Source: Mesoflavibacter sp. (GTDB taxonomy: Bacteria > Pseudomonadota > Alphaproteobacteria > UBA8366 > Aestuariispiraceae). From it: a stretch of 64,000 nt of DNA. Within the stretch, counting starts at the first letter, position 1, and every line of letters begins with the position of its first letter. A model generated the notes under the pieces. That model had not been told where the DNA came from and ran no database searches. It saw only the letters and a program-made list of their open reading frames with translations. The stretch spans positions 1,302,001 to 1,366,000 of the forward strand of contig CP051228.1 in assembly GCA_017792345.1 (NCBI GenBank), written 5' to 3'. The position numbers and the translations under genes are program-made. This document shows positions 1 to 64,000 of this stretch, in pieces.

Positions 1-329
1 AAGGTATGGAAATGGCCGTGCTCTCCGGGGCGTTCCGCCTCCGGATGCGAATGGTAATAGTATTGCGACTGGGTTTCCCAGTCGATCGCGTCGCCCTTGG
101 GATAGTGGTTCCATTGATAGAAGGTGCCCTGGTGTCGCAGCACCTCGCCGACCACATTGCTGGAGGTCTTGCGCAGCACGCGCTGACAATTCAGCACGAC
201 CTCGCCCGCCGCGCGCATCCGGTCCAGATCGGCGCGGCTGCGGCCCGCCAGCGCCGCGGCCAGATCGAAACACGGCGTGTCCGGCGCCCCGTCGTCCATC
301 CTTTCGGCCTGCATCGGCGATTTCGCCAT
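1..329 (-). CDS. Conserved protein of unknown function, 5' part only (DUF6969-like)
   Basis: The reading frame starts with ATG at 329 and runs off the left edge, giving the first 109 residues. It holds the run HYPKGDAIDWETQSQYYYH followed by a histidine-rich stretch (EHGHFHT) at the point of truncation. This pattern resembles a small alphaproteobacterial family of unknown function that I remember as DUF6969; the family name is from memory and not checked. No signal peptide or membrane segment is visible in the part seen. It lies head-to-tail with the azoreductase gene, with a terminator-like hairpin between them. Function unknown. Confidence 0.6.
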   Translation of the reverse strand, partial: MAKSPMQAERMDDGAPDTPCFDLAAALAGRSRADLDRMRAAGEVVLNCQRVLRKTSSNVVGEVLRHQGTFYQWNHYPKGDAIDWETQSQYYYHSHPEAERPGEHGHFHT

Positions 330-395
330 CGCGCGTCACCCTTTCAGCCCCACCGCTGTCCGGGCGCGATTGTTTCATCGTGCCTGCAACAGAAC

Positions 396-449
396 AAGAC
401 CCGGCGCCCGCCCCGATCCAATGGGATCGGTGAAGGCACCGGGTCTCTT
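396..449 (-). terminator. Nested inverted repeat, likely terminator after azoR
   Basis: Outer arms AAGACCCGGCGCC (396-408) and GGCACCGGGTCTCTT (435-449) pair with one mismatch. An inner pair CCGATCC / GGATCGG (413-430) forms the tip. It lies about 30 bp past the azoR stop codon on the minus strand. The following T-rich stretch (TCTTGTTCTGTTG) is interrupted, so termination strength is uncertain. Confidence 0.5.
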
Positions 450-478
450 GGGGGACGCGAAATGTCTTGGCGTGACGG

Positions 479-1099
479 TCAGGCCGCGAGGGCGGCGATT
501 TCGGACTGCGCCTTTTCATGCGCGGCTTCGTCGGCCACCTGCTGTCCGGCGCCGAATACGGTGACATCGGAAATGCCGATGAAGCCCAGCACGAATTTCA
601 TATGCGTCGTCGCGAAATCCGCTTCGGAGCCGATGGCGACCCCGCCCGACGCGGCGACGATGTATCCTTTTTTGCCCTTCAGCAGGCCTTCCGGGCCGTT
701 TTCGGTGTAGCGGAAGGTTTCCCGGGCACGGGCGATCTGGTCGACCCAGGCCTTCAGGGCGGCCGGGATACCAAAATTGTAGATCGGTACGCCGACAACG
801 ACGATATCCGCCGCCTTCAATTCGGCCACCAATTGGTCCGAATGGGCCAGGGCGGCGCGCTGGGCGTCATTGCGGGCGTCCGGATCGGTGAAGTTCGCAT
901 TGACCCAATCGGCATCCAACAGCGGGGTCACCGTGTCGGACACGTCGCGCTCCACGACCTCCAACGCGCCATGCTTGGCCTCAAGGGAGGCGATCAGATC
1001 GCCGGTCAGGCGGCGGGTCGTGGATTCCGGCCCCCGCGCGCTGGAATCGATGCGCAGGACATTCAACGGACGGGCGCTATCGGTGCGGTCGATGCTCAT
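479..1099 (-). CDS. azoR: FMN-dependent NADH-azoreductase family quinone/azo reductase
   Basis: A 206-residue flavodoxin-fold protein with the AzoR hallmarks: an N-terminal phosphate loop (LRIDSSARG), the FMN-contact motif VGVPIYNFGIPAALK, and VAASGGV, a usual AzoR flavin-pocket segment. The family reduces quinones or azo compounds with NAD(P)H in the cytoplasm. The frame is open much further upstream, but ATG at 1099 (MSIDRTDSARP) is preceded by AGGAG at good spacing and gives the normal family length. It is divergent from rmuC. A detoxification role is inference; the substrate cannot be read from sequence. Confidence 0.88.
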   Translation of the reverse strand: MSIDRTDSARPLNVLRIDSSARGPESTTRRLTGDLIASLEAKHGALEVVERDVSDTVTPLLDADWVNANFTDPDARNDAQRAALAHSDQLVAELKAADIVVVGVPIYNFGIPAALKAWVDQIARARETFRYTENGPEGLLKGKKGYIVAASGGVAIGSEADFATTHMKFVLGFIGISDVTVFGAGQQVADEAAHEKAQSEIAALAA

Positions 1100-1317
1100 T
1101 GTTCTGTCTCCTGGTTTGGGACCGGGGCCGCGTTGGCGCCGGGCCGGTTGTGTCTTGCCCAAGGAGATTGTCACGGAAGACAAAGAAGATAATCGCCAAA
1201 CCCATAACATGATTGTTTCCCAAACTATCCCAATCTGACAGGTTGGGTGGCGGGAGCGAATCGGGTTTTGTGATCCCTTGTCGGCCCGTGAGCGCCCGAC
1301 ATTCAAGGAGAGCCGTC

Positions 1318-2793
1318 ATGCCATTCGAACTGTCCATCGCGGCGGCCATCGCCGGGGGCGGGGTCGCCCTGGGTTTCGTGCTGGTTTGGGCCTTCGCCCT
1401 GCGTCCCCGGACGGGCCAGATCGAGAGTTTAAACGCCGCGCTGGAGGATACCCGCGCGACCCTGGATACCTGCCGGGCCGATCTGTCGGCCGCCACGGCC
1501 CGGGAACAGGCGCTGCGCGAGGAACGCGACGCCCTGCGCCAGGAGCGCCAGGAACTGCGCGACCGCGCCGAAACCCTGGCCCGCGACCTGACCGACCGGC
1601 GGGTGGAGGTCGAGAATCTACAGACGACCTTGTCCGGCGAGCGCAAGGCCCATGCGGAGAAGCGCGAAGAACTGAACAATGTCCGCGACCAGATCGAAAA
1701 AGAACTGAAGATCATGATGGGCGCGCTGCTGGAAACATCGTCGAAATCCTTCCTGGAACGGGCCCAGGAAGTGATGAAGACGCAGCAGGAAAAGGGCGAG
1801 ACCGGCATGCAGGGCCTGGTCGGCCCGCTGAAGGAGGCGCTGGGCCAATTCCAGAAGCAGGTGTCCGAGATGGAGACCCGCCGCAAGCATGACGAAGGGC
1901 AGTTGATCCAGCAGATCCGCCATATCTCGGACAGCCATTCGAAGCTGAACGACACGACGACCAATCTGGTCAACGCCCTGCGCAGCGCCCCGAAGACGCG
2001 CGGCCGCTGGGGCGAACAGCAATTGCGCACCGTCCTGGAACTGGCCGGCATGTCGGAATATGTCGACTTCGAGACCGAGAAACATTTCGCCACCGAAGAC
2101 GGGTCCCGCCGCCCGGACGTGGTCCTGCGCATGCCGGGCGACCGGACCCTGGTGGTCGACGCGAAGACGTCCTTGAGCGCCTATCTGGAGGCGATGGAGG
2201 CCGACAGCGAGGAGCTGCGCGAGGCCAAACTGGCGGAGCACGCGCGCCAGATTCGCACCCATGTCGATCAACTGGGCCGCAAGGAATACTGGAAGGGTCT
2301 GCCGACCAACACGGTCGATTTCGTCGTCATGTTCGTGCCGGGCGAGCCGATGTATGCCGCCGCCATGGCCCGCGACCCGTCGCTGTTCGAAGACGCCTGG
2401 GACAAGAAGGTCATCGTCTGCTCCCCCACCACGCTGCTGGGCCTGGCCAAGGCCATCGCCTATGGCTGGCGGCAGGAAAAGGCGTCGAAGGACGCCCAGA
2501 AGGTGCATGAGGTCGCGACCGAACTGTACCGCCGCATGGTCAAGCTGGGCGAGGACGTGGCCGGGATGACCAAGTCGCTGCAGGGCCATGTGAACAAGCA
2601 CAACAAATTCGTCGCCAGCCTGGAGAGCCGGGTCCTGCCCCAGGCGCGCAAGATGACCGATCTGTCCGTCGGCGACAGCCACGGCACGATCCAGGATCTG
2701 GAACCGATCGAGCAGGATGTCCGCGCCCCCCTGCCCGACCGCGACCTCGAACTGCCCCTGCCGGCGCCGGACGACCACGAACCCGCCGAGTGA
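1318..2793 (+). CDS. rmuC: DNA recombination protein RmuC homolog
   Basis: 491 residues. A membrane segment lies at residues 5-25, then a long charged coiled coil (about 30-170) rich in E, R and A, then the RmuC domain with TRGRWGEQQLRTVLE, VVDAKTSLSAYLEA, VDFVVMFVPGEPMY and a Pro/Glu-rich tail. RmuC proteins limit DNA inversion between short repeats in E. coli and are predicted nucleases of the restriction-endonuclease fold; the VVDAK motif fits that core. The start is ATG at 1318 with AAGGAG at 1305-1310. It is monocistronic, divergent from azoR. Length and motif order match the family. Confidence 0.9.
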   Translation: MPFELSIAAAIAGGGVALGFVLVWAFALRPRTGQIESLNAALEDTRATLDTCRADLSAATAREQALREERDALRQERQELRDRAETLARDLTDRRVEVENLQTTLSGERKAHAEKREELNNVRDQIEKELKIMMGALLETSSKSFLERAQEVMKTQQEKGETGMQGLVGPLKEALGQFQKQVSEMETRRKHDEGQLIQQIRHISDSHSKLNDTTTNLVNALRSAPKTRGRWGEQQLRTVLELAGMSEYVDFETEKHFATEDGSRRPDVVLRMPGDRTLVVDAKTSLSAYLEAMEADSEELREAKLAEHARQIRTHVDQLGRKEYWKGLPTNTVDFVVMFVPGEPMYAAAMARDPSLFEDAWDKKVIVCSPTTLLGLAKAIAYGWRQEKASKDAQKVHEVATELYRRMVKLGEDVAGMTKSLQGHVNKHNKFVASLESRVLPQARKMTDLSVGDSHGTIQDLEPIEQDVRAPLPDRDLELPLPAPDDHEPAE

Positions 2794-2875
2794 GACCGCA
2801 CACGCTGCCGATTGCCCGGCTTTCATAAATCCGAAATACTCATCGGTATAGGTTTGCGCCGATTTGGGGAGCGGA

Positions 2876-4447
2876 TTGGGTCACGTGTCGTCGACGTCGC
2901 GTCGGAAGAATCTCATCTGGGTATCGATATTGGCCGGTCTGGCGGCCGCCGCGGCGGTCCTGCTGTTGAGCTGGGCGATCACGCTGGCGGACGCGTTCGA
3001 CGATCTGCGTCTGCGTTATGACGGGTTCGAGGGCCGCGTCAGCGAAATCGCGGCCGAGAACGAGAAGCTGTTCGCCCTGCTGGAACGGATTCCCGATCCG
3101 CCCTGCAGCGAACCCTTCCTGACCGCAATGCGCACGGCGCAATTCCAGGCCTCCCATGTCCGGGATATCGGCTATCTGAACGACGATTGGCTGCTCTGCT
3201 CCTCCACCGGTGGCGTCCTGCCGGAACCGTTCAAGGACGAGATGGAGACGATCCCCCTACCGACCGGCGACCGGCTGCTGCTGAACGTGCCGCTGGTCGT
3301 GACCCAGGGCGTGATCCAGGGACACATCGTCTTTTCCGGCAATTTCAACATCGTCTTCCGTCGCGACTTCCTGAATTCCGCTTTGGGATACGATGCCCAT
3401 TCCACGGTCTATGTCCGCGACCGGGAGAACCGTTATACACTGCTGCATGGCGACGAAAGCAACGTGCCGCCCGAAACGACGGCGGAAAGCGTCGGAATCG
3501 ATCGCGGCCGGCTGACCCTGTCCGGCTGCAGTGCCGCCGTGCGAAACGGGCTGTGCGGCACCTTCGCGCTGCCGCTGCTGGCGCCGATGAGCGATCCGGT
3601 GACGACGGGCCTGACCATCATCGCCGCGTTCAGCGCCGGCATCACGGCGGCGGGCATATGCTTCGCGCGCCTTCGGAAGTTAAACCGGTTCCACCGCCGT
3701 TTCCTGCGCGGCTTTCGGTCGATGCGTTTCGAATGCCGCTACCAACCCTTCGTCGACGCCAAGGACCATCGGACGCTGGGCTGCGAAGTGCTGGTCCGGT
3801 GGCGCGACGATGACGGCAGCATCGTGCCGCCGGACGCATTCCTGCCCATCGTACGCAGCAAGGGGTTGGGCGACGATCTGTTCCGCTTCGTGGTGGAACG
3901 GACCTTCCGGGATCTGGGCGCGTTGCTGAAACAGACCGGCCTGAAAGTGTCCTTCAACGTCAATCCGACGGAATTCCGCACCGACCTGCTGCTGAGCACC
4001 TTGCTGCCCTATCGCGACAGCCATCCGGAGACCGAAATCGTCGTCGAGATCACCGAGGACGAACTGGCCAAGGCCCATGAGATCCGCAGCGCCGCCAGCG
4101 TCCTGCGCGGTCACGGGATCCGGGTATCCATCGATGATTTCGGCACGGGCTATTCCTCACTGAGCTATTTGGCCGACCTGCATCTGGACGAGTTGAAGAT
4201 CGACCGCAGCTTCGTCATGGGGCTGGAGGCCGACACGATCCGGGCCGAGATCGTGACCCGCATGGTGCAACTGGCCGGCGCCCTGAACACGACAATCGTC
4301 GCCGAGGGGATCGAGACCTTCGATCAGGCCCAGCGCCTGACGGAAGTCGGCGTGCACGAGTTGCAAGGGTATTTCTTCTCCAAACCCATGGAGCCCGAAG
4401 CCTTCATCCAGCGGGTTGAGGGCGAACGTGCGGCGAAGGCGGCCTGA
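2876..4447 (+). CDS. Membrane cyclic-di-GMP phosphodiesterase, CSS-motif periplasmic sensor plus EAL domain
   Basis: About 523 residues: an N-terminal membrane helix, a periplasmic domain with cysteines in PPCSEPF and LLCSSTGG (the redox-sensing CSS motif), a second helix (LTIIAAFSAGITAAGICFA), then an EAL domain. Catalytic residues appear intact: E of EVLVRW, N in FNVNPTEF, the E-rich VEITEDEL, DD of SIDDFGTGYSSLSYL, K of LKIDRSF, E of VAEGIET and LQGYFFSKP. CSS-EAL proteins hydrolyse c-di-GMP in response to periplasmic thiol/disulfide state. The start is uncertain among TTG 2864, TTG 2876 and GTG 2885; GGGGAG just upstream favours 2876 or 2885. Confidence 0.88.
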   Translation: MGHVSSTSRRKNLIWVSILAGLAAAAAVLLLSWAITLADAFDDLRLRYDGFEGRVSEIAAENEKLFALLERIPDPPCSEPFLTAMRTAQFQASHVRDIGYLNDDWLLCSSTGGVLPEPFKDEMETIPLPTGDRLLLNVPLVVTQGVIQGHIVFSGNFNIVFRRDFLNSALGYDAHSTVYVRDRENRYTLLHGDESNVPPETTAESVGIDRGRLTLSGCSAAVRNGLCGTFALPLLAPMSDPVTTGLTIIAAFSAGITAAGICFARLRKLNRFHRRFLRGFRSMRFECRYQPFVDAKDHRTLGCEVLVRWRDDDGSIVPPDAFLPIVRSKGLGDDLFRFVVERTFRDLGALLKQTGLKVSFNVNPTEFRTDLLLSTLLPYRDSHPETEIVVEITEDELAKAHEIRSAASVLRGHGIRVSIDDFGTGYSSLSYLADLHLDELKIDRSFVMGLEADTIRAEIVTRMVQLAGALNTTIVAEGIETFDQAQRLTEVGVHELQGYFFSKPMEPEAFIQRVEGERAAKAA

Positions 4448-4535
4448 ATCCGCCTGAAGAAGGGCGTCATGGGAGGCGGTCTTGCCTAAGGCGGCGGGAA
4501 GCGCGACAGTTTCCGCCGATAAGGAGGAACGCCCC

Positions 4536-5762
4536 ATGAGCCAGTTCGAACTGACCCCGGCACAACTGGAATTCCGCGCCCGCGCCCGCGATTTCGCCCG
4601 CGCGAAAGTGGCCCCGCGCGCCGCGGAAGTCGACCGGACGGAGGCCTATCCCTGGGATACGGTCGAGGCGATGGCGGCGGAGGGGTTTTTCGGCATCACC
4701 ATCCCCGAGGCCTATGGCGGCAAGGGCGCCAGCTTCCTGGACGCGACCCTGCTGATCGAGGAAATGGCCAAGGTCTGCGGCGTCACCGGGCGTATCGCGG
4801 TCGAGGCCAATATGGGCGCGATCTCTGCCGTCATGCAGTATGGCAACGACGCGCAGAAGAAGGCCTGCGCCGAGCGCGTTCTGGCCGGCGACAAGCCGGC
4901 GATCTGCATCACCGAACCGGAGGCCGGATCGGCCGCAACGGAGATGACGACCCGCGCCGACAAGCGTGGCGATGTCTATGTCGTGAATGGCGGCAAGCAC
5001 TGGATCACCGGCGGCGGCGTTTCCAACACCCATCTGATCTTCGCCCGCGTCTTCGACGAGGCGGGAGAGGAACAGGGGATCGGCGGGTTCCTGGCCTTCC
5101 TGGACGAAAAGCCGGACGGACTGGTCATCGGCAAGCGCGAACCGACCATGGGCCTGCGCGGCATCCCGGAGACCGAAATCCTGTTCAACGATCTGGAAAT
5201 CCCGGCGGACCGTGTCGTCCTGCCGCCATCCGGTTTCCGGCGCGGCTTCGCCGATCTGATGAACGCCTATAACTCCCAGCGCTGCGGGGCGGCGACGGTT
5301 GCGCTGGGCCTGGCCCAGGGCGCCTATGAGCTGGGTATCGACTGGCTTAAGGAACGCGAACAGTTCGGACGCCCCCTGGCGGAATTCCAGGGCCTGCAAT
5401 GGATGGCGGCCGATATGTCGATCCAATTGGACGCCGCCCGGATCATGATCCAACGCGCGGCGGCCAGCGCCGATCCCTTCCCGGATCCGCTGATGGCGGC
5501 CCAGGCCAAGGTGCTGGCATCGGAATCGGCGATCCGGATCACCAATGACGCGCTGCAATTCTTCGGCGCGCGCGGCTATTCCCGGAACCGGCCGATGGAG
5601 CGTATCGCCCGCGACGCGCGCATGTTCACCATCGGCGGCGGCACGGCGCAGGTTCTGCGCACCCTGATCGCCGGGCGCGTCCTGGATATGAAGACCCCAC
5701 AGACCCGCGACGGATACGCGAAACTGGCCGCCAAGGCCGACCGCAAGGCCGCCGCGGAATAA
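4536..5762 (+). CDS. acd: Acyl-CoA dehydrogenase-fold enzyme lacking the catalytic glutamate; probable 3-sulfinopropanoyl-CoA desulfinase
   Basis: 408 residues with the full FAD-dependent acyl-CoA dehydrogenase architecture (ITEPEAGS, REQFGRPL, GARGYSRNRPMERIARD). The usual base is missing: the YEGT position reads GGGT (Gly368), and the alternative isovaleryl-type site (LER) reads SQR (Gln248). From memory, the characterised Advenella desulfinase also has Gln at that site and an Arg (Arg84) that binds the sulfino group; here Arg86 sits in a matching place (VTGRIAVE). The next gene is a type III CoA transferase, as in the 3-sulfinopropionate pathway. Start ATG 4536 follows AAGGAGG. The family is certain; desulfinase activity is inference. 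Confidence 0.8.
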   Translation: MSQFELTPAQLEFRARARDFARAKVAPRAAEVDRTEAYPWDTVEAMAAEGFFGITIPEAYGGKGASFLDATLLIEEMAKVCGVTGRIAVEANMGAISAVMQYGNDAQKKACAERVLAGDKPAICITEPEAGSAATEMTTRADKRGDVYVVNGGKHWITGGGVSNTHLIFARVFDEAGEEQGIGGFLAFLDEKPDGLVIGKREPTMGLRGIPETEILFNDLEIPADRVVLPPSGFRRGFADLMNAYNSQRCGAATVALGLAQGAYELGIDWLKEREQFGRPLAEFQGLQWMAADMSIQLDAARIMIQRAAASADPFPDPLMAAQAKVLASESAIRITNDALQFFGARGYSRNRPMERIARDARMFTIGGGTAQVLRTLIAGRVLDMKTPQTRDGYAKLAAKADRKAAAE

Positions 5763-5782
5763 CCCCCAACGGAACAGACAAT

Positions 5783-7039
5783 ATGACCGATACCCCGTTG
5801 CCGCTGGACGGCGTGCGCATTCTCGACCTCAGCCGCATCCTGGCCGGCCCGACCGCGACCCAGTTGCTGGGCGATCTGGGCGCCGATGTGATCAAGGTGG
5901 AACGGCCCGGCGCGGGCGACGACACGCGCAAATGGGGCCCTCCCTTCGTGACCGGCGACGGCGGCGAACCGACGGATGAAAGCGCCTATTACCTGTCCGC
6001 CAACCGGAACAAGCGGTCGATTACCGTCAATCTGGCAAGCGCCGAGGGTCAGGCCCTGATCCGACGCCTGATCCCTGAATGCGACATCCTGGTCGAGAAT
6101 TACAAGACGGGCGGATTGAAGAAATACGGCCTGTCCTATGACGATCTGAAGGACGAGTTCCCGTCGCTGGTCTATTGTTCCGTCACCGGCTTCGGCCAGA
6201 CTGGCCCCTATGCCAGCCGCGCCGGATACGATTTCCTGGCCCAGGGTCTGGGCGGGATCATGTCGCTGACCGGGCCGAAGGACGGGCCGCCGATGAAATG
6301 CGGCGTCGGCATCGCGGATGTCATGTGCGGCATGTATGCCGCCACGTCGATCCTGGCCGCCCTGCGCCACCGCGACCGCACCGGCCAGGGCCAGCAGATC
6401 GACTGCGCCCTGCTGGATACCCAGGTCGCCTGGCTGATCAACGAGGGGTGCAATTACCTGCTGTCCGGAAAGCGCCCGGTGCCGCAGGGGAACGAGCATC
6501 CGAACATCGTGCCCTATTCGGTTCTGGAATCCAGCGACGGCTATTTCATCCTGGCCGTCGGGAATGACAGCCAGTACCAGAAATGGTGCGACTTTGCGGG
6601 CGCCGCCGATCTGGCGGCCGATCCGCGCTTCGCGACCAACTCGCTGCGGGTCCGGAATCGCGAGGCGCTCTATGCCGCCATGCCGGCCTATACCCGCCGG
6701 AAGACGTCGCAGGAATGGATCGACGGTCTGGCGGCGCGCGGCGTGCCCTGCGGTCCGATCAAACATGTCGACGAGGTATTCGAGGACCCGCAGATCGTCG
6801 CCCGCAACATGCGGGTCGATGTGCCCCATCACCAGGCCCAATCCGGCACGGTGCCGCTGATCGCCAATCCGGTGAAATTCTCCGAAACGCCGGTGCGCTA
6901 TCGCCATGCCCCGCCGACGCTGGGTCAGCACACGCAAGAAATCCTGAAGGATGTCCTGGGTCTCGACGACGACGAGATTGCGGCCCTGGCCCGGAACGGG
7001 GCCCTGAGCCAAACCGGGGGTCAGTCCCCTGGCGATTGA
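5783..7039 (+). CDS. CaiB/BaiF type III CoA transferase
   Basis: 418 residues with family motifs: ILDLSRILAGPTATQLLGDLG at the N terminus, GADVIKVERP, the NRNKRSITVNL loop, the GFGQTGPYASRAGYD segment and Asp179 in GIADVMCG, the expected catalytic aspartate (Asp169 in formyl-CoA transferase). Such enzymes move CoA between carboxylates through aspartyl-CoA anhydride chemistry. It starts 20 bp after the acyl-CoA dehydrogenase-like gene and is surely co-transcribed. Paired with a glutamate-less dehydrogenase fold, it could be the succinyl-CoA:3-sulfinopropionate transferase (Act type); a dicarboxylate such as glutarate is the alternative substrate. Confidence 0.9.
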   Translation: MTDTPLPLDGVRILDLSRILAGPTATQLLGDLGADVIKVERPGAGDDTRKWGPPFVTGDGGEPTDESAYYLSANRNKRSITVNLASAEGQALIRRLIPECDILVENYKTGGLKKYGLSYDDLKDEFPSLVYCSVTGFGQTGPYASRAGYDFLAQGLGGIMSLTGPKDGPPMKCGVGIADVMCGMYAATSILAALRHRDRTGQGQQIDCALLDTQVAWLINEGCNYLLSGKRPVPQGNEHPNIVPYSVLESSDGYFILAVGNDSQYQKWCDFAGAADLAADPRFATNSLRVRNREALYAAMPAYTRRKTSQEWIDGLAARGVPCGPIKHVDEVFEDPQIVARNMRVDVPHHQAQSGTVPLIANPVKFSETPVRYRHAPPTLGQHTQEILKDVLGLDDDEIAALARNGALSQTGGQSPGD

Positions 7040-7073
7040 TCCTGACAGGGTTCCTGACAGAATGCTGTCAGGA
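7040..7073. promoter_or_regulatory. Triple TCCTGACAG operator before the VOC-WYL pair
   Basis: TCCTGACAG occurs at 7040-7048 and 7052-7060 as direct repeats, and inverted as CTGTCAGGA at 7065-7073. The last two form a palindrome with a 4-bp centre (AATG). The site is 49 bp before the VOC gene and overlaps a possible promoter (TTGATC at 7036-7041, CAGAAT at 7058-7063). Likely the binding site of the WYL regulator encoded by the next operon gene. That assignment is inference. Confidence 0.55.
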
Positions 7074-7121
7074 GGGGTAGCGTAAAAGACGCGGCATCGA
7101 AAACCCAACGGGAGAGACCCC

Positions 7122-7502
7122 ATGCCGTACACACCCATGAACTTCGCCGTCTGGACCGAAATCCCGGTCGCCGACCTGGACAAGGGCATCGCCTTCTACA
7201 GCGACGTCTTCGGGATCGAAATGAAGAAGGACAACACCGGTCCGAACCCGATCGCCATGTTCCCGACCTGGGACGATACCGGCGTCGCCGGGCATCTCTA
7301 TGCCGGGAAGCCGGCCATCGACGGGTCGGGCCCGACGATCCATTTCGCCAGCCCCGGCAAGCTGGAAGACACGGTCGCCAAGGTTGCCCCGGCCGGCGGC
7401 ACGGTGGTTAGCGACGCGATCGAAATTCCGCCCGGACGCTTCACCTATTGCAAGGACCCGGACGGCAATTCCTTCAGCATCTTCGAAGCCAAGGCGGCCT
7501 GA
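7122..7502 (+). CDS. VOC (glyoxalase/bleomycin resistance) family protein
   Basis: 126 residues forming one VOC domain: the opening strand ends in WTEIPVADLDKGIAFYSDVFG, the middle carries PTWDDTGVAGHLYAG, and the end is RFTYCKDPDGNSFSIFE with the usual second-metal glutamate. VOC proteins are metal-dependent lyases, dioxygenases or binding proteins; a short solitary domain like this normally dimerises, and its substrate cannot be predicted. ATG 7122 is preceded by GGAGAG. Three bases separate it from the WYL regulator, so both are one transcription unit under a probable autoregulated operator at 7040-7073. Confidence 0.88.
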   Translation: MPYTPMNFAVWTEIPVADLDKGIAFYSDVFGIEMKKDNTGPNPIAMFPTWDDTGVAGHLYAGKPAIDGSGPTIHFASPGKLEDTVAKVAPAGGTVVSDAIEIPPGRFTYCKDPDGNSFSIFEAKAA

Positions 7503-7505
7503 CCC

Positions 7506-8207
7506 ATGCGACGCGCCGACCGCCTGTTTCAGATCGTCCAGCATCTGCGGGGCGGTCGGCTCGTCACCGCCGCAAAACTGGCCGATTGGCTGGAAGTCTC
7601 CGAACGCACGATCTACCGCGACATTTCCGACCTTCAGGGCTCCGGCGTTCCGATCGAGGGTGAGGCGGGGGTCGGCTATGTCATGCGGGCGGGTTACGAC
7701 CTGCCGCCGCTGATGTTCACCCGGGACGAAGTCGTCGCCCTGGTCGCCGGGGCGCGGCTGATCCGTGCCTGGGGCGGCGCCGCCATGGCCCGCGCGGCCG
7801 AAGAAGCCCTGATCAAGATCGAAACCGTCCTGCCCGACGAGGCGCGCGAACGTGTCGCGCGGACGGAAATTCACGCCTTCGCCATAGGCATGACCCCCGA
7901 AATCCGGGCGCGGATCGACGCCTTGGACCTGGCAACTGACCGGCGCCAGCGGATCGAGTTGAAATACCGCGACGAAGCCGGGAAGGAGACCCTGCGTGTC
8001 GTCCGCCCCCTGGGCCTATGGTTCTGGGGAAAGGTCTGGACCCTGATCGCCTGGTGCGAGATGCGCGACGATTTCCGCATGTTCCGGGTCGACCGGATCG
8101 CCGAGCTGACCGATACCGGCACCCGGTTCAAACCGGAACGCGGCCGCTCCCTCACAGACTTCTATCGCGCCATGGAAGCCGAGGGACATTCCCGGCCCGG
8201 CCGTTGA
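7506..8207 (+). CDS. YafY-type transcriptional regulator, HTH plus WYL domain
   Basis: 233 residues. The first 60 are a DeoR-like winged helix (RRADRLFQIVQHLRGG, WLEVSERTIYRDISDLQ), followed by GEAGVGYVMRAGYDLPPLMF typical of YafY proteins, and a C-terminal WYL-type ligand-binding domain (ELKYRDEAGKETLRVVRPLGL, WFWGKVWTLIAWCEMRDDFRMF). WYL domains bind ligands or nucleic acid; YafY members commonly regulate a neighbouring small enzyme gene. It follows the VOC gene by three bases, and the TCCTGACAG operator upstream of that gene is the likely target. Family assignment is firm; ligand unknown. Confidence 0.9.
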   Translation: MRRADRLFQIVQHLRGGRLVTAAKLADWLEVSERTIYRDISDLQGSGVPIEGEAGVGYVMRAGYDLPPLMFTRDEVVALVAGARLIRAWGGAAMARAAEEALIKIETVLPDEARERVARTEIHAFAIGMTPEIRARIDALDLATDRRQRIELKYRDEAGKETLRVVRPLGLWFWGKVWTLIAWCEMRDDFRMFRVDRIAELTDTGTRFKPERGRSLTDFYRAMEAEGHSRPGR

Positions 8208-8390
8208 TCCGCCGTCGGCCCGCCCCCTATCACTCCACCCCGGTCATTCCACCCCTGTCATTTCGCCCTTTAAGCCTGCGGTCGGGCGTTCTAGGCATTG
8301 GAATGGAAAAAGAATTTCGCGAATGCGCAGCCCTGTTTACCATGTAAGGTTAATGGGCAACCGCTATGCCAGCCTGGGGGAAGGCACTAT

Positions 8391-9425
8391 ATGACGGAAG
8401 AGGAGAAACCGCGCCCGGAGGACCCCAGGGACAGCCTGCACATGCTGCCCCTGTCGACGATTCCGATCGAAACCCAGGTTTTGCGCCGCGCCCTGCTGGT
8501 CAAGAACAACCGCCTGGAAACCGCGGTTGAGATGTTTTCCGGGGCGGAGTCCGGCAGCGGTCACATCTATCCCGCCGATTTGAAGGACAGTTTTCCGGAG
8601 GTCGACCAGGACCTGCTGGACGCCGACGTCAAGAAGATCCGCAAGCTCGGCCTGATGCCCAGCTTCGACGTGTATTCCTGCCGCATCTCCCTGCGCTCGC
8701 TAGGGATTGAGGTGAACAGCCAGGATGCCCTGCGCCTGTCCGACCAGAAGAACCTGGAACTGGCGGACCGGATGAAGGAGTTCACCCGGCCGCTGATCCT
8801 GCAGGTCTTCGGGTCGGAGATCGACGGCACGGACAGCGCGTCCGACCTGATCGGCCTGCTGCGCAATCCCGACAAGACGGAGGCCATGCGCCGGCTGAAT
8901 CGGCTTGCAGAGGAACTGAAAATCAACGTCACCGAGATCCCGAACTTCATCGAGGATTACGGTGACATCTTCCTGTCCCTCGCCTATTTCCGGGACCGGC
9001 TGGATCATGTCGTGCCGATCATCGACAATTTCTTGAGCTGGATGGACGAGTTGCGCGAGACCTGGATGATCAAGAACGACCGGCCCAAGGATAAGCTGCT
9101 GGCCGGGGTCAATGCCGACCTGTCCGACATTTCCGGATCGATCACCGGCCGTTTCGAAAGCTTCGACCGGAAGACCAAGGATTTCTGGGACGATATTTCG
9201 GCCGAGCGGTTCCGTGAGGTCCGGCGGCTGATCACCGACCACCATGTGACGGTCGGCGGGGTGTTGTGCGGCCTGACCCTGAAGATGGATCACTGGAAGC
9301 GACGGTTCACCAAACAGAATCCGGGCGGCCCTCAGGCGCGCCTGGAATTCATCATGGGGGAAATCCTGCCCGGGCTGGACCAGATCAAACGTCTGGAACA
9401 GCGCGCAGGCAGTGTCCGGAAATAG
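8391..9425 (+). CDS. Conserved protein of unknown function, mostly helical
   Basis: 344 residues with no signal peptide or membrane segment and a mostly alpha-helical, charged composition. Recognisable stretches are LPLSTIPIETQVLRRALLVKNN near the N terminus, a central EDYGDIFLSLAYFRDRL, and a C-terminal region with heptad-like leucines ending in LDQIKRLEQRAG. I do not recognise a family. ATG 8391 is preceded by GGGGGAAGG, which favours it over an upstream in-frame start. It stands alone, convergent with the cytochrome c gene 12 bp downstream. Compositional bias is the same as its neighbours, so there is no sign of recent transfer. Confidence 0.75.
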   Translation: MTEEEKPRPEDPRDSLHMLPLSTIPIETQVLRRALLVKNNRLETAVEMFSGAESGSGHIYPADLKDSFPEVDQDLLDADVKKIRKLGLMPSFDVYSCRISLRSLGIEVNSQDALRLSDQKNLELADRMKEFTRPLILQVFGSEIDGTDSASDLIGLLRNPDKTEAMRRLNRLAEELKINVTEIPNFIEDYGDIFLSLAYFRDRLDHVVPIIDNFLSWMDELRETWMIKNDRPKDKLLAGVNADLSDISGSITGRFESFDRKTKDFWDDISAERFREVRRLITDHHVTVGGVLCGLTLKMDHWKRRFTKQNPGGPQARLEFIMGEILPGLDQIKRLEQRAGSVRK

Positions 9426-9437
9426 GCTTCGCCGCCC

Positions 9438-9869
9438 CTATTGGCTTAGAGAAATTAGGTAGGCCGCGACATCCGCCGCGCCTTTTTCGTCCCGCAGCCG
9501 GTAGGTCATGCTGGTCCGGCCGCCGGCGGAAACTCCGGCATCGCTGGTGAATTTCTCCAGAAAGCCCTGCGGATCCTGCACATAGGCAGCCATAGTGTCG
9601 GCGGTCCAGATCAACCCGGCATCGGCCGAGGCCTGGAGGATTTTGGAATAGCGCGGGAAGTTTTCGGCCTGACCGGCGGCACGGTTCCCGACGCCGTGCA
9701 ATGACGGGCCGGTCTTGCGCTTGCCGGGTTCCAGCGAATGGCAGGTGTCGCAGCGCGTCTCGAAGATCTTCTGACCATTGGCGAGATCCGCTTCGGCGAA
9801 GGCGGGTGCGGCGGCGCCGGTCATTAGCGCGGCGGCAAGGGCCATTGTCAGGTGGGCGGTGGATTTCAT
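9438..9869 (-). CDS. Periplasmic class I c-type cytochrome
   Basis: 143 residues. The signal peptide MKSTAHLTMALAAALMTGAA ends near APAFAEA. One haem site, CDTCH (residues 40-44), is followed by the KTGPSLHGVGNRAAG segment typical of soluble mitochondrial-type cytochrome c, and Met121 in GRTSMTYRL is the probable sixth iron ligand. It would carry electrons in the periplasm; the partner is unknown. It is downstream of and on the same strand as the enolase-superfamily gene (102 bp gap), so it may be a separate unit. Motifs are complete and length is normal for the family. Confidence 0.9.
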   Translation of the reverse strand: MKSTAHLTMALAAALMTGAAAPAFAEADLANGQKIFETRCDTCHSLEPGKRKTGPSLHGVGNRAAGQAENFPRYSKILQASADAGLIWTADTMAAYVQDPQGFLEKFTSDAGVSAGGRTSMTYRLRDEKGAADVAAYLISLSQ

Positions 9870-9971
9870 ACTGAAGCTCCCGGCAGGTAATCAGTGCGTT
9901 CGGAAAGCATATAGGAAGGCGCGGCGCGGGTTAAACCGGCGCCGCCTGCGGCAAATCGGTCGGACGCCCCG

Positions 9972-11075
9972 TCAGGCGCAAAGGGAGAATTGCGATACCG
10001 CCGTTTTCATCCGGCCGGTATCGACCGTCAGGCGTCCGGGCACCGGCATCCCGTCCCCCGCCATGCGCAGGGGCGGATCGACCAGGTCGGCGGCATAGTA
10101 GCGATCCGTGCCGCCGACATCGCCCGCCACGGTGCAGCCCGGCAGGGCCGCGACCGCAATATTCGCCGCCCGCGCGATGCAGAAATCGTGCATGCCGCCG
10201 ATCATCACCGGCATGCCCGCGGCGAGGGCCAAATCGTGCAGTTTTTTCGCCTGCCACGGACCGCCGGTATGGGCCGGTTTCAGCACCACCGCCCGGCAGG
10301 ATTGCAGCGCGATCGCCGTGCGCAGATCGCTTTCGGATTGAAGGCTTTCGTCGAGGGCAAGCGGCGTTCGCATCCGCGCCTGCAGGGCCGCATGGTCGAC
10401 AAAATCGTCCCAGGCCAGCGGCTGTTCCAGGAGAGTCAGTTCGAATTCATCCAGCGACGCCAGGATATCGGCATCGGCCAGGGTATAGGCACTGTTCCCA
10501 TCCGCCGTCAGGGCGATATCCGGATAGCGCTTCCGCAACGGCGCCAGGACCGACCGGTCGCGGCCGGGCGCGATCTTGACCTTTATCCGGCTGTGGCCCG
10601 ATGCCAGCGCCGCATCGATGGAATCGAACAGATCCTCCGCCCGGTCCGGCAAGCCGAAAGTGGCACCAGCGGGCACATGTTCCGCCGTGACGCCCAGGAG
10701 GGCGGCGAGGCTGGATTTGCGCTGCTGGGCGATCAGGTCCAGAGCCGCCGTTTCCAGGGCATGTTTCGCGAAGACATTTCCGCGCACCGGGGCCATCGCC
10801 TCCGCCACGCTGTCCGGTCCCTCCAGCACCGTGCCGAGCAGGCGCGGGATCAGGTGATGCCGCAGCGCGTCCAGAACGGAATACACATTTTCCGGCAGAT
10901 AGAGCGGCGCCAGCGGCACCGGCGCCTCGCCCCATCCTGTCATGCCCCCGGCCCGCAAGGCGACGATCGGGTGGGTTTCGCGCTGAACCGTTTCGTTCGC
11001 GCTGGCGAAGGGCGTCAGCCTGTCCTGAGTCAGGGTCCAGACTTCCGCCGCCTCGATTGTCAGCGTTCCCCCCAT
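9972..11075 (-). CDS. Enolase-superfamily enzyme, muconate-lactonizing/racemase subgroup
   Basis: 367 residues with the N-terminal capping domain and a TIM barrel carrying the MLE-subgroup catalytic set: Lys165/Lys167 in RIKVKI, metal ligands Asp192 (TADGNS), Glu217 (LLEQPL) and Asp242 (ALDES), and Lys266 (VLKPAHTGG) on the opposite face. This set supports racemisation/epimerisation, cycloisomerisation or OSB-synthase-like chemistry; the true substrate is unknown. It is the last gene of a TRAP transporter operon (10 bp after dctM), so it probably acts on the imported carboxylate or its product. No menaquinone genes are nearby, which argues against MenC. Confidence 0.85.
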   Translation of the reverse strand: MGGTLTIEAAEVWTLTQDRLTPFASANETVQRETHPIVALRAGGMTGWGEAPVPLAPLYLPENVYSVLDALRHHLIPRLLGTVLEGPDSVAEAMAPVRGNVFAKHALETAALDLIAQQRKSSLAALLGVTAEHVPAGATFGLPDRAEDLFDSIDAALASGHSRIKVKIAPGRDRSVLAPLRKRYPDIALTADGNSAYTLADADILASLDEFELTLLEQPLAWDDFVDHAALQARMRTPLALDESLQSESDLRTAIALQSCRAVVLKPAHTGGPWQAKKLHDLALAAGMPVMIGGMHDFCIARAANIAVAALPGCTVAGDVGGTDRYYAADLVDPPLRMAGDGMPVPGRLTVDTGRMKTAVSQFSLCA

Positions 11076-11085
11076 CTTGACTGGC

Positions 11086-12426
11086 TCACAGCAGGCTGGG
11101 CAGGAACAGGGACAGGATCGGGAAGAACAGCAGCAGCAGCATGACGAAGAAGTCGGAGATCAGGAAATAGCTGACCCCGGTGAAAATCCGTTCCAGCGGA
11201 ATCTTGTCCCCGACAATCGACTTGATGACGAAGACGTTCAATCCGATGGGCGGCGTGACCAGGCCGATTTCCAGCAGCTTGACGACGATGACGCCCCACC
11301 AGATCAAATCCAGCCCATAGGATTCGACGACCGGCAAGGTCAGCGGCAGCGTCAGAAGAATGATGCCCAGCGGATCCAGCATCATGCCCAGCACGATATA
11401 AAGCAGCGCAATCAACCCGATCACCAGGAAGACCGACAGTTCCGCCGCGGCGATCCAATCGGTCAATTGCGTCGCGACATTGGTCAGGGCGATGAAATTG
11501 ACGAACAGCTTGCCCGCGATGGCAATGGCGAAGAGCTGGGCCGATTGGGTCACAGCCTCGCGCAGCGCCTCGCCGATCTTGCCCAGATCGAGACGGCGCA
11601 GGACCAGTCCCAGCGCCAGGGTCGCCGCCGCGCCGACGCCGGCCGCTTCCGTGGGTGTGAACGCGCCCAGATAGATGCCGCCGATGATCACCGCGAAGAG
11701 CATCAGGATCGGCCAGCATCGGGCCAGCGCCTCGCCCCGGTTGGACCGCGCGATTTCCAGATCCGGCATCGGCGCGGAGTCCGGCCGCAAGCGGACCCAG
11801 ATCATCACCACGACGATATAGCCCAGCAAGGTCAGAAGTCCGGGAATGGCCGCCGCGAGAAACAGTTTGGCGATGGATTGTTCGGCGAAGACCCCGAAGA
11901 TGATGAACAGGATCGACGGCGGGATCAGCGATCCCAGCGTGCCGCCGATGGCGACGGAACCGGAGGCCAGGGTCCGCGAATAGCGGCTTTCCAGCATTTC
12001 CGGCACGGCGATCCGGCCCATCGCCGCCGCACAGGCGACGGACGACCCGCTGATCGCGCTGAACCCGCCGCAGCCGACGATGGACGCGATGGCCAGCCCG
12101 CCCGGCATCCGCGCCAGCCAGACCCGGGCAGCGGCATAGATATCGGTCGTGAAGCCGGCTTGGAATGCCAGGTGCCCGATGAAGATGAACAAGGGCACCG
12201 TCGACAGCGCATAGGAATTGATGAAGTCGATCGGCGTCGTCGACAACAGCGACCCCACCGGACCGACGGCGGCCGACAGAGAAAAGGGCAACCACGGCGT
12301 CCAGGCATAAGTCAGCAGCATGCCGCCGGTGGCGACGCTGCCCAGGGCGATGGCGATCGGTACGCGGAAGGCCAGCAGGATCAGGACGACGACAAATCCC
12401 AGATAGCCGATCAGATGAGGGTCCAT
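11086..12426 (-). CDS. dctM: TRAP transporter large permease subunit (DctM family)
   Basis: 446 residues, almost entirely hydrophobic, with about twelve predicted helices and the DctM landmarks: RVPIAIALGSVA near the start, CGGFSAISGSSVACAAAMGRIAVPEM in the first half, GGTLGSLIPPSILFIIFG, GAFTPTEAAGVGA and a C-terminal MLDPLGIILLTLPLTLPV followed by GLVTPPIGLNVFV. This subunit forms the sodium-driven elevator core that takes substrate from the periplasmic binding protein. It follows the small permease gene by 12 bp. Substrate class is usually an organic acid; the neighbouring genes do not identify which one. Confidence 0.93.
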   Translation of the reverse strand: MDPHLIGYLGFVVVLILLAFRVPIAIALGSVATGGMLLTYAWTPWLPFSLSAAVGPVGSLLSTTPIDFINSYALSTVPLFIFIGHLAFQAGFTTDIYAAARVWLARMPGGLAIASIVGCGGFSAISGSSVACAAAMGRIAVPEMLESRYSRTLASGSVAIGGTLGSLIPPSILFIIFGVFAEQSIAKLFLAAAIPGLLTLLGYIVVVMIWVRLRPDSAPMPDLEIARSNRGEALARCWPILMLFAVIIGGIYLGAFTPTEAAGVGAAATLALGLVLRRLDLGKIGEALREAVTQSAQLFAIAIAGKLFVNFIALTNVATQLTDWIAAAELSVFLVIGLIALLYIVLGMMLDPLGIILLTLPLTLPVVESYGLDLIWWGVIVVKLLEIGLVTPPIGLNVFVIKSIVGDKIPLERIFTGVSYFLISDFFVMLLLLFFPILSLFLPSLL

Positions 12427-12438
12427 ATCGAAGAATCT

Positions 12439-12993
12439 CTAATCCACGGCACCGGGCCGTTTGCGCCAATTCACCAGTTCGGCCACCGCACAGAGGCCGA
12501 GCCGCAGCGCGAACAGGCCCATGCCGACGCCGAAAACCACCTTTACCGGCCAGACGGGGATGGACAATTGGCCGTCATAATAATGGTTCTGGGCAAAGGC
12601 TTGCGGGACCGACTGGACCGTCAGGATGGCGATGGCGCCGAACAGCGTCATGCCCAAGACATTGCCCAGGACCTGCCCGATCTGACCGACCTTCGGGGGC
12701 AGGCGGTCGGTGATCACCGTCACCGCGATCTGCCCCCGATCGCGCTGAACATGCGCGAGCGGTAGGCAGACGACGGCGACCATGGCCAATCCGACCATCA
12801 GGATATCGTCCGGCAGGGTCACGCCGATCTGTTCGCGCGCCAGCACGCTGGCGGTGATCAACAGTCCCATGGCCAGAAGAATGATCCCGGCGATAAAGGA
12901 GAGACCCCGTTCGATCCGATCCAGAACGCGGTCCAGGATGCCGAGCCCGCTGCCCAGCGGCAGGTTCGGCATCCCGTCATTGGTCCCGCTCAC
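12439..12993 (-). CDS. dctQ: TRAP transporter small permease subunit (DctQ family)
   Basis: 184 residues with four predicted membrane helices (IAGIILLAMGLLITASVLAR, then DILMVGLAMVAVVCLPLAHV, VLGMTLFGAIAILTVQSVP, VWPVKVVFGVGMGLFALRLGL), and the conserved loop HVQRDRGQIAVTVI that marks DctQ. It pairs with the large permease to form the membrane part of the TRAP transporter. The start is GTG 12993 by longest frame; ATG 12972 (MPNLPLG) is an alternative. It lies 5 bp after the binding-protein gene and 12 bp before dctM, so the three are co-transcribed. Confidence 0.88.
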   Translation of the reverse strand: MSGTNDGMPNLPLGSGLGILDRVLDRIERGLSFIAGIILLAMGLLITASVLAREQIGVTLPDDILMVGLAMVAVVCLPLAHVQRDRGQIAVTVITDRLPPKVGQIGQVLGNVLGMTLFGAIAILTVQSVPQAFAQNHYYDGQLSIPVWPVKVVFGVGMGLFALRLGLCAVAELVNWRKRPGAVD

Positions 12994-12998
12994 CTGGG

Positions 12999-14069
12999 TT
13001 ACTGCTTCGCCCAGGGATAGCCCTGCGCTTCCAGGTCGTTCTTGTACTTGACCACGGCCTCGTCAAAGGCGGCCAGCAGACCGTCGGCGTCCAGACCTTG
13101 ATCCTTGGCACCTTGCAGCCAGCTCATACCGGCCTCTTCGGCGGAATCGATCAGCGCCTTCTTCATGCCCTCGTCGCCTTCATGTTCGGCGATCGTGTTG
13201 CCATCGATGCCCTCCCGCAGTTTCTGCATGATCTCGGTCCGAGATTCGTACATCTTCTGCGCCAAGTACAGCGTCACGTCGCGACCCAGCTCGGTCATCA
13301 TCGTCTGCTGCTCCGGCGTCAGGCTGGACCAGGAACGGGCGTTCATGACGATGCCCCAACCCAGATTCTGCCCCATGTCGATGGTCGTCAGGTTCGACGC
13401 GACTTCGTACTGCTTGTACGAATCGATGACATAGGCATAGGCGGCGGTACCGTCGATCGTGCCGGTCGACAGGGCCTGATACACGTCCGGCTGGCTCATC
13501 GACACGGCGGCCGCGCCGTTGGCTTCGAAGGATTTCCCGAAATTGCCGGTCGCGCGGATCTTCTTGCCGTCAAGCTCGGCCAGATTGGTAATCGGGTCGC
13601 GGCTGAGAAGCTGCGTCGGGCCGGTCGTGAAATTGGCGATATACTGGACGCCCTGATCGGCGAAATTGGCCGACGCGCCTTCGTTCTGGGTCATCAGCTC
13701 ATAGGTCGCCATCATCCCGACATATTCGTCGGCGATCTGACGCACGTCGGAGACGCGCCAGGCGGTCAGCTTGCCCGGCTCATAGACCGGCACGACGGAA
13801 GCCAGATCGGCCACGCCGTTGCCGACGCCGTCGATGGCGTTCTTCGCACCCAGCAGCGTGCCGCCCCAGGTCACGTCGAGCCCCAGCGCCCCGCCGGAGC
13901 GTTCGCGCATCTGGGCGTCCATCCATTTGATCGCTTCGGCGCGGGTGCCCCGGTCCGGTCCGAAATCGGCATAACGCAGTTCGCGGGTCTGTGCTTCGGC
14001 AAGCGTGGCCCCGGCGAACAGGGCCGCAACGGAAACGGTAACGGCCGCAAATCGACTGATACGAGACAT
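12999..14069 (-). CDS. dctP: TRAP transporter periplasmic substrate-binding protein (DctP family)
   Basis: About 356 residues. A Sec signal peptide (hydrophobic VTVSVAALFAGATLAEA) precedes a mature domain with family features: LRYADFGPDRG at the first strand, YEPGKLTAW, the LAELDGKKIRATGNFGKSFE loop that normally supplies the carboxylate-binding arginine, and SMSQPDVYQALSTGTIDGT. GGAGG sits 7 bp before ATG 14069 and 4 bp before ATG 14072; I took 14069. It is the first gene of the TRAP set and lies 67 bp after the NicX-like gene. The bound solute is probably an organic acid. Confidence 0.9.
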   Translation of the reverse strand: MSRISRFAAVTVSVAALFAGATLAEAQTRELRYADFGPDRGTRAEAIKWMDAQMRERSGGALGLDVTWGGTLLGAKNAIDGVGNGVADLASVVPVYEPGKLTAWRVSDVRQIADEYVGMMATYELMTQNEGASANFADQGVQYIANFTTGPTQLLSRDPITNLAELDGKKIRATGNFGKSFEANGAAAVSMSQPDVYQALSTGTIDGTAAYAYVIDSYKQYEVASNLTTIDMGQNLGWGIVMNARSWSSLTPEQQTMMTELGRDVTLYLAQKMYESRTEIMQKLREGIDGNTIAEHEGDEGMKKALIDSAEEAGMSWLQGAKDQGLDADGLLAAFDEAVVKYKNDLEAQGYPWAKQ

Positions 14070-14136
14070 CATTCTTCCTCCCATTAGGTGTTGGATTCTC
14101 TTTGATTTTATCTTTGGGGGCAAAGCGCCCCGGCAC

Positions 14137-15708
14137 TCATCCGTGGTTGTGACCGCAGCAATTGCCCGGCAGGACCGGCGCGGAAACACCGCTGTGTTCG
14201 CAACAACCGCCCTTCCACCAATCGGCCCCGGCCCCGTGGCAGTATTTGCCGTCGGCCTCGACCATCTTCATGAAGAGCGGATGGTAGTTGCGGCAGACTT
14301 CCAGCTCCGTCTTGACCCAGTGCAGCGGGTCCTTGGCGTAGTGGTCCCAATAGTCGCCGGCCATATTGATTCCGGGCACGGCGGGGTTCCAGCTTTCGTC
14401 CAGCCACATTTCCGGATCGCCGTAATTGGCGCACAGCTTCCGGATCTCCGGATCGTCCAGCGCCAGCAGGCGGCCGTTTTCGATGATCGGTTCGTTGTCG
14501 CCTTCCCGCTCGGTCATATAGGTCGGGAAATAGAGATGCAGATGCCAATGGCCGACCAGGTTCCCGGCGCGCGCGGCTTCGCGCTCCGCCATGGACGAGA
14601 TGATCGTGCCGAAGCCCATATGGATGACCCCGGACCGCACCCGCTCGTACAGGCAATTGACGAAACCCGACGGGAAATCCTTGCGCGGCCGGTGGACATG
14701 GGGGTTCGTCCCGATCGACGCCTCCCACCAGTACATCAGCCCCTTGTCCGGGAATGTCGGATACTGGACGTCCTTGGTCTTCTCCATCACCTCGCGCAGC
14801 TTGCGGCCGAACTCGCCGCCTTCGTTGATCTGGGTGATCTTGGAATTCTCGACGATCAGCTGCGTCCAATCGCAGGGCGCGATATGGTTCGTCGTCCCGG
14901 CGATGACGCCGCAGCCGTCCTCCTTGAACGGGTGGAACATCCACGGACGGCCGGTGATATGGCCGGGCAGGTAGGTCTTGCCGAAATGCTCGTTGCCCGT
15001 CCAGGTCGCGGCGGTCAGCTCGGGATTATAGAATTCCCGGTTCGCATCCCAGTATTCGGCGTGGTTGGTGAAAGAGATGTCGGTGCCTTCCGGGTCGGTG
15101 ATCCGCGCCCGCTTGGCGCTGCGGATCCGGTCCCAGGTCCAGCGGTCCATCGCATTGACCACCTCGATCGGCATGGCATGCGCCGGCGAGGCCAGAATTT
15201 CGGGGGTGATGAAGGGCATACGCTGGATCTTGATGAAGCGCTCGGCCAGGACCGGCCCGCCATAGCCCATCAGGATCTTGTCGTATTTCTGCTTCTTCTC
15301 CTCTTCCTCCCACATGTCCATCCATTCCGCCAATTCCTTGGTGCGGAACAGGTAATAGTCGACCTCGTCGGCGCCGACCCACTGGGGCACCGGACCGCGG
15401 TCGATATATTTGATCTCGTATTTGACCTTATACTTCTCGAGGATCTTCTTGCAGGCCTCGATGGTCAGCTCGCTGTGCCAATTGTCGACACGCAGCATCA
15501 CCCGCTCGCCCTCTTTCAGGTCCCAGCAGGCGTTGAGTCCGTGATTGTAGGGACGCCGCGCGACATGCTCCAGATAGGGCATCAACTGATCGGACGAGGT
15601 GATGTCGACGAAGGGCGGGCAGCGCGGCGGCCGCGATTGTTTCAGCGGCGGCGCGTCGAATTGCGGTATGGTCACCGCCTGCTTTTCGTCAGAGATGCTG
15701 TCCGGCAT
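14137..15708 (-). CDS. Large aminopeptidase-T/NicX-like metalloenzyme with Cys/His-rich tail
   Basis: 523 residues. The core resembles the M29 aminopeptidase / 2,5-dihydroxypyridine dioxygenase (NicX) fold: RITDPEGTDISFTN, NEGGEFGRKLREVME, Glu329 in WWEASIGTNPH and His363 in GVIHMGFGT match the metal-binding positions of that family. It is longer than usual, with an insertion containing a HWHLH run (387-391) and a C-terminal tail rich in Cys and His (KGGCCEHSG, GNCCGHNHG). ATG 15708 is preceded by GAGGA. It is divergent from a GntR gene with a shared operator region and upstream of TRAP genes. Catabolism of a transported acid is inferred; reaction unknown. Confidence 0.65.
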   Translation of the reverse strand: MPDSISDEKQAVTIPQFDAPPLKQSRPPRCPPFVDITSSDQLMPYLEHVARRPYNHGLNACWDLKEGERVMLRVDNWHSELTIEACKKILEKYKVKYEIKYIDRGPVPQWVGADEVDYYLFRTKELAEWMDMWEEEEKKQKYDKILMGYGGPVLAERFIKIQRMPFITPEILASPAHAMPIEVVNAMDRWTWDRIRSAKRARITDPEGTDISFTNHAEYWDANREFYNPELTAATWTGNEHFGKTYLPGHITGRPWMFHPFKEDGCGVIAGTTNHIAPCDWTQLIVENSKITQINEGGEFGRKLREVMEKTKDVQYPTFPDKGLMYWWEASIGTNPHVHRPRKDFPSGFVNCLYERVRSGVIHMGFGTIISSMAEREAARAGNLVGHWHLHLYFPTYMTEREGDNEPIIENGRLLALDDPEIRKLCANYGDPEMWLDESWNPAVPGINMAGDYWDHYAKDPLHWVKTELEVCRNYHPLFMKMVEADGKYCHGAGADWWKGGCCEHSGVSAPVLPGNCCGHNHG

Positions 15709-15765
15709 TGTATCGGTCCTCGTTCCACGTCCCAACCCAGCGACTGATGCGCTGCCCGACAGTAA

Positions 15766-15775
15766 TTGCATGCAA
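15766..15775. promoter_or_regulatory. Palindrome TTGCATGCAA, probable GntR operator 1
   Basis: A perfect 10-bp palindrome in the divergent intergenic region, 58 bp before the NicX-like gene start. A second near-identical copy lies 62 bp away beside the regulator start. Paired copies between a FadR-type regulator and its divergent target are the expected arrangement for its operators. No binding data. Confidence 0.55.
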
Positions 15776-15827
15776 AATTATCCCAATCAACCTTAAAACC
15801 GTTTTCTTTTCGGCGCGAATTGATAGA

Positions 15828-15837
15828 TTGCATGCAC
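15828..15837. promoter_or_regulatory. TTGCATGCAC, probable GntR operator 2
   Basis: Nine of ten bases match the first site. It ends 14 bp before the regulator's ATG and overlaps its ribosome-binding region or transcription start, which fits autorepression. Confidence 0.5.
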
Positions 15838-15850
15838 AACGGAGGGTTTA

Positions 15851-16591
15851 ATGGCCACGCAGTTAGACCAGATTACCCAGAACCTGCGCGAGTTGGTCTT
15901 GGAGGGCGCCTATGAGCCGGGCGCCGCCGTGCGCGAGGTCGCCGTCGCGGAGAAACTGGGCGTTTCCAGGACGTTGACGCGGCTTGCCATGGCTGCCCTG
16001 GAACAGGACGGCCTGCTGCTGCGGGAACCCAATCGCGGCTTCCGGGTCCGGTCCTTTACCCTGGATGAGGTCGCGGACGCGATTGAGGTCCGCGGTGAAT
16101 TGGAGGCCCTGGCCGCGCGGCAAGCGGCCGAACGGGGCCTGGCCCCGGCACTGGCCGCGCAATTGCGTGCAATCCTGGCAGAGGCCGAAGCGGTTGCTCA
16201 GGAAGGGTTCAAGGAATTGTCGAACAGGTCGCGCTGGATCGACCTGAACTGCGCCTTTCACAGCGGCATCGTCGAAGGGTCCGCCAACAAGGCGCTGCCC
16301 CCGGCGCTGGATCATATCTGCCGCGTCCCGCTGGCGGGACCGCGGGCCATCGTGTTCAACAGGACCGTCCCAGACCAGGGCATCGCCCAGCTGCAGGCGG
16401 CCCATGACGACCATGTCCAGATTCTCGACGCCATCCTGAACCGGCAGGGACAGCGGGCAGCGGCCCTGATCCGCGAACATGCCTATCGCAGCGGCCGGAA
16501 CAAGCGCGCCAATTTCGACGCCTTGCAGCAGACCGCGGTCTGGCCGGCATTACCCGGCGTGGCCCTGGTCCGTCGTGCCGGCAATGAATAA
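15851..16591 (+). CDS. GntR-family regulator, FadR subfamily (FCD domain)
   Basis: 246 residues: a winged helix-turn-helix at 1-70 (LREVAVAEKLGVSRTLTRLAMAAL) and an all-helical FCD effector domain with the usual metal/ligand positions (DAIEVRGELEALAARQAAER, the FHSGIVEGSAN motif and HDDHVQILDAI). FCD regulators sense small organic acids. The protein diverges from the NicX-like/TRAP/enolase genes and two TTGCATGCA sites lie between, so it probably controls that locus and itself. GGAGGG precedes ATG 15851. One deviation: the recognition helix reads SRTLTRLAM instead of the common SRTPVREAL. Confidence 0.9.
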   Translation: MATQLDQITQNLRELVLEGAYEPGAAVREVAVAEKLGVSRTLTRLAMAALEQDGLLLREPNRGFRVRSFTLDEVADAIEVRGELEALAARQAAERGLAPALAAQLRAILAEAEAVAQEGFKELSNRSRWIDLNCAFHSGIVEGSANKALPPALDHICRVPLAGPRAIVFNRTVPDQGIAQLQAAHDDHVQILDAILNRQGQRAAALIREHAYRSGRNKRANFDALQQTAVWPALPGVALVRRAGNE

Positions 16592-16635
16592 CGCCATCGC
16601 GAGGTAATCCAATCGCGGGGAACTGGGAGACGGAA

Positions 16636-17142
16636 ATGTCCTATACGCTTGAAAATCTCGCCGAGGATTGCCGAACCGCCTTGCGGTCGGGCGAAAGCCC
16701 GGAGGCGCTGGAAAAGGTCTGCGGCTTTGTGAAGAAGGCCCTGGCGGATAACGACTTCATGGCGGATCACCTGTTGAACCGGGAGCCGCCGCCGGAGCGA
16801 AACGTGATTTTCGAGGATCCGGAACTGGGTTTCTGCATCTGCGCCCATATCTATGCCGGGGCCAAGCCCGGCGACCCGCACGATCACGGCCCGACCTGGG
16901 CAATCTATGGCCAGGGCGAGGGCGAGACGGAAATGACGGATTGGCGCATCGTCCGGCCGGCCGCCGACGGACAACCGGCCCTGGTCGAGAAGACCCGCAG
17001 CTATGTCCTGAAGCCCGGCGACGCGCATATCTATCCGACCGGCGCGGTCCATGCGCCCCTCCGATACGGTGCGACGCGTCTGTTGCGGATCGAAGGGTCC
17101 AATACGGATCGGATCAAACGGACGCCGATCGCTGTGGTGTAA
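16636..17142 (+). CDS. Cupin protein resembling cysteine dioxygenase
   Basis: 168 residues. The cupin core carries His82 and His84 in DPHDHGPTW and His139 in PTGAVHAPL, spaced like the three-histidine iron site of thiol dioxygenases (86, 88 and 140 in mammalian cysteine dioxygenase). The strand after the first motif reads IYGQGEGETEM and a basic end carries the RIEGSN segment. It follows the GntR gene by 44 bp on the same strand. A thiol dioxygenase making a sulfinate is plausible and would suit the desulfinase-like gene at 4.5 kb, but other cupin substrates are possible. Confidence 0.75.
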   Translation: MSYTLENLAEDCRTALRSGESPEALEKVCGFVKKALADNDFMADHLLNREPPPERNVIFEDPELGFCICAHIYAGAKPGDPHDHGPTWAIYGQGEGETEMTDWRIVRPAADGQPALVEKTRSYVLKPGDAHIYPTGAVHAPLRYGATRLLRIEGSNTDRIKRTPIAVV

Positions 17143-17298
17143 GGCAAGATTGCGCACGCCGCCGCCGATTCTAACCTGCAAATTTACGAATGATTAACGC
17201 CGATATGGAAGTCTGCCCGGAAACACCGTAACCGGGGAGATAGGCCACTGACCCTCAGCGGGACACGTTTCGACCGCGAAGGCGCCCCGACCGGCGGG

Positions 17299-19086
17299 GT
17301 GTCGCTTGAGCAACTGACCGAAGCCTTGCAACAGGTTCCGGTCGGGATCGCTCTCTTCGACGTAGACCATGTCCTTGTGTTTGCGAACGCGGCGGCGCGC
17401 GAGCTTCTGGAATTGACCGATCCGGGCCAGCCCCCCGCCCCCCATATCTCCGATATCTGCGGCGGCCATATCCGTCCTGACGCCAAATCCGAACACACCA
17501 CGCCATCCGGCCGCATGATCGAAACGGCCTGCGAGGCGACGCCCGAGGGCGGCCAGATACTGACCCTCCGTGACGTCACGGACGACCGCGCGTCGGAAAG
17601 CGCCATGCGCGAGAGCGAAGCACGGTTCCGCGACCTGACGGAAATCGCTTCTGACTGGTTCTGGGAGATGGATACCGATTTCCAGTTCACCTTCGTCTCC
17701 AACCGGTTCGAGGATCTATCGGATATCGCGATCACCGAAGTGGTCGGCCGGCGCCGGGGCGAGTCGGACTTCACCGTGCCCGGCCAGGACCTGGCCATCG
17801 CGGCCAATCTGGAGGTCATGCGCCGGCAGCAATCGTTTCGCGACTTCCGGCTATCGGTACGCGGGCGCGATGGCGAGATCCGCATCTTGTCGATCAACGG
17901 TGCCCCTTTCTATGACGAGACCGGTACCTTCGCCGGCTATCGCGGGACCGGCCGCGACCTGTCGGAAATCGAACGCCTGTCCAAAGCCCTCCAGATCCAG
18001 CGCGCCCAGATCAAGGAATTGATGGAACACGCGCCGATACCGATCTTCTTCAAGGACACCCATTTTCGCTTTCAGATCGCGAACGACGCTTTCTATGCCG
18101 AGCGCGGCCTGACCGCGGAACAGGTGATCGGTCATACGTCGCAGGAGGTCTACCCGACTTCCGCCGGGCAGGCCTTTGTCGATCACGACCGGTCCGTGAT
18201 GGAAAGCGGCGATCCGATCGTGCGCGAACATACGATCGGCGGACGAATCGTGCGGACCTACAAGTTCCCGGTCTACAATGACAACGGCGCCCTTCTGGGC
18301 TTGGGCGGGGTTGAGATCGATATTACCGACAGAATCCGCGAGTCCCAGGCCCTGACGGCAGCGAAGACCGAGGCGGAACGTGCCAACAAAGCCAAATCCT
18401 ATTTCCTCGCCAAAGTCAGTCACGAACTGCGCACCCCCCTGAACGCGGTGATCGGCTTCGGCGAGATGCTGCAGGCGGAACTCTTCGGCCCCCTCGGCGA
18501 CAGGCGCTACCACGGTTATGCCCAGGACATCGTCAATTCCGGACGGCACCTCCTGGGACTTGTTTCCGATATCCTGGATATATCCAAGATCGAATCGGAC
18601 GAGATGGAATTGCATGAAGAGAACCTGGACTTGAGCGACCTGGTTCGTCGCGCGGTGACCATGTCCGAAACGGCAAGAAACCAACCTTCCGCGAAGATCT
18701 ATACAGATCAGGTCGCAAACGGAATCCGGCTGTATGGTGATGAAACCGCGTTGCAGCGCATCGTCATGAACCTGGTCGGAAACGCCTTGAAATTCACCGA
18801 TCCGGACGGCCGCGTGGATGTCTCCCTGACAACCGGTTCCAATGGACGTGTGTCCTTGTCGGTGCGCGACACCGGAATCGGCATCGCGGAGGACCAGCTT
18901 CAGGACGTGGTTCAGCCCTTCGCCACCGGCGCCAACCCGTTACGCCTGGGGTATGAAGGCGCGGGGCTGGGGCTCGCCATCGTCAAGGCGCTGTGCAGCG
19001 CCCATGACGCCGCCTTCACCATTCAAAGCAAGGAAGGTGTCGGCACGGTCTGCATGGTGCTGTTCACGTCGTCGCGCCGGCGCTGA
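17299..19086 (+). CDS. Cytoplasmic sensor histidine kinase with three PAS domains
   Basis: About 595 residues, no membrane helix. Order: PAS (about 5-100, VPVGIALFDVDHVLVFANAAARELL), PAS/PAC (about 105-230, ending in GYRGTGRDLSEIE), PAS (about 235-350, HAPIPIFFKDTHFRF, ending in GVEIDITDRI), HisKA with His375 in AKVSHELRTPLN, then HATPase with MNLVGNALKFTD, DTGIGIAED and GAGLGLAIVK boxes. No receiver domain and no response regulator follows, so the partner is elsewhere. GTG 17299 has no clear ribosome-binding site; the frame stays open upstream to CTG 17248, which has GGGGAG 8 bp before it, so translation may start there. Confidence 0.9.
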   Translation: MSLEQLTEALQQVPVGIALFDVDHVLVFANAAARELLELTDPGQPPAPHISDICGGHIRPDAKSEHTTPSGRMIETACEATPEGGQILTLRDVTDDRASESAMRESEARFRDLTEIASDWFWEMDTDFQFTFVSNRFEDLSDIAITEVVGRRRGESDFTVPGQDLAIAANLEVMRRQQSFRDFRLSVRGRDGEIRILSINGAPFYDETGTFAGYRGTGRDLSEIERLSKALQIQRAQIKELMEHAPIPIFFKDTHFRFQIANDAFYAERGLTAEQVIGHTSQEVYPTSAGQAFVDHDRSVMESGDPIVREHTIGGRIVRTYKFPVYNDNGALLGLGGVEIDITDRIRESQALTAAKTEAERANKAKSYFLAKVSHELRTPLNAVIGFGEMLQAELFGPLGDRRYHGYAQDIVNSGRHLLGLVSDILDISKIESDEMELHEENLDLSDLVRRAVTMSETARNQPSAKIYTDQVANGIRLYGDETALQRIVMNLVGNALKFTDPDGRVDVSLTTGSNGRVSLSVRDTGIGIAEDQLQDVVQPFATGANPLRLGYEGAGLGLAIVKALCSAHDAAFTIQSKEGVGTVCMVLFTSSRRR

Positions 19087-19090
19087 CCTG

Positions 19091-20719
19091 TCAGGCCTCG
19101 CCTTCCCGAAGCCGGAAGCGTTGCACCTTGCCGGTCTGGGTTTTCGGCAGAGCATCGATGAATTCGACCCGGCGCGGATATTTATAGGGCGCGACGGTCG
19201 CCTTCACATGGTCCTGCAAGGCTTTGACCAATTCCGGACCTGCGCTGTGCCCCTGCGCCAGGACGACGAAGGCCTTCACGATCTGCCCCCGTTCCTCGTC
19301 CGGCACGCCGATCACACCGCATTCGGCGACCGCCGGATGGCTCAGCAGCGCCTCCTCAACCTCCGGTCCCGCAATGTTGTAACCGGACGACACGATCATA
19401 TCGTCAGCCCGGGCGGCGAAATGGAAGGCACCGTCTTCGTCCTGAATGAAGGCATCCCCGGTCAGGTTCCAGCCATCGCGGACATATTTCAGCTGCCGAT
19501 CGTCGGCCAGATAGCGGCACCCCGTCGGCCCGCGCACCGCCAGTTTACCGACCGTTCCGCGCGGCACTTCGTTCATGTCGTCGTCGACGACCTTCGCCTC
19601 GTAACCCGGCACCGGGCGGCCGGTCGATCCCGGCTTGGCATCGTCCAACGTGTTGGTGACGAAGATATGCAGCATCTCGGTCGCGCCGATCCCGTCCAGG
19701 ATCGGAACGCCGGTCTTCTCGACCCAGGCCTCATACGTCGGGGCCGGCAGGGTTTCGCCCGCGGAAACCGCGACGCGCAGGCTGGACAGGTCGGCCCCCT
19801 GATCCATCGCCCGCATCATCGCGCGATAGGCGGTCGGCGCCGTGAAGCAGACGGTCGCCTTATAGGTCTCGATGATCTCGATCAGGTTCGGCGGCGACGC
19901 ATTCTCCAGCAGGGTCGCCGTCGCCCCGAAGCGCAGCGGAAAGACCGCCAGGCCACCCAGGCCGAAGGTGAATGCCAGGGGCGGCGATCCGACGAAGATG
20001 TCGTCGGGCGTCACTTTCAGGACCGATGCCGCATAGCCGTCCGCGATCGCCAGAATATCGCGGTGGAAATGCATCGTCGCCTTGGGTAGCCCCGTCGTGC
20101 CGGAGGTGAAGCCCAGCAGCGCGACATCGTCCCGGCCCGTCTTCACCGCGTCGAACTTCACGGATTTGTTCAGCGCGATCCGATCCAGCTCGCTGTCATG
20201 GTTTGCGGTGCCGTCGAAGCTGACCACCTTTTCCAAGTACTTGTTGTCCTTGGCGCAGGCGACCAGTTCATCCGCCATGCGGCTGTCGGTCAGGGCCAGC
20301 GAGACCTGGGCCTTATTGACGATTTTCGTCAGTTCCGCCGCGCGCAGCATCGGCATGGTGTTGACCGCGACGCCCCCCGCCTTGGTCACCGCCAGCCAGG
20401 CCGCGACCATGGCCGGGTTGTTCCCGGACCGGATCAGCACCCGGTCGCCGGGCTGGACGCCGTAATCTTCCACCAGCGCATGCGCCAGACGGTTGGTCCA
20501 GTCGGACAGTTCCTTGTAGGTCCTCTGCCGACCGTTCCCGATCAGGGCGACATTGTCGCCGAACCCTTTCTGGACCATGCGGTCGGTCAGTTCGACGGCG
20601 CAGTTGATGTAATCCGGATACTGATATTCCGGCCGATCCAGAATCAGATCCGGCCATTGATCGGCCGGTGGCAGATTGTCCCGCGCGAAAGTGTCGATAT
20701 GTGCCGTCGGTCCCAACAT
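19091..20719 (-). CDS. abmG: 2-aminobenzoate-CoA ligase (anthranilate activation)
   Basis: 542 residues of the benzoate-CoA ligase branch of AMP-forming acyl-CoA synthetases: the P-loop GFTSGTTGLPKATMHFHRD, the middle motif DGIGATEMLHIF, the LTGDAFIQDEDG hinge region and the C-terminal catalytic lysine in PKTQTGKVQRF. The start MLGPTAHIDTFARDNLPP is the pattern of 2-aminobenzoate-CoA ligases as I recall them. ATG 20719 is preferred because AGGAG lies about 10 bp upstream, while ATG 20728 is too close to it. It is last in a six-gene operon with anthraniloyl-CoA monooxygenase, which supports anthranilate rather than benzoate as substrate. Confidence 0.87.
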   Translation of the reverse strand: MLGPTAHIDTFARDNLPPADQWPDLILDRPEYQYPDYINCAVELTDRMVQKGFGDNVALIGNGRQRTYKELSDWTNRLAHALVEDYGVQPGDRVLIRSGNNPAMVAAWLAVTKAGGVAVNTMPMLRAAELTKIVNKAQVSLALTDSRMADELVACAKDNKYLEKVVSFDGTANHDSELDRIALNKSVKFDAVKTGRDDVALLGFTSGTTGLPKATMHFHRDILAIADGYAASVLKVTPDDIFVGSPPLAFTFGLGGLAVFPLRFGATATLLENASPPNLIEIIETYKATVCFTAPTAYRAMMRAMDQGADLSSLRVAVSAGETLPAPTYEAWVEKTGVPILDGIGATEMLHIFVTNTLDDAKPGSTGRPVPGYEAKVVDDDMNEVPRGTVGKLAVRGPTGCRYLADDRQLKYVRDGWNLTGDAFIQDEDGAFHFAARADDMIVSSGYNIAGPEVEEALLSHPAVAECGVIGVPDEERGQIVKAFVVLAQGHSAGPELVKALQDHVKATVAPYKYPRRVEFIDALPKTQTGKVQRFRLREGEA

Positions 20720-20733
20720 GATCCCCATTCTCC

Positions 20734-21894
20734 TCAGCCCTGTTCGGCTAATGCGTGGCGGGCGATGACGACTTTTTGCACGTCGCTTGCGCCCTCATAG
20801 ATGCGGAGCGCGCGGATTTCCCGGTACAGGCGTTCCACCACCGCGCCCGACCGCACCCCGTCCCCGCCATGGATCTGTACGGCGGCGTCAATCACGCGCT
20901 GCGCCGCCTCCGTCGCATAAAGCTTTGCCATGGACGCCTCGCGGCTGACCCGCGCCGCGCCGCCATCCTTGGTCCAGGCCGCGCGATAGATCAAAAGCGC
21001 CGCCGCATCGACATCCAGTGCCATATCCGCCAGATGCCCCTGCACCATCTGCAATTCCGCCATCGGCGCCCCGAAAAGCTCGCGGCCCGATGCACGGGCC
21101 AGGGCTTCGTCGAGCGCGCGCCTGGCAAAACCCAAAGCCGCCGCGCCAACCGTCGACCGGAAGACGTCCAGCACGCTCATCGCGATCCGGAAACCCTTGC
21201 CGCGTTCGCCGATCAGAGCGTCTTTGGGAATGCGGCAATTCTCGAATTTAAGGCGTGCCAGGGGGTGCGGCGCGATGACGTCGATCCGCTCCGCAATGGT
21301 AAAGCCTTCCGTTTCCGCCGGGACGATGAAGGCGCTGAGCCCCTTTGCCCCCGGCCCTTCGCCGGTGCGGGCGAAGACGACATAGAGATCCGCGATTCCG
21401 CCGTTGGAGATCCAGGTCTTCTCGCCGTTCAGGACATAACCGTCCGCCGTCTCTTCCGCCGAACAGGCGATATCCGCGACGTCGGAGCCGGATTTCGGTT
21501 CGGTCAGCGCGAAGGCGGCCAACGCGCCCCCGGCCCGGGTTCGGGTCAGCCATTCCCGGCGCTGGGCGTCGCTGCCGAACAGCGAGATCGCGCCCGCGCC
21601 CAGCCCCTGCATGGCAAAGGCGAAATCCGCCAGCCCGTCATGGCGCGCCAGGGTCTCGCGGATCAAACACAGGCTGCGCACATCCAGACCCGACGACGGG
21701 TCGGACGGGTCCGGCGCGCTATGGGTCAGCCAGCCGTCCCGCCCCATCCGGGCGACCAGATCCCGGCATGCGGCATCCACATCGCCATGGTCGACATCCT
21801 TCAGCGCCGTTTCCGCCCACCGGTCCAGATCGGCGGCCAACGCACGGTGCCGGTCCTCGAAGAACGGCCAGGTCAGGAAGGACGTGTCGGCCAT
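20734..21894 (-). CDS. Acyl-CoA dehydrogenase of the anthranilate pathway
   Basis: 386 residues, complete FAD-dependent acyl-CoA dehydrogenase: [68 protein letters not shown]. The catalytic glutamate of YEGAS is present, unlike in the enzyme at 4536. Lies between the CoA ligase (15 bp) and enoyl-CoA hydratase (3 bp) genes. In the hybrid anthranilate pathway it would oxidise a ring-derived acyl-CoA during the beta-oxidation-like steps after dearomatisation. The exact step is not defined by sequence. Confidence 0.88.
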
Positions 21895-21897
21895 GGT

Positions 21898-22710
21898 TCA
21901 ATCCCCCTTGAAGTCCGGCTTCTGCTTGGCGACGAAGGCGTCATAGGCGCGCTGGAAATCCTGGGTCTGCATGCAGATCGCCTGGGCCTGGGCTTCGGCT
22001 TCGATGGCCTGATCCAGCGTCATCGACCATTCCTGGTTCAGCATGGTCTTGGTCATCATATGGCCGAAGGTCGGACCGTCAGCCAGTTTCCCGGCCAGTG
22101 CGACCGCCTCGGCCTCCAGGTCTTCCGCCGGCAGCAGGCGGTTGAAGAAACCCCAATCGAAGCCTTCCTGACCGGACATCGGCCGGCCGGTGAACAGAAG
22201 CTCCGCCGCGCGGCCCTGGCCGATCATCCGGGGCAGCATGGCGCAGGCGCCCATATCGCACCCCGCCAGGCCGACCTTGGTGAACAGATAGGCGGTCTTC
22301 GATTCCGCCGTGCCGTAACGCAGATCGGCATAGAGCGCGACCATGGCACCGGCACCGACGCAGATCCCGTCGACGGCCGCGATGACCGGCTGCGGACAGG
22401 CCTTCATCGCCCGGACCAGATCGCCGGTCATGCGGGTGAATTCCAGCAACCCCTTCATGTCGCGCTGCAGCAGCGGACCGATGATGTCGTGCACATCCCC
22501 GCCGGAGCAGAAATTGCCGCCATTCGACGCGAAGACCACGGCCTTCACGTCATCGGCATAAACCAGGTCGCGGAACGTGTCCCGAAGCTCCGCATAGGAC
22601 TCGAAGGTCAGCGGGTTCTTGCGGTCCGGCCGGTTCAACCGGATGACCGCCGTGTCGCCCTGCATCTCCCACAGGAAATGGGCCGGTTTCAGATCCTTCA
22701 TCGAAGCCAT
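21898..22710 (-). CDS. Enoyl-CoA hydratase/isomerase family protein
   Basis: 270 residues of the crotonase fold. The oxyanion-hole segments are visible in [16 protein letters not shown] and [22 protein letters not shown], followed by [26 protein letters not shown] where the hydratase glutamates normally lie; the second is replaced by an Asp/Met region, so hydration, isomerisation or ring hydrolysis remain possible. It sits in the anthranilate operon, three bases after which the acyl-CoA dehydrogenase begins and four bases before which MarR ends. Probably hydrates or opens a cyclic enoyl-CoA formed after ring reduction. Confidence 0.87.
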
Positions 22711-22714
22711 GTCA

Positions 22715-23200
22715 TCAATCCTTGGACTTTGTTTTCCGCTGACGGTCCATGCCCGACGACTGCATGCCGTCGCGCAGCACCTGGAACATGTCGGTCATCC
22801 GCCCGGTATCTTCCGCCGCCAGGGGCGTCAGCATCTCATCGATCCAGCGCTGATGCGCGGCGGCCATCTTGGCGAATTCTGCCCGACCCAGATCGGTCAG
22901 TGCCACCAGCGTCGCGCGGCGGTCGCGTTCATTGGTGACACGCTGGACCCGGCCTTCCTGTTCCAGCCGGTCGACGATGCCGGTGACATTCCCGTTGGAG
23001 ACGACAAGCTGTTCCGACAGCCGGGTCATGCTCATCCCCTCGTCGCTGCGGAACAGGGCCGCCATGACATCGAAGCGCGGCAGCGTCGTATCGAATTCCG
23101 ACTTCAACCGGTCGCGCAGAACGTATTCCACATTTCGTGTGGTGCGCAGCATGCTGAGCCAGAGCTTCAGGCGCTTCTTGGCGCCGGACGGATCCTGCAT
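22715..23200 (-). CDS. MarR-family regulator of the anthranilate operon
   Basis: 161 residues with a winged helix of MarR type: [19 protein letters not shown], the recognition helix [18 protein letters not shown], and the wing [18 protein letters not shown]. It resembles regulators of aromatic CoA-thioester pathways, which usually respond to an aryl-CoA. ATG 23200 follows GGGGGAGAGG and shares one base with the TGA of the preceding dehydrogenase gene (TGATG), so translation is coupled. Being inside the operon it is likely autoregulated; a pair of palindromes at 26323-26346 is the candidate site. The longer frame start is not supported. Confidence 0.9.
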
Positions 23201-23961
23201 CAGACCTCTCCCCCCGCGACGGCAATCGCCTGTCCGGTCACGCCGGCAGCCTCCGGCGCGCAGAGCCACAGGATTGTCGCGGCAACTTCCGACGGCTGAA
23301 TGAACCGGTTCTGCGGATTGATCTTGGTAAGCTCCGCGCGCGCCGCCGCCTCGTCACGTCCGGTCTTTTCCATGATATTGCGGATGCTGTCTTCCAGCAT
23401 CGGGGTTTCGGTGAATCCCGGGCAGACCGCGTTCACGGTGATCCCCTCCCGCGCCGTTTCCTGCGCCAGCGCGCGCATCAGCCCGACTGTCCCGTGCTTG
23501 GCCGCGCAATAGGGCGCGACATAGGCATAGCCCTTCAGCCCCGCCGTGCTGGCGACGAAGATCAACCGCCCGGCCTTTGCCTTGCGCATCGGGCCCAGCG
23601 CCGCGCGGGCGGTCAGGAAGGATCCGGTCAGGTTGACCGCGATCATCCGGTCCCAGCCCGCCAGATCGGTCTTGCCCAGCGGCGCGCTTTCCGCCGAACC
23701 GGCATTGGCGATGACGATGCCCGGCGCGTCGAAACCTTGCGCGGCCTTCGTGAACAGGGCATCGACCGATGCCTCATCCGTGACGTCGCAGGCGATGGCT
23801 TGCGCCTTTGGAAGTTCCGCCGCCAGAGCCTCGATCGGTCCCGCGCGTCGCCCGGCAAGGGTCACCGCCGCCCCGGCATTCGCGAGCGACCGGGCAATCG
23901 CCGCGCCGACGCCGGTACCGCCGCCGGTGATGAGGGCATGCTGTCCGGACAGGTCCGTCAT
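23200..23961 (-). CDS. Short-chain dehydrogenase/reductase, probable 3-hydroxyacyl-CoA dehydrogenase
   Basis: 253 residues, classical SDR: cofactor loop GGGTGVGAA (13-21), NAG at 86-88, catalytic Ser138 (FVASTAG), Tyr151 and Lys155 (YCAAK), and NAVCPGFTETPML after the catalytic helix. In this operon it likely oxidises the 3-hydroxyacyl-CoA produced by the neighbouring hydratase with NAD. The gene begins four bases after the monooxygenase gene and its stop overlaps the marR start. Family is clear; the substrate is inferred from position. Confidence 0.88.
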   Translation of the reverse strand: MTDLSGQHALITGGGTGVGAAIARSLANAGAAVTLAGRRAGPIEALAAELPKAQAIACDVTDEASVDALFTKAAQGFDAPGIVIANAGSAESAPLGKTDLAGWDRMIAVNLTGSFLTARAALGPMRKAKAGRLIFVASTAGLKGYAYVAPYCAAKHGTVGLMRALAQETAREGITVNAVCPGFTETPMLEDSIRNIMEKTGRDEAAARAELTKINPQNRFIQPSEVAATILWLCAPEAAGVTGQAIAVAGGEV

Positions 23962-23965
23962 GCTT

Positions 23966-26260
23966 TTACACCTTTCCTGTCATAACGTCCTGGCGCGCGG
24001 CCAGGCGCTGCAACTGGTCGCGTCCCGGAAGGTAGGGCGACGGCCAGGCGGCCTCGTCATAGCCCAGGGCCGCGGCGGCATGTAGGGTCCAATACGGATC
24101 GGCGAGATGCGGCCGGGCGAGGCAGCACAGATCGGCGCGGCCCGCCATCAGGATCGAATTGACATGGTCCGGCTCATAAATGTTGCCGACCGCCATGGTC
24201 GCGATTCCGGCCTCGTTGCGGATCCGGTCCGAAAACGGGGTCTGGAACATGCGGCCATAGACCGGGCGGGCGCGTTTCGACGTCTGGCCGGCCGACACGT
24301 CGATAATGTCGACACCCGCCTCCTGCAGAATGCGGGCGATCTCGACGGCGTCGTCGGGCCCGACCCCATCTTCTTCCACCCAGTCATTGGCGGAGATCCG
24401 GATGGAGATCGGCTTATCTTCCGGCCAGACGGCGCGGACCGCGTGGAAAACTTCCAGCGGGAAGCGAAGGCGATTTTCCAGACTGCCGCCATAGGCATCG
24501 GTGCGCCGGTTGGTCAGCGGCGTGATGAAGGCCGACATCAGATAGCCATGGGCGTAATGCAGTTCCAGCAAGTCGAACCCGGCCCGCGCGCCGCGTTCCG
24601 CCGCCGCGACGAATTGGTCCCGCACCTGATCCATATCGGCGCGGGTCATTTCCTTCGGCACCTGGTTACGGTCGGACCAGGCCACCGGCGACGGCGCCAG
24701 GATTTCCCAATTGCCGTCCTTCAGCGGCGCGTCCATTTCTTCCCAACCGAGCTGGGTCGATCCCTTCGGACCGGAATGACCGAGCTGAAGCGCCATCTTG
24801 GCCGGGGTCTCGCGATGGACGAAATCGACGATCCGTTTCCAGGCGGCTTCCTGATCGTCGGCATAGAGGCCCGGGCAGCCGCGCGTGATCCGCCCTTCCG
24901 GGGAAACGCAGGTCATTTCGGTATAGACCAAACCCGCCCCGCCCAAAGCCCGGCTGGTGTAATGGGTGAAATGCCAGTCGGTCGGACAGCCGTTCTCGGC
25001 CTTGTACTGGGCCATGGGCGACACGACGATGCGGTTGGCCAGTTCCAGCCCGCGCAGGCGGAAGGGCACGAACATCGGCGCCCGGACGGTTTCCGGCGAT
25101 TGCCCGACCGCATTGGCTTCGAACCAGCGCTCTGCCGATTCCAGCCAGGCGGCGTCGCGCGCGCGCAGGTTTTCATGGCTGATCCGCTGTGACCGGGTCA
25201 GCAGCGAATAGGTGAACTGCACCGGGTCGAGATGCAGATAGCGCTCGACCTCCTCGAACCATTCGGTCGAATTGCGGGCCGCCGATTGCAGGCGCAGGAC
25301 TTCCAGCCGCCGTTCGTCCTCATAGCGCCGGAAGGCCGCCGCCAGATCGGGTTCGGAATGGACGTACTCGGCCAGCGCGATGGCGCTTTCCAGCGCCAGC
25401 TTGGTGCCCGACCCGATCGAGAAATGCGCCGTGGCCGCCGCGTCCCCCATCAGCACAATATTTTCGTGGGACCAGGTTTCGCAAAGAACCCGGTTGAAGT
25501 TCAGCCAGGCGGAGCCGCGCAGATGTTTTGCGTTGCTCATCAGGCCGTGCCCGTCGAGATATTTACCGAAGATCTTCTCGCAGACGGCGATGGTCTCGTC
25601 GGTCGTCATGTCGCCGAAGCCGAAATTCCGCCAGGTCTGTTCGGTACATTCGACGATGAAGGTCGCGGTCTTGTCGTCGAACTGATAGGCGTGGACCCAG
25701 ATCCAGCCATGTTCGGTTTCTTCGAAGATGAAGGTGAAGGCGTCGCCGAAGGTCTGGGTCGTCCCCAGCCAGATATATTTGCAGGCGCGGGTATCGATAT
25801 CCGGTTTGAAGACGTCCTCATGCGCCTTGCGAGCCCTGGAATTCACGCCGTCGCAGGCGACGACCAGATCGAAGTCCCGGCGATAGGTGTCGATATCCTC
25901 GATCTCTGTTTCAAAGACCAGATTGACGCCGAGGTCCCGCGCCCGGTCCTGCAGCACGTTCAAGAGCTTCTTGCGCCCGATGCCGCAGAAGCCGTGCCCG
26001 CCCGATGCGATCATCTGCCCGCGGTAATGGACCGCGACATCGTCCCAATAGGAGAAGTTCTTGCGAATCTCCGCCGCACTTTCGGCGTCGTTGCGCGCCA
26101 GATTGTCCAGCGTCTCGTCCGACAGGACCACGCCCCAGCCGAACGTATCGTATGGCCGGTTGCGTTCGATCACCGTCACGTCATGCGACGGGTCGCGGCG
26201 CTTCATGGATATCGCGAAGTAGAGGCCCGCCGGGCCGCCCCCAAGACATGCGACACGCAT
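23966..26260 (-). CDS. abmA: 2-aminobenzoyl-CoA (anthraniloyl-CoA) monooxygenase/reductase
   Basis: 764 residues made of two enzymes. Residues 1-about 375 form an FAD monooxygenase (GGGPAGLYF nucleotide loop, [13 protein letters not shown] near the end). From about 395 to the end lies an Old Yellow Enzyme-type NADH:flavin reductase ([58 protein letters not shown]). The same fusion in Azoarcus evansii hydroxylates and then reduces the ring of 2-aminobenzoyl-CoA. Related fusions act on salicylyl-CoA, so that is the alternative, but the adjacent ligase favours anthranilate. First gene of the operon, with an AT-rich palindrome pair upstream. Confidence 0.9.
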
Positions 26261-26322
26261 CGATCACGCTCCCTCTGCCGGTTTCGGACACAAAGAGGGT
26301 GACGCAGGCCTGTTATTATTTC

Positions 26323-26346
26323 AAGTCAAAACTTTTTAAGCTTAAA
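26323..26346. promoter_or_regulatory. Two abutting palindromes, candidate MarR operator
   Basis: AAGTCAAAACTT (26323-26334, arms AAGT/ACTT) directly abuts the perfect 12-bp palindrome TTTAAGCTTAAA (26335-26346). They lie 63-86 bp before the monooxygenase start in a conspicuously AT-rich patch, overlapping the last codons and stop of the dehydrogenase gene upstream. Probably the operator and promoter region of the anthranilate operon. Inference only. Confidence 0.5.
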
Positions 26347-27271
26347 GTATTTTTGACAGAACCTCGCGCACCGCCCGCGCCGTGGCGCTGCTGACCCGGA
26401 CATTCGATTCTGCCGTCACCCCCGCGATATGCGGCGTCAGGATCAGATTTGGCAGGCCGTCGAACTTGGCCGCCGCCTCCGCCGTCAGGGGCTCGGTCTC
26501 GAAAACGTCCAGCGCCGCCCCGCCGATCCGCCCCGCCCGCAACGCGTCGGCCAATGCCGCTTCGTCCACCACCCCGCCGCGCGCGGCGTTGATCAGAACC
26601 GCGCCCGGCTTCATCCCGGCCAGGAAGGCCGCGTCGACCAGATGCCGCGTGCCGTCGGTCAACGGCACATGCAGGCTGACCACGTCGCAGCCCCCCGCAA
26701 GGCCGGCCAGAGAAAGATTGTCGACCCCGTCCCATTCCGGCGCATCGGCGGGAACGAAAGGATCGTGAGCGGCCAGGGAAAACCCGAGCCCCCGCGCCAG
26801 CCGCGCGGTTTCCCGCGCAATCGCCCCGAACCCGACCAGGCCGAACCGCTTGCCCGCGCTCTCGCGCCCCATCAGGCGGGTGCGCGGCCATTCCCCCGCA
26901 ATCATCGCCTGCCGGGCATCATAGGCGCCACGCAGCAGGGACATCGCGGTGGCGACGGCATATTCGGCGACCGCCAGATCGTTGGCGCCGGTGGCGGGCC
27001 GGACCTCAATCCCGCGCGCGGCGCAGCCGTCCAGATCGATATTGTCCAATCCGACACCCAGGCGTCCGATCACCCGCACCGTGTCGGCGGCATTCAGCAA
27101 CGCCCCACGCACCTGGGTCCGGTTCCGCACGATCAGGGCATCTGCGCCGGTCAGTGCATCGCAAAGATCGTCAGGCCGGTCGACCAGGCCGGGATCGTAA
27201 ACCACATCGAAATCCCGCCGCAGATCGTCGACCGCAGCCTCGTCCATGAATTCGCTTATGACGATCCGCAA
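26342..27271 (-). CDS. D-isomer-specific 2-hydroxyacid dehydrogenase (SerA-like)
   Basis: 309 residues, NAD-dependent. The cofactor loop is GLVGFGAIARETARL; catalytic residues are Arg in INAARGGVVDE, Glu in ALDVFETEPL and His in LTPHIAGVT. There is no C-terminal ACT domain, so a dedicated biosynthetic PGDH is unlikely; a catabolic or detoxifying 2-hydroxyacid oxidation is more plausible. The start TTG 27271 is chosen because it supplies the first beta strand (RIVISEF); ATG 27247 would remove it. It follows the HlyC-like gene by 12 bp and may be co-transcribed. Its stop overlaps the candidate anthranilate operator. Confidence 0.85.
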   Translation of the reverse strand: MRIVISEFMDEAAVDDLRRDFDVVYDPGLVDRPDDLCDALTGADALIVRNRTQVRGALLNAADTVRVIGRLGVGLDNIDLDGCAARGIEVRPATGANDLAVAEYAVATAMSLLRGAYDARQAMIAGEWPRTRLMGRESAGKRFGLVGFGAIARETARLARGLGFSLAAHDPFVPADAPEWDGVDNLSLAGLAGGCDVVSLHVPLTDGTRHLVDAAFLAGMKPGAVLINAARGGVVDEAALADALRAGRIGGAALDVFETEPLTAEAAAKFDGLPNLILTPHIAGVTAESNVRVSSATARAVREVLSKIL

Positions 27272-27283
27272 GGCCGGCCCCGG

Positions 27284-27766
27284 TCAGGACGCGGAGGAAT
27301 CCACGACGGTCCGATTGCCCGACGCATCGGTGCGGTGGAACTTGAAGGCGGTTTCCTTGAAGACATTCGTCTTCATGTCATCGATCATCGCCTGGGCCCG
27401 CTGTCCGCCGGTCAGGTCGACGACATCGACGATCCAGTGCCGGTCGCCCGATTCCCAATCCTGCGGCCGGATACGGGACGAGCCCTGCATCAGGCGTTCT
27501 TCCGCCTCTTCATTCATCTTCGCCCAGAGGACCAGACCGACCGGGCGGCCGTTCTCATCGCGATAGATGCGGAACTGCTGTTTGATGACCGGCGGCATGA
27601 CCAGCCATTCCAGGTCGCTCATGAAGAAGAAGCGATGCGACGGCGTCATGGCGAACAGCCACGCGATCTCGCCTAGGACAGATGCGACCGTCGGTGCCGG
27701 TTTCTTGGCCGCCGGCTGGGCCTCTTCAACCGTCTCGGCCGCGTCTTCGGATTTCGATTTCGCCAT
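27284..27766 (-). CDS. HlyC-family toxin-activating lysine acyltransferase, no toxin nearby
   Basis: 160 residues. After an Ala/Pro/Lys-rich leader (1-25) comes the HlyC pattern: VLGEIAWLFAMTPSHRFFF with His44 at the place of the HlyC catalytic histidine, PPVIKQQFRIYRDENGRPVG, a WAKMNEEAEERL helix, and DWESGDRHWIVDVVD with Asp114 at the second catalytic position. HlyC enzymes move a fatty acyl chain from acyl carrier protein to lysines of RTX toxins. No RTX protein or type I secretion gene is in the window, so the target is unknown. Family assignment rests on pattern similarity that I judge good. Confidence 0.75.
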   Translation of the reverse strand: MAKSKSEDAAETVEEAQPAAKKPAPTVASVLGEIAWLFAMTPSHRFFFMSDLEWLVMPPVIKQQFRIYRDENGRPVGLVLWAKMNEEAEERLMQGSSRIRPQDWESGDRHWIVDVVDLTGGQRAQAMIDDMKTNVFKETAFKFHRTDASGNRTVVDSSAS

Positions 27767-27913
27767 GATTGGTTCCCCGCCAAGTCGCCTTTGATTTATC
27801 CGGCGCTACGTTCGCAAGAAAACCCGCCACGCGCAACTGCCGCCGCCCAAAAGAATTATGGTTAACAATCAGTTGGGCTGGACGAATGGAACAAGCTGCG
27901 AAACACTCGCATT

Positions 27914-29041
27914 ATGGATCGGGAGTCCTTGACCTATTTGCTGCGTTCCGGCCGGTTCCTCTGCTACGATCCGGGGAACCTGGACACCGTCGTGCAGCGG
28001 CGAAAGACGGAGGCGGAACTGCCGCCCTCCGACGTCATGACCCTGTTCGATTCGCCCTATCTGGCGAAGGCCGTCTTTTTCAAGGAAGCCTATTCCGACG
28101 ACGGTGACGAATTGTCCGTCGGAACCCGCGTCATGTTCGTGTTTAACGAGAATAACGCCTTGGAAGGCGGGGCGTCCGTTACCGCCCAACCGGACGACCT
28201 GGAAGACGCCCTGGCGAAATGGTATGGCGGCAAGGTCAAGATCGACCTCAGCATTCACGATCGGAACGTGTTGGAGGTTTTCTGCAAGACGCCGACCTTC
28301 GACCCGTTCCTGCTGCTCGCCCAGCGGCGCGAGATTGAACGGGACCGGCCGGTCGATCCGACCAGTTTCAGCATCGACGCGGGCACGGCGGAGGATGTCC
28401 GGGCCATCGTCAATGCCCGCGCGACCGCGCTGGTCAATCTGGCAATGGGTGACGATATCGAGGAGAAGCGCATCCGGGCGACCGTCCACGCCCTGGAGGA
28501 AGCCATTTGGCGATGCGAAGCAAACCAGCGCACGGGCCGCCTGTTCCAAAGCCTGGGCGTGCCGCCGGACAAGACGGACCGCATCCTGTTCGCCTGGAAA
28601 GGCATCGCCTATTACGAATACCTTTTCCGGAATTTTGCCACGGATTACGCGGAATTCCTGATCTGGCTGCGCGGCCCGCAATCCGTACCGAAGGATATGG
28701 GGTCACTGGAAAGCCGCCGCGCCTATCGCCTGCAGTCGATGCGGCGGACCGGTCAGACGGTGATGCGCGGCTATTACACCCACGCGACCGAGATCCTGAA
28801 GAAACATGCGGACGCCTATGACGCGCTGCTGGGCGCGGGCAATCCCGAACCGTTTCAAAAGTTCCTGTTGGCGGCGCCCCGCCTGTTCGAAACCCTGGGC
28901 CTGTCCATCGGGTCCTTCGGTCATGCCAGCAATGCCTGGAAGGCATTGACGAACCATGGAAGACGGCCGAACCGAAACGCCGAGGCGCTGGAGGCCTTCT
29001 ACCGTTTCATCTCTACGCTGGCGGCGTCCAAACTGAATTAG
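27914..29041 (+). CDS. Protein of unknown function
   Basis: 375 residues, no signal peptide or membrane helix. The first third is mixed (TYLLRSGRFLCYDPGNLDTVV, RVMFVFNENNALEGG), the rest is helical with aromatic-rich stretches (FAWKGIAYYEYLFRNFATDYAEFLIWLRG). I recognise no family or catalytic motif. ATG 27914 has no obvious ribosome-binding site in the 20 bp upstream. It diverges from the HlyC-like gene with 147 bp between, and the two may share a promoter region; a functional link is not shown. Codon use is like its neighbours. Confidence 0.72.
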   Translation: MDRESLTYLLRSGRFLCYDPGNLDTVVQRRKTEAELPPSDVMTLFDSPYLAKAVFFKEAYSDDGDELSVGTRVMFVFNENNALEGGASVTAQPDDLEDALAKWYGGKVKIDLSIHDRNVLEVFCKTPTFDPFLLLAQRREIERDRPVDPTSFSIDAGTAEDVRAIVNARATALVNLAMGDDIEEKRIRATVHALEEAIWRCEANQRTGRLFQSLGVPPDKTDRILFAWKGIAYYEYLFRNFATDYAEFLIWLRGPQSVPKDMGSLESRRAYRLQSMRRTGQTVMRGYYTHATEILKKHADAYDALLGAGNPEPFQKFLLAAPRLFETLGLSIGSFGHASNAWKALTNHGRRPNRNAEALEAFYRFISTLAASKLN

Positions 29042-29169
29042 GCGCGCGCCTATGACGGCCATTCAAGAATTGGCTACATAACATTGGTTGAATTCTAACA
29101 GTATTTTCTTCATGGTCTAGAAAGGTGGAGAACCGCCGGAACGAGGGGCACGACAAATGGGAGTCCGAA

Positions 29170-29592
29170 ATGGCGCACCGACCTGTCGTACTCGTAGTTG
29201 ATGACAATAAGCCGACCCGTGACCTGATCGGCCAATATCTGGCGGACCAAGGGGCGGACGTTGTAGATGCCAGCGATGGCGACCAGGCGATTGCACTGCT
29301 GGAGCAGCACAAGTTCGATTTGGTTCTGCTGGACATCCTAATGCCAAACCGTGACGGGTTCGAAGTTCTGCGTTGGGCGACGCAGCAGGATTGCACTGTG
29401 CCGATCGTCGCCATCAGTCAGGAACGCGCCGGCTCCACCCAGATGAGCTATGCGGCAATGGCGACCAGCATGGGGGCGGTCAAAGGCGTGGACAAACCGA
29501 TCACGCCGGGCAAGGTCGCCGACATGCTGAAACTGATCGACGATAGTGCGGAAGCATCTCCGGTCATCGAGTCCTACGGGCCGCGCCACTGA
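29170..29592 (+). CDS. Single-domain response regulator (CheY-like)
   Basis: 140 residues forming one receiver domain: acidic pair Asp11/Asp12 (VVDDNKPT), phosphoacceptor Asp55 (LVLLDILMPNRDGF), Ser83 (VAISQE) and Lys109 (GVDKPIT). No output domain, so it signals by protein contact or passes phosphate on. GGGAG 7 bp before ATG 29170 decides the start; the frame is open upstream. Its last 29 bp overlap the end of the convergent Hpt gene. The Hpt protein is an obvious possible partner, but the cognate kinase is not identified. Confidence 0.9.
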   Translation: MAHRPVVLVVDDNKPTRDLIGQYLADQGADVVDASDGDQAIALLEQHKFDLVLLDILMPNRDGFEVLRWATQQDCTVPIVAISQERAGSTQMSYAAMATSMGAVKGVDKPITPGKVADMLKLIDDSAEASPVIESYGPRH

Positions 29593-29923
29593 CCGCCGCC
29601 AACCCTTCTTGAATCTCGCGCGTCAGGCGCGGGATGACATCCTGACGCCTGGATAGGGCACCGCCCCCCTCTTCAATCTCGTACGCAGTCTCCCCTGCGC
29701 CGGTCATTGAAAAGTTTGCCAGCATTCCCTTCAATTCATGCGCCAAGGCGCAGGCTTGCGTTCCGTCCACCGAAGGGTCTGCCAGTTCCGCCAGGATCCG
29801 CTCGCTGGTCTTTTCGACATTGCGTAGCAAAAGGTCGAAGGTCGCTTCGGGAACCGTATCCAGGATCTCCGTCAGCATCGCCCAATTGATCATGTCGTTC
29901 TGGGATTCACCCGTACCGGTCAT
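29564..29923 (-). CDS. Histidine phosphotransfer (Hpt) domain protein
   Basis: 119 residues, all helical, with the Hpt signature ACALAHELKGMLANFSM; His62 is the phosphorylated residue. Hpt proteins shuttle phosphate between receiver domains. Start ATG 29923 is preceded by GGGGGCGG, favouring it over the upstream in-frame start. The gene converges on and overlaps the single-domain response regulator by 29 bp. The 1511-residue hybrid kinase at 49.7-54.2 kb ends in a receiver without an Hpt, so this protein could relay for it; that link is inference. Confidence 0.87.
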   Translation of the reverse strand: MTGTGESQNDMINWAMLTEILDTVPEATFDLLLRNVEKTSERILAELADPSVDGTQACALAHELKGMLANFSMTGAGETAYEIEEGGGALSRRQDVIPRLTREIQEGLAAVSGAARRTR

Positions 29924-30040
29924 ACCGCCCCCTAATAGCTGCAAGCCCTGGACGCCGCACCATTCGGGGTACTATAGCAGCATTTCGCAAGCCGCGCTGC
30001 CTCTGCGGCGATCCGGCGGAAAGTGCAAAAAGGAGTTCCG

Positions 30041-30496
30041 GTGACCAGTCTTTATGTCGATGCCGACGCATGCCCGGTTAAGGACGAAACGATGAAGGTC
30101 GCGGGACGCCACGGCTTGAAGACGATCCTGGTCAGCGATGGCGGACTGAGGCCCAGCCGCGATCCGATGGTTCAGACCGTTGTCGTCGCGCGCGGCGCCG
30201 ATGCGGCCGATGATTGGATCGCCGAGCATATCGGCCCCGGCGACATCTGCATCACGAACGACATTCCGCTTGCGGCGCGTTGTCTGAAGGCAGGGGCCCA
30301 GGCGCTGAAGCCGAACGGCGATGCGTTTTCGGAGGACGGAATCGGCATGGCCCTGGCAACACGGGAGTTGATGCAGGGCCTGCGCGACAGCGGCCAGATC
30401 ACCGGCGGGCCCAGGCCCTTCTCGAAGGCCGACCGCTCCGCCTTCCTCAACGCATTGGAAGTCGCCGTTCAGAAGGCGAAGCGGCAAAAGGCCTGA
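30041..30496 (+). CDS. YaiI/YqxD family protein (UPF0178, DUF188)
   Basis: 151 residues with the family motifs LYVDADACPVKDE at the start, VSDGGLRPSRDPMV, the acidic CITNDIPLAARCL and RPFSKADRSAF near the end. The family has a PIN-like fold with clustered aspartates and no established function. GTG 30041 is preceded by AAGGAG at good spacing and gives the standard N terminus. Its stop codon directly abuts the convergent cobW gene. It is probably unrelated to cobalamin synthesis. Confidence 0.9.
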   Translation: MTSLYVDADACPVKDETMKVAGRHGLKTILVSDGGLRPSRDPMVQTVVVARGADAADDWIAEHIGPGDICITNDIPLAARCLKAGAQALKPNGDAFSEDGIGMALATRELMQGLRDSGQITGGPRPFSKADRSAFLNALEVAVQKAKRQKA

Positions 30497-31534
30497 TCAG
30501 CCGCGGATCGCGCGTTCCACGGCCGCGCGGTCGAAGCCCTTGCGCCCGATCACGACCAGTTCGGTCCGGCGCGCCTCGCCGTCCTTCCAGGCCCGGTCGA
30601 AATAGCGGCGCAGGCGCGGTCCGACCGCCTGAACGACCTCGCGGCGCGGCACACCCGGACGGTCCAGGAACCCCTTGACCCGCAGAATGTCATTCGCCGC
30701 GATCGCCCCCAGGATCCGCTGTTCCAGCGCGTCGGCATCGTCGATGCTCGCCATGGACAGGGTGAAACTGTCGAAATCGTCGTGATCGTGATCGTCTTCA
30801 CCGTCATGGCTGTCATGATGGCTGGGACGGCTTTCCAGATCGTCCTCCGCCGCCGCGTCGAGGCCGAGCAGGACCGCCGGATCGACCGCCGCTTCGCGGG
30901 CACGCACGAACCGGACACCGGGCCGCAGATGGGCCGCCAGATCGGCCTCGATCCGGTCCGCCGATCCGTCGTCCAGCAGATCCAGTTTGTTCAGGATGAC
31001 CATGTCGGCGCAGAGCAATTGATCTTCGAACACTTCTTCCAGCGGATTGTCGTGGTCGAGCGACTCGTCGGCCTCGCGCTGGGCCTGAACGGCGGTTTCG
31101 TCATCGGCGAAACGGCCCTCGGCGACGGCCTTGCTGTCGACAACGGTGATGACGCCGTCGACCGTGACGCGGGCCTTGACCTCCGGCCAGGCAAACGCCT
31201 TCACCAACGGCTTCGGCAGGGCCAGGCCCGAGGTTTCGATCAGGATGTGATCCGGCGGCTGTGGCCGGTCCAGAATGGCCTCGATCGCCGGCAGGAAGTC
31301 GTCCGCCACGGTGCAGCAGATGCAGCCATTGGCCAGTTCCACCACATCCTCTTCGCCGCAGCCCTCGATGCCGCAGCCCAGCAGCAATTCGCGGTCGATC
31401 CCCAGATCGCCGAACTCGTTGATCAGGAAGGCCAGGCGCTTGCCCTTGTTGTTCTCGATCATATGGCGGATCAGGCTGGTCTTGCCGGCGCCCAGGAAAC
31501 CGGTGACGACGGTGGCGGGGATTCTGGCGGCCAT
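30497..31534 (-). CDS. cobW: CobW-type GTP-dependent metallochaperone of the cobalamin cluster
   Basis: 345 residues of the COG0523 G3E GTPase family: P-loop TGFLGAGKTSL, metal-binding CICCTV, ETSGLALPKPLV, VVDSKAV and the guanine-specificity NKLDL. A His/Asp-rich stretch (residues about 235-255, HHDSHDGEDDHDHDD) and a C-terminal CobW_C domain follow. CobW probably delivers cobalt for the corrin ring. ATG 31534 is used; an in-frame TTG lies two codons upstream. It is last in the cobS-phosphatase-unknown-cobU-cobW operon, 8 bp after cobU. Confidence 0.92.
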   Translation of the reverse strand: MAARIPATVVTGFLGAGKTSLIRHMIENNKGKRLAFLINEFGDLGIDRELLLGCGIEGCGEEDVVELANGCICCTVADDFLPAIEAILDRPQPPDHILIETSGLALPKPLVKAFAWPEVKARVTVDGVITVVDSKAVAEGRFADDETAVQAQREADESLDHDNPLEEVFEDQLLCADMVILNKLDLLDDGSADRIEADLAAHLRPGVRFVRAREAAVDPAVLLGLDAAAEDDLESRPSHHDSHDGEDDHDHDDFDSFTLSMASIDDADALEQRILGAIAANDILRVKGFLDRPGVPRREVVQAVGPRLRRYFDRAWKDGEARRTELVVIGRKGFDRAAVERAIRG

Positions 31535-31542
31535 GTTCAATC

Positions 31543-32100
31543 CTATCCTTTGAGACGCAGCGGCAATCCGGCGGCGATGAATTCGACGCGATCCGCAGCC
31601 GAGGCAATTATCTGATTCAAACGGCCCTGCACATCCCGGAACCGTCTGGCGAGCGCATTCTCCGGCACGATGCTGAGCCCGACCTCATTGGAAACGACAA
31701 CCACGGGCCCCGGCGCGGCATTCAGGGCCGCGACCAGATCCGGCGCCTCCGCCTCCGGGTCGCGGTCGGCCAGCATCAAATTGCTGATCCACAGCGTCAG
31801 GCAATCGACCAGCAGCACCGTATCCCGCGCCGACGCGCCGCGCAGGGCCCCAGCCAGATCCGTCGGCGCCTCCACGGTCGTCCAATGCGGCCCCCGCTCC
31901 GCCCTGTGACGGTCGATGCGGTCGGTCATTTCGTCGTCGAAGGCCTGGGCGGTGGCGATATAGACCGGCGACAGTTTCAGATTGCGGTGCAGATCTTCGA
32001 CCAGGGCCAGGGCATGGCCGGTCTTGCCCGACCGCGCCCCGCCCAGGACGAAATAGACCGGGCCGGGTGCCGACCCTGGGGTCGTGCCGGGGATCGTCAT
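31543..32100 (-). CDS. cobU: Adenosylcobinamide kinase / adenosylcobinamide-phosphate guanylyltransferase
   Basis: 185 residues with the CobU P-loop VLGGARSGKTGHA, the YIATAQAFDDEMTDRIDRHRAERG segment holding the guanylylated histidine (HR motif), LLVDCLTLWISNLM and VVVSNEVGLSIVPENALARRFRD. It phosphorylates adenosylcobinamide and attaches GMP, preparing the corrinoid for CobS. Its ATG overlaps the stop of the upstream unknown gene by four bases (ATGA). Full length and all motifs present. Confidence 0.94.
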   Translation of the reverse strand: MTIPGTTPGSAPGPVYFVLGGARSGKTGHALALVEDLHRNLKLSPVYIATAQAFDDEMTDRIDRHRAERGPHWTTVEAPTDLAGALRGASARDTVLLVDCLTLWISNLMLADRDPEAEAPDLVAALNAAPGPVVVVSNEVGLSIVPENALARRFRDVQGRLNQIIASAADRVEFIAAGLPLRLKG

Positions 32101-32609
32101 TCCAGCGGCTCCAACCGCGCCTGCTGCTGAAACGCGCCGTCCACCGCATAAGGCGTGGCCGGTCCGTCGACGACGATGTTGAAGATCATGGAACTGCGGT
32201 TCGGCATCGGGAAGGGGGCGATCTCCACCTGATTCAGACGGGTCTGGACCGCGACCGTTTCCGGCGTGACGCTGCTGCTGCTCTGCGCCGCACGGGCCAG
32301 GAGAACGCGGCTGTCCTCCGGCAGGGTGACGATGACCGGGCGCAGAAACTCTTCCGGCGCGACCGGCGTGTCGGACCGGTTCATCAGGGACACGCGCAAC
32401 AGGACCGCCCCTGCCGGATCGTCCGGCAGCATGTCGCCGAAGGTCGTGCGGAACGTCTCGCCCGCATTATCGGCGGCCTCGCTGTGCCCGATATAGGCGA
32501 TCCGGTACGGCTCCGCCTTCCGCTTGCGGCGGCCGCGAAAGAACACCAGCGCCAGTATCCCGAACAGGATGATCAGAATGAAGACGTCTTGATTGGCCTG
32601 GATATCCAT
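32097..32609 (-). CDS. Unknown membrane-anchored protein within the cobalamin operon
   Basis: 170 residues. One N-terminal membrane helix (DVFILIILFGILALVFF) is followed by a basic stop-transfer RGRRKRK, then a soluble domain with beta-rich pattern (AVLLRVSLMNRSDTPVAPEEF, RPVIVTLPEDSRVLLARAAQ, EIAPFPMPNRSSMIFNIVVDG). This orientation suggests a cytoplasmic C domain. I recognise no family. The start overlaps the phosphatase stop (TGATG) and the end overlaps the cobU start (ATGA), so it is translationally coupled on both sides. Involvement in corrinoid metabolism is guilt by association. Confidence 0.75.
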   Translation of the reverse strand: MDIQANQDVFILIILFGILALVFFRGRRKRKAEPYRIAYIGHSEAADNAGETFRTTFGDMLPDDPAGAVLLRVSLMNRSDTPVAPEEFLRPVIVTLPEDSRVLLARAAQSSSSVTPETVAVQTRLNQVEIAPFPMPNRSSMIFNIVVDGPATPYAVDGAFQQQARLEPLE

Positions 32610-33283
32610 CAGCGGATCGCCTTCCCGCCCGGTGCGCGGGTGCCGGGCAGGCGGTTCACCAGAACGGTTCGCCAGCCGAGCCGGCCGCTGCCGGGGGTCG
32701 GGTCCTCGGCGCCGGTTTCGATCCGGTCGATGCGGGTGATCGAACAATTGTCGATGGTGAAGGACAGGGCGCGTTCCGGATCCAGACCCAGCGCGACGGC
32801 CAGCGCCGCGCGGATGGTCCCGCCATGCGCGACGGCGACCACATGGCGTCCGGGATTTTCGTCCGACACGGCCTCGATCACCGGGGCGACCCGCGCCACG
32901 AGATCGACGAAGCTTTCGCCCCCCGGCGGCCGGTAATGGGCGGGGCAGAGCCAGTAATCGTGGACGATGCGGGGATCCGTCTTCTCCACATCGGCATAGA
33001 ACTGCCCCTGCCAGTCGCCGAAGCTCTGTTCCGCCAGGTCGACATATTCGCGCCGTGGCGGCAGCGCCAGCCCGGCATCCGCGATGGCCTGTGCGGTCTG
33101 ATGGGTCCGCATCAGATCGCTGGTGACCAGCACCGCGTCGCGCGGCAGGATCTCCGCCAGCCCGGCATAGAGCTCCGGGTCGTCCGTATCGCAGGGCAGG
33201 TCCGACCGGCCGTAGATCCGGCCTTCGTTCACGGTGACCGGCGCATGCCGAACCCACCACCAATGCGTAACCGTCACACCCAT
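32609..33283 (-). CDS. Histidine phosphatase, probable alpha-ribazole phosphatase (CobC-like)
   Basis: 224 residues of the phosphoglycerate-mutase-like superfamily: WWVRHAPVTVNEGRIYGRSDLP with the catalytic histidine in an RHA version of RHG, TSDLMRTHQTAQAI, FGDWQGQFYADV and VAVAHGGTIRAAL with the second histidine. Position between cobS and cobU supports removal of the phosphate from alpha-ribazole phosphate or adenosylcobalamin phosphate. Its stop overlaps the next ATG by one base. The C-terminal 40 residues (DPTPGSGRLGWRTVLVNRLPG) are specific to this group. Family certain, substrate inferred. Confidence 0.88.
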   Translation of the reverse strand: MGVTVTHWWWVRHAPVTVNEGRIYGRSDLPCDTDDPELYAGLAEILPRDAVLVTSDLMRTHQTAQAIADAGLALPPRREYVDLAEQSFGDWQGQFYADVEKTDPRIVHDYWLCPAHYRPPGGESFVDLVARVAPVIEAVSDENPGRHVVAVAHGGTIRAALAVALGLDPERALSFTIDNCSITRIDRIETGAEDPTPGSGRLGWRTVLVNRLPGTRAPGGKAIR

Positions 33284-33292
33284 AAAGCCCCC

Positions 33293-34090
33293 TTACAAAC
33301 CGACCGCCGCCAGGGCGGCCAATCCCGCCGCCTCGGCCATTTGCTCCATGCCCCCCAGGGAATCCCCGTTGATGCCGCCCAACTTGCGCCGCGCCAGGGC
33401 CGCGACCGCGGTCACGGCAAGACCCGACGCAAGGATCAGCGCCAGGATCGCCTGCGGCGGGGCGAACCACAAGACCGCCGCGCCGCCGCCAAGCCCCAGC
33501 AGCACCGCCGCCAATGCGACCGCTGCCTCCGGCCGGCCGGCCATGGCCGCCAGCCCTGTCTTGCCTGCGGCGGGAATGAAATGCATGACCGCCGGCAGCC
33601 AGCCGCGGGCGGCGGTATGGACCGCCATCAGGGCCGCACAGGCTGCCGGCGCGCCGAAGCGCATGAGGATGTCAGAAAGGATTGCCGCCTTGAACAGGCA
33701 GACCAGGACCAGCGCCAGGACACCGAAGGCGCCGCTGCGGCTGTCGCGCATGATTTCCAGGCGGCGTTCCGGTGTCGTGCCGCCCCAGAACCCGTCGGCG
33801 CAATCGGCCAGCCCGTCCTCATGCAGCGCGCCGGTTACCAATGCCCCGGCCGCCAGCGCCAGAACGGCCGCCGCCAGGGCCGGCAACCCCAGCGCATCCG
33901 CAGACAACAGGGCCAAGCCGGAAATCAATCCGATCAACGTTCCGGCCAGGGGAAACCCCCAGGCCGCGCGCGAAAGAGGCACGTCACGGAAGGGCACGGG
34001 CAGGCGCGACATGAAGCCGACGGCCACCGCCAGCTCGTCCAAACGGGCGCCGATCCCTGTTCCGCCGTCGAATTGTCTCTTGCCGCTCAT
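33293..34090 (-). CDS. cobS: Adenosylcobinamide-GDP ribazoletransferase (cobalamin synthase)
   Basis: 265 residues, integral membrane. Signature motifs are GFMSRLPVPFRDVPLSRAAWGFPLAG near the start, HEDGLADCADGFWGGTTPERRLEIMRDSRSGAFG (metal-binding aspartates) and GGINGDSLGG near the end. It joins alpha-ribazole to adenosylcobinamide-GDP. ATG 34090 gives the standard N terminus; the much longer open frame upstream is antisense to cobT and is not coding. First gene of the cobalamin operon, divergent from cobT with 69 bp between. Confidence 0.93.
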   Translation of the reverse strand: MSGKRQFDGGTGIGARLDELAVAVGFMSRLPVPFRDVPLSRAAWGFPLAGTLIGLISGLALLSADALGLPALAAAVLALAAGALVTGALHEDGLADCADGFWGGTTPERRLEIMRDSRSGAFGVLALVLVCLFKAAILSDILMRFGAPAACAALMAVHTAARGWLPAVMHFIPAAGKTGLAAMAGRPEAAVALAAVLLGLGGGAAVLWFAPPQAILALILASGLAVTAVAALARRKLGGINGDSLGGMEQMAEAAGLAALAAVGL

Positions 34091-34159
34091 CGTGGCAACG
34101 CTTAAGCCCAAGGGCAAATCGGCGCAAGCGCCGAGAGCCGCAGTTCGGAGGAAATGACG

Positions 34160-35191
34160 ATGAGCGAAGAGGCCGCGCCGAAGGCCGATCTCGATGAAAT
34201 CCGGTCGCTGCTGACCGCCCTGCCCGGTCCGGACACCGCCGCGAGCGATGCGGCGCGGGAGCGCGAGGGCCGCCTGACCAAGCCGCCCGGCGCCCTGGGC
34301 CGCCTGGAGGAATTGGCGGAATGGGTTGCGGCCTGGCAGGGGCGCACGCCGCCGGCCATCGAACGGCCGCGCGTCTGCGTCTTCGCCGGCAATCACGGCG
34401 TCGCGGCACGGGGCGTCTCCGCCTATCCGGTTGAGGTCACGGCCCAGATGGTTGCGAATTTCCAGGCGGGCGGTGCCGCGGTGAACCAGCTTTGCGCCGC
34501 CCATGACGCCGAATTGCGCGTCTATGAAATGGCGCTGGACCACCCCACGGCCGACTTCACGCAAGGCCCGGCCATGACCGAGGAGGAATGTGCCACCGCC
34601 ATGGCCTACGGCATGATGTCGGTCGACGAAGGGCTGGACATCCTGTGCCTCGGCGAGATGGGGATCGGCAATTCGACATCCGCCGCCGCCCTGTCCCACG
34701 CGCTGTTCGGCGGCGATGCGGCCGATTGGACCGGGCCCGGCACCGGGGTTGCGGGCGACGCGATGGCGCGCAAGATCGACGCGGTGGACAAGGCGGTGAC
34801 CCTGCATCTGTCCGAGACGCGCGACGCGTTCGACGCGCTGCGACGCCTGGGCGGGCATGAACTGGCGGCCATTGCCGGGGCGATCATTGCCGCGCGGATG
34901 GGCCGCATTCCGGTGATCCTGGACGGCTATGCCTGCACCGCCGCCGCAGCGGTCCTGTTCCGCGCCGATCCGCGCGCCCTGGACCATTGCGTCGTCGGGC
35001 ATCTGTCGGCGGAGCCTGCCCATGCCCGGCTGTGCAAGGCGATCGGCAAACAGCCGATCCTGGATCTGGGCATGCGGCTGGGCGAGGCCTCGGGCGCGGC
35101 CTTGGCCCTGTCCGTCGTGAAATCCGCCGTCGCCTGCCATGCCGGCATGGCCACATTCGACGAGGCGGGCGTCAGCGACAAGGACGCCTGA
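34160..35191 (+). CDS. cobT: Nicotinate-nucleotide--dimethylbenzimidazole phosphoribosyltransferase
   Basis: 343 residues with CobT motifs RLTKPPGALGRLEELA, FAGNHGVAARGVSAYP, CLGEMGIGNSTSAAAL, GGHELAAIAGAIIAARMGRIPVILDGY, and LDLGMRLGEASGAALAL, whose context holds the catalytic glutamate region. It makes alpha-ribazole phosphate from nicotinate mononucleotide and the lower-ligand base. GGAGG lies 8 bp before ATG 34160 and only 2 bp before ATG 34154, so 34160 is preferred. Divergent from cobS, followed after 7 bp by the two-domain kinase gene. No B12 riboswitch is recognisable in the 69-bp divergent gap. Confidence 0.93.
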   Translation: MSEEAAPKADLDEIRSLLTALPGPDTAASDAAREREGRLTKPPGALGRLEELAEWVAAWQGRTPPAIERPRVCVFAGNHGVAARGVSAYPVEVTAQMVANFQAGGAAVNQLCAAHDAELRVYEMALDHPTADFTQGPAMTEEECATAMAYGMMSVDEGLDILCLGEMGIGNSTSAAALSHALFGGDAADWTGPGTGVAGDAMARKIDAVDKAVTLHLSETRDAFDALRRLGGHELAAIAGAIIAARMGRIPVILDGYACTAAAAVLFRADPRALDHCVVGHLSAEPAHARLCKAIGKQPILDLGMRLGEASGAALALSVVKSAVACHAGMATFDEAGVSDKDA

Positions 35192-35198
35192 TCCCGCC

Positions 35199-36734
35199 AT
35201 GACGCCGCCGTCCCAGCAGGATGTCATCGCCTTTCTGTCCGATCCGTCGACCCATGACGGGCAGCGGCCGGAGCGGGTCGAGACCCATGGCGCGATGATC
35301 TTCCTGCTGCCGGACCGCGTCCTGAAGCTGAAGCGCGACGTCACCTATTCCTTCATGGATTTCGGCACGCCGGAGAAGCGGCGCGCCGCCTGCCTGAACG
35401 AGGTGGCCCTGAACTGCCGGACCGCGCCGGATCTCTATTGCGGCACCCTTCCCATCGTTGCGGATGGCGACGGCGGCGGTTTGTGCTTCGGGCCGCCGGA
35501 CACCTGGCCGGAAAGCGCGGTCGAGACCGTGCTGACGATGCACCGGTTCGACAACACGCTGGCGGATGTCTCTCCGACAGACGAGGAACTGACCGAACTG
35601 GCGGAGGCCGTGGCGGCCTTTCATGAAACGGAGCCGCCACTGACGGGGCACGGCGGCGGCGCAGCGATGGCCAGCATTCAGGAGGGCAATCTGGCCTTTC
35701 TGGATCGGGACGGCCATGTCGACACGGCGCTGTGCGACGCGCTGGGCCGGGCCGCCCGTGCGATGCTGAACCGGGTCGCGCCCCGGATCGACCGGCGCGC
35801 GACCGACGGCGCGGTGCGCCATTGTCACGGCGATCTGCACCTCGCCAATGTCTGCCGCTGGCACCGGCATCCGGTGCCGTTCGACTGTATCGAATTCAAC
35901 GATGCCTTCGCCCAGATCGACACGCTCTACGATTTGGCGTTTCTGCTGATGGATCTGGACCGGTCGGGACGGCGGGACGGCGCCGGGTTGGTGCTGAACC
36001 GATATCTGGAAATCCGCCCCGAAGAGATCGGCGCACTGGACCTGCTGCCGCTCTATTTGTCGATGCGCGCCCAGGTGCGGGGCAAGGTCGGACTGGCCGC
36101 CGCCGATCTGGCGGAAGACGACGCAGCCGCTCGCCAACGGTCGGAAGCGGTGGACTTCCTGACCCGGGCGCTGGAGTATCTGTCCCCTGCGCCGCCCATG
36201 CTGGTCGCGGTCGGTGGACCGTCCGGTAGCGGCAAATCGACCCTGGCCCGGCGGCTCGCCCCCCATATCGGGCCCGCACCCGGTGCCTTCATTGCCCGCA
36301 GCGACGCGATCCGCAAACATCTGTACGGCGACGGCGCCCTGACCGATGCCCTGCCCAAATCGGCTTATTCGACGGCGGCCAGCGTCGCGACCTATGCGGA
36401 GATGGAACGTCGCTGCGCCATGGCGCTCGGCGCCGGACACGCGGCCATCGCCGATGCGACCTTCACGCATGCAAACAGCCGCGCCCGCATGATTCCGCTG
36501 GCGGCTGCGGGGAAATGCCGTTTCGTCGGATTCTGGCTGGATCTCGATCTGGAGACCGCAAAATCCCGCGTCGCCGCGCGGCGGGGCGATGCGTCGGACG
36601 CGGATATCAGGGTCGTGGAGGCGCAGTTCCGGTCAGGATGGGGCCGTATCGACTGGCACCGGATCGACGCGACGCTACCGCTGGACGATCAAGTTGATGC
36701 CTGCCTGGCCGTTATCGGAAAAGAAAGGCGTTAG
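35199..36734 (+). CDS. Two-domain protein: aminoglycoside-phosphotransferase-like kinase plus P-loop kinase
   Basis: 511 residues. The N half (about 1-330) has a protein-kinase-like fold of APH type: Lys in LKLKRDVTYSFMDF, the catalytic HCHGDLHLANVC loop and the metal Asp segment FDCIEFNDAFAQIDTLYDLAF. The C half (about 345-511) is an adenylate-kinase-like P-loop enzyme (AVGGPSGSGKSTLARRL, DATFTHANSRAR, a Walker-B-like FWLDLDLETAKSRVAARRG). Proteins of this architecture are widespread and uncharacterised; the antibiotic name is only structural. It starts 7 bp after cobT and overlaps the convergent gene by 4 bp. Substrate unknown. Confidence 0.85.
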   Translation: MTPPSQQDVIAFLSDPSTHDGQRPERVETHGAMIFLLPDRVLKLKRDVTYSFMDFGTPEKRRAACLNEVALNCRTAPDLYCGTLPIVADGDGGGLCFGPPDTWPESAVETVLTMHRFDNTLADVSPTDEELTELAEAVAAFHETEPPLTGHGGGAAMASIQEGNLAFLDRDGHVDTALCDALGRAARAMLNRVAPRIDRRATDGAVRHCHGDLHLANVCRWHRHPVPFDCIEFNDAFAQIDTLYDLAFLLMDLDRSGRRDGAGLVLNRYLEIRPEEIGALDLLPLYLSMRAQVRGKVGLAAADLAEDDAAARQRSEAVDFLTRALEYLSPAPPMLVAVGGPSGSGKSTLARRLAPHIGPAPGAFIARSDAIRKHLYGDGALTDALPKSAYSTAASVATYAEMERRCAMALGAGHAAIADATFTHANSRARMIPLAAAGKCRFVGFWLDLDLETAKSRVAARRGDASDADIRVVEAQFRSGWGRIDWHRIDATLPLDDQVDACLAVIGKERR

Positions 36735-37699
36735 CCGTCGACGCCGTCGGTCTTATCGGGACGCAGGAAGGGAATGCTGACATCCTGATCCGGGACGACC
36801 ATGATCGACACGGCCTTTTCGCCATTCGCCGCATCATAGGGCAGGATCAGCCGCTGATAGGACACCCAATCCGGTTCCGCCTCGTCGACCGCAAACAGGG
36901 CACGGACATGGCCGTAATGCGGCTTGCCGGTCCGGATCGCCTCGAAATAGGGTTCCGAGACGACCTGTTCGAATTCGATGTCGGAATGGCCATGGGTCGA
37001 CAAGGTGCCGATCACGTCGCGCGCCCATTCCTTGCCCAGATAGGACACCATATGCGCCTTCTGCCCGATCGACCGGTAGAACAGGCTGCCCGGCGCATTC
37101 GATTCCGACAGCATCAGGGAATAGGGGGTGACGGCGCGGAACGGGCTGTCGAAATGTTCCAGCCGGCCTGCCGCACTGGCTTTCCACCGGTCGTGGGCGG
37201 CCTTCAGCAGCGGCTTCGCGCTGTCCAGGTCATCCAGCCCATGCGCCTCATAGGCGATCATGGTCTTCGGTGTCTCGCCCCTATAATCCTCCAACTCCTT
37301 GATCCGGCGCGCGGCCGCCCGGGGCGAGGTAAAGCTTTCCGTCGCCCAACCGCCGTAACGGAAGGTCAACTCGACTCGCCCGCCCAGGCCTTCGCTGCCG
37401 AGCGACTTCAGGACGGCGCGCAGGGCGCCCGGTTCCACATTCTGGATGTCCCATTCCACGCCGATCCCGGCACCGGTGCGTTCGATCCGCACCATGCCCA
37501 GGCGGCGCAGCGCGATGCGCGCCTCCACGCCGCCGCGCGGGAAGGGGTCGCCCTCACCGACATAACCGCCGCGAGGATGGTCGTTCGCCGACACGCGGTA
37601 CGGCCGAAAGTCGCCCGCGTCGTCGACCCACCACCCGATATTCCGAACCGGGTCGCGCAACTCCGACATTTGCCGTGTAACGCCGCGCGTTAACAGCAC
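36731..37699 (-). CDS. Protein of unknown function, possibly PAS-like C half
   Basis: 322 residues, no signal or membrane segment. The first half is beta-rich with arginines (GWWVDDAGDFRPYRVSANDHPRGGYVG, VELTFRYGGWATESF). The second half (about 190-300; SLMLSESNAPGSLFYRSIGQKA, YGHVRALFAVDEAEPDWVSYQRLILPYD) has the length and alternation of a PAS-like sensor domain, but I cannot confirm it. GTG 37699 with GGGAGGG 4 bp upstream decides the start over ATG 37669, which has no ribosome-binding site. Convergent with the kinase gene, overlapping by 4 bp. Confidence 0.75.
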   Translation of the reverse strand: MLLTRGVTRQMSELRDPVRNIGWWVDDAGDFRPYRVSANDHPRGGYVGEGDPFPRGGVEARIALRRLGMVRIERTGAGIGVEWDIQNVEPGALRAVLKSLGSEGLGGRVELTFRYGGWATESFTSPRAAARRIKELEDYRGETPKTMIAYEAHGLDDLDSAKPLLKAAHDRWKASAAGRLEHFDSPFRAVTPYSLMLSESNAPGSLFYRSIGQKAHMVSYLGKEWARDVIGTLSTHGHSDIEFEQVVSEPYFEAIRTGKPHYGHVRALFAVDEAEPDWVSYQRLILPYDAANGEKAVSIMVVPDQDVSIPFLRPDKTDGVDG

Positions 37700-37721
37700 G
37701 ATACCCTCCCGTCCTGTACTG

Positions 37722-37751
37722 CGGGATTCCGGTCGCCCAACCGGAATCCCG
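37722..37751 (-). terminator. 12-bp perfect hairpin after the XRE regulator gene
   Basis: Arms CGGGATTCCGGT and ACCGGAATCCCG with a 6-nt loop, beginning 5 bp after the regulator's stop codon on the minus strand. There is no T-run after it, so it may act as a terminator with other factors or as a 3' stabiliser. Confidence 0.5.
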
Positions 37752-37756
37752 GTGCA

Positions 37757-38107
37757 TCATTTGGCCGAGGAACAGGCCTTGATCAGGTTCAGCACCTGAT
37801 TTCGAACGCCTTCGTCTTCAATCGCGTCGATCTGCTTTGCCATGTGAATCGTGCGGCGCGGCAGGAAGTTTTCGTTGACGTCGCCGTCATATTCCATGTC
37901 TTCGAAGAAGAAACTGACCGGCACTTCCAACGCGTTGGCAAGCGCCCAGAGGCGGCTCGATCCAATCCGGTTGGCACCTTTTTCGTATTTCTGAACCTGC
38001 TGAAAACTGATCCCCAGCAGATTGCCGAGCTTTTCCTGGCTCAGCCCCTTCGCGGCGCGGGCTTCGCGCACACGGCGTCCGACATGCGCGTCGATGGGAT
38101 GAGGCAT
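37757..38107 (-). CDS. XRE-family regulator, PraR-like
   Basis: 116 residues. The helix-turn-helix spans about 8-62 (VGRRVREARAAKGLSQEKLG, ISFQQVQKYEKGANRIGSSRL) and is followed by a short acidic linker (FFFEDMEYDGDVNE) and a helical tail. The FQQVQKYEKG recognition helix is typical of a common alphaproteobacterial group (PraR in rhizobia). ATG 38107 with AAGGA upstream gives the standard length; an open extension to 38185 crosses the palindrome at 38131 and is not coding. That palindrome, 24 bp before the start, suggests autoregulation. Confidence 0.9.
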   Translation of the reverse strand: MPHPIDAHVGRRVREARAAKGLSQEKLGNLLGISFQQVQKYEKGANRIGSSRLWALANALEVPVSFFFEDMEYDGDVNENFLPRRTIHMAKQIDAIEDEGVRNQVLNLIKACSSAK

Positions 38108-38409
38108 AACGTAATCCTTTCTATGTATCGTTCCGCAATTCTTGCGGAATCCAAATTCGCCCCCACAGCGAATCAGGTCGTCCACGCCAGTCGCATCCGT
38201 TAGAATATCGCGTCAAACCTCCCGTACCACAAGATTTTCAGGGAATCCGACCGGATGTCCCCCGGCGATTGCAGCGCCGGGGACGATCACGATATGGCGT
38301 TGTGCGCTGGTGCCTTCGGATCGGTCCCGGGGCCAAGGATGGACAGATGGCAGGGACTCCCGGATAACGGTTGGGACGGTTTCGGACAAGTCCACCCACG
38401 GCTGGCGAG
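38108..38409. other. 302-bp intergenic region with operator-like palindrome and a GC hairpin
   Basis: No gene is convincing here on either strand. It holds the palindrome at 38131-38149 beside the XRE gene and a strong GC hairpin at 38260-38282 (CCCCGGCG / CGCCGGGG, 7-nt loop) that could shape the leader of the J-domain gene or separate the two divergent units. The remainder shows nothing I recognise. Confidence 0.5.
38131..38149. promoter_or_regulatory. Perfect palindrome TTCCGCAA-TTC-TTGCGGAA, candidate XRE operator
   Basis: Eight-base perfect arms with a 3-bp centre, 24 bp upstream of the PraR-like regulator's start codon. Position and symmetry fit autorepression by a dimeric XRE protein. 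No other copy was noticed in the window. Binding is inferred. Confidence 0.5.
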
Positions 38410-39090
38410 ATGAACGACGCATCGACCACGGGTCACAAGCAATCCTATTCGATCCCCTGCGCGACGGAATTCCGGGACCGGGTGCTGGCTCTGGCCGAGG
38501 CGCGGGGCGTCAATGCCGCCGATCTGGCGCGCTCGGTCATTCTGGTCCTGCCCCTTCCGGTGATCGAGGCCGCACCGGATCCGGGCGATCCCGACCGCGA
38601 GGACCGGGAAACGATCACCCTGAAATCCGGCCCGGACAAGGGCAAACCCTGGAAGCGCAAGCCACGTCTGCAGGTGCGCCTGCCCGCCGGCTACGACCCG
38701 GTCCTGCTGCGCAAGGCGCTGGGACTGGCATTGAGCCTGGAACGGGGAGAGCAGCGCCTGATCCTGGAGGCCGCATCCCGTCCGACGCGCGAAGCGGAAT
38801 CGGCCCGGGCGCGGGCGGAAACCGAACAGGCGCATGAAAAGAGCGCCCGCCTGATGGCGGCGGTGCATGTCCTGGCGGGGGAGCGCCTGCCTCATGCCGT
38901 ACGAACCCGAGACGAGGCCCTGTTCGTCCTGGGCTTCCCGCCCGGGGCCCGGCCGGATGCCTCGGCGATCAAGTCGCGCTACCGGCAGCTTGCCACCGTG
39001 CACCATCCCGACAGCGATACCGGTGACACCAGCCGCATGGCGCAACTGAACCAGGCGATGAGTTTCATGAGAGGGTATATCAAAAATTAG
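38410..39090 (+). CDS. DnaJ-domain (J-domain) protein with unknown N-terminal part
   Basis: 226 residues. The C terminus (about 175-226) is a J domain: LFVLGFPPGARPDASAIKSRY, then LATVHHPDSDTG with the essential HPD, then RMAQLNQAMSFMRGYI. J domains stimulate the ATPase of DnaK-type chaperones. The N half starts with a short region that could contact DNA or protein (EFRDRVLALAEARGVNAADLARSVI, ribbon-helix-helix-like length) and a central basic, then acidic helical region rich in Ala/Glu/Arg. ATG 38410 is used, with a weak ribosome-binding site. Client proteins unknown. Confidence 0.8.
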   Translation: MNDASTTGHKQSYSIPCATEFRDRVLALAEARGVNAADLARSVILVLPLPVIEAAPDPGDPDREDRETITLKSGPDKGKPWKRKPRLQVRLPAGYDPVLLRKALGLALSLERGEQRLILEAASRPTREAESARARAETEQAHEKSARLMAAVHVLAGERLPHAVRTRDEALFVLGFPPGARPDASAIKSRYRQLATVHHPDSDTGDTSRMAQLNQAMSFMRGYIKN

Positions 39091-39120
39091 TTTTACTCAT
39101 TTTTATTAGCGAGAATTTTG

Positions 39121-39149
39121 TTGACCTTTCGGGATTGCACGCCATTAAT
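39121..39149 (+). promoter_or_regulatory. Sigma70-type promoter for the HTH-prephenate dehydratase gene, leaderless spacing
   Basis: TTGACC (39121-39126), a 17-bp spacer and ATTAAT (39144-39149). Transcription would start about 39156-39158, at the ATG itself, and there is no ribosome-binding site before that ATG. This predicts a leaderless transcript. The surroundings are AT-rich compared with neighbouring genes. Confidence 0.55.
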
Positions 39150-39157
39150 CCCGGCCC

Positions 39158-40285
39158 ATGAGCCTGTCTCGCAGAATCAAGGAGGCCCGCGTCACCGCGG
39201 GTCTGAACCAGAAGGATCTGGCCGACCGGCTGGGGGTGACCCAGTCGACCATCGCCTTGTGGGAGACGGGCAAAACCGCGCCGCGCCGCGCGCTGATGCC
39301 GAAACTGGCCGCCGCCCTGAAAGTGACGTCGGCCTTTATCGAGCACGGCCTGCACGCGGCTTCCGCGCCCGCGCAATACGCCGCCCCGCGCCGTATGGGC
39401 CATGTCAGTCAGGACCGTGAAGCCATGATCGTCAATCCCGCCACCGAAAATCCCGTCATCGCCTTCCAGGGCGTCCCCGGCGCTTTCTCCCATCTTTCCT
39501 GCCGGGCTGCGTTTCCGGCGATGGAACCGATGTCCTGCGCGTCGTTCGAGGATGCCTTCGCGGCGGTGGAGGAAGGCCGGGCCGGTCTGGCAATGATTCC
39601 GATCGAAAATTCGCTGGGTGGCCGGGTCGCGGATATTCACCATCTGCTGCCAGAATCGAACCTGTTCATCGTCGCCGAACATTTTCAGCCGGTGCACCAT
39701 TATCTGCTGGGCCCGAAAGGCGCGACGCTGGAGACGGTGAAGGAAGCGCACAGCCACCAGCAGGCTCTGGCGCAATGCCGCAATACGCTGCGCGAATTGA
39801 AGATCAAGCCGGTCGCCGCCGCCGATACCGCCGGGGCCGCCATGGCGGTGGCCGAGTTGAACGACCCGACCATCGCCGCCGTCGCCTCCTCCCTTGCGGC
39901 AGAGACCTATGGCCTGGAAATCCTGCGCCCGCGCATCGAGGACCGAATCGGCAATGTGACGCGCTTCGTCGTCATGTCGCGCACGCGGATCGAGCCGGAC
40001 CCGCGTTCCGGCCCGTGCCTGACCAGTTTCGTCTTCACCGTGCGCAGCGTCCCGGCCTCCCTCTACAAGGCGATGGGCGGCTTCGCGACCAACGGCGTCA
40101 ACATGATCAAGCTGGAAAGCTATATCAGCGTCGGCGACGATTCCCGCGCCCGCTTCTATGCCGAGATCGAGGGCCATCCGGCCGAAAAGGCCGTCGACCG
40201 CGCCATGGAGGAACTGCAGTTCTTCACCAACAACGTGAAACTGCTGGGCGTCTATCCCCAGGCGGAGTTCCGCCAGGACGATTAG
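39158..40285 (+). CDS. pheA: Prephenate dehydratase with N-terminal XRE DNA-binding domain and C-terminal ACT domain
   Basis: 375 residues in one uninterrupted frame. Residues 1-63 are a complete XRE helix-turn-helix (RRIKEARVTAGLNQKDLADR, VTQSTIALWETGKTAPRRAL); 64-98 are a linker; 99-275 are prephenate dehydratase (IAFQGVPGAFSHLSCRAAFP, IPIENSLGGRVADIHHLL, catalytic NVTRF at 267-270); about 285-365 are an ACT domain with GVNMIKLESYIS, the alphaproteobacterial form of the phenylalanine-binding ESRP motif. It converts prephenate to phenylpyruvate in phenylalanine synthesis. The HTH fusion is not part of the usual enzyme and suggests phenylalanine-responsive DNA binding. Met90 could be an internal start, but its ribosome-binding site is weak. 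Confidence 0.88.
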   Translation: MSLSRRIKEARVTAGLNQKDLADRLGVTQSTIALWETGKTAPRRALMPKLAAALKVTSAFIEHGLHAASAPAQYAAPRRMGHVSQDREAMIVNPATENPVIAFQGVPGAFSHLSCRAAFPAMEPMSCASFEDAFAAVEEGRAGLAMIPIENSLGGRVADIHHLLPESNLFIVAEHFQPVHHYLLGPKGATLETVKEAHSHQQALAQCRNTLRELKIKPVAAADTAGAAMAVAELNDPTIAAVASSLAAETYGLEILRPRIEDRIGNVTRFVVMSRTRIEPDPRSGPCLTSFVFTVRSVPASLYKAMGGFATNGVNMIKLESYISVGDDSRARFYAEIEGHPAEKAVDRAMEELQFFTNNVKLLGVYPQAEFRQDD

Positions 40286-40332
40286 AATATCGGGCGCATA
40301 ACCGGCGCCATCCGGGATCGGTCCACCGGTCT

Positions 40333-40360
40333 CGTGCTCCTGCGGAAGCAGGAGCCTTCG
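40333..40360. repeat. REP-like hairpin repeat, copy 1
   Basis: CGT, then GCTCCTGC-GGAA-GCAGGAGC, then CTTCG. The 8-bp perfect stem with GGAA loop recurs at 40451 and, with a GAAA loop, at 59885. Intergenic, between the convergent pheA and nudC genes. Confidence 0.7.
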
Positions 40361-40391
40361 TGGGGCTGGCGCCGGTGCGAAAACGACGAAG

Positions 40392-40411
40392 ATTCCCGCT
40401 TCCGCAGGAAT
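40392..40411. repeat. REP-like hairpin, diverged inverted unit
   Basis: ATTCCCGC-TTCC-GCAGGAAT, an 8-bp stem with one mismatch and the loop complementary to that of the flanking units. It sits between two direct copies, giving a plus-minus-plus mosaic. Confidence 0.55.
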
Positions 40412-40450
40412 ACAGGAGAGGGGGCCGTAACGATCCGGCATCCCCATCCC

Positions 40451-40478
40451 CGTGCTCCTGCGGAAGCAGGAGCCTTCG
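40451..40478. repeat. REP-like hairpin repeat, copy 2
   Basis: Identical to the 40333-40360 copy over 28 bp (CGTGCTCCTGCGGAAGCAGG and onward through CCTTCG). Lies 36 bp beyond the nudC stop codon and could stabilise or terminate transcripts from both sides. Confidence 0.7.
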
Positions 40479-40513
40479 AGGATGGGCATCATGCGAAGAG
40501 TATGTTCGAGGTT

Positions 40514-41443
40514 TTAGCCCGCCGCCAGCCAATCCTGAATCAGGCGGTACGCGATGGAATCGCGGCGCGGCAGGGCGAAGCTCTCGTCTTCGGGGCTGTT
40601 CGCCACCTCGTCGCGGGTCACCCAGCGAGCGGATTCCAGCTCGTCCAGATCGACCTTCAGGTCGGTCGCCGTCGCGCGGGCGCTGAAGCCCAGCATGATG
40701 GAAGAGGGGAAGGGCCAGGGCTGGCTGGAATTGTAGGTGACTTCGGCGACAGGCAGGCCGACCTCCTCCATCACCTCGCGGGCGACGGCATCTTCCAGGC
40801 TCTCGCCCGGTTCGACGAAGCCGGCCAGGACCGAACAGCGGCCCGGCGGCCAATCGGCCTGGCGGCCCAGCACGATCCGGTCGGCCCCGTCATGGATCAG
40901 CATGATCACCGCAGGATCGGTGCGCGGAAAGTGTACCGCGCTGCAGCTTTCGTTGGAGCATTTGCGTTCATGACCGCCGCGCGCCGGGCGGGTGCTGGCG
41001 CCGCAGACGCCGCAATAGCGGTGGCGCTGGTTCCAGTGCACCAGACCGCGCGCATAGGCCAGGATCGAGCCCTCGTCCTCGGCCAGCAGGGGCCCGACCT
41101 TGCGCAGATCCTCAAACGCCGCGTTCTCGTCGAGCTGCGGCGGTTCCTCGTGATCCGACAGATCGACGGCGAAATGCGGCGCGCCTTGCGGATCGAAGCC
41201 CAGAAACACGGTTTCCTCGACGATCGACAGGATTTCGGTGCGGGACGCGACGGGCCGCAGACTGGACATGCGCTCGCCCATCACGACGAGGCTGCGACCG
41301 CGCCAGACCGGGACCAGCCGGGCCGCCTCATGGGCCAAAGCGGCGGCCAGCGCCTCCGCATCCATGCGCAGCTTGTCGCCCCGATCCAGCGGACCGGAGG
41401 CGTAGACATTGGGCGGGTGACTGTGATGCGGAACACGCTTCAT
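40514..41443 (-). CDS. nudC: NADH pyrophosphatase / RNA-decapping Nudix hydrolase
   Basis: 309 residues. An N-terminal NUDIX-like domain is followed by a four-cysteine zinc ribbon (RYCGVCGASTRPARGG, KCSNESC), the Nudix box GFVEPGESLEDAVAREVMEEVG and the NudC tail SQPWPFPSSIMLGF that recognises NAD. The enzyme cleaves NADH and removes NAD caps from RNA. ATG 41443 is taken as the start; the frame stays open upstream but with no support. Convergent with pheA, with the REP cluster between the two stops. Confidence 0.92.
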   Translation of the reverse strand: MKRVPHHSHPPNVYASGPLDRGDKLRMDAEALAAALAHEAARLVPVWRGRSLVVMGERMSSLRPVASRTEILSIVEETVFLGFDPQGAPHFAVDLSDHEEPPQLDENAAFEDLRKVGPLLAEDEGSILAYARGLVHWNQRHRYCGVCGASTRPARGGHERKCSNESCSAVHFPRTDPAVIMLIHDGADRIVLGRQADWPPGRCSVLAGFVEPGESLEDAVAREVMEEVGLPVAEVTYNSSQPWPFPSSIMLGFSARATATDLKVDLDELESARWVTRDEVANSPEDESFALPRRDSIAYRLIQDWLAAG

Positions 41444-41619
41444 GGCGGCGCGAGAGTGGCACGCGCCGCGAGCGGCATCAACGCCCGAAAACGGCGACGG
41501 ATTCGGCCCCGCCTTGCGTCGGGAAGGGAGCGGCGGCAAGATTCCGGGAAAAGCCGCCCGGTCCTGTCATAGCCCGTGCCGGTAACGCAGCTATGCGGAC
41601 GCAAACGGGAGAGAGTACC

Positions 41620-42645
41620 ATGGGTCAACGACACAAATTCCGGGCCGGATCGGCCGCCCTCGCCATCGGGCTGGCGGCCCTGACAGCCTGTTCCGCCCAG
41701 GCGGAGCCGCCCACCCCTGCCGTATCGGAGGTCGCCTTTGCGCAATCGGCACCGCCTTTGACGCGGGTCGAGGCGGAATCGATCCCGGTTCTGGTCCTGG
41801 GAGACGATTCCGAGAAGGGTTCGATCAAACGGTCTTCCGGTCTCTACAGAGAGGTCTCCATTGCGCTGCAGACGCAGCTTGCCCGGCACGGCTTTCACGT
41901 CGTCGACGCGGAATCGGCCGGCGCCCGCATCGGGTTCGATTTCCCGGACCGGATGGACCGGACGGAATTGTTCGACCTGTTCCGCGGCATCGACGGCGCC
42001 GGTCTGGCCAGCATGGATGTCCGCGCGCTGGTGATCTTCCGCGTCCATGCCTCGGTCAAACAGCAGGAATATGGCAGCCGTATCCAGACCCGCGTGACGG
42101 GCGAGATCTTCGACGGCGAGACCAATCGCATCGTCAACAGCTTCGCCCTGCCGCCGGAAGCCTATCCCGGCCCCGCCGACTGTCTGGACAATCTGACCGA
42201 TTGCATCGACATGACGATCCGGCCCCGCGCTGGAGATATCGCCGCCAACCTGGGCGATGTCCTGTCCTACCAACTGGCCGCCTATGCGCCGCCGAAACTG
42301 GCCGCCGTCAATGACATTCCGGCCGACATGATCGGCGCGGGCAGTGCGCTCTGCGCCCAGCCGCGCAGCATCTTCACCGTCGAACTGCGCCAGTTCGCAA
42401 CCGACGAGGCGCGCGCGATCACCCGGGTGATGGACGAGGAATTCCCCTGCCGCATCGCCATCGACCTGATGACCGGCAGCAACACCGCCGTGCGGCGCTA
42501 CAAATACGTGACGGTCGCAAAGCGCGACAAGATCGAGGAATGGATGCACATCCTGCTGCGCGACATGGGCTATGACACCGACGGCCCGGTGCGGATCAGC
42601 CTGCTTTCCGGCAACATCCTGCGGGTCGACAAGATCGTCCCGTAA
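41620..42645 (+). CDS. Putative lipoprotein of unknown function
   Basis: 341 residues. The N terminus is a lipoprotein signal (KFRAGSAALAIGLAALTAC) with cysteine at the lipobox, so the protein is anchored in a membrane facing the periplasm. The mature part begins with a Pro/Ala-rich spacer and continues with mixed alpha/beta sequence (SIPVLVLGDDSEKGSIK, HVVDAESAGARIGFDF, DVRALVIFRVHASVKQQ) and a C-terminal part ending in VRISLLSGNILRVDKIVP. Alternation suggests two related halves but I recognise no family. ATG 41620 follows GGGAGAG. It stands alone between nudC and hipA. Confidence 0.78.
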   Translation: MGQRHKFRAGSAALAIGLAALTACSAQAEPPTPAVSEVAFAQSAPPLTRVEAESIPVLVLGDDSEKGSIKRSSGLYREVSIALQTQLARHGFHVVDAESAGARIGFDFPDRMDRTELFDLFRGIDGAGLASMDVRALVIFRVHASVKQQEYGSRIQTRVTGEIFDGETNRIVNSFALPPEAYPGPADCLDNLTDCIDMTIRPRAGDIAANLGDVLSYQLAAYAPPKLAAVNDIPADMIGAGSALCAQPRSIFTVELRQFATDEARAITRVMDEEFPCRIAIDLMTGSNTAVRRYKYVTVAKRDKIEEWMHILLRDMGYDTDGPVRISLLSGNILRVDKIVP

Positions 42646-42694
42646 AGGGACGCGGCCCGTGGAACGGAACGCTTTGGCACAGAGCCGACGTGCT

Positions 42695-44059
42695 TCAACT
42701 CAACACCGCCCAGCCGCCTCCTTCTCCCGGCCGCGCATCCCGCCGGTTGCGGGGAAAATAGTCCCTTTCCGGTATTTTGAAATCCTGTCCCAGAGCCTCC
42801 GACACGGTTCTTAACTGGGCAGCGATCCCGTCGGCCAGCTGCTTGCCGCCGGACGCTTCCAGCATGGCGATTCCCGGCTCGGCGACTTGAGCCAGGATCT
42901 TTGGCCACCGGCCCGTGAAACGCGGACGCGCGAAGCCCAGGTCGGACATGGCATCCAGCAAATTCTGTTCGGTCAGGTCTTCGGCATAGGCCGCATCGCC
43001 CAGCTTGAAGGCAAAGGCGTGGGTTGGCCTCGGATCAAGCGTAATCGGCACAACATCGTATAGCGGCGCCAGTTCACCGGCATCGCCGCGGTAAAGGATC
43101 GTGCTGTTCTTGGCATGGTTATCGGTATTGCCGACGGCCAGATTGAAAAGCGTCTGTTCCAGGAAGCGGATTTGGAACAGGCCCGGCGCCGCCACCATAG
43201 CCGCCAGCCTGCCAACCGCCGCGGCTGAAAAGCGCTGATCCGCCGTCACCGCATTCCGCTCGTATTTTAATGCTTTCGGAAGCCCCAGCGCCTGACAGAA
43301 ATCCTCGCTGTGCAGCCTGGTGATCCGGCTGTCCAGGAAGGTCCGGTCGAACCGGGTGGAAAGAAGGGTCTCGATATCCGTCGCGGTATCCGGATCGTGA
43401 AAAACCTGCCGCTCGGCTTGCGTTACGTCCAATCCGAGTTCCCCGGCAAGGGCCAACAGGGCCACTTCGTGCCGCGTGAGTAGGGGATCGTTCCGGGGGG
43501 AGACCTTCAATATATGGGTGGTCGGCGCCCGGCTGTCCTTGCGCGGCAGATAGTACCGTCCCTCGTGCAGAACGACGGCGATTTTGGGTTGAACGCCCGC
43601 GACCGGCGAAGGGTCTCTTGTTTCCTCCGGCAGGCGGCCGTGGAAATGCAGAGACCGAACCGACTTCAATAGGGTCTCCGCGCTTAGCTCCTCATAATCG
43701 TCGGGGAAATTTCCCGGTCTCTTGCCAGGCCCCGTTCCTTCGGGCGTCACAGACACCGCCCCCGGACAATCCGCGCCGAGATATTGCAGCAGACGACCAT
43801 AATCGTCCCGGTCGATGCCATGACCGTCGACCACGTCATCAAGACGACGCCCTTCGAACAGCAGGTTGCCGAAGAAAGCGACGGACGCCGAATCTTGATA
43901 CGCGTCCTCCCGCAGAGGGAGGGCAATCGAAAGGCGGCAATCCGGGGAACCGCTTTGAACCGCCTCCTGCGAATATGCGAAGGTCAGGGTCTTGTCGTCG
44001 GAGCGCACGAGCGTCCCGACCGGAAAGTCCACCCGTTCCATCCAGACATCGAGCTTCAT
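42695..44059 (-). CDS. hipA: HipA-type serine/threonine kinase toxin
   Basis: 454 residues. Family features are the N-terminal domain with WMERVDFPVGTLVRSDDK and FFGNLLFEG, GVQPKIAVVLHEGRYYL (ATP-loop region), and the catalytic segment VGNTDNHAKNSTILYRG with the N-x-D-x-H-x-K-N pattern, then LAPLYDVVP. HipA in E. coli phosphorylates glutamyl-tRNA synthetase and causes dormancy. Its ATG overlaps the hipB stop by four bases (ATGA). All key residues appear intact, so it is likely active and neutralised by HipB. Confidence 0.9.
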   Translation of the reverse strand: MKLDVWMERVDFPVGTLVRSDDKTLTFAYSQEAVQSGSPDCRLSIALPLREDAYQDSASVAFFGNLLFEGRRLDDVVDGHGIDRDDYGRLLQYLGADCPGAVSVTPEGTGPGKRPGNFPDDYEELSAETLLKSVRSLHFHGRLPEETRDPSPVAGVQPKIAVVLHEGRYYLPRKDSRAPTTHILKVSPRNDPLLTRHEVALLALAGELGLDVTQAERQVFHDPDTATDIETLLSTRFDRTFLDSRITRLHSEDFCQALGLPKALKYERNAVTADQRFSAAAVGRLAAMVAAPGLFQIRFLEQTLFNLAVGNTDNHAKNSTILYRGDAGELAPLYDVVPITLDPRPTHAFAFKLGDAAYAEDLTEQNLLDAMSDLGFARPRFTGRWPKILAQVAEPGIAMLEASGGKQLADGIAAQLRTVSEALGQDFKIPERDYFPRNRRDARPGEGGGWAVLS

Positions 44060-44286
44060 CGCCGGGAGATCCCGACAAGGTCGATTCCCAAGGTCGCGCA
44101 GAGCCTCAAACAGGTTTCGAGGGTCGCAACGCTGCGGCCGTTTTCGATCTTCGACAGATTTGGCTGTGGAATCCCGGTGATTGAGGCAAGCATCGCCTGG
44201 CTGATCCCCTGTGCCTTTCGGCGTGTTTTCATCAGGGTCCCGAAGGCTTCGGCGCTGTCTATCCGGTGATGGTCGGGCATTGTCAT
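44056..44286 (-). CDS. hipB: HipB-type XRE antitoxin
   Basis: 76 residues, essentially one XRE helix-turn-helix (FGTLMKTRRKAQGISQAMLA, IPQPNLSKIENGRSVATLET) plus a short tail. It binds HipA and represses the operon. First gene of the pair, overlapping hipA by four bases. Start ATG 44286 has GAAGAG 5 bp upstream; ATG 44280 is the alternative. The palindrome at 44305-44318 lies 19 bp before the start and is a natural operator. AT content rises sharply upstream, as is common at toxin-antitoxin promoters. Confidence 0.9.
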   Translation of the reverse strand: MTMPDHHRIDSAEAFGTLMKTRRKAQGISQAMLASITGIPQPNLSKIENGRSVATLETCLRLCATLGIDLVGISRR

Positions 44287-44304
44287 GACGGCTCTTCAGC
44301 ATAA

Positions 44305-44318
44305 TAGCGAGTTCGCTA
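44305..44318. promoter_or_regulatory. Palindrome TAGCGA-GT-TCGCTA, probable HipB operator
   Basis: Perfect 6-bp arms with a 2-bp centre, 19 bp upstream of hipB, followed by TATAAAAT. It overlaps the likely hipBA promoter. Operator role inferred from position and symmetry. Confidence 0.55.
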
Positions 44319-44360
44319 TAAAATGCATGATTCCGGACTCAAACTCAACATTTATTGCGA

Positions 44361-44412
44361 TTAAGCTATATTTTCCATCGACCTCATTCTCAGCACCCAA
44401 AATATAGCTTAA
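44361..44412. repeat. 14-bp perfect inverted repeat with 24-bp spacer upstream of hipB
   Basis: Arms TTAAGCTATATTTT (44361-44374) and AAAATATAGCTTAA (44399-44412). Each arm contains GCTATA as in the flank of the proximal HipB palindrome, so they may be two distal HipB half-operators that allow looping. The alternative is a weak bidirectional terminator or a relic of a mobile element. Confidence 0.55.
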
Positions 44413-44474
44413 ACACTATACATAAACGTCCAAACACCGAGCGTAAGCTGGCTGCCGCTGTCCGCATCCCTTTT

Positions 44475-44496
44475 GCAGCGCAACATGTTGCGCTGC
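44475..44496. promoter_or_regulatory. 22-bp perfect palindrome just upstream of ureD
   Basis: Arms GCAGCGCAACA and TGTTGCGCTGC meet without a gap (centre CATG), ending 27 bp before the ureD ATG. Such length and perfection suggest a dimeric regulator site; in RNA it could form a 9-bp stem with a CATG loop. I cannot name the regulator. Confidence 0.6.
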
Positions 44497-44523
44497 GATG
44501 CGGGTTCGGTCTACCGTTTCGGG

Positions 44524-45405
44524 ATGGATGGAGACAGGGCCCTCGAAACAGCACTTGCCCCGATGACCGCCGCACCGCGCCACCAGCGCGCGCGGGGCCG
44601 CGCCCGCACCGCCTTTCGTCAGGACCAGGCGGCCGGGGTGACGCGCCTGTCCGATCTGTACCAAAGCCATCCGATGCGGGTCCTGTTCCCGCGCCCGGCC
44701 AAGGGGGATCCGATCACTGCCGTGCTGGCGACCGTATCCGGCGGCATCGCCGGCGGCGACCGGATCGAGATCGAAATCGACGGCGGTGAGGGGACCGAAA
44801 GCCTTGTCCTGGCCCAGGCCGCCGAAAAGATCTACCGCGCGCCCGACCCGGACCCCGCCCGGATCGCGTTCCATCTGCAAGCCGGTCCCAGTGCCGGTGT
44901 GGAATATCTGCCGCAAGAGACCATCCTATTCGACGGTGCCCGCCTGCACCGCGAGACCGTCGTGGAAATCGCCGCAGCGGATGGCCGCGTCCTGACGGGG
45001 GAGATCGCGGTCTTCGGACGCGGCGCGATGGGAGAGACGGTCCGGGATTGCGCCTTTCGCGAAACTTGGCGCGTGCGCATCGCCGGGCGGACGGTCTGGC
45101 GCGATGCCTTCGCCCTGACACCCGATGCGCGGGAGAGCCGCTTCGGCCTGAACGGGGCCGCCGCCATGGGAACGATCGTCTGCGCCGCCGGCGATCTTGC
45201 GACCCTGCGCGACGCGCTGCGCCCGCATCTGCCGCAGTCGGATGCCGTCACGGCGGCTGTGGGCTGCGTCGGGCCGCTGCTGCTGGTCCGGTTTCTGGGC
45301 CGTGACCCGGCCGCGCTGCGCAAAGCCTATTACGACACGTGGAGCCGCCTGAGACAGGCGGCGCTGCACCGGCCGGCCAGACTGCCGGCCCTGATCCATT
45401 GCTGA
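44524..45405 (+). CDS. ureD: Urease accessory protein UreD
   Basis: About 293 residues with UreD features: [85 protein letters not shown] and [11 protein letters not shown]. UreD, with UreF and UreG, scaffolds nickel delivery to apourease. ATG 44524 is chosen because the longer frame would cover the palindrome at 44475; ATG 44563 is also possible, and neither has a strong ribosome-binding site. First gene of the ureDABCEFG operon. Confidence 0.9.
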
Positions 45406-45430
45406 CGGGAAAGAGGAGGGACGCGGCGCC

Positions 45431-45733
45431 ATGCATCTGACACCGCGGGAGAAGGACAAATTGCTGGTTGCGATGGCCGCCGAAGTGGCCCGGAAGCGGT
45501 TGGCGCGGGGCGTGAAGCTGAACTATCCCGAGGCGATCGCTCTGATCACCGACTTTGTCGTCGAAGGCGCGCGGGACGGCCGCAGCGTCGCCGACCTGAT
45601 GCAGGACGGGGCCAAGGTCGTGAGCCGCGCCCAGGTCATGGACGGGATCGCGGAGATGATCCACGAGGTCCAGGTCGAAGCCACCTTCCCCGACGGTACC
45701 AAGCTGGTGACCGTCCACACCCCGATCCGCTGA
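45431..45733 (+). CDS. ureA: Urease gamma subunit
   Basis: 100 residues, the standard length. Family sequence throughout: [74 protein letters not shown] and the HTPI end. It forms the (alpha beta gamma)3 core with UreB and UreC. AGGAGG lies upstream of ATG 45431; 25 bp after ureD. Confidence 0.96.
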
Positions 45734-45746
45734 CGGGAGACCGATA

Positions 45747-46064
45747 ATGATCCCCGGAGAAATCCTGTGCGCCGACGGCGACATCGAACTGAACGCCGGA
45801 CGCCGCGCCGTGACCGTCACGGTTGCCAATACCGGTGACCGGCCGATCCAGGTCGGGTCGCATTACCATTTCGCGGAAACCAATCCCGCCCTGGATTTCG
45901 ACCGGGCGGCCGCGCGCGGCTGCCGGCTGGACATCCCGGCCGGAACCGCCGTGCGTTTCGAACCGGGCCAGAGCCGGGAGGTGACGCTGATCGATTACGC
46001 CGGGGACCGCCGGGTCGTCGGCTTCAACGCGGCCGTTCAGGGTCCGCTGGACGGGGAGGGTTAA
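45747..46064 (+). CDS. ureB: Urease beta subunit
   Basis: 105 residues, standard length: [40 protein letters not shown], and [20 protein letters not shown]. Structural subunit of urease. Lies 13 bp after ureA and 3 bp before ureC, with GGGAGA upstream. No unusual features; separate from ureA, as is typical of bacteria other than Helicobacter. Confidence 0.96.
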
Positions 46065-46067
46065 GCC

Positions 46068-47777
46068 ATGCCGATCAGGATCGACAGACAGGCCTATGCC
46101 GACATGTACGGCCCGACCACCGGGGACCGGGTCCGGCTGGCCGATACCGACCTGGTGATCGAGGTCGAATCCGACCGCACCATCTATGGCGAGGAAGTCA
46201 AGTTCGGCGGCGGCAAGGTGATCCGCGACGGGATGGGCCAGTCCCAGGCAACCCGGGCGGAAGGCGCGGTGGATACCGTGATCACCAACGCGCTGATCGT
46301 CGACTATACCGGAATCTACAAGGCCGATATCGCGCTGAAGGACGGCCGCATCGCCGCCATCGGCAAGGCCGGAAACCCCGACGTTCAGCCGGGCGTCGAC
46401 ATCATCGTCGGGCCGGGGACCGAAGTCATCGCCGGGGAAGGCCGGATCGTGACCGCGGGCGGCATCGACGCACATATCCACTGGATCTGCCCGCAGCAGG
46501 CGGAAGACGCGCTGATGTCCGGCATCACGACCATGCTGGGCGGCGGAACCGGCCCGGCGGAAGGCACAAGCGCCACGACCTGCACACCGGGCCCCTGGCA
46601 TATGGCGCGCATGCTGCAGGCGGTGGACGGGCTGCCGGTCAATATCGGCCTTTTCGGCAAGGGCAATGCGTCCCGTCCCGACGCGCTGATCGAGCATGTG
46701 GCCGCCGGAGCGATTGGCCTGAAGCTGCATGAAGACTGGGGCACGACCCCGTCGGCCATCGATTGCTGTCTGTCGGTCGCGGAGGAAACCGACGTTCAGG
46801 TCGCGATCCATACCGACACGCTGAACGAAAGCGGTTTCGTGGAAAACACCATCGCCGCCTTCAAGGGCCGGACGATCCACGCCTTCCATACCGAAGGCGC
46901 GGGCGGCGGGCATGCGCCGGACATCATCAAGGTCTGCGGCCTGTCCAATGTCATCCCGTCGTCGACCAACCCGACACGGCCCTACACGGTGAACACGGTC
47001 GACGAGCATCTGGACATGCTGATGGTCTGCCATCATCTGGACCCGAAGATCCCGGAAGACGTTGCCTTCGCCGAAAGCCGCATCCGCAAGGAAACCATCG
47101 CGGCAGAAGACATCCTGCACGATATCGGCGCGTTCTCGATCATCTCGTCCGACAGCCAGGCCATGGGCCGCGTCGGCGAGGTCATCGCCCGCACCTGGCA
47201 GACCGCGCACAAGATGAAGGTGCAGCGCGGCGGCCTGTCCGGGGAGACAGGCAACAACGACAATCTGCGCGTCCGCCGCTATATCGCGAAATACACAATC
47301 AACCCGGCCCGCGCCCACGGCCTCGCCGGCCATGTCGGATCGATCGAGGTCGGCAAGCTGGCGGACCTGGTCCTGTGGAAGCCGATGTTCTTCGGCGTGA
47401 AGCCCGATCTGATCCTGCGGTCCGGCGTCATCGCGGCCTCGGCCATGGGCGACCCGAACGCGTCGATCCCGACGCCGCAGCCGATCCATTACCGCCAGAT
47501 GTTCGGCGGGTTCGGCGGGGCGCTGGCGGCCAGCAGCGTCACCTTCCTGTCCAAGGCCGGATATGACAGCGGCCTGAAACAGACCCTGGGCCTGGGCAAG
47601 ACCGTACTGCCGGTATCCGGCTGCCGGAAGGTGACCAAGGCCGACATGGCCCTGAACGATGCGACGCCAGAGATTTCCGTCGATCCGGAAACCTATGAGG
47701 TCCGGGCGGACGGCGAATTGCTGACCTGCGAGCCGGCGGCGGAACTGCCCATGGCGCAGCGCTATTTCCTGTTCTGA
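46068..47777 (+). CDS. ureC: Urease alpha (catalytic) subunit
   Basis: 569 residues, full length. Nickel ligands are visible: HIHWICPQQ (first His pair), GLKLHEDWG with the carbamylated lysine, AIHTDTLNE and [15 protein letters not shown], and the metal Asp in [10 protein letters not shown]. The mobile-flap catalytic histidine is in MVCHHLDP. It hydrolyses urea to ammonia and carbamate in the cytoplasm, supplying nitrogen. Nothing indicates inactivation. No urea transporter or nickel uptake gene is within the window, so these lie elsewhere or urea enters passively. Confidence 0.97.
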
Positions 47778-47779
47778 CC

Positions 47780-48334
47780 ATGCGGCGGGCGATACAGACG
47801 CATCCGGCGGGCACTTGGCCGCACTCCGAGGCGGTGGCAACGGCGACCCTGGATTTCGATCACCGGAACCGGCGGCGCATCAGGCTGACGGACGATGCCG
47901 GCGAGGCCTTCCTTTTGGACCTGCCCAAGGCGGCGGTTCTGCGCGATGGGGACGCGTTGGCTCTGGACAGCGGCGGCTATATCCGCATCGCGGCAGCCCC
48001 CGAACCCGTGGCGGATGCTGCGGCGGATACCCCCGCCGCGACCGCCCGCCTGGCCTGGCATCTGGGCAACCGGCACCTGCCGGTCCAGATCCTGGACAGC
48101 GGCGCGGTGCGCTTCCGGGCCGATTCCGTGATCGAGGCCATGGTGGAAGGGCTGGGCGCGCGCGTGCTGCGCCACGAGGCCGGTTTCACGCCGGAACCGG
48201 GAGCCTATGCCGAGCAGAGTGGGCACGGGCACGGCCACCACCATGATCATGGCCACCACCATGATCACGATCATGATCATGGGCACGATCATGCGCATCC
48301 GCACGATCACGGCGCGGCGGGGGCGAAGCGGTGA
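47780..48334 (+). CDS. ureE: Urease accessory nickel chaperone UreE with His/Asp-rich tail
   Basis: 184 residues. The UreE N domain (VATATLDFDHRNRRRIRLTD, EAFLLDLPKAAVLRDGDAL) and the metal-binding C domain (WHLGNRHLPVQILDSGAVRF, DSVIEAMVEGLGARV) are followed by a long tail of alternating His, Asp and Gly (about 152-181) for storing nickel. The tail's DNA is a low-complexity run of catgat/cac repeats, which may vary in length between strains. It starts 2 bp after ureC and overlaps ureF by four bases (GTGA). Confidence 0.95.
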   Translation: MRRAIQTHPAGTWPHSEAVATATLDFDHRNRRRIRLTDDAGEAFLLDLPKAAVLRDGDALALDSGGYIRIAAAPEPVADAAADTPAATARLAWHLGNRHLPVQILDSGAVRFRADSVIEAMVEGLGARVLRHEAGFTPEPGAYAEQSGHGHGHHHDHGHHHDHDHDHGHDHAHPHDHGAAGAKR

Positions 48335-49011
48335 CCGGCTGGCTGCAAACCATTCTGTTCTGGACCTCCCCGGCCTTTCCGGTCGGCGCCTTCAGCTATT
48401 CCCATGCCCTTGAGTGGCTGGTCGAAACCGGACAGGTCAAGGACCGCGCCGATCTGGAGGCCTATATCCGCGCCCTGATCACCTTCGGCGATCTGCAGGC
48501 CGACGCGGCCTATCTGGCGGCGGCCCATCGTTGCGATCCGGACTTCCTGCCCGAGATCCTGGAAGACGCGGCGGCCCTGCGCGGCGCGGGCGAACTGGCG
48601 TCGGAATCGACCGATCAGGGCCGCGCCTTTGTGAAGGCGCTGGCCGAAACCGGCCGCACCTATCCGCGCCTGGAAATCCTGACCGCCACCGCGCCGGACC
48701 GCACAGGTGGCCTGATGCCGCATTCGGTCGTCTTCGGCGCCGCGGCGCGTGACGCGGCCATCCCGATCGAAGCGGCGGTGGAATCCTGGTTGCACGCCGC
48801 CGTCGCCAATCTGGTTTCCGCCGGTCAGCGCCTGGTGCCGCTGGGTCAGCGCGACGGCGTCGCCGCCATCGCCGGCCTGAAACCCGACATCGCCGACGCC
48901 GCCCGATGCGCCCTGGAGACGCGGCCGGAAGACATCGTCAGTTCCGGCGTCGCCATCGACATGGCCGCCCTGTTTCACGAAACCCAGTATACGAGGTTGT
49001 TCAGATCATGA
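48331..49011 (+). CDS. ureF: Urease accessory protein UreF
   Basis: 226 residues, all helical: [21 protein letters not shown] at the start, [51 protein letters not shown] and ending with a [12 protein letters not shown] tail that inserts into UreG/UreD complexes. It starts at GTG 48331 inside the end of ureE (GTGA) and its stop overlaps the ureG ATG, so translation is coupled. It regulates UreG GTPase activity during nickel insertion. Confidence 0.95.
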
Positions 49012-49640
49012 CCCATTTCCCCAATCATACCGGGCCGGTGCGCATCGGCATCGGCGGGCCCGTCGGTTCCGGCAAGACCGCGCTGATGGACCGGCTGTGC
49101 AAGGCGATGCGCGAGACCTATGACATCGCGGCGATCACGAACGACATCTATACCCGCGAAGACGCCGAATTCCTGACCCGCAGCGGCGCGCTGGTCCCGG
49201 AACGGATCGTCGGTGTCGAGACCGGCGGCTGCCCGCATACGGCAATCCGCGAGGACGCCTCCATCAACCTGGCGGCGGTCGACAATCTGGTGGAAAAGTT
49301 CCCGGGGCTGGAAGTCCTGCTGATCGAATCCGGCGGCGACAATCTGGCGGCGACCTTCTCCCCCGATCTGGCCGACATCACGATCTATGTCATCGACGTG
49401 TCGGCGGGCGACAAGATCCCCCGCAAGGGCGGCCCGGGCATCACGCGGTCGGACCTGCTGGTGATCAACAAGATCGATCTGGCCCCGCTGGTCGGCGCGG
49501 ACCTGTCGGTGATGGATCGCGACGCCAAGAAAATGCGCGGCGACCGGCCCTTCCTGTTCGCCAATATGAAGGCCATGCAGGGGGTCGACGACATCGTCGC
49601 ATTCATCGAGAAAACCGCCGGCCTACGCGAAGCGGCCTGA
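49008..49640 (+). CDS. ureG: Urease accessory GTPase UreG
   Basis: 210 residues of the SIMIBI GTPases: P-loop [49 protein letters not shown] (Cys-Pro-His nickel site), [15 protein letters not shown], and [13 protein letters not shown]. It powers nickel transfer to UreC. ATG 49008 overlaps the ureF stop (ATGA). Last gene of the operon, convergent with the large hybrid kinase. Confidence 0.96.
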
Positions 49641-49661
49641 CGCCGGCATGGGAAAGGCGGG

Positions 49662-52600
49662 TTAGTCGCCCAGCGCGTCGAGGTCGCCCAGCAGATCGTT
49701 CAACTCCGCCTCCGCCTCCGCGCTGAGGTCAGGGGCGCTGCCCGCTTCCTCTGGTTCGGACGCCGTGTCCTCGACCTGACCCGACACCACGCCGGTATGA
49801 CGCTGAATGGCGGCGGCCAATTCCTCGATCTGGACCGGCTTGGTCACGTAATCCGACATGCCGGCCGCCAGGTAGCGCTCGCGATGGCCTTCCAGCGCGT
49901 TCGCGGTCAGGGCGACGATCGGCAGATCGGCCCAATCCAGCCCGGATGCGCGAATCCATTGCGTCGCGGTGGGGCCGTCCATTTCCGGCATCTGCACATC
50001 CATGAAGACCAGGTCATAGGCCCTCTTGCGGATAGCCCGCACGCCCGCCGCCCCGTTCTCGGCAGTATCCAGAGTATGGCCCAGTTTCCGGAGCATGGTG
50101 CCGATGACGATCTGATTGACCTCGTTATCCTCGACCAGCAGCAGCGACAATTGGCGGACCGGACCGTCCTGGACCACGGCCGCGCCGTGCTCGTCGACCT
50201 CTTCCGCCTGCCCGACCGGCAGGGACAGCGTGAACCAGAAGGTGGAGCCGCTGCCGAATTGGGAATCGAAGCCGATCTGCCCGCCCATCAATTCGACCAA
50301 TTGACGACAGATCGCCAGCCCCAGCCCGGTACCGCCGAACTGGCGCGAGGTTGAACTGTCGGCCTGGGTGAAGCTGTTGAACAGCCGTTCCTTCGCCTCG
50401 TCCTTGATGCCGATGCCGGTATCTTCGATTTCCAAGCGGAACGCGATGCCCTCCTCCGTCTTTTCGCCCTGAACCCGGATCGTCACGCTACCCTTCTGCG
50501 TGAACTTGATCGCATTGCCGACCAGGTTGAACAGAATCTGACGCACCCTGGTCGGATCGCCCCGTACAATCGTGTCGGCCGCGTCCGATGCGTCGAATGT
50601 CAGCGCAATGCCCTTTTCCTTGGCCTGCGGCAGAAGCAGTTCCGTCACGCTGTCGACAATGTCCGTCAGGCGGAACGAGACAAGATCGAGATCGATCTTG
50701 TTCGCTTCCAGTTTCGAGAAATCCAGAATGTCGTTCAGGATCGCCAGCAGGTCCGACGCCGATTGGCGCGCAACCTCGGTGAAGCGGCGCTGCTCGCTGG
50801 TCAGGTCGGTGTCCAGCAACAGGCTGGTCATGCCCAGCACGCCATTCATGGGCGTCCGGATCTCATGGCTCATCGCGGCCAGGAACTCCGATTTGGCGCG
50901 GGTCGCCGCTTCGGCCTGATCGCGCGCGACGGCAATGTCCTCTGCCATCTGGACCAATTCAAGGCTTTGCCGCTCCAGACGTTCCTGGGCGCGCTGTTGT
51001 TCGCTGACGATGTTCTGAAGGTCCAGTTCCGCCTGCTTACGCTCGGTGATGTCCTGGAATGTTCCAACGATCCCGGTGCAGTTTCCGGCCTTATCCAATG
51101 TCGGGCGGCCATATTCCTGAAGATGGCGCATCGATCCATCCGGCATGACCAGGGTGATTTCGTCACGATAATCCTGCGGGTCTTCGCGCATGGACTGCAC
51201 CCGGCCGGCCAGGCGCTCCTTCTGGTCGGCAGCGGCCAGAACGGCCAGATCGGAGAACCGGACCACGGTCCCTTCGTCCTCCCAATCCGCAGGACCATCG
51301 AACAGCGCCCGTGCCTGGCGGGAAAGATAGACGAACCGGTCCTGTTCCAGGTCATAGGAAAAGTCACCGATCCTGGCCTGGGACTGCGCTTCCTCCACGC
51401 GTGCCCGGGCCTCGGCCATCTTGGCTTCCCGGTCCACCATTTCGGTCACGTCGATCCTCAGCCCGACGGTGCTGCCATCCGCCAGTTTCCGTTCCTCAAT
51501 GCGGATCGACCGGCCGCTGGCCAGTGAATGAACATAGGATCCGCTGCCGGCCACATGGGCCGCAAGCCGCTCCGCGACGAAGGCCTCACAGGCGGCCTCG
51601 TCCGAGAGGTCGACACCGAAGGCGCCGGCATAGGTGCCGCTGCGCACCAAATCCTCGAACCGCACGCCCGGCACGACGAAATGCGCCGCGTGGCTGTAAA
51701 GCTTCCGATACATCGTGTTGCAGATGACGAGGCGGTCATCCGAATCATACAGGACGAAACCTTCTGGGATCGCCTCAATGGCCGCCTCCAGCACGTCCTC
51801 GGCCTGGGCCTGCGCCGTCAGCGCCGACTCCAATTCCCGTTCGCGCTCGACCAAATCGGTGACGTCGATTCTGAGACCCACCGTCCCGCCATCGGCCAGC
51901 TTACGGTCCTCGACCCGAATCACGCGCCCATCCGCCATTTGAAGGGTCATGGCGCCGGCCTTGCCGCGGAAGTAGCTCATCCGCTCGTCGAAATGCCGCT
52001 TCTCCTCCTCGGTGGCCGGGAAGGCGAAACAACCGGCCTCGACCGACCGTCGGACCAGGTATTCGATATGCGCGCCCGGCACCATCTCATCGGCGATCTG
52101 GGGGTACATTTCGCGCGCCTTGGCGTTGCACAGGACCAAACGGTCTTCGGCATCGAACAGCAGGAAGCCTTCCGGAATCGCCTCGATCGCCGTCTTCAGC
52201 GCCTCTTCCGCCAGCGATTGCGCGACCAGCGCCTGCTCAAGCTGCTCCTCGCGCTCCACCAGTTCCGTCACGTCGACGCGGAAACCAACGATCCCGCCAT
52301 CCTTCGTGCGCTGCTCGTCGATCTTCAGCCATCTGCCGTCCTCCAATTTCTGCAGGAACGGTTCTTTTGGGTTGAGGTGGCGGTGGACGCGTTCGCGGAC
52401 CCAGTCCTCTTCGGTCTGCCCCTCATACTCCAGCACGTACTGCCCGCGCGCGACGCCGGCACGCACCAGATCTTCGAAAGTGCGCCCCTCTTCGATCAAG
52501 TCGGCGCTGGCCGCGTAGAACTCGCGATACCGCGCATTGAACAGCTTGATGCGATCGTCCTTGTCATAGAGGACGAAACCTTCGTTGAGGGACTCGATTG

Positions 52601-54197
52601 CCAGGGCCAGCGTGGTTTCCGCTTCTTCACGGGCGGCCGCGTCCGCGCGGGCATCCGCCAGCGCCTGTTCCGCCGCGGCCCGCCGCTCGGCGGCAACAGT
52701 CGACAGGCGCGACATGCGGAACATCAACGCCGTCGCCGCCAGACCAAGCAGCAGGATAACTTCCGGGAACCAGGCCCGCAGCTCATCGGTAACCGGGGCA
52801 ATGCGGCGCACCCTGACGGACCAGCCGGGTTCGGAAATCGCTATCGCACTGTCGGATTCGGGGGTGGTGGCGTCCGGTTCGGCGCCGATCTGGAACGCCC
52901 TCCCTGCGGGATCGACCAGCGTGACACTGAGATCCGTGAATTCGGCACGTTCCGAAACCACCGTCGACAATTCCTGCAGATCGATGATTGCGAGGATGAA
53001 CCCCATATGCAGTCCAGACTCGGTCACCGGACGGATCATCACGAAGCCGGGGTTGCCGGTGATCAAGGTGAAAACATTCGAAAAGGTCATATGGCGCGTA
53101 TTCTGCGCCCGTGTTGCGGCGGCCGACACGACGGGATGATCGAATATGGAAATGCCGATCGCATCCGCATTGCCCTGAACCGGCTCGATCCACCGAATTG
53201 TCCCTGCCGCATCGGCCTTTTCGATCGATAGGATACCGACATAATCGCGCGCCAGAGCCCGTGCGTCCCGGCGCCAAAAGGTCTCCTCGGCGTCGACCGC
53301 ATAGCCCCAGCGGTCCGAAATGCGTTCGACACCGTTTGCCCGCTGACGGAAGGCGCTGGCGACGACTTGCGCGGCAGATCTGGATTCAAGTTCGATCTCG
53401 CGTCGTTCGGCATGGTACTGGATCGACGCGGCGATCTGCCAGGCCAAGACGCTGAATGCCAGTCCGACCAGCACGGTCCCGCCGACCATGAACTGGCGAC
53501 GGTATTCGGCAGGTGAGGGACCGAATTGCAGGCTGGCGCCGATCAAGGCCTTGCCGATCATCCCGGCACTCAGCGCCGTCGTCAGCCCCATGAGCCCGAA
53601 AAAGCCCGCCGGCAGATAGGGTGCCAGGTCAAATAGCCATGTCGCGATGGACGCCACCGCGCCCAGGACCAGAATGCCCCCGACAACGCCAAGCACCAGC
53701 GACCGGCCGGTAAATCGACGGAACGATACCAGAATGGCCAACGCGCCGATCAGCAGAGTGATGGCGGTCGGAGGGGACATGCGCCCGACAACCAGCGTAC
53801 GGTCCTGATCCGGCACCTGTGCCAAAAGCCGGTCGACGCCGAAATCCTGTCCCGTGGCGTATTGTGCCAGGGTTGCCAGAGTCAGTGCGATAACCAGAAC
53901 CGCGCAGGCGATCCCGAAGGCGGGGAGACGCCGGACAATCAGGGCGATGGCCGCCGCCCCGGTCAGGGTCAGGCCCAGTGCCGTGTTCGGTTGGGTCGGC
54001 GCACTGTTCAATGCCATGAAGACGGAAGACGGATCGCCGATCAGCCACGCGCCCAGCAAAGCGGCACCGATCGCCGTCCCGATCGACGCCAGCACGACCG
54101 ACCCGACACGCACCTTGGGCATGTAAGTGGACGCGTCGGCGGATTCCAATCTGTCGACCTGAACGTTCAATCGATCCTCTTGCGTCAAGCGGCGCAC
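49662..54197 (-). CDS. Giant hybrid sensor kinase: CHASE-like sensor, repeated PAS modules, kinase, receiver
   Basis: 1511 residues. Several membrane helices (about 25-215) precede a CHASE-like extracellular domain (about 240-445) and a last helix near 480. Three similar PAS modules begin near 536, 676 and 812 ([30 protein letters not shown]), each ending with a GxxVGxRxDVTE motif, then a fourth PAS/PAC. HisKA has His1111 ([13 protein letters not shown]), then HATPase ([22 protein letters not shown]), then a receiver with Asp1400 ([11 protein letters not shown]). It would sense an external signal and pass phosphate to an Hpt. The GTG start is uncertain; ATG 54122 is possible. Confidence 0.9.
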
Positions 54198-54337
54198 GGT
54201 TTCGGCACCTTACCATTGCGCGAAGATGATGAAAAAACCGTAAAACGTCGCGGATGGCTATTCATTCCGTGCCGCGATTGCCCTATTCTGCCGGGCGAGA
54301 GACGCCAGCCGACGGTCTGGCATGGCGGGAGCGGATT

Positions 54338-55228
54338 TTGAAACTCAACGAAATCAGTCGCTTACCAGTGCAATTGGCAGCCTTGGGGATTGTCGGCGCG
54401 GTTCTGGCCGCGCTGCTGACCGGCGCGCCGTGGGCCCGGGCGGCTGAGAATGAGCTGACCGCCGTTTCCACCAGCCACCGCACGGTCGTCGACGCCAGCC
54501 AGTATCCCTGGAGCGCCGTAGGCCGCGTGAATATCAGCGGCGTCGGAACCCGGTCGCATTGCACCGGGGCATTGATCGGGGAGCGTCTGGTCCTGACCGC
54601 GGCGCATTGCCTCTACTACCGGTCGACCAAGCGCTATGTCGCGCCGCAACTGGTCCATTTCGTCGCCGGGTATCAGCGCGGCGACTTCATCGCCCATTCC
54701 ATCGCCAATCAGATCATTCCGGCCAAGGGCTTCGATGGCGAGGCCTGGGCTGCGCCGACCAACATGGAACATGATTGGGCGCTGATCATCCTGCGGGAGC
54801 CTATCGGCCTGAAAACCGGTTACCTGGGATTCCAGGCGCTGGATCAGGCGACCCTGGACAATCTGACCGCGGACAGCCGCTTCTTCTCGCTGGCCGGCTA
54901 TCCGCGCGACCGGGCGCATGCGATCTCCGTCGATCAGAAATGCAACATCGTCGGGTTCCTGGGCCAGGGCGAATTGCTGAGCCATTCCTGCCAGATTGTC
55001 GGCGGCGATTCCGGCGCGCCCATCGCGATCCCGACTGAAACCGGCGGCTTGCAGGTCATCGGCCTGAACAGTGCGACCAATGTGCCACTGACCGACGGCA
55101 CGACCACGAACACCGCCGTGCCGATCCGCACCATCCTGGAACTGGTGGAGAAAGCGATCCGCCATACCGAGGTCGCGCCGGGGATCGGCCCCGGCATTCA
55201 GCGGCCCGGCAAACCGCCGTCGCCCTGA
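54338..55228 (+). CDS. Secreted trypsin-like serine protease
   Basis: 296 residues from TTG 54338, which has GGGAG 6 bp upstream; the in-frame region above it lacks a ribosome-binding site. A signal peptide (QLAALGIVGAVLAALLTGAPW) is cleaved near ARAAE. The S1 triad is visible: His90 (LTAAHC), Asp146 (EHDWALI) and Ser225 (VGGDSGAPI), with paired cysteines (Cys75/Cys91, Cys202/Cys218). Exported to the periplasm or outside. It diverges from the hybrid kinase (140 bp gap). Substrate unknown; the short C-terminal Pro/Gly tail is not a known domain. Confidence 0.9.
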   Translation: MKLNEISRLPVQLAALGIVGAVLAALLTGAPWARAAENELTAVSTSHRTVVDASQYPWSAVGRVNISGVGTRSHCTGALIGERLVLTAAHCLYYRSTKRYVAPQLVHFVAGYQRGDFIAHSIANQIIPAKGFDGEAWAAPTNMEHDWALIILREPIGLKTGYLGFQALDQATLDNLTADSRFFSLAGYPRDRAHAISVDQKCNIVGFLGQGELLSHSCQIVGGDSGAPIAIPTETGGLQVIGLNSATNVPLTDGTTTNTAVPIRTILELVEKAIRHTEVAPGIGPGIQRPGKPPSP

Positions 55229-55235
55229 ATTCGGG

Positions 55236-56075
55236 TCAGACCATCCCGTCCAGCGCGGCCCAGCCCATCCGGCAGGCCGTCACGAACAGAAACAGCGCAA
55301 ACAGTCGCCGCAGCAGTTTCGGCGGGATGGTATGAGCCAGCTTCGCACCCAGCGGGGCGAAGGCGATGGTCGCCGGGACGATCACTGCGAAGGCCAGCAG
55401 ATTGGCATAGCCCAGGCTGAACGGCGGCAGGTCGGGATGGCCGAAGCCGCTGATGACGAAGCCGATCACGCCCGGCAGCGCGATCACCGGGCCCAGCGCC
55501 GCCGCCGTACCGACCGCGCGCCGGATCGGTACGTTGAAGGCGCTGAGCGTCGGCACGCCCAGGGTGCCGCCGCCGATCCCCATGACGACGCTGAAGCCGC
55601 CGATCCAACCGCCGATCAGGGCGCGGCCCGGCCAGGACGGCAGGGATTTCGCGACCGTCCAACCCTCGCGCCCGATCCCCATATGCACCGAGACCAGAAG
55701 CGCCACGGCGGCAAAGACGATCTTCAGCGTGTCGCCCCCGGCCCGCGTTCCGATCACGATGCCGATCGCGACGCCGAGAACGACCCAGGGGCCCAGCCGT
55801 TTCAACAGATCGATATCGACCCCGCCGCGTTTCCAATGCGATTGGGCCGATACCAGCCCCGTCGGCACGATGGTCGCCAGCGACGTGCCGACCGCCAGAT
55901 GCATGCGCACGGCTTCCGGTACGCCGAAAGCGGGGAACAGCAGATAGAGGATCGGCACGATGACGATCCCGCCGCCCACGCCCAACAGCCCGGCCAGGGT
56001 GCCCGCAACTGCGCCGGTCGCCAAAAGGGCGAGCGCGAAGGGAAGGAGGAAGGCGAAATCGAACTCTATGGGCAT
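55236..56075 (-). CDS. TauE/SafE family sulfite/organosulfonate exporter-type permease
   Basis: 279 residues, about eight predicted helices. The two family repeats are visible: GTLAGLLGVGGGIVIVPILYLLF in the N half and IGGFSVVMGIGGGTLGVPTLSAF in the C half, with the HLAVGTSLATIVPTGL segment between. TauE proteins move sulfite or sulfonates; substrate prediction from family alone is weak, though export of sulfite would suit a desulfinase. ATG 56075 follows GAGGA. It is followed on the same strand by nothing; the MFS gene ends 5 bp before its start, so the two are probably co-transcribed. Confidence 0.9.
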   Translation of the reverse strand: MPIEFDFAFLLPFALALLATGAVAGTLAGLLGVGGGIVIVPILYLLFPAFGVPEAVRMHLAVGTSLATIVPTGLVSAQSHWKRGGVDIDLLKRLGPWVVLGVAIGIVIGTRAGGDTLKIVFAAVALLVSVHMGIGREGWTVAKSLPSWPGRALIGGWIGGFSVVMGIGGGTLGVPTLSAFNVPIRRAVGTAAALGPVIALPGVIGFVISGFGHPDLPPFSLGYANLLAFAVIVPATIAFAPLGAKLAHTIPPKLLRRLFALFLFVTACRMGWAALDGMV

Positions 56076-56080
56076 GGGGA

Positions 56081-57280
56081 TTAATCCTCGGGTGGATGGA
56101 GCCGGGCCAGCCTTACCGCCCCGACGAAGCACAGAAAACCGAAAAGAACCGTTATCACCAGGGCGGCGATCACCGCGTCATAGCCGCCCCAGGACCAGAT
56201 AAGGCTGCCGGCGCTGGGGGATAGGGCGGTCGCCGCGACAAAAGGCAGCGCCAGCGCCCCGGAGACCGCACCGAAACCGCGCCGGCCCAGCAGTTCCGCC
56301 GTCACGACGGGCCGGGTGATGCTGGTGACGCCATAGCCGGATCCCTGCAGCGCAACAAAAACATAGACCAAAAGCGGCAGACTGGCCGCCGCCCCCAAAA
56401 CCCCGCCCGCCAGCGCCATCATCAGGAAGGTCACGCCACAAATCGTCACCATGCCCAGATGCCGCTCCGTCGCGATCATCACGACACGGCCGACGACCTG
56501 CATCGGGCCGATCAGCGAAACCGCGAGCACCGCCAGCGCCGCCGGGACGCCGCGTTCGTCCAACAGCGGCAGCAGATGGTTGACCACCATGCCGTGATTG
56601 AGCGCGATCATCGCGAATCCGGCCGCCAGCAGCCAGAAGGCGGGTCGGCGCATCCGGCCCCGCAACACCGCACGTCCACTGCCGTTGCGGTCGGCGAAGG
56701 TCGGCTCCGGATCATGGGCCGCGCGGCGGCCTCCGATCCAGAACAGCGGCGCGGCGACCAGGATGGCCAGCGCCGCAAAAGTCCAGGCCGCCGCGCGCCA
56801 ATCGACCGCGGCCGCGATGACATTCGCCAGCGGGAAAGACACGGTCCCGGCGAATCCGGCCACCAGCGTGATCAGGGTGATGGCCGATTTCGCCTGCACC
56901 CCGCGTCGGTGGGTCAGGAAGGCGAAGCAGGGTTCATACAGGCAGCCGCCCATCGCCACGCCCAGCACGATCCAGACGGCGATGAAGGCGGGTCGGCTGT
57001 CGACCTGGGTCAGAACGCCCAACATGACGCCGCCCAGAATCGCGGAACCGGTCAGAAGGGCGCGGCCATGCCCCCGGTCGATCAAGCCGCCGAACCGTGG
57101 GGCCACGAGTGCCGAGATCAGCAGGGCCAGGGTCGCCGCCAGGGTGATTTCGGCCTTAGACCAGCCGAAAGATGCCTCCCAGCGCAGTAGCATGGCGGGG
57201 AAGAAATAGTAGAACCCGGCCCAGACCAAGGTCTCGGCGACGGCGAGGCACCAGATGCGGGGATCGGACCGGACGTTCAT
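56081..57280 (-). CDS. Major facilitator superfamily transporter
   Basis: 399 residues, twelve predicted helices. MFS loop motifs: APRFGGLIDRGHGRALLTGS between helices 2 and 3 and IGPMQVVGRVVMIATERHLG in the C half. WAGFYYFFPAMLLRWEASFGWSKAEITLA at the start resembles monocarboxylate-type MFS carriers (MCT/OxlT-like), but the substrate is not predictable. ATG 57280 with AAGGA upstream is chosen over the longer frame. Five bases before the TauE-family gene on the same strand, so probably one unit. Confidence 0.88.
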   Translation of the reverse strand: MNVRSDPRIWCLAVAETLVWAGFYYFFPAMLLRWEASFGWSKAEITLAATLALLISALVAPRFGGLIDRGHGRALLTGSAILGGVMLGVLTQVDSRPAFIAVWIVLGVAMGGCLYEPCFAFLTHRRGVQAKSAITLITLVAGFAGTVSFPLANVIAAAVDWRAAAWTFAALAILVAAPLFWIGGRRAAHDPEPTFADRNGSGRAVLRGRMRRPAFWLLAAGFAMIALNHGMVVNHLLPLLDERGVPAALAVLAVSLIGPMQVVGRVVMIATERHLGMVTICGVTFLMMALAGGVLGAAASLPLLVYVFVALQGSGYGVTSITRPVVTAELLGRRGFGAVSGALALPFVAATALSPSAGSLIWSWGGYDAVIAALVITVLFGFLCFVGAVRLARLHPPED

Positions 57281-57431
57281 GGCGTCCTTACTGCCCCGCG
57301 CCCGTGTCGTGGTCAACGATCACGGTCATGGGCCCGGTCGACGCCGCTTGACGGGTCCGGCGCTTCGTCGCATCCCTTACCGCAGAAGAATGCGTCGCCC
57401 GCACAGGGCGCGAGAATAGGGGAGCAAGCGT

Positions 57432-58928
57432 ATGGGCGCGCCGATCATGGCCCTGGATCAGGGCACAACCTCGACTCGCACGCTGATTTTCGATGATCGC
57501 TATCATGTCATCGGGGCCGACCAGCAGGAATTCGATCAGCACTTCCCGGCCTCAGGCCATGTCGAGCACGAGGCGGAGGACCTGTACCGCACAACGGTCG
57601 CGACCATGCGTCAGGCGCTGAAGGACGCGAAGCTGGAAGCATCGGCCCTGGCCGGGATCGGCGTGACCAATCAGCGGGAGACGACCCTGGTCTGGGACCG
57701 CGAGACCGGCGAGGCCCTGCACCGCGCCATCGTGTGGCAGGACCGCCGCACCGCCGAACGCTGCGCCGAACTGCGCAAACAGGGGGCCGAGGCCGATGTC
57801 ACGGCCAAGACCGGCTTGCTGCTGGATCCCTATTTTTCCGCCACCAAGGCATCCTGGATCTTGGACCAGGTCGACGGCGCGCGTCAGGCCGCCGCTGACG
57901 GAAAATTGGCCTTCGGGACGGTGGACAGCTGGCTGATCTGGCGGCTGACCGGCGGAAAGGTGCATGCCACCGACGCGACCAACGCCTCCCGGACCATGCT
58001 GTTCGACATCCACCGCCAGGATTGGGACGACGACCTGCTGGAGCTGTTCGGCGTGCCGCGCGCCATGCTGCCGGAGGTCAAGGATTGCGCCGACGATTAC
58101 GGCACGACCGATCCCGACATTCTGGGTGCCGCCGTGCCGATCCTGGGCGTGGCGGGCGACCAACAGGCGGCCACGATCGGCCAGGCCTGTTTCAAGCCGG
58201 GGGCGATCAAGTCGACCTATGGCACCGGGTGCTTCGCGCTGCTGAACACCGGGGAAACCGCCTGCAAGTCGGAGAACCGTCTGCTGACCACCGTCGCCTA
58301 CCGGCTGGACGGCAAACCGATCTATGCCTTGGAAGGTTCGATCTTCGTCGCCGGGGCCGCCGTACAATGGTTGCGCGACGGGCTTGGCCTGATCGAAAAC
58401 GCCAAGGATATCGGCGCGCTGGCGCGGCAGGCCGACCCCAACCAGGCGGTTTATCTGGTACCCGCCTTCACCGGTCTGGGCGCGCCGCATTGGGATGCGG
58501 ATGCGCGCGGCGCGCTGTTCGGTCTGACCCGGGCGACCGGGGCCGCCGAACTGGCCTGGGCCACCCTGGAATCCGTCGCCTATCAGACCGCCGATCTGCT
58601 GGACGCCATGCACAAGGATTGGCCGGGCGGCGGGGAGGCGGAAACCGTGCTGCGCGTCGACGGCGGCATGACCGCCAGCAACACCGCCATGCAGCAATTG
58701 GCCGATCTGCTGAACGCCCCGGTCGACCGGCCGCAGGTGCTGGAGACCACGGCTTTGGGCGCGGCCTGGCTGGCCGGGCTGAAGGCAGGGGTCTGGCCCG
58801 ACGCGGCGGGATTTGCCGATAGCTGGCGGCTGGACCGGACCTTCACGCCGGACATGGCGGACGATGTGCGGCAACGCAAACTGGCGGGTTGGCGGGACGC
58901 GGTGCGGCGGACGCTTTCATCCACTTGA
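57432..58928 (+). CDS. glpK: Glycerol kinase
   Basis: 498 residues of the FGGY family, full length: [94 protein letters not shown] and [17 protein letters not shown], and a DGGMTASN C-terminal motif. It phosphorylates glycerol to glycerol 3-phosphate. GGGGAG precedes ATG 57432. No glpD or glpF is adjacent, so it is a solitary gene here. The glycerol-binding RETT/WQDR residues are present, supporting glycerol over other polyols. Confidence 0.95.
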
Positions 58929-58981
58929 CCGCGTCCACCGTAGAAGAAGGTATCGCCATCCCAGAATGAGATCCCTTCACC

Positions 58982-59857
58982 GTGTTCCGATTGTCAGAAA
59001 GCCGCATCGTCTGCACCCTGATCGCCCTGGTTACTCTGGGCGGCTGTTCCCCGCTGAGCCTCTATAACGCTGTCATTCCTTATGACGACGGCAGCCGACT
59101 GGCTGAAAGGGACATCCCTTTCGGCGACGATCCCCGCCAGAAACTGGATGTCTACCTTCCCGATAGCGCCGCCGATGGACCGCGCCCGGTCGTGGTCTTC
59201 GTCTATGGCGGGTCCTGGCGCGATGGCGAGAAATCCCGCTATGCCTTTGCCGGCCGCGCCCTGGCGAAGCTAGGGGCCGTCGTCGTCATCGCCGATTACC
59301 GGTTGGTGCCCCAGGTGCGCTTCCCCGGTTTTGTCGAAGATAATGCAGCGGCGCTCGCCTGGGCGCGGCAGAATGCGGGATCCTATGGCGGCGATCCGGA
59401 CCGAATCTTCCTGGCCGGCCATTCCGCCGGCGCCTATAACGCCGTCCTTCTGGCCCTGGACGAGCGGCGGTTACGGGCCGTGGACGTGCCCCCGGACGCC
59501 ATCGCCGGCGTTATCGCCATTTCCGGTCCCTACCGCTTCAAGCCGGAGGAATACCGCGTCACCCGCGCCGCGTTCGAAGGGCATTTCGACGATCCGGATA
59601 CGCAGCCGCTGAACTTCGTCGACGCAGCCGCGCCGCCGATGCTGATCGTGCATGGCGAAGACGATACGACGGTCTATCCGAAGAACTCTCGGGCCCTGGC
59701 CGCGGCCCTTGAGGAAGCAGGCGTCCCGCATGATCTACATGTCTATCCCGGCATCGCCCATACCGGGGCCCTGCTGTCGATCAGCCAGCCGATGCGCGAC
59801 CGGGCGCCGGTCTATGACAGAATCCGGGAATTCCTGAAACGGCCGAGCAGGCGTTAG
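58982..59857 (+). CDS. Lipoprotein alpha/beta hydrolase (BD-FAE/hormone-sensitive lipase-like)
   Basis: 291 residues. A lipoprotein signal (LIALVTLGGC, Cys22 in the lipobox) anchors it outside the cytoplasm. The hydrolase core has VVFVYGGSWRDG (oxyanion loop), the nucleophile Ser148 in AGHSAGAYN, the acid in VHGEDDTTVY and the catalytic His in GIAHTGAL. The order fits carboxylesterases acting on short esters. GTG 58982 is the only start that includes the signal. It sits 53 bp after glpK, same strand; a joint role with glycerol release from esters is possible but unproven. Confidence 0.87.
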   Translation: MFRLSESRIVCTLIALVTLGGCSPLSLYNAVIPYDDGSRLAERDIPFGDDPRQKLDVYLPDSAADGPRPVVVFVYGGSWRDGEKSRYAFAGRALAKLGAVVVIADYRLVPQVRFPGFVEDNAAALAWARQNAGSYGGDPDRIFLAGHSAGAYNAVLLALDERRLRAVDVPPDAIAGVIAISGPYRFKPEEYRVTRAAFEGHFDDPDTQPLNFVDAAAPPMLIVHGEDDTTVYPKNSRALAAALEEAGVPHDLHVYPGIAHTGALLSISQPMRDRAPVYDRIREFLKRPSRR

Positions 59858-59884
59858 AGGACAGGACGGTTATCTCGACACCGC

Positions 59885-59904
59885 GCTCCTGCGAAAGCAG
59901 GAGC
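59885..59904. repeat. REP-like hairpin repeat, copy 3
   Basis: GCTCCTGC-GAAA-GCAGGAGC, the same stem as at 40333 and 40451 with one loop change, followed by CTTTGCG instead of CTTCG. Intergenic, 28 bp after the lipoprotein hydrolase gene. Confidence 0.65.
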
Positions 59905-59997
59905 CTTTGCGACATTGGCGCAATGCAGGATCAGCGAAGGTTCCTGAACACGGCATGAATTGTGGCCGTCGTGGCGTGCCGACCATTCACCCGTAGC

Positions 59998-60576
59998 CTA
60001 ACGCAGGAAGGCGCCGAAATACTGGTGCAGCGAATCCTGAAGCTGCTTGTCCAGGTCGCCGGCCATATCCTCGGTCATCTTGTACCAGATGCCTTCACGT
60101 TCATTGATCGTGATGTCTTCCGGCACGGTGCGCTTGCGCTCGACGGAGGTGACCGCGCTGGCCTGATTGCCCAGGGCCGGGTTTTCGGCGCGCATTTCGA
60201 CCACCAAGCGGGCCTCGTACCGTTCCGCCTGGTCGACGGTGACAAGGCCGCTCAGGCCTTCCTTCTTCTCCAGCGGCACCTCGATGACCGGCGCTTCGCG
60301 GATCGTGAAGACCACCTCGCCGCTGCTGCCGACCGCGTTCAGCCGGTCGCGCGCCCAGTTCCGGGCCATGCGTTGCGGCGGGATCGGGAATTCATGCTCC
60401 ACATTCGGCAGCGCCCCCGGCCCCTGATAGGCCTCCACGACCGTCACCTTCGCGACGTCCAGATTGATCTTGGGACGGTGCCGGAAGGTGATGTCGGCAT
60501 AGCGCGGCACGGCGATCGGCGTTTCGCAGGCGGCCAGGGCCCCCAACGACGTAAGAAGGAACGTTCGGCGCAGCAT
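59998..60576 (-). CDS. Putative lipoprotein of unknown function, possibly Tat-exported
   Basis: 192 residues. The start MLRRTFLLTSLGALAAC combines a twin-arginine-like RRTFL with a lipobox, so export as a lipoprotein is likely. The mature part has a conserved-looking core (RYADITFRHRPKINLDVAKV, PQRMARNWARDRL, VTVDQAERYEARLVVEM) and a helical C terminus. I recognise no domain. GGAG 8 bp before ATG 60576 decides the start against ATG 60612. It lies 86 bp after the Hsp33 gene on the same strand. Confidence 0.8.
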   Translation of the reverse strand: MLRRTFLLTSLGALAACETPIAVPRYADITFRHRPKINLDVAKVTVVEAYQGPGALPNVEHEFPIPPQRMARNWARDRLNAVGSSGEVVFTIREAPVIEVPLEKKEGLSGLVTVDQAERYEARLVVEMRAENPALGNQASAVTSVERKRTVPEDITINEREGIWYKMTEDMAGDLDKQLQDSLHQYFGAFLR

Positions 60577-60662
60577 GAACACGTCTCCATCGACGGTGAA
60601 TTGGATCGGCATAGGCGTAAACGGCTTCGCGGACCGTTTCAACGGTGCAGCCTGCCCGGCGA

Positions 60663-61619
60663 TTAGGGCGACTTTTGGGCGCGGGCCTGGTCCAATTGCG
60701 CGTCGGTGAAGGTTTCCTTGCGCGAACAGAATTCGCAGACGACCTCCAGCGTGCCGTCCTCCAGTTTCAGGTCCTCCAGCGAGTCCCGTTCCATCGATGC
60801 CAGAACGGTTTCGATCCGGTCGCGCGAACAGCGACATTTCTCGACAATCGGGCGCGGTTCGAAGACCCGTACGCCATCCTCGTGGAACAGGCGGTACAAG
60901 AGGTCGTTCGGCGGCAGAGACGGGTCCAGCATCTCTTCGCCCGTCGCCGTTTCCATCAGCATGCAGGCGCGCCGCCAATCATCCTCATCGGCATGGCCGA
61001 TGGATTGATCGCCGCCCTCATCCGGCAGGCGCTGCACCAACAGTGCCGCCGCGCCCATCGTCCCGTCCGGGCGCCGTCCGGCCGCCAGTTTCACGGCCGA
61101 CGCGAACTGGTCCGATTGGGCAAAATAGCGGTGGACGCATTCCTCCACCGTCGCGCCTTCCAGCTCGACGATGCCCTGATAGCGCTCCATATGCTGGCCC
61201 TGATCCACGGTGAAGGCCAGATAGCCCTTGCCCAGCAGTTTCGGCACCGGGGCCTGCACCACCTCATGCAGCGGCGGCACCGTGCCCTTCACCTGGGCAT
61301 AGCCGCGCAGAACGCCGTCGCTGGTGACATCGGCGACCAGCATCGGCACCGGCCCGTCGCCCTTGGTCTGCAGGGTGAAGATTCCGTCGAACTTGAGCGC
61401 CGCCGACAGGCCGGCGCCGAGCGCCAGCATCTCCGCCAGGAGGTGCTGGACGGCGTCGGGATAGCCGTGACGCTTCAGGATCGTATCAACGGACGGGCCC
61501 AGTTTGACCATGCGGCCATGCAATCCCGTCGCGTCGATCATGAAGGGTTGAACGACATCGTCGGTCACGGGGTTGCTTGCCGCGTCGCCCGGTACGGGGA
61601 TGCGGATTTCGTCGGCCAT
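60663..61619 (-). CDS. hslO: Hsp33 redox-regulated chaperonin
   Basis: 318 residues. The N domain has FMIDATGLHGRMVKLGPSVDTIL, ALKFDGIFTLQTKGDGPVPMLVAD and a GTVPPLHEVVQAPVPKLLGKGY segment; the C-terminal redox switch holds CRCS (CxC) and CEFC (CxxC), the four zinc-binding cysteines. Oxidation releases zinc and activates the chaperone under oxidative stress in the cytoplasm. It is 24 bp after argF on the same strand, so it may be the tail of the argD-argF operon. Confidence 0.94.
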   Translation of the reverse strand: MADEIRIPVPGDAASNPVTDDVVQPFMIDATGLHGRMVKLGPSVDTILKRHGYPDAVQHLLAEMLALGAGLSAALKFDGIFTLQTKGDGPVPMLVADVTSDGVLRGYAQVKGTVPPLHEVVQAPVPKLLGKGYLAFTVDQGQHMERYQGIVELEGATVEECVHRYFAQSDQFASAVKLAAGRRPDGTMGAAALLVQRLPDEGGDQSIGHADEDDWRRACMLMETATGEEMLDPSLPPNDLLYRLFHEDGVRVFEPRPIVEKCRCSRDRIETVLASMERDSLEDLKLEDGTLEVVCEFCSRKETFTDAQLDQARAQKSP

Positions 61620-61643
61620 GGCGGCGCTCCGGTTCTTTGGTCT

Positions 61644-62552
61644 TCAGTTTCCGCCGAGGCACCACAGAAGGATGCCCTTCTGTGCGTGCATTCGGTTCTC
61701 GGCCTCGTCCCAGACCACGGATTGCGGTCCGTCGATGACGCCGGCGGTCACCTCCTCGCCGCGATGGGCGGGCAGGCAGTGCATGAATATGGCGTCGTCT
61801 TTCGCTTTTGCCATCAGCGCATCATCGACCTGGAACGGCTGCAGCAAGTTGTGGCGGACGGGCGCATCCTTGTCGCCCATCGACACCCAGACATCGGTGA
61901 CGACGCAATCCGCGCCCTCCACCGCATGTCCGGCATTGTGCATGATTTCCAGATCGCAGCCTTCCGCAACGGCCCAATCCAGGACGTCGCGCGGCGGCTG
62001 CAGCTCCTCCGGGCAGGCGATGCGCAGCTTGAACTTGAATCGCGCGGCGGCGTGGATCCAGCTGGTCGCCATGTTGTTGCCGTCGCCGGCCCAGGCCACC
62101 GTCTTGCCGGCGATGGAGCCGCGATGCTGTTCATAGGTCATGACATCCGCCATCAACTGACAGGGATGTGTCCGGTCGGTCAGACCGTTGATGACCGGAA
62201 CGGTGGCATGCTCCGCCAGCTCCAGCAGCTTCTCTTCTTCCGTCGTGCGGATCATGATCGCATCGACATAACGGGACAGGACGCGGGCCGTGTCGGCGAT
62301 GGTTTCGCCGCGGCCGAGCTGTGTCTCCGCCGGGGTCATGACGACGACATGGCCGCCCAGCTGCTTCATGCCGACATCGAAGCTGATGCGGGTGCGGGTC
62401 GACGGCTTTTCGAAGATGCAGGCCAGGGCCTTGCCGGCCAGCGGTTTCGGCGCGTCGGCCGGGGCGCCGCGATGGGCGTTCCCGTAATCCAGCATGGTGC
62501 GCAGGGTTGCTTCGTCGAACTTGTCGAGATCCAGGAAATGCTTAGGCGTCAT
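61644..62552 (-). CDS. argF: Ornithine carbamoyltransferase
   Basis: 302 residues: [20 protein letters not shown] (carbamoyl phosphate site), [42 protein letters not shown] and the ornithine-binding [13 protein letters not shown]. It makes citrulline from ornithine and carbamoyl phosphate for arginine synthesis. The ATG 62552 lies inside the last codons of argD (11-bp overlap), so the two are translationally coupled. Confidence 0.95.
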
Positions 62553-63741
62553 CGGACACGCTCCAGGCCGATGCCGTCTTATCCAGGATCGCGACCGCCT
62601 CGTCGATATGGGCTTCTTCGACGATCAGCGGCGGCAGAAGGCGAATGACATTCTCGCCCGCCCCGACGGTCAGCAGGCCGTTGTCGCGCAGGGCGTCGAT
62701 GAATTTCAGGTTGGTGACGTCCGCCGAGCAGACCAGCCCCTGCATCAGACCCGCGCCGCGATGACCGGCGAAAACTTTCGGATGCTTGGCGATCAGGTCT
62801 TCCAGACGGTTCCAGAAATAGGCGCCAACTTTCTCCACGCCTTCCAGGAATCCCGGGGCCAGAATGACATCCATCACGGCATTGCCGACCGCCATGGCCA
62901 GCGGGTTGCCGCCGAAGGTCGTGCCATGCGTGCCGGGCGTCAGGCCGCGTGCGGCCTTTTCCGTCGCCAGGATGGCGCCCATCGGGAAGCCGCCGCCGAT
63001 ACCCTTGGCCGTGGCGATGGCGTCCGGTTCGATCCCAGCCCATTCATGGGCCCACATCTTGCCCGTTCGGCCGTTGCCCGACTGAACCTCGTCCAGGATC
63101 AGCAGGATACCGAACTCGTCCGCCGCCGCGCGCAGATCGCGCAGATACTGCAGCGCGCCGGGGCGCAGCCCGCCCTCGCCCTGGATCGGTTCGATCAGAA
63201 TGGCGGCCGTTTCCGGCCCGATGGCGTCGCGCAGGGCGTTCATGTTGCCGAAGGGCACATTGTCGAAGCCTTCGACCGCCGGACCGAACCCGTCGAGGTA
63301 TTTCTTGTTGTTCGCCGCGGCGATGGTCGCCAGCGAGCGGCCGTGGAAGGCCCCTTCGACGGTTACGACCCGGAACTTTTCCGGATGACCGTCAACCGCG
63401 TGATAGCGCCGCGCCAGCTTGATCAGCCCTTCCAGCGCCTCGACACCGGAATTGCAGAAGAACACGCGGTCGGCGAAAGACTTCTCCGTCAGCCGCCGGG
63501 CCAGTTTCTCACCGTCCGGAATGGTATACAGGTTCGTCGTGTGCCACAGCTTCCCGGCCTGGTCGGTCAGGGCCTTGACCAGATGCGGATGGGCATGGCC
63601 CAGCGCGTTCACGGCGATCCCGGCATAGAAGTCGAGATATCGTCGCCCGTCCGTATCCCACAGATAGACGCCTTCGCCCCGGTCCATCGCGATCGGCGAC
63701 CGGGCATAGGTGTTCATCACTGCGGATTGGGACTCAGACAT
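62542..63741 (-). CDS. argD: Acetylornithine aminotransferase
   Basis: 399 residues of class III PLP aminotransferases: [63 protein letters not shown] and the PLP lysine in [14 protein letters not shown]. It transfers the amino group to N-acetylglutamate semialdehyde in arginine synthesis. ATG 63741 is used although GAGGAG directly abuts it; TTG 63768 and ATG 63717 (MNTYARSP) are alternatives, so the start is uncertain by a few residues. First gene of argD-argF(-hslO). Confidence 0.94.
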
Positions 63742-63885
63742 CTCCTCGTTCTCGCTTTTTCCTGACAATCCCGAAATCGCGTCGGGCGATCGATTACCGC
63801 CCTGATCCCGCGCCGGGAACGCGGGAAATTGCAGTCCTGCGCAGGTTAAGTCAACAATCTGAGGGATGCGCCCAGGGCAGGGAGG

Positions 63886-64000
63886 CTAGAAATTTTCCTT
63901 ATGGAAGCCGAAGCGGAAATCGGCGGCGGTCGCGGCCAGGATTTTCGCCAGCGGGGCCGGACCGCAGAAATAGACGTCGACCTGTTTGCCGGGATTCTCC
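63886..64000 (-). CDS. C-terminal end of an NAD-binding flavin/ferredoxin reductase-type protein
   Basis: Only the last 37 residues are in the window, on the minus strand ending at TAG 63886-63888. The sequence NPGKQVDVYFCGPAPLAKIL, then a segment ending in FHKENF, is the NAD-binding C terminus of ferredoxin:NAD(P) reductase-like domains (V-Y-x-C-G-P motif and a terminal E-x-F), as in ferric reductase-type membrane oxidoreductases or phenol hydroxylase reductases. Which one cannot be told from this piece. The rest of the gene lies beyond the right edge. Confidence 0.75.
   Translation of the reverse strand, partial: ENPGKQVDVYFCGPAPLAKILAATAADFRFGFHKENF

Follow-up and report, generated by a model that had tools for sequence, protein, structure and literature searches.

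Does the prephenate dehydratase encoded at this locus carry a DNA-binding domain of its own and, if so, on what might that domain act? The gene lies within a stretch of 64,000 nucleotides (hereafter, the window) and occupies one frame (39158-40285, + strand) that runs from its ATG to its end, i.e., 375 codons, without an internal stop or frameshift. Its parts are as follows.

39158..40285, + strand: fusion gene, HTH-linker-prephenate dehydratase-ACT, 375 aa (open reading frame, Pfam, AlphaFold)
39164..39337, + strand: XRE/Cro-CI-type HTH, residues 3-60 (Pfam HTH_3, 434 repressor match, pLDDT)
39242-39268, + strand: predicted third HTH helix, residues 29-37
39347..39451, + strand: linker, residues 64-98, not conserved
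39458..39985, + strand: prephenate dehydratase catalytic domain, residues 101-276 (Pfam PDT; NCBIfam PRK11899 above cut-off)
40004..40255, + strand: ACT-fold domain, residues 283-366 (AlphaFold topology; 6vh5 match)

This arrangement confirms the original prediction, which had read an HTH, a linker and a prephenate dehydratase with its TRF motif in a single frame. More specifically, Pfam places HTH_3 at residues 7-59 (E 7.5e-14) and PDT (PF00800) at residues 101-276 (E 1.6e-55; 188.2 bits versus a cut-off of 25.2) of the stop-free 375-aa product, the TRF motif corresponds to residues 268-270, and the equivalog-level NCBIfam model of prephenate dehydratase, PRK11899, scores 418.7 bits on the C-terminal part (cut-off, 359). 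Fifteen sequences of solved structures matched the protein, namely the 434 repressor over residues 2-64 (E 2.9e-08) and dehydratases from residue 96 on, and none of them spans both parts. The AlphaFold model has a mean pLDDT of 89.5, with values of 93-98 for the helices of the HTH, a five-helix domain of the HTH_3 type, and below 50 for residues 68-85 of the linker, which are predicted to be disordered. The ACT domain that had also been proposed is upheld by fold and by structural match, but not by a Pfam call in the window protein: only one of the 16 fusion proteins scores E<=0.001 with PF01842 (ACT), whereas residues 287-367 of the model adopt the beta-alpha-beta-beta-alpha-beta order of the ACT fold and the best Foldseek PDB match of the PDT-ACT part is 6vh5, a dehydratase in complex with phenylalanine (54% identity). 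LysR-type effector domains appear in the same Foldseek list with weak similarity. Pfam matched no families other than HTH and PDT in this protein, and no AAA-type domain.

T268, R269 and F270 are invariant in 35 proteins, and the catalytic and ACT residues show no variation across 4 fused and 31 unfused proteins. The own genome (4.9 Mb, one contig) contains a single PF00800 match, which is the fusion gene. Judged by its motifs, the fusion protein is an intact enzyme and the sole prephenate dehydratase of its genome. Prephenate dehydratase acts late in phenylalanine synthesis. It shares PDT-ACT with the monofunctional alphaproteobacterial dehydratase (6vh5; PRK11899), which lacks the N-terminal HTH and linker of about 98 residues. 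The earlier statement about canonical dehydratases, namely that the PDT domain comes first, is true of this monofunctional type but not in general, given that chorismate mutase-dehydratase fusions exist (PRK10622 model).

The same HTH-PDT-ACT design recurs in 16 genomes, across the window's family (f1) and a family of another order (f68); numbers with G and L denote the genomes and loci compared. The fusion is full length and stop-free, without a stop or frameshift at the junction, in 14/14 f1 genomes from 7 genera and in 2/2 f68 genomes (G225, 58%; G106, 63%). HTH_3 and PDT were both detected in all 16 proteins, and in G002 the match fell into two pieces of one 410-aa open frame with a longer linker. 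Within the window's order, 37 of the 43 genomes searched matched: 14 belong to f1, and the 23 others matched in the dehydratase part only. In the class sample (224/289 genomes matched), full-length matches among those listed came from three f1 and two f68 genomes; in the phylum sample (378/398), the HTH was seen, among the matches listed, in the own genome only. Unfused relatives start at the dehydratase. At four loci (L009, L037, L067 and L075), matches begin at query residue 44-57 and so overlap the HTH in part; these were rejected as fusions, their extra N-terminal frame not being an HTH by sight. We also took 19 of the listed matches with suspicious extensions (match start at query residue 38-63), including G019, the one apparent exception within the own order, and scanned all six frames of the surrounding DNA with an HMM built from the HTHs of the 16 fusion proteins; no HTH was found at any of the 19, G019 included, and the controls L082, L128 and L129 were positive. 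Thus, the fusion of a DNA-binding domain to prephenate dehydratase is real.

The two domains and the linker differ in conservation. Mean pairwise identity among 13 representatives is 49% for the HTH, 11% for the linker and 75.5% for both PDT and ACT. In the HTH, dN was below dS in 8/8 pairs (from 0/0.223 to 0.278/0.523); the linker likewise had dN below dS in these 8 pairs, and wider pairs gave large dN (e.g., 0.814/1.056). Nine HTH residues (R11, Q18, L21, A22, T31, W35, E36, G38 and P42) are invariant in the 16 fusion proteins, among them the fold-typical Q18, T31, W35, E36 and G38. These comparisons support purifying selection on the HTH.

Where translation begins bears on whether the HTH is made at all. 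The candidate signals are as follows.

39121..39126, + strand: -35-like hexamer TTGACC (promoter-pattern search)
39146..39151, + strand: -10-like hexamer TAATCC, with a 19-bp spacer, 6 bp before the ATG in a leaderless arrangement
39425..39427, + strand: possible internal start Met90, with an SD-like stretch in 39405-39424 (duplex -6.9)

With an alternative -10, ATTAAT at 39144-39149, the spacer would be 17 bp; a strict sigma-70 scan gave no site at the window's fusion promoter. The arrangement TTG(A/T)(C/T)N, 16-19 bp, TANNNN, 5-8 bp, ATG occurs in 11/16 fusion genes versus 1% of shuffles, and promoter-like hexamers that run into the ATG in this way suggest a leaderless message from Met1. Use of Met1 is thus supported both by the hexamer pair and by the dN/dS ratios of the HTH. 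An opposing account holds that the fusion is an assembly or annotation artefact, with Met90 as the sole start of the dehydratase and no translation of the HTH frame. Despite the SD-like stretch before Met90, we consider this scarcely credible: the same open frame is present in 16 genomes, on which ground an assembly artefact was rejected, and exclusive translation from Met90, which the original prediction had named as a way in which it could fail, is contradicted by the conservation of the HTH, over which dN is below dS.

Translation may plausibly start at Met90 as well. In 12/16 fusion genes, an SD-like stretch (-6.6 to -10.3) precedes an in-frame ATG near the dehydratase junction; 13% of codon positions reach a duplex energy of -6.6. 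Its position and wording shift between lineages within an otherwise unconserved linker, and 10/11 leaderless-like genes carry it. These features point to a possible scheme, which we hold as a tentative minority reading, of two products, i.e., the full-length HTH-enzyme from the leaderless message and the enzyme alone from the internal ATG, whose mixed oligomers tune regulation. Against it, G004, G005, G006 and G106 have no such internal signal (G005, -6.3, and G006, -9.6, have the strongest SD-like stretches at the first start among the 16; G004, -4.2, is unremarkable), and synonymous shuffles are marginal (Fisher p 0.059 for 12 genes and 0.052 for 8 lineages; p 0.10 for Met90 of the window gene), so that the signal may be left over from where the ancestral unfused gene began. 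Two products would be an added layer on autoregulation, not its opposite.

A target for the HTH is suggested by three related genera. The palindrome TTGTGCA-N3..5-TGCACAA, first spotted by eye in upstream DNA and tested afterwards, has exactly one occurrence in each of the genomes G001, G002 and Curvivirga (G003), every time no more than 70 bp 5' of the fusion gene, against a chance expectation (by arithmetic) of ~0.1 site per genome, anywhere. Whole-genome searches of all 16 fusion carriers with the pattern TTGTGCAN{3,7}TGCACAA gave no match in the 13 other fusion genomes, including G004-G008 and f68; the reversed control of the pattern gave none, and the palindrome was absent from the 83 upstream regions of unfused genes. 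The same promoter holds a second site in G001 (2 mismatches) and in G002 (1 mismatch). In these three genomes the third helix reads SHST(V/L)NRWE, the other 13 having (T/A)QST or SQPT; third-helix sequence and palindrome therefore appear to go together, though in few independent events, since G001, G002 and G003 are related and cannot count as three wholly separate cases. No general excess of inverted repeats was seen upstream of fused genes (p<=0.05 in 4/16 fused versus 8/40 unfused upstream regions, the 40 being a random draw from the 83), so that the case for an operator turns on the specific palindrome.

The original prediction had offered repression of the own gene or of other aromatic amino acid genes. 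Its first part is favoured, since the palindrome stands only before the fusion gene in the three genera, and its second is not: the genomes of G001, G002 and G003 hold no exact site elsewhere, and the 1-mismatch places away from the fusion gene (G002:C1:340396 and G003:C180:36925) are both inside open reading frames. Allowing up to 2 mismatches, TTGTGCANNNNNTGCACAA had 24 matches in G001, 17 in G002 and 29 in G003, against 9, 5 and 29, respectively, for its reversed control. A palindrome before one gene is suggestive of an enzyme that governs its own synthesis, and a single-target autoregulator is the best reading of these patterns.

It might be argued that the HTH is no longer regulatory and serves stability or localisation, with another regulator using the palindrome; several genera indeed have no identified operator, G004-G008 and f68 lacking the palindrome. 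We judge this quite improbable, given the invariance of the fold-typical HTH residues in all 16 proteins, and a dedicated second regulator for a gene that bears its own HTH would be less economical.

The position of the sites bears on the sign of regulation. The G001 palindrome lies at -57 to -39 and ends 2 bp before the -35 hexamer, which recalls CI at PRM, the model of activation by binding just upstream of -35; the HTH, too, is of the 434/CI kind. The protein could accordingly be an autogenous activator that recruits RNA polymerase, its binding being weakened by phenylalanine. We regard this as improbable: in Curvivirga, the palindrome (-49 to -29) overlaps the likely promoter, and feedback repression is the commoner logic of biosynthesis genes.

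For the window's own genome, an operator is inferred from conservation and from relatives only. The candidate is the following.

39091..39120, + strand: candidate regulatory block that abuts the -35 hexamer on its 5' side (62% vs 38% expected)

In these 30 bp, the window pair shares 62% identity with four congeners (38% expected by composition), and the four congeners share 86% among themselves (42% expected); the 17 bp after the -35 are less conserved (33% versus 28% and 43% versus 25%, respectively). This conservation marks 39091-39120 as a candidate site; neither it nor the upstream region of the window's genus contains a clear palindrome. A genus motif, TYTSATWTTTATNA, has 18 occurrences across 8 genomes, of which 5 are at the fusion gene (G009-G013), and no exact match in the own genome. 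It was rejected as a specific operator, as it also occurs elsewhere, including 5' of what we take, by sight, to be genes for an LptF-like protein (2 genomes) and a GroES-like protein (2 genomes).

Several features of the neighbourhood were recorded. Directly upstream of the fusion gene is a DnaJ-like gene (38371-39090, +) with a C-terminal J-domain just under the Pfam cut-off, and two genes upstream is a separate XRE-type regulator gene (37757-38185, -; HTH_3). At L084 and L087, an inverted repeat, ATATGAGAA...TTCTCATAT, spans the stop codon of the upstream gene just 5' of the fusion gene (p 0.015 in shuffles) and is less perfect in congeners. A GC-rich palindromic repeat, GCTCCTGCGGAAGCAGGAGC, is present at 40336-40355, 40454-40473 and 59885-59904 (0.01 expected), with two exact copies just behind the fusion gene and one copy with one mismatch; it looks like a dispersed REP-type element.

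Gene order also informs the history of the fusion. In a tree of 109 sequences two changes were required, which could be a pair of gains or a gain and a loss, G225 falling beside the unfused L005, L007 and L008; in a reduced 35-sequence tree, a single fusion clade was not rejected (p-AU 0.353). Both f68 fusion genes sit behind a cytidylyltransferase gene (PF02348), as does the unfused L005 (by sight), and the HTH was therefore probably added beside this gene, with a later move in f1. In f1, the fusion gene follows the DnaJ-like gene in 13/13 genomes with sequence there (by sight; the 3 neighbours scanned with Pfam were all weak, below the cut-off), the Curvivirga contig ending at this point.

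We propose, with a probability of about 0.62, that the fusion protein is an active prephenate dehydratase whose XRE HTH regulates its own promoter, probably as a phenylalanine-responsive repressor; comparison with the related genera supports the autoregulation. A housekeeping dehydratase would have gained an XRE-type DNA-binding domain and come to act on its own promoter. Its PDT-ACT core presumably oligomerises as known dehydratases do, which would place two HTHs on the two half-sites of the palindrome. Abundant phenylalanine would bind the ACT domain, inhibit the enzyme and favour the DNA-binding form, hindering RNA polymerase, such that feedback inhibition and feedback repression would be combined in one polypeptide. 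Such a regulator need not give up catalysis, since its ligand site, in the ACT domain, is separate from the active site. Least certain in this scheme are the effector and the sign of regulation (repressor versus CI-like activator). It is a rather doubtful extension that one gene forms the whole loop, with a leaderless HTH-enzyme and an internal-start enzyme assembling through PDT-ACT and phenylalanine switching both activity and promoter occupancy; under this reading, a tetramer could hold both sites in the genera with two operators (G001 and G002). If true, the complete loop would give the man-made enzyme-regulator Q1 a counterpart that is natural and catalytically live.

How does this protein compare with known systems? 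In the regulator TyrR, an ACT domain responds to aromatic amino acids; TyrR has a central AAA-type domain, lacks an enzyme domain and differs from the fusion protein in domain order and in its HTH. The fusion protein matches HTH and PDT families only and does not belong to it. PutA acts in proline catabolism and has a different type of DNA-binding domain. Like the fusion protein as we read it, PutA is described as a metabolic enzyme doubling as the repressor of its own operon (PMC6978683). BirA is an essential enzyme that occurs with or without an N-terminal HTH, the HTH form repressing biosynthesis genes; it is, however, a biotin ligase with a winged HTH, a biotinyl-AMP signal and several targets (PMC4016012), whereas the fusion protein has an XRE HTH and probably one target.

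BzdR and its derivative Q1 share with the fusion protein an XRE-type HTH, a linker and then an aromatic-pathway enzyme domain; BzdR itself controls a catabolic operon, its kinase-like domain being inactive and serving to sense benzoyl-CoA (PMC3602430). The fusion protein, with a C-terminal part that is PDT-ACT and not shikimate-kinase-like, is not a member of the BzdR family; it is natural, Q1 being man-made, and it differs from both in having a dehydratase with intact motifs, a separate ACT domain and, as its likely target, its own gene. In Q1, the BzdR HTH and linker were placed on E. coli shikimate kinase; catalysis was kept and operators were bound, and in vivo a ligand response came only after catalysis was removed (PMC3602430). 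Q1 shows by analogy that such an enzyme-regulator can be built, and its conflict between catalysis and response might not arise where ligand domain and active site are separate. The view that no regulator of this design had been described agrees with searches of the open-access literature: judged by title and the start of the abstract, no paper among those listed describes HTH-prephenate dehydratase-ACT, and a search on the name Aestuariispiraceae found nothing.

Taken as a whole, the sequence comparisons indicate a real, conserved enzyme-regulator fusion, apparently undescribed and kin in kind to BirA, PutA and BzdR. Biosynthetic enzymes with their own DNA-binding domain are few, and the one considered here, an enzyme of amino-acid biosynthesis whose ACT domain would sense the end product, appears to target its own promoter. 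The case bears on the question raised by BzdR, namely, whether one protein can be both an enzyme and a ligand-responsive regulator. Autoregulation is directly testable in the three genera that have a unique palindrome, and the fusion is fixed in a bacterial family, with unfused sister enzymes available for comparison.
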